Virus record (IMG/VR): IMGVR_UViG_3300023179_000537
Coordinates: 1-22,978 of that record
Length of the DNA: 22,978 bases
From: a virus
Strand: one strand, 5' to 3'
Made by a program: the position numbers and the translations under genes. Below, piece after piece: positions 1 to 22,978 of the stretch (the stretch's first letter is position 1; every line of letters starts with the position of its first letter). The notes under the pieces are model-generated. The model worked only from the letters and a program-made list of their open reading frames with translations, ran no database searches and was not told the origin of the DNA.

Positions 1-360
1 AAAATCAAAAATCTCAAGTACCAGAAGGAAGATGCAACTTACAAAATTGCATCAGTGTCTCCGGAGAAAATCATCGGCGCACTGGAGCTCTGGACTTTCA
101 ATACAAAGTATAAAACGATTACGAGGCTTACAGCGATTGATCGTGGTGGGCTCCAGGTCAAGGGCACTAGCATTACGAACTATTGCGAGACAGCTTCTAT
201 CACACGTTCAATTGGGCGTAAAGATCCCAATGACTATATCAAACGGATACTTGAGGGTGGCAAACTTGTCTTACGAAAAGTCTTTGATGAGATCAAGACG
301 GAGAAGCCTCTTGCGTATCGTATCAATGAAAACACTATTCTGTTGAGGGTTGTGACATGA
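1..360 (+). CDS. 3' part of a gene, possibly DNA topoisomerase II subunit (partial)
   Basis: The frame is open from the first base and ends at TGA 358-360, giving the last 119 residues of a protein whose start lies outside the window. The readable part contains LWTFNTKYKTITRL, then DRGGLQVKGTSITNY, then a charged segment ending INENTILLRVV. These blocks resemble, from memory, the C-terminal region of T4-like phage topoisomerase II medium subunits; I could not check this. Arginine codons are mostly CGT/CGG/CGA, unlike the AGA-rich small genes that follow, which fits an older core gene. Its stop overlaps the next start as ATGA. The product name is tentative; the coding frame itself is secure. 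Confidence 0.4.
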   Translation, partial: KIKNLKYQKEDATYKIASVSPEKIIGALELWTFNTKYKTITRLTAIDRGGLQVKGTSITNYCETASITRSIGRKDPNDYIKRILEGGKLVLRKVFDEIKTEKPLAYRINENTILLRVVT

Positions 361-524
361 CGAAATTGTTAGTATGGGGTACATTTATCTTATTGGTGAC
401 TATATCAGTTCATTATAATGATGTCTTTTCCAAGAATTGTAGTGAAGCAGGTGGGTTATCGGTGTTGACTCTTAGTAGTATGGTTTGCTTGCATCCATCT
501 TCTGTAATTGAATTGAGGAAATAA
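357..524 (+). CDS. Small membrane protein, unknown (55 aa)
   Basis: The ATG overlaps the upstream stop codon (ATGA), which suggests translational coupling. The N-terminal segment, LLVWGTFILLVTISV, is one hydrophobic span able to act as a membrane anchor or uncleaved signal. A short polar tail of about 35 residues with two cysteines follows. The ORF stops one base before the next start at 526. I do not recognise a family. Small membrane proteins of this kind in phage accessory strings can be lysis or superinfection factors, but nothing here proves either role. Confidence 0.55.
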   Translation: MTKLLVWGTFILLVTISVHYNDVFSKNCSEAGGLSVLTLSSMVCLHPSSVIELRK

Positions 525-525
525 A

Positions 526-915
526 ATGTCTAAAACTAAAGAAATAATGTTGGCTGGTTTATTTTTTGCATTGGGATTTTTGGCAGTGCAAGGTTTCTTG
601 ATTGTTAATAATACATCTAAGGCTAAAGCTGAAGATGCTCTTAAATGTTATCCTAATGCAGAATTTATGAAAATGATTGATGATAAAGCTCTTGTTACTC
701 TCTATAATGGTGAAAAGAGCGGCAAAATTAATGAAGTAATGATGTCAAAAGACCGTCATATGTATATTATTGAATATGATAAAGCCGCTGATGGTAACGC
801 TATGGCGGCGAAACAATATTGCGTAACTGGTGTTTTAAACGATGTTACATTTAATGACTCGGCGATCGAGTTTCTTTCGAACCTACTTGATAAATATAAA
901 GGACAAAAGACATGA
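526..915 (+). CDS. Secreted or membrane-anchored hypothetical protein (129 aa)
   Basis: GAGG at 514-517 is a reasonable ribosome binding site for this ATG. The N-terminus is Lys-rich, then has a hydrophobic stretch (about residues 9-27) and a run ending SKAKA before ED, which resembles a signal-peptidase I cleavage site near residue 35. The mature part is a small acidic/basic domain with two cysteines (CYPN and QYCV), which could form a disulphide in the periplasm. The stop overlaps the next gene (ATGA at 912-915). I do not recognise the family; export to the periplasm or inner-membrane anchoring is inferred from the N-terminus only. Confidence 0.6.
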   Translation: MSKTKEIMLAGLFFALGFLAVQGFLIVNNTSKAKAEDALKCYPNAEFMKMIDDKALVTLYNGEKSGKINEVMMSKDRHMYIIEYDKAADGNAMAAKQYCVTGVLNDVTFNDSAIEFLSNLLDKYKGQKT

Positions 916-1160
916 GTATTTTGGGAGCAGATGGTAGTATTGTAACAGGCGGACTATCAGTTAAAAAGCCAATTGTTGATATGCGAATTGTAATATTTCA
1001 GAAGATGATGGTTCATCCTCAGACAAAAGAAATGGTAATGGTTCCTATGCAGGATATTCAGTATCAGCGCGAAGGTTCTACAGAATGGTTTTCCATGGAT
1101 GGTGTTCAGGTTGAATCGCATGAACCTAATTTAGAAAATGGTAACAAGGAGATTTTTTGA
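912..1160 (+). CDS. Small hypothetical protein, paralogue of the next ORF (82 aa)
   Basis: The start overlaps the previous stop and the stop overlaps the following start, both as ATGA, so it sits in a three-gene coupled unit. There is no signal peptide or membrane span. The core pattern (DMRIVIF, about 12 residues, MVMVPMQDI, then GSTEWFSMD) recurs in the following 57-aa protein as DIRIVNY, VKVYMHEFE and GSDVWEKIE. The two therefore look like tandem copies of one small beta-rich domain. No known family was recognised. Confidence 0.6.
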   Translation: MSILGADGSIVTGGLSVKKPIVDMRIVIFQKMMVHPQTKEMVMVPMQDIQYQREGSTEWFSMDGVQVESHEPNLENGNKEIF

Positions 1161-1333
1161 TGACCGATGTAGTTAATGATATTCGTATTGTAAATTATTA
1201 TAAATTTGTTGCTGATCCTAATGGAGGTCAAGAACCAGTTAAGGTTTATATGCATGAATTTGAAGTTAAGAAAAACGGTTCTGATGTTTGGGAAAAGATT
1301 GAATCGTTAGAACTTCCTTGGAGCGGTCAATAA
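1160..1333 (+). CDS. Small hypothetical protein, paralogue of the preceding ORF (57 aa)
   Basis: The ATG overlaps the previous stop (ATGA 1160-1163); the ORF runs to TAA 1331-1333. It is shorter than its neighbour and lacks that protein's first ~20 residues and C-terminal tail, but keeps the RIV...GS.W core. The arrangement fits tandem duplication followed by divergence. Function unknown. It is the last gene of the coupled 357-1333 string; a 34-bp gap precedes the next gene. Confidence 0.6.
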   Translation: MTDVVNDIRIVNYYKFVADPNGGQEPVKVYMHEFEVKKNGSDVWEKIESLELPWSGQ

Positions 1334-1367
1334 AATTGCGAAACAATTCAAGAAAGATTTATAAATT

Positions 1368-1973
1368 ATGAATAATTATGAACTTATTGAATTGTTTCCA
1401 GTTTTAGTTTATAAAAAAACATTAAAACAAATTCCAAAATTAAAAAATCTTTTAGAAAACGCTGAATTTCGTAGATACGAAAAAGATAAATGTTGGTTAA
1501 CTGATAATAAAATTTTAGAGAAATATCCAGAATTATCTGAAATTATATTAAAAGAATTAAATAATTATGTTGAAAACGTTTTAATGTTAAAAATTTCAAA
1601 TATTAATTTTTATATTTCTAGATCTTGGTTAGTTAAACACAAAAATGGTGACTATGGTAAACCGCATGCTCACACAAACAGTTTAATATCTGGTGTTTTG
1701 TATCTTAATGTTGATGATAGAAGTGGTGATATTGTATTTGAAAAAACAAATTGTAATTTATTTCCTTGTTTTGAGTTTGAACCAAAAAATTGGAATAAAT
1801 TTAATTGCGAATCATGGAGCGTTAAACCTTCTAATGGAGATTTGTTGTTTTTCCCTTCTCACCTTAAACATAGCATTTTAGAAAATAAATCTAATATAGA
1901 TAGATGCGTTTTGGCTTTTGATTTTTTCTTCAGAGGAAAAATAGGAAATCATTTACACGAATTATCCATATAA
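1368..1973 (+). CDS. Putative 2-oxoglutarate/Fe(II)-dependent oxygenase (201 aa)
   Basis: The protein matches the general layout of the phage 2OG-Fe(II) oxygenase superfamily. There is a double-stranded beta-helix core with a metal pair in KPHAHTNSLISGVLYL (H100 and H102, an HxH rather than the classic HxD), a distal histidine in PSHLKHSI (H168), and an arginine eleven residues later (R179) suited to binding 2-oxoglutarate. The strand before the distal histidine (NGDLLFFPS) is also typical. Enzymes of this kind hydroxylate proteins, nucleotides or small molecules; the substrate cannot be read from sequence. Base composition is very AT-rich. It is the first of three oxygenase-like genes in this window, each too different from the others to be a recent duplicate. 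Confidence 0.75.
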   Translation: MNNYELIELFPVLVYKKTLKQIPKLKNLLENAEFRRYEKDKCWLTDNKILEKYPELSEIILKELNNYVENVLMLKISNINFYISRSWLVKHKNGDYGKPHAHTNSLISGVLYLNVDDRSGDIVFEKTNCNLFPCFEFEPKNWNKFNCESWSVKPSNGDLLFFPSHLKHSILENKSNIDRCVLAFDFFFRGKIGNHLHELSI

Positions 1974-1986
1974 TAAAGGATCAATT

Positions 1987-2106
1987 ATGAAAAAAATATT
2001 TCTAATACTTTCTATGGTGTTTCTTAGTCTTAGTGTTATTAGCTGTAGTACAATTAAATATGCCGAATGTATTGCCAGAGACAATACGAGAAATCCGTGC
2101 AATTAA
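1987..2106 (+). CDS. Small lipoprotein (39 aa)
   Basis: MKK is followed by a hydrophobic run and a V-I-S-C lipobox, so signal peptidase II would cut before Cys20 and leave a 20-residue lipidated peptide with two further cysteines. AAGGA at 1976-1980 lies just upstream of the ATG. The 3' half overlaps a second ORF (2060-2182) in another frame. A tiny phage lipoprotein may be an outer-membrane spanin (Rz1 type), but it is not proline-rich and no partner inner-membrane spanin was identified, so that is only a possibility. Confidence 0.6.
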   Translation: MKKIFLILSMVFLSLSVISCSTIKYAECIARDNTRNPCN

Positions 2107-2182
2107 TAAACACAATGGCTCAGTAGATCATCGTGGTATTGGAGCTCCATTAATAGAAGAGTTTGAAAATCAGGTACCATGA
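2060..2182 (+). CDS. Small hypothetical protein overlapping the lipoprotein gene (40 aa)
   Basis: This short ORF starts inside the lipoprotein gene in a different frame and continues 76 bp beyond it. It ends in an ATGA overlap with the oxygenase start at 2179. The product is soluble and well composed (MPNVLPETIREIRAINKHNG, then a VDHRGIGAPLIEEF segment). It fills what would otherwise be the gap between 2106 and 2179, and the ATGA junction favours real translation. Family unknown. It could also be the out-of-frame half of a frameshifted gene, but both ORFs have complete, sensible ends. Confidence 0.5.
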   Translation: MPNVLPETIREIRAINKHNGSVDHRGIGAPLIEEFENQVP

Positions 2183-2775
2183 AAGAACACATCGTCAATA
2201 GTCTTGATAATTTTATCCTGGGATGGTATATAGACCCCAAAGTGTGCAATGATATTATTGAGTTTTTTAAAAAATCAGATAAAAAAAATCAAGGAGGATT
2301 TAATGGTCCTGAACAAGGTCAGTTAATTATTGATAAAACCAAAAAAGACAGCATAGATTGTCCTTTTATTGGTGACGATGTTTTATGTAACAGATACCTT
2401 ATACAATTAAAAAAATGTATTGATCTTTATAAACAAAAATATACATATTGCGAAGACACCGCTCCATGGAATATCCATCAAATACCAAATGTGCAATATT
2501 ATGCTCCTTCTGGAGGTTATTATATGTGGCACACAGAAAGAAAAAACGGACTACAGCCAGAGGTTTCTAGGCATCTGGTGTTTACTACATATCTTAATGA
2601 TGTTACTGATGCTGGCGAGACAGAATTCTTCTATCAGAAATTGAAAATCAAACCTGAAAAGGGATTAACTATAATTTGGCCAACTGATTGGACATTCACA
2701 CATAGAGGTATACCTTCTCCAACTCAAGAAAAATATATATTAACTGGATGGTTTAATTTCAGCACAATGGTTTAG
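2179..2775 (+). CDS. Putative 2OG-Fe(II) oxygenase, prolyl-hydroxylase-like (198 aa)
   Basis: A second oxygenase-like protein, of the prolyl-4-hydroxylase-like group common in T4-like phages. The metal pair is in YYMWHTERKN (H118, E120: HxE where cellular enzymes have HxD). Conserved strands follow (HLVFTTYLNDV, then GETEFFY), then a distal histidine in FTHRGIPSP (H175) and a lysine (K185, in EKYILTGWF) where arginine would bind 2-oxoglutarate. The start is fixed by the ATGA overlap with the small ORF before it. Substrate unknown; protein hydroxylation or nucleotide modification are possible. The 67-aa ORF follows after 5 bp. Confidence 0.75.
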   Translation: MKEHIVNSLDNFILGWYIDPKVCNDIIEFFKKSDKKNQGGFNGPEQGQLIIDKTKKDSIDCPFIGDDVLCNRYLIQLKKCIDLYKQKYTYCEDTAPWNIHQIPNVQYYAPSGGYYMWHTERKNGLQPEVSRHLVFTTYLNDVTDAGETEFFYQKLKIKPEKGLTIIWPTDWTFTHRGIPSPTQEKYILTGWFNFSTMV

Positions 2776-2780
2776 AAATA

Positions 2781-2984
2781 ATGAAAAAAAGAACTTTACT
2801 TTCTGGTGAAGAAGTATTAGAATTAGAACAATCTAAAATTTTAACAGTCAAAACTAAATGCCCAGAAAAATGGAAACTTACTGATATGGAAACAGGCGAG
2901 GTCTATATTGGTTATTCCACCGAAGGGCAATTGAGTTGGAAAAGGATAAATAAATTGTCGAGGTCGTTGAGAGAAACGAAATAA
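2781..2984 (+). CDS. Small conserved-looking phage protein, unknown (67 aa)
   Basis: A basic 67-residue protein with a core CPEKWKLTDMETGEVYIGY that reads like one small beta domain; similar short proteins are familiar in T4-like phages but have no function I can name. It starts 5 bp after the oxygenase stop and is probably co-transcribed. Its stop codon TAA (2982-2984) touches the H2 strand of the tmRNA acceptor piece (2984-2990), so the tmRNA precursor begins at or inside the end of this gene. Confidence 0.65.
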   Translation: MKKRTLLSGEEVLELEQSKILTVKTKCPEKWKLTDMETGEVYIGYSTEGQLSWKRINKLSRSLRETK

Positions 2985-3023
2985 TCATACAGGACTCGGG
3001 GGCAGTACCCGACTGGTCCACCA

Positions 3024-3085
3024 TAAGAACATTTGCATAAAACCGTTCCGGGATACGGAAGCAGGCAAACCAAGTGTTCTTAATT
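3024..3085 (+). other. Intervening segment of the permuted tmRNA precursor
   Basis: These 62 bases lie between the acceptor 3' CCA and the coding-piece 5' end and would be removed from the mature RNA. They fold into an extended hairpin that continues the acceptor stem: TAAGAACA 3024-3031 pairs perfectly with TGTTCTTA 3075-3082, TTTGC 3032-3036 with GCAAA 3065-3069, and TTCCG 3046-3050 with CGGAA 3056-3060 around a 5-base loop. This continuous helix brings the two tmRNA ends together for RNase P-type and 3'-end processing. Confidence 0.85.
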
Positions 3086-3148
3086 GGGCCAGAAATAGGA
3101 TCGACTGGTGTGGTAAAGGTTTAAGGAGACCAAAGACAAACGTTAGAT

Positions 3149-3196
3149 GCCAACGATAACGATGCATCATTTGGAACATTTGCTCTAGCAGCATGA
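3149..3196 (+). other. tmRNA tag-peptide reading frame (15 aa)
   Basis: Resume codon GCC at 3149-3151 begins a frame encoding A-N-D-N-D-A-S-F-G-T-F-A-L-A-A followed by TGA. The AND start and ALAA end match known tmRNA degradation tags, including those of alphaproteobacteria. The -5 sequence TAGAT parallels the TAGTC before the E. coli resume codon. The tag would be recognised by ClpXP-type proteases through its ALAA end. Confidence 0.92.
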
Positions 3197-3267
3197 TCCA
3201 TTGGGGTGGCAACTTCCCTAGAAACAGAAAAGTTGCAACACACAAACACACACAAAGGAGTATTAAA

Positions 3268-3459
3268 ATGGATAAACAATCACCTTATGAACTTAGATAT
3301 AACTTTCTAATGTCTGCAAGAGAATATTTGGAAGCTAAATTTCATGCAGAACTTGAAATGTATGAAAGAAAGATATATTCTACGCCTCCATCTTATCCTA
3401 CAAATGAACAGATTTTCGAATTAGCCGAATCTTATAAACAATTTGTAGATAAGAAATAA
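3268..3459 (+). CDS. Small conserved-looking phage protein, unknown (63 aa)
   Basis: The start is taken at ATG 3268, preceded by AAGGAG at 3255-3260; an upstream in-frame ATG at 3193 lies inside the tmRNA and is not credible. The protein is short, acidic and probably helical: SPYELRYNFLMSAREYLEAK, a coiled middle, then PTNEQIFELAESYKQFV. Similar short proteins with the same beginning and a PT-x-E-x-I-x-x-x-A ending are familiar from T4-like phages, without assigned function. A strong terminator follows 14 bp after the stop. Confidence 0.7.
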   Translation: MDKQSPYELRYNFLMSAREYLEAKFHAELEMYERKIYSTPPSYPTNEQIFELAESYKQFVDKK

Positions 3460-3473
3460 ATATAAAAGGTTCT

Positions 3474-3504
3474 GCAAGTCTTCCCTAAAAAAGACTTGCT
3501 TTTT
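3474..3504 (+). terminator. Rho-independent terminator
   Basis: GCAAGTCTT 3474-3482 and AAGACTTGC 3491-3499 form a perfect 9-bp stem around an 8-base loop, followed by five T (3500-3504). It closes the transcript carrying the tmRNA and the 63-aa gene. Confidence 0.88.
3475..3492 (+). repeat. Left copy of an 18-bp direct repeat bracketing the nuclease/tRNA cassette
   Basis: Positions 3475-3492 match positions 4154-4171 at 16 of 18 bases; the shared core is GTCTTCCCTAAA. This copy is part of the terminator hairpin. Together the copies enclose the late promoter, endonuclease and tRNA. Confidence 0.6.
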
Positions 3505-3536
3505 GATATAGAGCAACTACCTAAACTTTCCTTTTT

Positions 3537-3544
3537 TATAAATA
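3537..3544 (+). promoter_or_regulatory. T4-type late promoter box for the endonuclease gene
   Basis: An exact TATAAATA, the T4 late -10 element recognised by gp55-type sigma with gp33 and the sliding clamp. It lies just after the terminator and 22 bp before the ATG at 3567, with AAGGAG between them. Confidence 0.78.
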
Positions 3545-3566
3545 AAAATAATTAAGGAGAGATATT

Positions 3567-4115
3567 ATGGCGTGGACAGCAGAATCTAGAAGAAAAGCAG
3601 CAGAAGCAAAGAAAAAATCGGGAAGAACTAACCAATACACAACTGGCGTAGCATCTCATGCTTCTGAAGAAACTAAAGAAAAAATTCGATTATCTTCTAT
3701 TGGAAGAACTCATAGCGAAAAAACAAAACATCTTATAAGTGAAAAAGCATTAGCCTCTGATCATAGAAGATTAAAAAAAGGCACTATTATGTATAAAGGT
3801 GTTTTGTTAGATAGTTCTTGGGAACTTGCAATGGCTGAAAGATTGGATGAATTAGGAATACAATGGATTAGACCAAAACCAGTAAAATGGGTAGACTCAG
3901 ATGGTAAAACGAGACATTATTTTCCAGACTTTTATTTGCCAGAACATAATTTATATTTAGATCCTAAAAACCCTCAAGCATATAAAGTTCAGAAATCTAA
4001 GATCGAATGCTTAAAAAAACAGTTGACTAACCTAATAATTATTAGTACAATATATGAAATAAAGAATTGGTCACTTGGCACAACAGGATTAGCGCAATCG
4101 CCTTCTAAGCGATAG
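3567..4115 (+). CDS. NUMOD3 plus PD-(D/E)XK endonuclease, probable homing endonuclease (182 aa)
   Basis: Residues about 32-61 carry a NUMOD3-like DNA-binding module (SEETKEKIRLSSIGRTHSEK). It is followed by a PD-(D/E)XK nuclease fold: SSWEL (E86), HYFPDFYLP (D121) and LYLDPK (D132-x-K134), with D in place of the usual E in the last motif. The N-terminal 20 residues are Lys/Arg/Ala-rich. NUMOD modules are typical of homing endonucleases, which cut recipient genomes and spread by repair. Its last 47 bp overlap the tRNA at 4069, so the final residues are encoded by tRNA sequence. A late promoter and strong SD (AAGGAG, 3554-3559) precede it. A free-standing Vsr-like or repair nuclease is an alternative. 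Confidence 0.75.
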   Translation: MAWTAESRRKAAEAKKKSGRTNQYTTGVASHASEETKEKIRLSSIGRTHSEKTKHLISEKALASDHRRLKKGTIMYKGVLLDSSWELAMAERLDELGIQWIRPKPVKWVDSDGKTRHYFPDFYLPEHNLYLDPKNPQAYKVQKSKIECLKKQLTNLIIISTIYEIKNWSLGTTGLAQSPSKR

Positions 4116-4146
4116 GTTGAAGGTTCGAGTCCTTCAGTGACCGCCA
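4069..4146 (+). tRNA. tRNA-Arg (anticodon UCU)
   Basis: Acceptor stem GGTCACT 4069-4075 pairs with AGTGACC 4136-4142; discriminator G 4143; encoded CCA 4144-4146. Anticodon stem ATCGC 4097-4101 pairs with GCGAT 4109-4113 around loop CTTCTAA, anticodon TCT 4104-4106. The T-arm GAAGG-TTCGAGT-CCTTC is perfect. The D-stem has one A-C mismatch. It reads AGA/AGG, the arginine codon most used by the baseplate genes here. Confidence 0.95.
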
Positions 4147-4153
4147 TAAATAA

Positions 4154-4171
4154 CAGGTCTTCCCTAAAGAA
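4154..4171 (+). repeat. Right copy of the 18-bp direct repeat
   Basis: Positions 4154-4171 match 3475-3492 at 16 of 18 bases (differences at the third and sixteenth positions). It starts 7 bp after the tRNA 3' end. Unlike the left copy, its hairpin is imperfect and has no T-tract, so it would not terminate well. Confidence 0.6.
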
Positions 4172-4183
4172 CTGGAGAACTAA

Positions 4184-4294
4184 ATGTCAAGACATAATCA
4201 CTGGTTCTGGAATAGTTCTTTCGTTAATGCAATTCACCAAAATCTATTACGCTTAACTTCTTGGATCTGGAAGAAACAGAACCACAACCACTAG
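4184..4294 (+). CDS. Very small ORF with good ribosome binding site (36 aa)
   Basis: GGAG at 4174-4177 lies 6 bp before the ATG. The 36-residue product (start MSRHNHWFWNSSFVNAIHQN) is rich in Trp, His and Asn. It ends TSWIWKKQNHNH and could lie on a membrane surface through its aromatic residues. It fills the gap between the tRNA and the L,D-transpeptidase, stopping 8 bp before that start. CATAAATA at 4145-4152, one base from the late-promoter consensus, might serve it. No family recognised. Confidence 0.5.
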   Translation: MSRHNHWFWNSSFVNAIHQNLLRLTSWIWKKQNHNH

Positions 4295-4302
4295 GATATA
4301 TT

Positions 4303-4707
4303 ATGAAAAGATTGTTGATTGTTCTAGCTGCAGTTTTCGTTTCAACTTCAGCGTTTGCAGATTATCATGTTGTTGTTTCTAAACGTCATCAGTCTATGTC
4401 TGTTTACCAAGATGGTGAATTGATCGAGCAGTGGCCAGTTTCTACTGCACGAAAAGGCTATTATACCCCAACAGGAACTTTCCATCCTTATTCATATCAA
4501 ACAATGCACTATTCAAAGAAGTATGACAATGCGCCGATGCCACACTCTATTTTCTTTTCTGGTGGATTTGCTATCCACGCTACTCCTCATACAAGTAGTT
4601 TGGGGCGTCCTGCTTCTCATGGTTGCGTTCGTTTGCACCCAGATAACGCCTATACTCTCTATAATATGACCAAAGGTGAATCCACAAAAATAACAATCAA
4701 GGATTAA
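4303..4707 (+). CDS. Secreted L,D-transpeptidase (YkuD family), 134 aa
   Basis: The start at ATG 4303 gives a classic signal peptide: MKR, a hydrophobic core, and SAFA before D20. The mature 115 residues are one YkuD domain. The catalytic signature is present: FAIHATPH (H92), then ASHGCVRLH with S105, H106, G107, catalytic C108 and R110. Such enzymes act in the periplasm on peptidoglycan, making 3-3 crosslinks or exchanging D-amino acids, and some act as carboxypeptidases. In a phage it might remodel the host wall before lysis or hinder superinfection; that is inference. The upstream in-frame TTG at 4261 would bury the signal peptide and is rejected. CGT arginine codons differ from the AGA-rich neighbours. 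Confidence 0.88.
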   Translation: MKRLLIVLAAVFVSTSAFADYHVVVSKRHQSMSVYQDGELIEQWPVSTARKGYYTPTGTFHPYSYQTMHYSKKYDNAPMPHSIFFSGGFAIHATPHTSSLGRPASHGCVRLHPDNAYTLYNMTKGESTKITIKD

Positions 4708-4711
4708 CTTT

Positions 4712-4897
4712 ATGGACACTCTCAAAGAGAATTATTCATATTCACACGCCAGCACTATAATCTGGTCTCTTCAACAAGAATTGAATAGACATAAGGCTCG
4801 AAGATTTAACGATAACCATATAGAAAAATACCTTACTTGTCGGATTGCCGAACTGAAGGAACATGAAAAACAATGCTTAAGAATTCAGGCTTCGTAG
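4712..4897 (+). CDS. Hypothetical protein upstream of gp33 (61 aa)
   Basis: The ORF begins 4 bp after the transpeptidase stop, with AAGGA at 4698-4702 as a plausible ribosome binding site, and overlaps the gp33 start by 25 bp. The product is polar and probably all-helical (SHASTIIWSLQQELNRHK, then HIEKYLTCRIAELKEHEKQ). In T4 the gene before 33 is dsbA, but I see no resemblance to DsbA. Coding potential is likely from spacing and composition; function unknown. Confidence 0.55.
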   Translation: MDTLKENYSYSHASTIIWSLQQELNRHKARRFNDNHIEKYLTCRIAELKEHEKQCLRIQAS

Positions 4898-5091
4898 AAG
4901 AAGTAGAAAAGCTCTGTCGAGAAAAGAACATCGAATATATCGACGCAGTCGTTTTCTGGTGTGAGAAGAATAACCTTGAGATAGAACAGGCTGCATATTG
5001 GATAAAAAAAGACCCTGCTATGAGGGCTAAAATACAGGCAGAAGCCGAAAACCTGAATATTCTTAAACGGGGTGCACGCCTACCGATATAA
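4873..5091 (+). CDS. 33: gp33-like late transcription coactivator (72 aa)
   Basis: The middle of the protein (VEKLCREKNIEYIDAVVFWC, then EKNNLEIEQAAYWIKKDP and KIQAEAENLNIL) aligns by eye with the core of T4 gp33, where the equivalent segments read as a helix, an acidic turn and IQSEAIDENLL. gp33 bridges host RNA polymerase to the gp45 sliding clamp and, with gp55, activates late promoters. T4 gp33 is 112 residues and ends with a hydrophobic clamp-binding tail (LDFLL). This one is shorter at both ends and stops at ARLPI with no such tail. Position supports the call: gp59 and gene 32 follow, as in T4, with one inserted gene. A late promoter box overlaps its stop codon. Confidence 0.78.
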   Translation: MLKNSGFVEEVEKLCREKNIEYIDAVVFWCEKNNLEIEQAAYWIKKDPAMRAKIQAEAENLNILKRGARLPI

Positions 5092-5094
5092 ATA
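5087..5094 (+). promoter_or_regulatory. T4-type late promoter box
   Basis: An exact TATAAATA that overlaps the last codons and stop of gene 33 and lies 27 bp before the ATG at 5122. It would give late transcription of the metalloprotease-like gene and possibly gp59. Confidence 0.7.
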
Positions 5095-5121
5095 GAAAGT
5101 AACCCGTTGTTGGAGGCTAAT

Positions 5122-5631
5122 ATGCACATTAAAACAATTGGTAAACCTTCTCATATATCTGTTTCTATGGTGAAAAAAGCAGCAAATTTTTATGGAAAAT
5201 ATCTAATTGGTGGTGGTAAACTTTTTAACAATATAAAGTTGACTGTCCAATTTGAAAAAATGGAGTCAAACGAGGGCGATTACGCCTATTGCGACTGGAC
5301 AGACGATAATCATTATAGAAGAGAATTTCTTATCGGTATCGACCGATCTATTAATAAAAAAGAGACTCTATTAGCGTTGGCCCATGAGATGGTCCACGTA
5401 AAACAATACGCTAAGGGAGAAATGAAAGATATCTGGAAGCCAACCAGAATGGTAAAATGGCAAGGAGAGAGATATCTTCACGAAGAAATGGATTATTGGG
5501 AACAGCCTTGGGAGATCGAGGCATATGGCCGAGAAAAAGGTCTTTACTTTAAATTTTTAACTTATTTAAGAGATGGTGAGCCAGAGTTAAAATGTCAGCC
5601 TTCGAAGCGTATAAAGATTATGTCGCTCTAA
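5122..5631 (+). CDS. Zinc metalloprotease-like protein with HExxH motif (169 aa)
   Basis: The start at ATG 5122 follows GGAGG at 5112-5116. The key motif is LLALAHEMVHVKQYAKGEM: H88-E89-x-x-H92, the zinc-binding helix of gluzincin/SprT-like peptidases. A conserved WEQPWEIEAYGRE segment (E131 or E133) about 40 residues later could give the third ligand. No signal peptide is visible, so it should act in the cytoplasm or virion. The T4 33-59 junction has no such gene, so it is an insertion between 33 and 59. Its last 40 bp overlap gp59 in another frame. Substrate unknown; prohead protease is not implied. Confidence 0.7.
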   Translation: MHIKTIGKPSHISVSMVKKAANFYGKYLIGGGKLFNNIKLTVQFEKMESNEGDYAYCDWTDDNHYRREFLIGIDRSINKKETLLALAHEMVHVKQYAKGEMKDIWKPTRMVKWQGERYLHEEMDYWEQPWEIEAYGREKGLYFKFLTYLRDGEPELKCQPSKRIKIMSL

Positions 5632-6158
5632 AAAATCACTTCACCAAACCAACATATGATTATATAAAATATAACGGGAAGACTGGTCTAAAACATTCTT
5701 CCTTTCAGAATAGAAAAGATAAAATCTTTTTCGAGAAACTTGCTAAAAGACCTGATTATCATGAATTTCTTATCGCCAATCTTTCTGAAAATCCAAAACT
5801 TTGGATAAGAGATATAGCATATTCCGAAGAAGCAGATAGAATTTTCAGCGCCTGGAAAAAACGCCAACAGTCTTTGACTTATAATTTTAAAAGAGAATTT
5901 TGGAAAATATTTGATGAGCCGAAATTAGAGGGTCAACATCCAGCTGCTCTCAGATTATATTTGGCGGGAGAAATAAGTCTAGAGACTCTTTGTATTTTTG
6001 TTAACAGTCATGGTATATTACAGAACTGGGACTCCAAATTAGAATACGACCCAATTTGGGATGAAGTTCGAATGAAAGTGGTAAAATATACGCCTTTTAT
6101 AAAATACGATAAAGACAAAATGATGCAGATAATGCTTGATATTGTCCACAATGATTAG
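5592..6158 (+). CDS. 59: gp59 helicase loader (188 aa)
   Basis: The protein resembles T4 gp59. It has an N-terminal segment with a tyrosine-rich DYIKYNGKTGLKHSSFQNRK box equivalent to gp59's DVIKYNW...KRRDK, then KIFFEKLAKR, a LIANLSENPKLWIRDIA block (gp59: FISNLVANQDAWIGDIS), and an all-helical C-terminal half. Its length (188) is close to T4 gp59 (217). gp59 loads the gp41 replicative helicase onto forks and recombination intermediates coated with gp32. The ATG lies inside the previous gene's 3' end (40-bp overlap), suggesting coupled translation. Gene order 33-59-32 as in T4 strengthens the call. Confidence 0.88.
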   Translation: MSAFEAYKDYVALKNHFTKPTYDYIKYNGKTGLKHSSFQNRKDKIFFEKLAKRPDYHEFLIANLSENPKLWIRDIAYSEEADRIFSAWKKRQQSLTYNFKREFWKIFDEPKLEGQHPAALRLYLAGEISLETLCIFVNSHGILQNWDSKLEYDPIWDEVRMKVVKYTPFIKYDKDKMMQIMLDIVHND

Positions 6159-6228
6159 TAGTAACTAAATAATATATTATTATGTTTTTCTTGTGAGATA
6201 CCGATACATCTTATAAGGAGAAATAAAG

Positions 6229-6393
6229 ATGACAAAAGAAGAATTAATATTGGCGATGGAAATTTTAATTAAAAATAAAGTTCCAGCTGAAGCTGCAGCG
6301 CTTATATGGACGCTTTGGATGAACCATCCTTCATATACGATTAATGGACAAAAAATAGTTAATAAAGAAACTGGCGAAGAACTTCGCGTTTAA
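6229..6393 (+). CDS. Small hypothetical protein (54 aa)
   Basis: AAGGAG at 6215-6220 precedes the ATG by 8 bp. The 54-residue protein starts with a short amphipathic helix (KEELILAMEILIKNKVPAEA, then AALIWTLW) and ends with a beta-hairpin-like TINGQKIVNKETGEELRV. No signal peptide. No family recognised. The stop is followed 9 bp later by a long hairpin, which probably ends or protects its transcript. The preceding 70 bp (6159-6228) are AT-rich and hold nothing else I can name. Confidence 0.65.
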   Translation: MTKEELILAMEILIKNKVPAEAAALIWTLWMNHPSYTINGQKIVNKETGEELRV

Positions 6394-6402
6394 TAAAAAT
6401 AT

Positions 6403-6433
6403 GGGGATCTTAGGATTCGATCTTAGGATCCCC
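6403..6433 (+). terminator. Long stem-loop after the 54-aa gene (terminator or RNA-processing hairpin)
   Basis: GGGGATCTTAGGAT 6403-6416 pairs with ATCTTAGGATCCCC 6420-6433 over 14 bp (two G-U pairs) around a 3-base loop. It is also a near-palindrome and contains GATCTTAGGAT twice as a direct repeat. The 3' flank (TATATTAATTT) is AT-rich but is not a clean T-tract, so termination is likely but not certain. Confidence 0.6.
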
Positions 6434-6459
6434 TATATTAATTTAGGATATAATATATT

Positions 6460-6954
6460 ATGGTCTATAAAATCCGAAAATTGAAAGAGCACTCCGATAT
6501 AAAACAAAAGGTTTTAGGTTTAATTGCAGATAGTCCAGGTGCAAAAACTGGTGAAATTACCAGAACAGATTGGTACACCGGAAAAGGTAAAACAAAAGAA
6601 TATTTTAAATTTTTATTACCAATTTTATCACCATATATTGAAAAAATTATCGGGGATCTTGGGCACAGAGAGGGTTATATTGAAACGTATTGGTTTCAAC
6701 AATATGAAACTAATAGCGAACATCCATGGCACACTCATCCTATTTGTGCATGGTCTAATGTTTATTATCTTGAATTCCCGAAAGATGGACCAAAATTAGA
6801 AATAAAAATGCCATTCAGCAATGAAATTATAATTCCTGATGTTGAGGAAGGCGATTTAATAACTTTTCCATCAAATTTCTATCACAGAAGTCCTGTTAAT
6901 AAATCTTCTAACAGAAAAACTATCGTGGCTTTTGATATGGCAAATTTAAAATAG
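6460..6954 (+). CDS. Putative 2OG-Fe(II) oxygenase/cupin-type protein (164 aa)
   Basis: A third oxygenase-like protein, shorter than the other two. The metal pair is in EHPWHTHPICAWSNVYYL (H91 and H93, HxH). The second part has GDLITFPSNFYHRSPVN (distal H142) and an arginine ten residues later (R152, in NRKTIVAFD) suited to bind 2-oxoglutarate. The first 80 residues are helical with little recognisable sequence. Substrate unknown. It lies between the long hairpin and the gene 32 promoter, so it may be a single-gene unit. It is AGA-rich in arginine codons and very AT-rich, unlike gene 32 next to it. Confidence 0.7.
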   Translation: MVYKIRKLKEHSDIKQKVLGLIADSPGAKTGEITRTDWYTGKGKTKEYFKFLLPILSPYIEKIIGDLGHREGYIETYWFQQYETNSEHPWHTHPICAWSNVYYLEFPKDGPKLEIKMPFSNEIIIPDVEEGDLITFPSNFYHRSPVNKSSNRKTIVAFDMANLK

Positions 6955-6957
6955 AAC

Positions 6958-6986
6958 TTGACTAATAAAGGTTTCCAAGGTAATAT
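6958..6986 (+). promoter_or_regulatory. Sigma70-type promoter for gene 32
   Basis: TTGACT at 6958-6963 and TAATAT at 6981-6986 with a 17-base spacer, close to the bacterial consensus. It would allow early expression of gene 32 by unmodified host RNA polymerase. Confidence 0.75.
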
Positions 6987-6991
6987 AAATA
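6984..6991 (+). promoter_or_regulatory. T4-type late promoter box for gene 32
   Basis: An exact TATAAATA that shares three bases with the sigma70 -10 hexamer just upstream. Gene 32 therefore appears to have early and late promoters at almost the same start point. The 58-base leader holds a hairpin with stem GGGC 6996-6999 and GCCC 7010-7013, a possible translational control element. Confidence 0.78.
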
Positions 6992-7049
6992 ATGTGGGCG
7001 TTATACGTTGCCCATACAACTGTCATACATCGTAATACGGAGAATATAC

Positions 7050-7940
7050 ATGGTAGATTTTAAATCACTTAAAGCAGCTTCTGGCAAGAAGTCCCTTGAA
7101 ACCCTAACTAGCGAACTTAATAAGCTAAATGGTGGAGAATCTAAGGGCGGTGCAGACGACCGTTTCTGGACAGCCACAGTAGACAAAGCAGGTAATGGTT
7201 ATGCCGTTATTCGTTTTCTTCCTAGCCCTCCAAATGAGGATGTTCCATTCGTTCGAATGTTTGATCATGGGTTCCAAGGACCAGGTGGATGGTATATCGA
7301 AAACTCCCTAACAACTATCGGTAAGAACGATCCAGTTTCAGAGTATAATTCTAAGCTGTGGAATTCTGGTATCGAAGCGAACAAAGATATTGTTCGTAAG
7401 CAGAAGCGTCGTCTTCACTTTATTTCAAATATTCAGGTTATCAGCGATCCAAGCAATCCTGCCAATGAAGGTAAGGTGTTTCTATTCAAGTATGGCAAGA
7501 AGATCTTTGATAAGTTGAAGGAAGCTATGGAACCACAGTTCGCCGACGAGGAAGCTGTCAATCCATTTGATCTTTGGGCTGGTGCACCATTCAAGCTAAA
7601 GATCCGTAATCTTGAAGGCTACCGTAACTATGATAAGTCAGAGTTTGGTTCGCCAGAGCCACTATCTTCTGATGATAAAGAATTAGAGAAAATCTGGAAG
7701 TCAGAGCATTCTCTGCAGGAATTTCTTGCACCATCTAATTTCAAGTCTTACGAAGAACTTGCTGCTCGTTTAGCAAAGGTTCTTGCAGAAGACTCTGCTC
7801 CAGCCAAGCGTGCTCGTGCAGAGGAAGTTGAGATTGAAGAGGAATCTGCTCCATCGTTTAAGGCTTCTCATGCACCAAAGTATTCTGGTGAAGAGGAAGA
7901 TGATGATTCGTTGGAATTCTTTAAGAATTTAGCAAAGTAA
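7050..7940 (+). CDS. 32: gp32 single-stranded DNA-binding protein (296 aa)
   Basis: The ATG at 7050 follows CGGAGA at 7038-7043; the upstream in-frame ATG at 7008 lies in the leader and is rejected. The layout is that of T4 gp32 (301 aa): a basic N-terminal cooperativity region (FKSLKAASGKKSLETLTSEL), an OB-fold core with YAVIRFLPSP, VPFVRMFDHGF and WYIEN, and an acidic C-terminal tail (EEEDDDSLEFFKNLAK) for protein partners. gp32 coats single-stranded DNA and recruits gp59 and the polymerase. The T4 zinc ligands are mostly gone: H64 is kept (H73), but the three cysteines align with S86, D94 and S97, and the whole protein has no cysteine. Arginine is almost always CGT, unlike the AGA-rich neighbours. 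Confidence 0.95.
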   Translation: MVDFKSLKAASGKKSLETLTSELNKLNGGESKGGADDRFWTATVDKAGNGYAVIRFLPSPPNEDVPFVRMFDHGFQGPGGWYIENSLTTIGKNDPVSEYNSKLWNSGIEANKDIVRKQKRRLHFISNIQVISDPSNPANEGKVFLFKYGKKIFDKLKEAMEPQFADEEAVNPFDLWAGAPFKLKIRNLEGYRNYDKSEFGSPEPLSSDDKELEKIWKSEHSLQEFLAPSNFKSYEELAARLAKVLAEDSAPAKRARAEEVEIEEESAPSFKASHAPKYSGEEEDDDSLEFFKNLAK

Positions 7941-7964
7941 AAAGATCGAAATCAATTATGGTTT

Positions 7965-7993
7965 AAAAGGGAGCACAGCGCTCCCTTTTTTTT
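7965..7993. terminator. Bidirectional terminator between convergent genes
   Basis: AAAAGGGAGC 7965-7974 and GCTCCCTTTT 7980-7989 form a 10-bp stem around a 5-base loop, with a run of T to 7993. The A-run on the left arm serves as the T-tract for leftward transcripts. It ends gene 32 from the left and the tail-hub operon from the right. Confidence 0.88.
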
Positions 7994-7994
7994 A

Positions 7995-10070
7995 TTATCC
8001 AAACATATTAAGTTTGATATTTTTTAATTCCGCCCAGTGATTACCACCAACCATAGAAGCCCAATCTGGCCATCCAACATCGCTGGCATTATTATAATCG
8101 TATATTACTGGAGTTCCGCTTGTTTTTTCACTGGCAGCAATATCTGTTGTTACTTTTTTAGTTTGCTCGGTATAAGCTCTCATATTTTCTCTGTATGAAT
8201 AATCTTCTACTTGATTATCTAATTGAGCTTGTTGTATTGATTGTGTTGACTTTGATGTTTCAGATCCAATCACCATAGCTGCAGGCGCTGCTAGATTAGG
8301 TGTAGTAACATTAGGTTGCATTTGTTGTAAATTTGACTTAGCAACATTCATAAATTCATTGATGTTCAATGGAGCAGCCAAACCATGCGCTGGTATACCC
8401 ATCCCCATATCAGGCATTTCTGGTTTAGATTCTCCAGGAACTCCACCGCCAAGTCTTTGAATATTTTGATTTATTTGGGATAATCTATCATCAGTTGTAG
8501 AACCAGCCATTCCAGGTGTAACTGCAGACCCACCACTATACGGTGTTGCACTGCTCGAACTTTGTTCGCTTTCATTAGTTGTTGTTCCACCTTTTAAATT
8601 GAGACCGCTCAACCATCCAGCCCCACCCCAAGTAGCAGGATTACCAAAACCGACGTGTATTTTAGAAGGTCCCATGTATCCTTCGCCAGCACCAATACCA
8701 GTTGCCCCTACAGAGGCTGCAGCCTCTACGAATTTTTTCTTAACTTTTACATCTTCTGGATTATGATCTGTCAATATTCTTCCGTTTTGCATAAGATCTA
8801 AATCAGCAGCACCCACTCCAATATCATGTCTAGTTGACCCTGTTCTTGGACCATTTGGGAAATTAGGTTGTGCACCAGAAGTAATATTTACAGCAACTCC
8901 AGCTTCTGCAGCTGCTTTTTCTAGAACTCCCATCAATTTGTCGTTAACAGGCATACTACGAATACCTGATTGAGATTGTGTTACTCTACCAGCATCAGCA
9001 GGTTTATTTTTAGTATTTCCTGAAATAATTCCTTCATGACCACCATGACCCTCTTGAGAACTTTCTGCATGTTCTGCTGCTCCGGGTGTCATTGCTTCTG
9101 GTTTTGTTGTAGAGGTAGCATCTGAAGTTTTATTACTTGGTGTAGTAGTTGACCCAGATTGTGGAGTAGATGTAATTTGTTTATCAACACCAGATTGTAA
9201 TGCTGCTTGTGCAGTTGCCATTTTGTCTGGGTGTATTTTTAAACCTTCCCATGCTCCAAGCCCTTGTTTATGAGCAATCCAAGAAGCCATTTTTTTCTGA
9301 TTTTCTTCATTGAATTTATCGCTACCCTTTAACCCCAAAGCAGCCATTGCTTCTTTTTGGGTGGTATTTACTATTTGAAAAGCGCCTTTTGCAGAAGAAT
9401 TTGTTTTTACTCCAGTAGGTGTTTGTGTTCTTATATGATCTCCCCATGCGAGAGATTCATCCATTGTCATTTCTGTTAATGGTTTTGGTGGGGTTGCGTA
9501 ACCAAGAGAAGTGTTATATGGATCTCCGTGTTTACCAGTTCCTTCAGCGTCAATTATGGATTTATAGAATTCGTTTGATTCTATTTTTCCTCCGCCACCA
9601 CCGCCGCCGCCTCCAAAAACCATACTACCCAGAGCGCCACCACCAACCATAGCAGCACCGCCACCAACTGTAGCTAATCCTCCAACAATTGCATTTTGTA
9701 ATCCTCTGAATCCACCAAGTATTCCACTCAATAAGCTTGAATTGTTGGTTATTGAGTTAGAATTAATAGTTCTGATGTTACCGTTTAAAGATTTTAATTC
9801 AGCGTAAACATTAGAAAGCATACCTATTTGTTCTTGAAGTAGATTATTTGTGGAATCTACCTTTGAAGCAACTTTACTTGATGATTGTTCAACAGAAGAT
9901 GAGACGTCTTCCATTCCTTTGCTTTGTGATGCAAAATGCGCTCCCATATCTTTAAGGATAGAAGAAAACATTTTCTGGTGGTCTGCAGCTGTTTTTCTTA
10001 TATTACCTACAACGCCGCCCATTTCAGAAGAAATGCTTCTTGTTATTTCTCTTAATTCTGTTGTGGCCAT
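7995..10070 (-). CDS. Tail hub protein with muramidase and M15-peptidase-like domains (691 aa)
   Basis: Residues 1-105 are helical and coiled-coil-like (virion attachment or ruler-like). Residues 113-161 are hydrophobic and Gly-rich, ending in nine glycines. Residues about 166-295 resemble lambda-endolysin-type (GH104/lysozyme-like) muramidases: FYKSIIDAEGTGKHGDPYNT with likely catalytic E176, then SSAKGAFQIVN. A Ser/Thr/Pro-rich linker follows. Residues about 370-490 resemble M15 D,D-peptidases: TRHDIGVGAADLD (H415, D423) and IHVGF (H472), a zinc triad. The last 190 residues are low-complexity, then end in a compact WPDWASMVGGNHWAELKNI segment. It would cut glycan and peptide bonds during DNA entry, a role T4 gives to gp5 lysozyme. 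It follows gp26 and the gp51-position ORF, where a tape measure would be expected. Confidence 0.8.
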   Translation of the reverse strand: MATTELREITRSISSEMGGVVGNIRKTAADHQKMFSSILKDMGAHFASQSKGMEDVSSSVEQSSSKVASKVDSTNNLLQEQIGMLSNVYAELKSLNGNIRTINSNSITNNSSLLSGILGGFRGLQNAIVGGLATVGGGAAMVGGGALGSMVFGGGGGGGGGKIESNEFYKSIIDAEGTGKHGDPYNTSLGYATPPKPLTEMTMDESLAWGDHIRTQTPTGVKTNSSAKGAFQIVNTTQKEAMAALGLKGSDKFNEENQKKMASWIAHKQGLGAWEGLKIHPDKMATAQAALQSGVDKQITSTPQSGSTTTPSNKTSDATSTTKPEAMTPGAAEHAESSQEGHGGHEGIISGNTKNKPADAGRVTQSQSGIRSMPVNDKLMGVLEKAAAEAGVAVNITSGAQPNFPNGPRTGSTRHDIGVGAADLDLMQNGRILTDHNPEDVKVKKKFVEAAASVGATGIGAGEGYMGPSKIHVGFGNPATWGGAGWLSGLNLKGGTTTNESEQSSSSATPYSGGSAVTPGMAGSTTDDRLSQINQNIQRLGGGVPGESKPEMPDMGMGIPAHGLAAPLNINEFMNVAKSNLQQMQPNVTTPNLAAPAAMVIGSETSKSTQSIQQAQLDNQVEDYSYRENMRAYTEQTKKVTTDIAASEKTSGTPVIYDYNNASDVGWPDWASMVGGNHWAELKNIKLNMFG

Positions 10071-10250
10071 TTACTTGTTTCTCTGTTTTGCGTCTTCTAA
10101 TTCTTTTAAATATTCCATCAACAGTTCAACATAGATATCTCTTTCAAACGGTATTAAATTTTCTAATTCCGTAATAGAATATTTATGGTGCTGAGCCAGC
10201 GAAAATATTGTTTTATAATAATTAGCTAGTGAATTATGACTCAGCGCCAC
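10071..10250 (-). CDS. gp51-position small protein, GTG start or -1 frameshift product (59 aa)
   Basis: The frame runs from GTG 10250-10248 to TAA 10073-10071 and touches the next ATG directly. It has no ATG near its start and no clear ribosome binding site before the GTG. The protein is compact and helical: a YYKTIFSLAQHHKYSITELE block, then NLIPFERDIYVELLMEYLKE. This matches my memory of short proteins following gp26 in T4-like phages and sits where T4 has gene 51, a hub assembly factor. The frame overlaps the end of gp26 in the -1 frame, directly downstream of a run of seven T, so it may be made as a gp26 fusion. Existence is well supported; the gp51 identity is positional. Confidence 0.7.
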   Translation of the reverse strand: MALSHNSLANYYKTIFSLAQHHKYSITELENLIPFERDIYVELLMEYLKELEDAKQRNK

Positions 10251-10954
10251 GTAAAAAAATCGTTTAACGAAGACAGAACGATTTCTCGATCGTGCTCCAA
10301 CGAGTTTTTATATTTAATAACGTAATTCATTTTTGGAACATTAATAAGGAATTCTTGAATTTTCTGAAAAGTTTTGATATCAAGATTCTCCAAAAAATCT
10401 TCTAATTCTTGTTTTTTATAATCACGAGCAGGATAAACTTCGTCTTCGAAATATATGTTTTCAATGCAACGAATAATAAGTTGGAAAAGGTAGTCTTTAT
10501 CAAGACTTAAGAATTCTTTATCTTCATACAATGCTGCAGAAGGATATTTCAATGATAATCCTGATTTTGATGTTATTTTGATAGTGTTCTCTATTTTTTC
10601 TGGAAAAGTTACTTTCACATCATCAAGATCGATTTCAAAATCGTAAATTTTATCGTCTTCGTTGTCTTTGTAAGACACTTTAATTTTATTGTCGACTGAA
10701 AATGCTCTGAGGCGGAGGAAAATATATTCTAAATCGAAAACAGCTAATTTGTTAATGTCCAGTTTTGGATCAAGGGAACAATTATTTACAATCTGTTTTA
10801 TGGCTGCAAGAACATCGGCGTCACTGCCACCTTCTTTTGCCATCAATAATAGTTTTTCTTCTTTAACAAGAAATGGTCTAAATTTATAATTTTTGTTTAA
10901 AGAAGGTATTTCAATGTTGTGAATAGGATGGTCAAGTTTTGGTAAATTTGACAT
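10241..10954 (-). CDS. 26: gp26-like baseplate hub assembly protein (237 aa)
   Basis: The N-terminal half matches the T4 gp26/T4_baseplate family: LPKLDHPIHNIEIPSLNKNY, then KFRPFLVKEEKLLLMAKEGG and LAAIKQIVNNCS, followed by a helix with LEYIFLRLRAFSV. T4 gp26 is 208 residues, so the length is close. gp26 is needed to assemble the baseplate hub; its gene lies next to gene 51 in T4, as its homologue does here. The last codons read GAT TTT TTT ACG TGG CGC TGA, a homopolymeric slippery site three codons before the stop, with the downstream ORF in the -1 frame. A single-base gap pattern would give a short gp26 and a longer gp26-51 fusion. Confidence 0.85.
   Translation of the reverse strand: MSNLPKLDHPIHNIEIPSLNKNYKFRPFLVKEEKLLLMAKEGGSDADVLAAIKQIVNNCSLDPKLDINKLAVFDLEYIFLRLRAFSVDNKIKVSYKDNEDDKIYDFEIDLDDVKVTFPEKIENTIKITSKSGLSLKYPSAALYEDKEFLSLDKDYLFQLIIRCIENIYFEDEVYPARDYKKQELEDFLENLDIKTFQKIQEFLINVPKMNYVIKYKNSLEHDREIVLSSLNDFFTWR
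10253..10259 (-). promoter_or_regulatory. Candidate -1 ribosomal frameshift site (T TTT TTT)
   Basis: Seven consecutive T on the minus strand in the phase T-TTT-TTT at the 3' end of gp26. After a -1 slip the next codons are TAC GTG GCG CTG, i.e. the frame of the 59-aa ORF. The zero-frame stop lies 9 bases further on. Confidence 0.6.
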
Positions 10955-10970
10955 ATTATAACTCCATTAT

Positions 10971-11663
10971 TTAAGGTGTACCAGGTCGAATTGTAGTAGT
11001 ATTTCTTATTGATCTGAATGGTCTTTCTGATTGAGGCGCTGGTTGTGGTTGAACCGAACTACCAACAATTGCATAGCTTGTGTATGAAATAGTTACATTC
11101 AATCTCATAAGATTCGCATCCCCCCAAGCAAGAGGCACTTCTCGAATACCAGTTGGGAATGCTTCGTATAAATTAACTTTTTGAATAGAATTTCCAAAAT
11201 GATCGTATATAATAATTTGAATTACAGTAGAATACTCGTCTTTATATTCTGCTTGATAACTAGGAAAAGAGTTTACAGTTGGGCCATTTGCGGATTCTAA
11301 ACCATTAAAACCGAAAACTATATTAGTCCAATTATACCAATATTGCCAAATTTCGGAATAATGATCTACTAGAAATGTAAGATAGGTGTCCTGAAATTGG
11401 GCGTTAATAGGCATGTTCTGAACAGTGCCAATACCATAACGTTGAATCTGAGAGGTCATTAATTGAATACCAGGAGCTCTAATTTGCTCAGCCCTGAGTT
11501 TTAAATTTTTAGCTATTCTATAAATATCAGAACTAGTGCCCTGATTGTTTAATACAGCGTTTTGTAAAATGTTTGGTGTTTTGATAATAACATCAAAACT
11601 ATTATTATCCAAATATCCGTAAGAATTTATATTTTCTTTAAACGCTTGTATATTAAATGGCAT
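10971..11663 (-). CDS. Tail-tube-fold protein, probable gp54-like baseplate tube protein (230 aa)
   Basis: The protein has the pattern of myovirus tube and tube-initiator proteins (gp19/gp54/gp48 fold): a central block with RAEQIRAPGIQLMTSQIQRY, then PINAQFQDTYLTFLVD, a helix with EIWQYWYNWTNIVFGF, and a C-terminal beta-half with TVIQIIIYDHFGN, VNLYEAFPTGIREVPLAWGD and LNVTISYTSYAI. The last 30 residues are Pro/Arg-rich. It is shorter than T4 gp54 (320 aa). It lies between an unknown gene and gp26, so it probably initiates the tube on the baseplate, but it could instead be a second tube-cap or completion protein. Confidence 0.65.
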   Translation of the reverse strand: MPFNIQAFKENINSYGYLDNNSFDVIIKTPNILQNAVLNNQGTSSDIYRIAKNLKLRAEQIRAPGIQLMTSQIQRYGIGTVQNMPINAQFQDTYLTFLVDHYSEIWQYWYNWTNIVFGFNGLESANGPTVNSFPSYQAEYKDEYSTVIQIIIYDHFGNSIQKVNLYEAFPTGIREVPLAWGDANLMRLNVTISYTSYAIVGSSVQPQPAPQSERPFRSIRNTTTIRPGTP

Positions 11664-11671
11664 TTGTTATC

Positions 11672-12235
11672 CTAATATGGCGGCGAACCAGAGTAACGCC
11701 TATTTGGGTTGATGGACCATCTCTGTAAAGGTAATAATGCAGCTTTTTCCCAATCTCGAGGATCAACTTGATAAAACGAACTTCTCACGTGATTAAAAAG
11801 ATATCGTTTTATACAGTTTTCAACTCCTCTTAGTTGATTTGAATAGTGTTTTAACAGACTATAAGTTAATACTAATTTTTTATTTTGAACATATTTATCG
11901 TTATCGTTGATATTAACCAACCCATTCATCAAACCAATTCTAGCCAGTGGCGGAAGATAATGTAAATTTACCCCTAAAATACCATCATTATAAATTTCTA
12001 CTGGGAATACCAGAGGGTGGGCGTCGTAATAAGGTAATACTTTTTTTAGTTTTGGATCATATAAAAACAAAAACAATCCACCAATTTGTGGGCTAGTGCT
12101 TTTGGTAAATATTTTATTGGGATCTCTTTTTCCCATATCAGAAACGGTTTCTTTATACCATTGAGAAGATTCGCTAGATTTAGAAGCCAAATCTATAGCA
12201 GTAGCTCTTAATAATTTGGTAAATCTGTTTGACAT
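11672..12235 (-). CDS. Unrecognised protein between gp4 and the tube-fold protein (187 aa)
   Basis: The start overlaps the gp4 stop by one base and the stop lies 8 bp before the next start, so it belongs to the leftward operon. The protein is basic, with a helical N-terminus and a distinctive central block: GGLFLFLYDPKLKKVLPYYD, then HPLVFPVEIYNDGILGVNLHYLPPLARIG. After it come helices (KKLVLTYSLLKHYS) and a DPRDWEKAALLPLQRW segment. I associate such proteins with T4-like phage structural modules but cannot name the function. No signal peptide or membrane span. Confidence 0.7.
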   Translation of the reverse strand: MSNRFTKLLRATAIDLASKSSESSQWYKETVSDMGKRDPNKIFTKSTSPQIGGLFLFLYDPKLKKVLPYYDAHPLVFPVEIYNDGILGVNLHYLPPLARIGLMNGLVNINDNDKYVQNKKLVLTYSLLKHYSNQLRGVENCIKRYLFNHVRSSFYQVDPRDWEKAALLPLQRWSINPNRRYSGSPPY

Positions 12236-12681
12236 TAAAATTTTATTCCTAGTTCTTTTTCGGTCATGATAACAAACTCATATCCCCTGTCTTTACAGTA
12301 TTCACGAGCAGCTTTCCATTTGGCCGAGTTCACACCCCATCTCATAACTTCTTGTATGTAACGTTTTGACTTTTTACCCTCCATTAACAGTGGAGGTTTG
12401 CATTGAGATGCTGGTTTCACTTCAATTAATTTAGTTTTGGTTTTACCTTCGGTGTCTTTTATCCGAACTGTAAAATCAACATAATAACGATGGATTCTAT
12501 TATCTATTGGCGAGCGATAAGGAACGATAGTTTCTTCACTTTGCCACCAAATTACATTAGGGTCTTTATCCAGCCTTGACATTAGCACAGATTCCCATCT
12601 AGATCTATAAATTATATTACTTGGGTCTCCTTTGTATTTATCAGGGTTTCTTGGAATAAAATAACCTTTGTGTGCAGCCAT
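12235..12681 (-). CDS. 4: gp4-like head completion nuclease (148 aa)
   Basis: The sequence follows T4 gp4 (head completion protein, about 150 aa) along its length: KGYFIPRNPDKYKGDPSNII, YRSRWE, then WWQSEETIVPYRSP, NRIHRYYVDF and KTKLIEVKP. E30, D69 and E87-x-K89 form a PD-(D/E)XK (TnsA-like) nuclease site. gp4 acts after DNA packaging, with gp50, to ready the full head for tail joining. It is the first gene of the leftward operon, 51 bp from the divergent gp48-like gene. A late-promoter-like box lies 32 bp upstream. Confidence 0.9.
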   Translation of the reverse strand: MAAHKGYFIPRNPDKYKGDPSNIIYRSRWESVLMSRLDKDPNVIWWQSEETIVPYRSPIDNRIHRYYVDFTVRIKDTEGKTKTKLIEVKPASQCKPPLLMEGKKSKRYIQEVMRWGVNSAKWKAAREYCKDRGYEFVIMTEKELGIKF

Positions 12682-12693
12682 TGTTATATTTCT

Positions 12694-12701
12694 AATAAAT
12701 A
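12694..12701 (+). promoter_or_regulatory. Late-promoter-like box for the rightward baseplate operon
   Basis: AATAAATA, one base from the T4 late consensus, ends 31 bp before the ATG at 12733. GGGG at 12725-12728 is the nearest purine-rich ribosome binding sequence. Confidence 0.5.
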
Positions 12702-12713
12702 AATGTAAAACCT

Positions 12714-12721
12714 TATTTATT
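12714..12721 (-). promoter_or_regulatory. Late-promoter-like box for the leftward operon
   Basis: On the minus strand this is AATAAATA, the same one-base variant as the rightward box, and it ends 32 bp before the gp4 start. The two boxes face each other across 12 bp, so the first bases of the two transcripts would be complementary. Confidence 0.5.
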
Positions 12722-12732
12722 AAAGGGGAACA

Positions 12733-13404
12733 ATGGCCAATTTTAATTTTCCGTCACAACCTCAGAAACAAAATTCTGGAGGGGGATCATTTCCTTCGGA
12801 TTTGCTACAAGGTGACAGACAATATTATACCAGTATATCATTTTCGGACTATTCTGTTGGTCTTTCTGGTTTTGGTATTGGTTATTCGTTTAATTTTGGC
12901 GGAGGTTTCAAACTTCCCTTACCTAAAAGAATAAACGACGTTAATTCTCAGTTATGGAGCGAAGTAGATGCTTCTTCGATGGTTCCAGGATTGGTTCAAA
13001 TGGGAGGAGCTGCTGGGGGTGTTTCATTTCTGAGTCCATTACAGTTCATGACATATAAAAGACCAGCTTATAAAGAACACGAATTGCAATGGACTTTATC
13101 GGCAGCAAATAAATCAGAGTCAGATAATCTCAAAAAAATTATTAATGATATTAAAGCTAGTTCAGCCCCATCAAAAGCGATGGGCGGATACGCTTATAAG
13201 TATCCTAAAATATGTCAAGTTTCTTTTCACCCAGACCAATATTTGTTTAAATTAAAACCTTGCGCTGTTATTACTGTTGCTGCTGATTACACAGCTGCTG
13301 GTGGACCATCTTTTTATAAAAGCGGAGCGCCCACTGTCGTAGGTCTGACAATAAGATTAAAAGAAGTCCAGCTATGGACTCGCGAAGATCTAATGATGGG
13401 ATAA
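12733..13404 (+). CDS. 48: gp48-like baseplate tail-tube cap (223 aa)
   Basis: After a Gly/Pro/Gln-rich N-terminus, the C-terminal half reads as a tube-cap protein: LQFMTYKRPAYKEHELQWTL, SAANKSESDNLKKIINDIKA, then KYPKICQVSFHPDQYLFKLK, CAVITVAADYTAAGGPSFYK, and LTIRLKEVQLWTREDLMMG. These blocks resemble the C-terminal domain shared by T4 gp48 and gp54 in cyanophage-type T4-like viruses. gp48 forms the ring on the hub from which the tube polymerises. T4 gp48 is 364 residues, so this is short. It is followed 3 bp later by gp53. Confidence 0.72.
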   Translation: MANFNFPSQPQKQNSGGGSFPSDLLQGDRQYYTSISFSDYSVGLSGFGIGYSFNFGGGFKLPLPKRINDVNSQLWSEVDASSMVPGLVQMGGAAGGVSFLSPLQFMTYKRPAYKEHELQWTLSAANKSESDNLKKIINDIKASSAPSKAMGGYAYKYPKICQVSFHPDQYLFKLKPCAVITVAADYTAAGGPSFYKSGAPTVVGLTIRLKEVQLWTREDLMMG

Positions 13405-13407
13405 CAG

Positions 13408-14385
13408 ATGCCAGAAAGATATTTCGAAAAATTCCCAGTAATAACTTATAGTAATAATCAAGTTGTTGATATTACAAAAAGGGTTAGTTTATTAGACAGA
13501 GTTTCTGAGAATCCATATGTATTTTATCCATATGAAATAACTGCAGAGGAAAGAGCCGATCAATTTTCTTGGAGATATTACGAAGATCCATATAGAAGCT
13601 GGATTATTTATCTTTCTAATGAAATTGTTGACCCTTATTACGATTGGTATCTTAATAATCAACAATTCACGGATTTAATTACTAAAAAATATGGTTCTGT
13701 TCCAGAAGCTCAGCAAAAAATTATGTATTATAGAAACAATTGGGAACTTAATAAAAATGATGTTTTGAATCAAGCAGAATATAATTCTCTGACAATAGCT
13801 CAACAATATTATTGGCATCCAATATATCAAAATTCTTCTATTTATGGATACAAAAGAAAAGAGAATGAATGGAGAAAAGACACTAACAAAATAGTTAGAT
13901 ATTCAGTGTCTGCTAATGATTATCAGATGAGTTCATTCGTTAATAACGAAATAATTAATGTTGTTTTTGATAATTATAATTCCGGTAATGGGCAGTTTGT
14001 TATGTCAAACACCATTAATGTTTTCGTTAATACTTCTTTGCAAACTAATACTAATTTGAATTTCGTTTTTTTACAACATATGAGAGGTCAGTATGAAACT
14101 AACAATACATCAGGTATTGTCGTTACTGGCAATAGCTACATTTACGGCACAGAAAGTCAAATAAACGTGGCGATTACTATTGTTGAAAACGAATCAACTA
14201 ATGACGCTATCTTGGTAGTGGCCAATAATATTGCTGTTGACGAAGAAATTTATTGGGAAGGGGTTACATATTATGATTATGAAAATGAGAAAAACGAATA
14301 TAATAAAACAATAAGGGTTATGGAAAAGAACCTTTCTGAAGTTGCAGTTGATAATTTAATTAATCTTATGAAGGAACCTTTCTAA
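13408..14385 (+). CDS. 53: gp53 baseplate wedge subunit with inserted domain (325 aa)
   Basis: The N-terminal half matches T4 gp53: YFEKFPVITYSN, then RADQFSWRYYEDPYRSWIIY and EIVDPYYDWYLNNQQFTDLI, with the YYGW-like hallmark of the family. The end (IRVMEKNLSEVAVDNLINLM) matches the T4 C-terminus (a helix with IKII and DLIRIME). T4 gp53 is 196 residues; here about 120 residues of Asn/Thr/Val-rich beta sequence (roughly 175-290) are inserted between the two conserved parts. gp53 locks neighbouring wedges around the hub. The insertion may form an extra surface domain. Confidence 0.88.
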   Translation: MPERYFEKFPVITYSNNQVVDITKRVSLLDRVSENPYVFYPYEITAEERADQFSWRYYEDPYRSWIIYLSNEIVDPYYDWYLNNQQFTDLITKKYGSVPEAQQKIMYYRNNWELNKNDVLNQAEYNSLTIAQQYYWHPIYQNSSIYGYKRKENEWRKDTNKIVRYSVSANDYQMSSFVNNEIINVVFDNYNSGNGQFVMSNTINVFVNTSLQTNTNLNFVFLQHMRGQYETNNTSGIVVTGNSYIYGTESQINVAITIVENESTNDAILVVANNIAVDEEIYWEGVTYYDYENEKNEYNKTIRVMEKNLSEVAVDNLINLMKEPF

Positions 14386-14386
14386 T

Positions 14387-15631
14387 ATGCCAGCTGGTGA
14401 TATTAAAATTTCTTCTTTAAAAATAGGGGATTTGGATTTAACAAATTCCAAAGAAGCTACTTATATTGGGTTTAATATCTATGAAGATATTTTAAACCCT
14501 TATGGTCCTATGGCTGAAATTAGAGTTCTTGATTATAATGATGCTCTTGGTAAGAACAATATTCAAGGTGCATACGATAAAGATGTAGAGATTTCTTTGT
14601 CTGGAGCTGAAGGGTTTTCTGGTGGACAGAAAAAATTTAAATTAAAAATGTATCAAAATAAAAATTTAAATGATCGATCTTTGCACAATAATGCTAATTT
14701 GAAACATAAACATTATGATATTCGTGCTGTTTGTCCAGAGTTATTGAACGCTCAGGGTAATTTTATGCAAAGCAGTTATAACGATACAACTGATAATATC
14801 GTAGAAGATGTGGTTAAAAAGGGGTTCAAGACTAAACTTCAAATTGATAAAAAAAGCAAAACAGACGGAAAAAGAAGAGTTATTATTAATAACAAACACC
14901 CACTAGAAGCCATAAAACATTTAAATAGATTGCATGTTTCTCAGGAAGATAAATCATCTTGTTTCGTTCTGTTTCAAGAAACAGGGCAGCAGCAAAAATA
15001 TGTATTTTCTACGTTCGAAAAACTATTCAAAGAAAAATCTTCGGTAACTTTAAAACAAACAACAACTTTAGATGCTTCTGGTACAAGTGATAAAGATAAA
15101 CAAAATTCTATTATTTGGTTTAAAGCAACAGATTCGTTTTTTACTCCAACTCGTGTTTTGACTAAATCGGCGCAAAAAACGTTTAATTTAACAACACATA
15201 AAGTTTCTTCTCCGGATCCAGAACAAGCACAACAATTCAAACTTCCTGGACAACCGGAATATAGCGGTCAAGCACAGCATGCTAACGCAGTTCATCATTA
15301 TACAACTTTTGATAAAGCAAACGATAAAGAGAAACACAAAACAGCTGACGCCAGAGACAATAGAGCTAATTTTCTTTCATATTTGTCTCAAAATTCAGCA
15401 GAGCTAGAAACGTATTTTAACCCAGAAATTAAACTAGGATCAATGATAAAACTTGATATACCAGCAAGAACATCTGATGGATCTGGTAAAGAAAAACAAT
15501 TCAATGGCGATGTTTGTGTAGTTGCCATTAGAACAAAAATCAAACCGCTTGGTCAAACACCAAGAGCTACTATGATTCTTAGGGTTATCAAAGGCGGTGC
15601 ATTTGATCAAAGTGGTGGAGGTCAGCCGTAA
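14387..15631 (+). CDS. 27: gp27-like baseplate hub protein (414 aa)
   Basis: The N-terminus (IKISSLKIGDLDLTNSKEAT, then YIGFNIYEDILNPYGPMAEI and DKDVEISLSG) reads like the first tube-like domain of gp27/VgrG-type hubs, which form the trimeric ring carrying the spike. The middle has RAVCPELLNAQGN and NNKHPLEAIKHLNRLH, typical of the hub's second domain, and the end has beta strands with DVCVVAIRTKIKP. Length (414) is close to T4 gp27 (391). It is followed directly (ATGA-type junction, 1-bp overlap) by the gp5 OB-fold protein, the same partner order as in T4-type and R-type hubs. Confidence 0.75.
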   Translation: MPAGDIKISSLKIGDLDLTNSKEATYIGFNIYEDILNPYGPMAEIRVLDYNDALGKNNIQGAYDKDVEISLSGAEGFSGGQKKFKLKMYQNKNLNDRSLHNNANLKHKHYDIRAVCPELLNAQGNFMQSSYNDTTDNIVEDVVKKGFKTKLQIDKKSKTDGKRRVIINNKHPLEAIKHLNRLHVSQEDKSSCFVLFQETGQQQKYVFSTFEKLFKEKSSVTLKQTTTLDASGTSDKDKQNSIIWFKATDSFFTPTRVLTKSAQKTFNLTTHKVSSPDPEQAQQFKLPGQPEYSGQAQHANAVHHYTTFDKANDKEKHKTADARDNRANFLSYLSQNSAELETYFNPEIKLGSMIKLDIPARTSDGSGKEKQFNGDVCVVAIRTKIKPLGQTPRATMILRVIKGGAFDQSGGGQP

Positions 15632-15924
15632 TGAAATTAAGAACAGGTTATGTTGTTGAATATAAAAAAGACCCTACTAAATCTGGACGTGTTAAAATTA
15701 GATTACACAGTCGTCAAGATGACACACAAAAAGTAAAAGACGAAGATCTTCCATGGGCTATATTAATGCAACCTGTAACTCATGCAGCAACTCATAAAAT
15801 TGGTCCAACGCCTTCTGGATTAAAAGTTGGTTCAAGAGTGATTGTTGGTTATCTTGAACACGATCATGAGGAATTATATCCAATTGTATTGGGATCTATT
15901 GCACGTGGAGAGTTGGACGAATAA
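15631..15924 (+). CDS. 5: gp5 OB-fold domain as a separate protein (97 aa)
   Basis: This small protein corresponds to the N-terminal OB domain of T4 gp5 and of VgrG spikes: TGYVVEYKKDPTKSGRVKIR, then LPWAILMQPVTHAATHKIGP and GLKVGSRVIVGYLEHDHEEL, ending with YPIVLGSI. In T4, gp5 is one 575-residue chain of OB-fold, lysozyme and beta-helix spike. Here the OB domain stops after 97 residues and is not followed by lysozyme. It shares 1-bp overlaps with both neighbours, so the hub, OB and following protein are likely made in fixed ratio. It should sit between hub ring and spike. Confidence 0.85.
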   Translation: MKLRTGYVVEYKKDPTKSGRVKIRLHSRQDDTQKVKDEDLPWAILMQPVTHAATHKIGPTPSGLKVGSRVIVGYLEHDHEELYPIVLGSIARGELDE

Positions 15925-17528
15925 TGGCTAACAAGATTAAACAAAAAGATCAAAAAACTGGTGGTAAAATTAAACCTAAAGATGCTGGTCCAGACACTCC
16001 AGGTTTCACTAGCACAAACGAAGAAGATTTCTTTGATCAAGCTAAAACTATTTTATTTAATCAGTTTCTTGGACAAGAAAAACCAAAAACTGAAGATCCG
16101 AAATATCCAGAATCTCCTGGTGTTGAAAAAAGTAATTCAAAAGAACTTGAAGACGTAAGAAAAAAAGTTGCACCGAGTGGCGATAAACCAACAACTGCAT
16201 CTGCTAAAAAAGGTAGCAAAAAACTACCAAAAACTGTTCAAGAAGTAGACCCTCAGAAAAAAGCTCAACAGTTACCAGAACTTTATCAACAAATGTCTAT
16301 GATTATGGGCATTTTGAGTATGGGCGCTGGGTTAGGCGGTGGCTCTGGTGGTGGGAATGGAGGAGCTCCTTTTACTATAACAGGCACTCCATCAGGAATG
16401 AACGTTGTTCTTACGGACGGATTTGTGGGCGCTCTTGCTATACTTGTTAGAAAATTTGGATTCGAACGAGTAATCAAAATGTTCGTTCTTATTACACTAC
16501 CAAATGGCGGGTTGTCACAACTTGATAGTTGGTATCAACCAATTGTCACAAAAGCTATCGCTACTTTATTAAAAGTGGCCATTTATTATGGACCATTGAA
16601 TATTCCTGTTTCTTCTTACGATGAAACTTATTATGGCGATATTGTTCCAACAAACTTAGTAACTAAACAAGATGTTCCAGATTTTTACGTTAAAAAATAT
16701 TATGGGATTTCTGCAGAACCATATCCAGGTTACGATCAATGGATGGATCCAAATGATAGCACTGTTGTTTTATATGTAAGAAGAGAATTAGGAACATACG
16801 TTTTTAGTTCTGCTTCTGAAGAAATTTATTCTGAAGTCGAGCGTGGTATTGCTGCCGATCTAGACAAATATTTTTATGTCGACCCGACTCAATACACTAT
16901 GGCTCAAGGAGCCGAACCATTGTTTCCACGTTACCTAAACGATGTTCTTGATAAATGGATTAAACAAATTGAAGTTTATCAAGCAGATTTGATGATAGGT
17001 AATAATGTAGGTTCTGGTGGGGGCGGCGGAAATATGGCTGCAATGATGGGCATGCTTATTGGTTTGTTGATGCAGTTAATTCAAATGTTTCAACAAGAAC
17101 AAATTGGTTCTAAAAATGGAACAGTAGTTGGTAGCGTATCAAACGTAATTCAAGATTTCCAGAAACAAATGGGAATGAGCGGTCAAATATTAAATATGGG
17201 TATGTCTGCTCTTGGTGGCGGAGCTTTTGGAAGTTTAAGTAATCTTGCTCAGATCGGTGGCATGGGAGGATTTGGTTCTCTTGGCGGTATTTTAGGCGGT
17301 GGAGATATTGGTGGAATGCTTGGTGGATTGATGGGAGGTTTTGGTTTTCTTGGAGGCAACTCTGGTGGTGGAGGCGGAGGCGCTGGATCTGGATTCCCAG
17401 ATGCAACAATTGGTGGTTCCGGAGCATGGAATGATGCAAGCAATAGTGGATTATCGAATAACGAAATCTCAGACATGCAAGAACTATTAACATTACTAGG
17501 AATTGAAGAGACTACAAATGGCTCATAA
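15924..17528 (+). CDS. Unknown structural protein with Gly/Met-rich C-terminus (534 aa)
   Basis: Residues 1-115 are Lys/Gln/Pro-rich and look disordered. A Met/Gly stretch follows at about 125-150. Residues 155-360 form a folded-looking domain (DGFVGALAILVRKFGFERVI, then KAIATLLKVAIYYGPLNIPV and DLDKYFYVDPTQY). Residues 365-500 are Gly/Met-rich and hydrophobic with repeated GG-x-GG units, then a short acidic helix (NNEISDMQELLTLLGIEET). It separates the gp5 OB protein from the spike, where T4 has the lysozyme domain, but no muramidase motif is visible. It is probably a virion part, perhaps a hub or membrane-interacting protein released on injection; that is inference. Family not recognised. 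Confidence 0.65.
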   Translation: MANKIKQKDQKTGGKIKPKDAGPDTPGFTSTNEEDFFDQAKTILFNQFLGQEKPKTEDPKYPESPGVEKSNSKELEDVRKKVAPSGDKPTTASAKKGSKKLPKTVQEVDPQKKAQQLPELYQQMSMIMGILSMGAGLGGGSGGGNGGAPFTITGTPSGMNVVLTDGFVGALAILVRKFGFERVIKMFVLITLPNGGLSQLDSWYQPIVTKAIATLLKVAIYYGPLNIPVSSYDETYYGDIVPTNLVTKQDVPDFYVKKYYGISAEPYPGYDQWMDPNDSTVVLYVRRELGTYVFSSASEEIYSEVERGIAADLDKYFYVDPTQYTMAQGAEPLFPRYLNDVLDKWIKQIEVYQADLMIGNNVGSGGGGGNMAAMMGMLIGLLMQLIQMFQQEQIGSKNGTVVGSVSNVIQDFQKQMGMSGQILNMGMSALGGGAFGSLSNLAQIGGMGGFGSLGGILGGGDIGGMLGGLMGGFGFLGGNSGGGGGGAGSGFPDATIGGSGAWNDASNSGLSNNEISDMQELLTLLGIEETTNGS

Positions 17529-18516
17529 GGATTATAATAAAAAAGTTCCAAAGACCAAGGTTTGTAATCAAAAGACCAAACCAAAATACGGTCACGTCCA
17601 TGGAGAATGGGACGAATGCGGTGGTCATAAATGGGTCTATAGAAACGCCGAAGAAGGAAAGAAAACTTTCAGTCAAGAATTAAAACCTTCTGGTGGTTAT
17701 AAAGTTACAGAAGCGGATGACGATGTTAAAGAAGGGCATTTCGAAGTAAGTCCAGGTAATAAACATTTTTATGCTGGCGCTGGAATGTCGGTTCATGCTG
17801 ATGGTCATTATGATTTTAATACTGAATCTACTTGTAGAATCGAAGCAGGAGGAGATGCTTCTTTTGTTACTGCTCAGGACGGTTTATTTGGAATGGGCGG
17901 TAAGAAAATTGAGCTAGTCAAAGATGGATCTGCCAAAGTTATTGCTGGCGGTTCTTCTGGAACTCACGAACTTGGCGTTAATGGTGATTATAGAACAACC
18001 ATTAAAGGTAAAAAATATACAAAGGTAGAAGGCGATACGGTGACTGGTCATGAGGGCAAACATATTATGCTCAACAATGACGATGCAGCTTTCTATTTCG
18101 ACAAAAACTGGGACGCTTTCGCTAAACAAAAACTAAAATTAGAATCTAAACAAGCATTTCAGGCGTTTTCCCAAGACACAATGTTTTTACAGTCTGATAA
18201 AGACATGACTGCTAATTCTGGTGCAAAATATAGTGTTAAATCGAAAGAAGATTATAGTGTAAATTCTCAGGCCAAAGTTATTATTACTGCTAGTAGTTCA
18301 GCTAATATCACAGCACAAGAAATAACTATAACAGCAGATACAAAAATTACTTTAAAAGTTGGTAGCAATAAGATAGAAATTTCTTCAAGCGGTATTACTA
18401 TTGATGCAGGTGGCGGAAAAGTTGATATTACTGCAACTGGTGACGTTAAAACTAAGGGCGCTACAACTAAGATTCAAGGAGGCGGCTTAACAGCCCCACC
18501 AACCACTTTCATATAA
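17518..18516 (+). CDS. gp5/VgrG-type spike (beta-helix needle) as a separate protein (332 aa)
   Basis: The start is taken at ATG 17518, overlapping the previous stop by 11 bp; a TTG start at 17503 is less likely. Residues about 14-40 hold a C-x10-H-x-H-x4-C-x2-H arrangement (CNQKT...YGHVHG...CGGHKW) that could bind metal. The rest is built of short repeating beta strands: KIELVKDGSAKVIAGG, then GVNGDYRTTIKGKKY, and near the end KVGSNKIEISSSGITIDAGG. This is the strand pattern of the gp5 C-terminal triple beta-helix and VgrG spikes that puncture the outer membrane. It should trimerise beneath the hub. Confidence 0.8.
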   Translation: MAHKDYNKKVPKTKVCNQKTKPKYGHVHGEWDECGGHKWVYRNAEEGKKTFSQELKPSGGYKVTEADDDVKEGHFEVSPGNKHFYAGAGMSVHADGHYDFNTESTCRIEAGGDASFVTAQDGLFGMGGKKIELVKDGSAKVIAGGSSGTHELGVNGDYRTTIKGKKYTKVEGDTVTGHEGKHIMLNNDDAAFYFDKNWDAFAKQKLKLESKQAFQAFSQDTMFLQSDKDMTANSGAKYSVKSKEDYSVNSQAKVIITASSSANITAQEITITADTKITLKVGSNKIEISSSGITIDAGGGKVDITATGDVKTKGATTKIQGGGLTAPPTTFI

Positions 18517-18527
18517 GAGTAGGATAA

Positions 18528-18953
18528 ATGGCAGTAACAAGAGCAGAGACTTTAACAAGTTCATCAAAGAAAACGGAATATTATTCAGATATTCCTAATA
18601 GTTTTGCCCAAACACCTTTTGGGAACGAGCTCACTAAAATTACAAATGAAAAAGCAATCACCCAATCTATCAAAAATTTAATTTTGACAGAGATAGGAGA
18701 AAGACTTTTTCAGCCAAATATTGGTTCTGATATTACTTCTTTGTTGTTTGAGCAAAATTACAGAGATTACTCAGCAGAAATTGAACTTTATATCACAAAA
18801 ACTGTTGAAAATTTTGAACCAAGGGCTCAAGTTTTACAAGTTTTATTCCCCGAGACATTTGAAGAAAATTCTATAGAGATTACTATCGTATATAGAGTAA
18901 TAAATAATGTAGAACCTATTACTCTTAATCTAGTCTTAAAAAGAGTCCGATAA
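18528..18953 (+). CDS. 25: gp25 baseplate wedge (lysozyme-like fold), 141 aa
   Basis: The protein is a GpW/gp25-family member: an N-terminal tail, then SDIPNSFAQTPFGNELTKIT, KAITQSIKNLILTEIGERLF, PNIGSDITSLLFEQN and the family signature NFEPRAQVL (E97-P98-R99, the EPR motif). Length is near T4 gp25 (132). gp25 joins wedge to sheath and is the nucleus for sheath polymerisation in all contractile tails. It lies 11 bp after the spike gene and its stop abuts the gp6 start. Confidence 0.95.
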   Translation: MAVTRAETLTSSSKKTEYYSDIPNSFAQTPFGNELTKITNEKAITQSIKNLILTEIGERLFQPNIGSDITSLLFEQNYRDYSAEIELYITKTVENFEPRAQVLQVLFPETFEENSIEITIVYRVINNVEPITLNLVLKRVR

Positions 18954-20816
18954 ATGGCAGCAAACAGCTCACTAAATCTTAGCTCTCTCGATTTTGATAC
19001 GCTAAAAGAAAACCTTAAAACCTTTTTAAAGTCTCAATCAGTATTGAAAGACTATAATTTTGAAGGTTCTAATATGAACGTTCTGTTGGACGTTCTTTCG
19101 TATAATTCATATCTCAATTCTTTCTATTTGAATATGGTTGCTTCGGAAATGTTTCTGGATTCAGCCCAGAAATTAGATTCTGTCATTTCACACTCTAAAG
19201 AATTAAATTATGTTCCAATGTCATATTCAGGAGCTGTTTCTAATGTAAATATTACGTTTGAAACGTCAGGCATTTCTACAACTACTGGTGTCATTTCTGT
19301 TCCAAAGGGAACTAGATTTTTTGGAACAAATTCTAATGGAACTTATCAATTCGTAACAACTGATACACAATCATATGCATCAACTAATGATACCTTTTTT
19401 GTATCTAATTTGCAGATCAGAGAAGGTTCATATAATAATGAATCATTCTTAGTTAATTATGATATTGAAAATCAGAGATTTATCCTTTCTGACCCAAAAA
19501 TTGACACTGACACTCTAAATGTTTTTGTTGTTGAAAATTTTGGTTCTTCGAATACGTTGTTCACAAGAAAAACAACATTGTTTGGATTAGATTCCACTTC
19601 TAATGTATATTTCTTACAAGCCACTCAGAATGGTCAGTATGAAATTATATTCGGAGATAATAATTTCGGAAGAAAACCTTTAAATGCTTCTACTGTTTTG
19701 GTAGATTACGTAGTTACTGGTGGTTCTGATGGAAATGGTATTTCTGAGTTGAGTATTTCAGATGATATTGGTCCGATTAATGGCGGTTCAATTGTTTCCG
19801 CATCGGTTTCTGTAACAGCAAATTCTGCAGGCGGCGCCAATCAGGAAGGAATTGATTCTATCCGTTTCAATGCCCCACGTTATTTTGCTACTCAGCAGCG
19901 TGCTGTTTCTTCTGACGATTACGCTTCTTTGGTTAGAGCAAACTTTCAAGGCGAAATTTCAGACGTGGCTGTATTTGGCGGCGAAACTCTACCAGAGAAA
20001 AAATACGGCAGAGTCATTGTTTGTTTAAAACCTGCTGCTGGAGTAATAGCGCCTAATTATGTAAAAGATAGTATTGTTAGATATTTACAAGATTATATTG
20101 CTCTACCAAATAGAGTTGAAACGGCTGATCCTGATTATCTTTATGTTTATTTGTCATCAACTATTCAATACGACCCTTATGCTACCAACAAAACTGTTTC
20201 GGAAATTAAAAATATTGTTTCTTCTTCAATTAATAATTATAATGTCCAGCATCTTGGGTTGTTTGGTGCAGATTTGAGATATAGTCGTTTAGTTGCTCAT
20301 ATTGACGATAGTGATTCTAGTGTTGTCAGTAACAAAACGGATTTCCGTATCATTAAAAGAATGTCCCCTCTTATCAATAGAACTTACACACAAACATTAT
20401 ATTTTAATAATGCAATATATCTAGAAAATCAACCAGTGTATTCGCAAAGCCATATAGCGTTCCATGGTTCAAACTACAACACTCATTTTACTCACGCTTC
20501 TGTAATTTCTTCTGTATTCACGTACAATCATAGTGATGGTATTTCTTATCCGTTTAGTTATTTCGAAGATGATTCTCATGGGAATATCGATGTTTATTCT
20601 TTGGTGGGAAATCAAGTAACAAAATTGGATACAATTGGAACTGTTGAATATATAGAAGGAATTGTTAAATTGAATAACATCAGTATAGCTGATTATTCTG
20701 ATCATATTTCAATATATGCAAAAACTGCTGATAGAGATATTTTTGCTGGACCTAAAAATATTATTTTGATTGATCCAAATGATGTTACTGTTACAGTACA
20801 AGAGAAAAGAAACTAA
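18954..20816 (+). CDS. 6: gp6 baseplate wedge subunit (620 aa)
   Basis: The N-terminus (SSLDFDTLKENLKTFLKSQS, then FEGSNMNVLLDVLSYNSYLN and FLDSAQKLDSVISHSKELNY) is the hallmark of T4 gp6 and its J-like relatives. Central beta domains and a RFNAPRYFATQQRAVSSDDY block follow, also typical. T4 gp6 is 660 residues. gp6 dimers form the inner ring of the baseplate and change shape on contraction. It starts immediately after gp25 (no gap) and its stop overlaps the next start as TAATG. Confidence 0.93.
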   Translation: MAANSSLNLSSLDFDTLKENLKTFLKSQSVLKDYNFEGSNMNVLLDVLSYNSYLNSFYLNMVASEMFLDSAQKLDSVISHSKELNYVPMSYSGAVSNVNITFETSGISTTTGVISVPKGTRFFGTNSNGTYQFVTTDTQSYASTNDTFFVSNLQIREGSYNNESFLVNYDIENQRFILSDPKIDTDTLNVFVVENFGSSNTLFTRKTTLFGLDSTSNVYFLQATQNGQYEIIFGDNNFGRKPLNASTVLVDYVVTGGSDGNGISELSISDDIGPINGGSIVSASVSVTANSAGGANQEGIDSIRFNAPRYFATQQRAVSSDDYASLVRANFQGEISDVAVFGGETLPEKKYGRVIVCLKPAAGVIAPNYVKDSIVRYLQDYIALPNRVETADPDYLYVYLSSTIQYDPYATNKTVSEIKNIVSSSINNYNVQHLGLFGADLRYSRLVAHIDDSDSSVVSNKTDFRIIKRMSPLINRTYTQTLYFNNAIYLENQPVYSQSHIAFHGSNYNTHFTHASVISSVFTYNHSDGISYPFSYFEDDSHGNIDVYSLVGNQVTKLDTIGTVEYIEGIVKLNNISIADYSDHISIYAKTADRDIFAGPKNIILIDPNDVTVTVQEKRN

Positions 20817-22978
20817 TGCAGCATCTGTATCAAGAAAAATTTATATCGAATTTTATTGAATCTCAGTTACCTCGATTCTATCAAGAAGAAGGCGAGAATT
20901 TTATATTATTCATAAAAGCTTATTATGAATGGATGGAAACAGAAAGCGTAGACCATCAAATTCCTGATGGTGGTCCTGTTTCTGAATCAAGAGAACTTCT
21001 TGGATACCGAGATATCGACGAAACTCTCACACAATTTCTTATTCATTTTCAAGAAAAATATCTTTATGGTATTCCATTCAAAACTATCACAAGCAAAAGA
21101 TTTCTTCTTAAACATATTCTTGACGTTTATCGCTCGAAAGGAACAATTCAGTGTTATCGTCTATTATTCAAGCTTGTTTATGGTGAAGACGTTGAAATAT
21201 ATCTTCCAGGTAAAGATATACTTAGGGCTTCTGATGGTATCTGGAAAGAACCAAGATATATTGAATTATCAGATTCTACAGTATTAGCTGATTATGTTGG
21301 TAAAACAGTCATTGGTGTTACTTCTGGTACTTCGGCTGTTGTGGAAAATTATGTAAGAGAAAATTTTTCTGGTAAAAATTCTAGTATTCTGTATATCAGT
21401 AATATACTTCCAGCTGGAGCGGATTTTAAAGTAGACGAACCTGTTGTCATTAAAGGACAAGAATTAAACACTGATGCTATAGCTATAGCTCCTCATATTC
21501 TCGGTTCTCTTGATTATATAGAAATATTCTCCGGCGGTCAAGGATTTAAATTAGGCGACGTTTTTAAAATAGCTTCTAACGACTTAGATACAGGTAGAAG
21601 AATATCTGAAGGCGTTGAAGGTATGGTAAAAGTTACAGAAACAGCTATTGGATATGGATCTCTGTATTTTAATATTCTTAATGGTGGTTGGGGTTTCACT
21701 GCGAATGCTTCAACTTTCACATATAGAGGAGAAAGAGATAATTATGGTCAAGGCGCTTCGTTTCAAATAGGTTCTATTATTTCTCCTAAAGATATCACAT
21801 ATAATACTGATCTTATTTGTGATATGGTTGACGTTAATACAGCAATTAATGCTACATCTTATGGATTCACAAACAATCCAGGAGCAAATATAGTATCCGC
21901 TATTGGTTCAAATTTGAGTTTGAATGCAATTTCTTATACTGGAACTCCATTAGGTTATAATAACAACGACATTATTGTGTTTGTTAATAACCAACCAGGC
22001 GGCGTAAATGCTACTGTAACCATGGTTACAAATACAACTGGTGGAGCTCTTTATTTCACTGTAACTAATAATGGTTCTGCTTTTATTAATACTACTCCTA
22101 CTGTTTTGATTACAAACGTTGCTCATGGTTCAGCTTATGGTAATACAAATACATCTATTTTGACTTATTCTTTTAATAACACTAATGGAGCATTGAACTT
22201 TGTTACTGATACATTTGGTAAAATATCTTCTCTTTCCAATATTCGTATTGGTAACAGTTATGTTCAAAGAGCTAATACTTTTGTAAGGTCCACCCTTTCA
22301 TCAAGGATTATGAGGGGGAATGTTTCTTATAGTTCAACCAATACTAGAGTTTTTTCTGTTGGTGCTCTAGGGGCTATGTCTGGTTATAGTAATACCGATT
22401 ATGTTACTGTTGTTAATCCAACAGGCGTAAATGCTGTGGCTTCTGTGATTACAAACGCTACAGGTGGAATTATTAATTTGTCGTTGACAAATTATGGAGC
22501 AAATTTTTCGACACCAACTTCAAATATTATGATTTCTAATTCATCCGGAGGTAATTCTTCTGGAAATGGTGCGGCTTTTTCAGCTACATTTTTACCTTAT
22601 ATAACTGGTGTTAATACGGCTTTTACGAGTATATTTTCTGGAAACAGTGTTATTCAAATTCAGGCCAATAGTTCTCTTTCTAGCACTAAAGAATTGATTG
22701 TTGTTAAACAAGTTGTTAATTCAACTAGTATGTTTTTATACGGCAAACCAACCCTCAATTCAACAGCTTCTGCTGTTTATAGAATAATGCCAACTATTCT
22801 GCCGTCTCAGTTTGCAGTTTATGATAGCGAAGTGTTTAATGCTGCTGGAGAAGTTTATGGCGAAAATCAAAGTATTGATGCTAACTACACAGGCGGCGCT
22901 GGTGTAGTTGCGAAAGTTAAACTATTCTCTTCTGGTAAAGGCTATGTGCAAGGAGAATATGTAAAGGGATATCTTTAT
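20816..22978 (+). CDS. Large baseplate/structural protein after gp6, 3' end outside window (at least 721 aa)
   Basis: The ATG overlaps the gp6 stop (TAATG) and I found no stop in the stretches I translated to the window end. The N-terminus, SNFIESQLPRFYQEEGENFI then LFIKAYYEWMETE, is a conserved opening of large baseplate proteins that follow gp6 in T4-like phages of the cyanophage type. The position is that of T4 gene 7 (wedge initiator), but I see no clear gp7 similarity. After residue 150 the protein is Asn/Thr/Gly/Ser-rich beta sequence with modules recurring, notably at 21953-22117 and 22382-22540. It may form wedge extensions or fibre-binding parts. Confidence 0.75.
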   Translation, partial: MQHLYQEKFISNFIESQLPRFYQEEGENFILFIKAYYEWMETESVDHQIPDGGPVSESRELLGYRDIDETLTQFLIHFQEKYLYGIPFKTITSKRFLLKHILDVYRSKGTIQCYRLLFKLVYGEDVEIYLPGKDILRASDGIWKEPRYIELSDSTVLADYVGKTVIGVTSGTSAVVENYVRENFSGKNSSILYISNILPAGADFKVDEPVVIKGQELNTDAIAIAPHILGSLDYIEIFSGGQGFKLGDVFKIASNDLDTGRRISEGVEGMVKVTETAIGYGSLYFNILNGGWGFTANASTFTYRGERDNYGQGASFQIGSIISPKDITYNTDLICDMVDVNTAINATSYGFTNNPGANIVSAIGSNLSLNAISYTGTPLGYNNNDIIVFVNNQPGGVNATVTMVTNTTGGALYFTVTNNGSAFINTTPTVLITNVAHGSAYGNTNTSILTYSFNNTNGALNFVTDTFGKISSLSNIRIGNSYVQRANTFVRSTLSSRIMRGNVSYSSTNTRVFSVGALGAMSGYSNTDYVTVVNPTGVNAVASVITNATGGIINLSLTNYGANFSTPTSNIMISNSSGGNSSGNGAAFSATFLPYITGVNTAFTSIFSGNSVIQIQANSSLSSTKELIVVKQVVNSTSMFLYGKPTLNSTASAVYRIMPTILPSQFAVYDSEVFNAAGEVYGENQSIDANYTGGAGVVAKVKLFSSGKGYVQGEYVKGYLY
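21953..22117 (+). repeat. Internal protein repeat, copy 1 (55 aa)
   Basis: Encodes a module reading GYNNNDIIVF, then GVNATVTMVTNTTGG, then TNNGSAFINTTPTVLITN. It aligns with copy 2 along its full length with a 2-residue gap. Confidence 0.75.
22382..22540 (+). repeat. Internal protein repeat, copy 2 (53 aa)
   Basis: Encodes GYSNTDYVTV, then GVNAVASVITNATGG, then TNYGANFSTPTSNIMISN. Shared positions with copy 1 include GY-x-N-x-D, GVNA, TN-x-TGG, TN-x-G and the closing I-x-N. Confidence 0.75.

Follow-up and report, generated by a model that had tools for sequence, protein, structure and literature searches.

A circularly permuted, two-piece tmRNA gene of a T4-like phage lineage, placed upstream of gp32 behind a putative late promoter

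Circularly permuted tmRNAs were published for T4-like marine phages in 2022, with that of phage Melnitz and 53 two-piece tmRNAs from public phage genomes (PMC9004378). A 2025 tmRNA database holds 79 unique bacteriophage sequences, and more than 120 stretches of IMG/VR carry the acceptor pattern used here. The gene analyzed below, carried by an IMG/VR record of 22,978 bases taken at its full length (hereafter, the window), is therefore a further case of a known type. As far as open-licence papers show, new additions are the link to a late promoter, the location tied to gp32 and the endonuclease genes found in the spacers of relatives.

Alpha-type permuted tmRNAs like that of the window are present in the T4-like phages Melnitz (Methylophilales) and Mosig and HTVC008M (Pelagibacter), and RF04321 matches are found in their genomes. 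In Melnitz, whose gp6 is about 32% identical to that of the window, the tmRNA immediately precedes the transcription coactivator gene (PMC9004378). It is preceded, 76 nt before the CCA end, by a TATAAATA string resembling the late motif of the other phage copies. The two genes differ in their tags, ANDNYVPVDYALAA in Melnitz and ANDNDASFGTFALAA in the window. They also differ in their control signals, since a glutamine riboswitch and an early promoter were reported for Melnitz by its authors (PMC9004378), whereas the window has the late motif only. A cmscan search of the window gives no match to an Rfam riboswitch.

In bacteria, the alphaproteobacterial permuted tmRNA (RF01849, for example Caulobacter ssrA) shares with the window the gene order, the two-piece logic, the T-arm, the G·U pair, an ANDN...LAA tag and the terminal pseudoknot. 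In contrast, the spacer is longer and variable in phages (62 nt in the window, 16-520 nt in other phages) compared with 10-48 nt in bacterial copies, and the window departs from the alphaproteobacterial model by a shortened mid-region and an added phage-type promoter motif. The T4-like Stenotrophomonas phage DLP6 (L318), the source of the gp6 that best matches that of the window, also has a permuted tmRNA (102838-103059, 136.8 bits). It differs by its gammaproteobacterial host and by its tag, ANDDSFAPMAIAA, with a tRNA cluster after it; ATAAATA is absent from the 100 nt before its CCA end. The ssrA gene of such a host is itself expected to have the standard one-piece form. Finally, mycobacteriophage DS6A produces a tag-less tmRNA-like RNA, suggested to block host trans-translation (PMC4131195). 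Like the RNA of the window, it is a phage-borne tmRNA relative, but it contains little beyond the tRNA-like domain (PMC4131195), whereas in the window both the tag and the coding piece are complete.

A circularly permuted, two-piece tmRNA gene occupies positions 2957-3240 (+) of the window. With cmscan, two Rfam models match at about twice their gathering cut-offs, RF04321 at 2962-3196 (94.9 bits, gathering 47, E = 1.5e-17) and RF01849, alpha_tmRNA, at 2927-3239 (94.7 bits, gathering 50, E = 5.8e-25). ARAGORN calls a permuted tmRNA with the tag ANDNDASFGTFALAA, plus tRNA-Arg(TCT) downstream. A preliminary description of this DNA had claimed a phage-borne permuted two-piece tmRNA with a complete tag and had proposed the alpha_tmRNA search as a check; the two models and ARAGORN bear the claim out. 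The folding energy of the precursor (2957-3240) corresponds to z = -3.8. Chance as the source of the signal is excluded by the cmscan matches, the folding z and the compensatory changes described below. Six relatives give no match over the cut-off to the standard one-piece tmRNA (RF00023). Since blastn with the tmRNA and tblastn with the tag gave no match in a collection of isolate phages, a covariance search of records was used.

The anatomy of the gene and its neighborhood are given in Table 1. The acceptor piece with its encoded ACCA is found 5' of the coding half, with a spacer between them, the intervening transcript segment (ITS), whose ends pair in the window fold (3024-3031 with 3075-3082). 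All seven pairs of the acceptor stem form, the third being G·U. The limits of stem and spacer are exactly those first claimed, and H2, T-arm, tag frame and downstream pseudoknot all form; the G·U wobble for alanine charging is retained, as had also been noticed. Only the start of the gene, set at 2984, has to be corrected to about 2957-2962, since the acceptor piece has two helix strands 5' of 2984.

Table 1. Features of the permuted tmRNA gene and of its neighborhood, in window coordinates
Feature	Position	Strand	Evidence or remark
T4-type late-promoter-like motif GATAAATA, just 5' of acceptor piece	2945-2952	+	position conserved in relatives
Acceptor piece (3' half of tRNA-like domain)	2957-3023, 5' end approximate	+	cmscan, alignment A1
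Inter-piece helix strand, partner 3128-3131	2962-2965	+	96% of cells paired; 2 pairs changed on both sides
Inter-piece helix strand, partner 3119-3122	2974-2977	+	98% of cells paired; compensatory changes in 4/4 pairs
H2 strand, partner 3105-3110	2986-2992	+	compensatory changes in 5/6 pairs
T-arm, stem 2996-3000/3008-3012	2996-3012	+	100% paired; compensatory changes in 4/5 pairs
Acceptor stem 3' strand (3013-3019) and encoded ACCA (3020-3023)	3013-3023	+	
ITS, expected to be removed	3024-3085 (62 nt)	+	
Coding piece: acceptor stem 5' strand (3086-3092), D region, tag frame, terminal pseudoknot	3086-3236	+	
Tag frame ANDNDASFGTFALAA (3149-3193) and stop TGA (3194-3196)	3149-3196	+	ARAGORN
Terminal pseudoknot, 3201-3206/3216-3221 and 3209-3215/3230-3236	3201-3236	+	strand-swap control
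63-aa ORF in cassette 3' of coding piece	3268-3459	+	common to L220 and, diverged, L214
Displaced, decayed copy of ancestral terminal pseudoknot	~3469-3504	+	GGTTCTGCAAGTCTT identical to L215/L223 pseudoknot
Endonuclease-like ORF between tmRNA and tRNA-Arg, overlapping tRNA	3567-4115	+	PHROG endonuclease / Holliday-junction resolvase matches
tRNA-Arg (TCT)	4069-4146	+	usual tmRNA neighbor in close relatives
gp33-like late-transcription coactivator	4873-5091	+	PF16805, E = 3.3e-17
gp59	5592-6158		PF08993
gp32 single-stranded-DNA-binding protein, anchor gene downstream of phage tmRNAs	7050-7940	+	PF08804, E = 2e-43; phrog_224

Judging from comparison with relatives, the structure of the window tmRNA is under selection. 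In alignment A1, composed of the window and 12 relatives, 71 cells of the named structure are changed on both sides against 23 in shuffles, and none of 500 shuffles reaches 71. Every slid register is far worse than the true one. Helices 1, 2, 3 and 5 have 88-100% of their cells paired, with compensatory changes; for instance, the inter-piece helix 2974-2977/3119-3122 reads AAAC/GUUU in the window and GAAC/GUUC in L214. The spacer helix has 36% of its cells paired, which looks like alignment slip (AAGAACA/TGTTCTT in the window vs. AGATACA/TGTATCT in L208 and others). A second pseudoknot helix of at least six pairs, counting Watson-Crick pairs only and no G·U, is found in 77% of 113 phage tmRNAs vs. 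7% when the 3' strands are swapped between loci, and 56 distinct helices occur among the phage tmRNAs. As for the third acceptor pair, it is G·U in 139/139 phage permuted tmRNA hits of a pattern search permitting any standard pair. A match in L066 with a 1948-nt spacer was judged spurious and is left out of the 139.

The tag of the window is intact, its frame having a resume codon and its degron an AA end; it is identical in L207 and near-identical in L208, L216 and L220. Among 95 tags parsed from phage permuted tmRNAs, 91 end in AA and 78 in LAA; hence, the degron is kept. The degenerate tag pattern ANDNDASF retrieved 18 stretches from 84,980 genomes, none with a tmRNA call, and the tag therefore does not name the host. 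Beta-type tags of T4-like phage tmRNAs (ANDSEYRLAA, ANDSQFALAA, ANDSKFALAA and ANDEQFALAA in L250, L253, L265 and L268) suggest that tag type may track host lineage. Unusually long tags of about 29-31 residues, such as ANDNALSNVTFVDFSAPVTAVNEDFALAA, are carried by L117, L121, L106, L094, L092 and L108. Tagless “decoy” tmRNAs, considered at loci devoid of an ARAGORN call, were rejected; nearly all show normal tags when read directly.

SmpB was searched for in 15 related phage records, several of more than 130 kb, and none has it, whereas ten control bacteria match; host SmpB is therefore needed. The same lack of SmpB in related phages would suit a decoy, as proposed for DS6A (PMC4131195), in which host trans-translation is blocked through competition of the phage copy with the host tmRNA or through titration of SmpB. 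Yet a tag is superfluous for a pure decoy, and practically all phage copies keep a full AA-ending one, with tag frame and pseudoknot both maintained. We consider such a role very unlikely.

The nearest sequences to the window tmRNA all belong to phages, L207 being 97% and L235-L237 87% identical. The best bacterial tmRNA is 67% identical, in a non-exhaustive sample restricted to Alphaproteobacteria, within which Pelagibacterales and freshwater hosts are not separable. In a tree built from 143 phage copies and 49 bacterial ones, 4 label changes are counted vs. 44 with shuffled labels. Permuted tmRNA is near-universal in Alphaproteobacteria, being present in 270 of the 289 genomes sampled, so that donors would be plentiful for another scenario, a recently captured host ssrA gene that is passively carried or decaying. 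However, the proximity of the phage copies, the distance to the best sampled bacterium, the phage/bacteria split of the tree, a locus fixed in relatives and the conservation of structure, G·U pair and tag leave this scenario hardly credible and already largely refuted. Thus, of the capture from a host lineage with permuted tmRNA put forward in the preliminary description, the recent event is not supported, in view of the phage nearest relatives, the tree split and the shared locus, whereas an older origin from a host with a permuted tmRNA is likely. Several ancient origins of phage permuted tmRNAs are possible because some phage tags look beta-like (L253, L268). The correlation of tmRNA distance with gp32 distance is weak (Mantel r = 0.19, a value reached in 16 of 2000 permutations), and copies have therefore been exchanged or replaced; the locus is stable and the alleles move.

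The conservation of this locus was evaluated with 33 loci, that is, relatives retrieved through their gp32 and having 5 kb or more of upstream sequence. By pattern, a permuted tmRNA is encoded on the gp32 strand, 1.2-5.5 kb upstream of that gene, in 27 of them, window included. ARAGORN adds L221, L239 and L262, which brings the count to 30/33. The tmRNA was not found in the related loci L213, L240 and L246 and is therefore not required by every member. A gp33-like gene occurs in four relatives, about 0.9-1.0 kb downstream of the tmRNA in G001 and G006. By similarity, the gene neighbors of the window tmRNA are T4-like, and gp6 (18954-20816) is closest to those of DLP6, phiM12, HTVC008M, Cr30 and Melnitz (32-36% identity). 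Three genes of the 2OG-Fe(II) oxygenase family (PF13759, PF13640) are grouped within 6 kb around the tmRNA, at 1368-1973, 2179-2775 and 6460-6954. A TnsA-like endonuclease N-terminal domain (PF08722) is encoded at 12235-12681 (-), among structural genes; presumably, this gene may correspond to the T4-like head-completion protein gp4.

The T4 late consensus is TATAAATA and its cyanophage form is NATAAATA (PMC2984593). The columns of the motif GATAAATA are nearly invariant in A1. ATAAATA is present upstream at a fixed place in 85/138 phage permuted tmRNAs, a fraction describing loci gathered by sequence pattern and gp32/gp6 similarity, near-copies included, and not all phages, vs. 0/49 bacterial copies, of which 9 come from AT-rich genomes. 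In most phage copies, 72-81 nt separate its start from the CCA end, and it is found in 1.5% of random 52-nt stretches from the same loci. In 71 of the 85 copies, a T directly precedes it, giving TATAAATA. Within the AT-rich window alone, NATAAATA is not enriched (10 on the + strand vs. about 9 expected), and its role therefore rests on comparison. From this comparison, the window tmRNA appears to be under the phage's own late switch, with a putative late promoter, and the phage control of ribosome rescue suggested earlier gains indirect support.

A box with at least 5/6 matches to TTGACA is located 16-18 nt upstream of the motif in 44/85 copies, against 1-2/85 at control spacings, and the motif combined with a TTGAC box at that distance occurs in 53/138 phage copies. 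Melnitz shows both, and its authors suggested that the RNA is expressed early and tags host proteins (PMC9004378). On such grounds, expression could be early or by read-through, the NATAAATA box being coincidental or a sigma-70 -10 element and the function host-like rather than late. We find this unlikely. Indeed, a -35 element is absent at the window motif and at most of the closest relatives, which nevertheless keep the late box; the conserved string is TATAAATA, not TATAAT; and overlapping early and late promoters have been described for RB49 and proposed for cyanophages. The TTGACA-type box and the late motif would then form an overlapping early-late (sigma-70/late) promoter in many phages. 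Upstream of the Melnitz tmRNA (L319, MZ577097, 46013-46345), the arrangement TTGACA-N17-TATAAATA has the form of such an overlapping promoter, of which the publication names the early one only. A search with the PF02916 sliding-clamp profile gave no match even in the controls and therefore says nothing about the clamp.

On the 3' side, the coding piece is followed by a cassette and a second pseudoknot copy (window 3237-3504; L214:1950-2400; L220:1545-1980). In L214, a small ORF separates the tmRNA pseudoknot from a second copy that is complete. The copy is decayed in L220 and in the window (3469-3499), where a terminator scan shows it to be now a 9-bp hairpin with a T-run, intrinsic-terminator-like. 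Since a second pseudoknot copy remains downstream of the cassette ORF, insertion of the cassette probably rebuilt the 3' end of the coding piece.

In relatives of the window, the spacer itself can carry a gene. L216 and the matching records L385-L389 (L386 being the same contig as L216) have a 520-nt tmRNA spacer with a 154-aa HNH ORF (PF01844, E 3.7e-4, just under the curated cut-off), which carries its own TATAAATA and AGGAGG. The same arrangement is found in L392 (ORF 66% identical) and L393 (43%), in different tmRNA lineages and with fully paired acceptor stems, whereas in L391 the homologous ORF is just upstream of the tmRNA, not in the spacer. Spacer HNH genes thus occur in three phage lineages, in relatives only and not in the window (L216:5988-6509, L392:1444-1957, L393:1175-1679). 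The tmRNA halves and tags are intact, and the tmRNAs of L388, L392 and L393 are still over the cmscan cut-off despite the ORF. No published account of an HNH ORF inside a tmRNA spacer was found in open-licence papers.

We favor, with a probability of roughly 0.82, a functional alpha-type two-piece tmRNA gene of a T4-like phage lineage, made late, processed by the host and rescuing ribosomes. Beyond what is observed, namely the gene, its structure under selection, the intact tag, the conserved locus and the position of the motif, we infer late transcription, processing, charging, tagging and a benefit to the phage. At the late stage, RNA polymerase modified by the phage (gp55-type) would start at the NATAAATA motif, which would place the first nucleotide of the transcript on, or very close to, the 5' end of the acceptor piece. 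Host RNase P would cut at 3085/3086 and tRNA 3'-end maturation enzymes would act at the CCA, with removal of the 62-nt spacer, while the two pieces would stay joined by the acceptor stem, H2 and two further helices. The tmRNA would be charged by host alanyl-tRNA synthetase via the G·U pair, enter with host SmpB into ribosomes stalled on broken mRNAs, add ANDNDASFGTFALAA and release the ribosomes; the ...ALAA end would direct the tagged product to host ClpXP. The part given here to host SmpB, alanyl-tRNA synthetase and ClpXP follows established tmRNA biology. For the phage, the benefit would be ribosome recovery in late protein synthesis, during mRNA degradation.

More broadly, we lean toward the idea that permuted tmRNA is a long-standing resident of T4-like phages beside gp33/gp59/gp32, under a late (or overlapping early-late) promoter that would let the phage set its own late-stage rescue and degradation tag. 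In at least three phage lineages, HNH endonucleases of the homing type would use the excised, intron-like spacer as a safe home. As a host for endonuclease genes, the spacer would offer a niche for mobile genes without a self-splicing intron. Permuted tmRNA is widespread among phages, with an intact structure and an apparent tie to the phage transcription programme; it is not a stray host gene, and a takeover of ribosome rescue by the phage in late infection is now testable.
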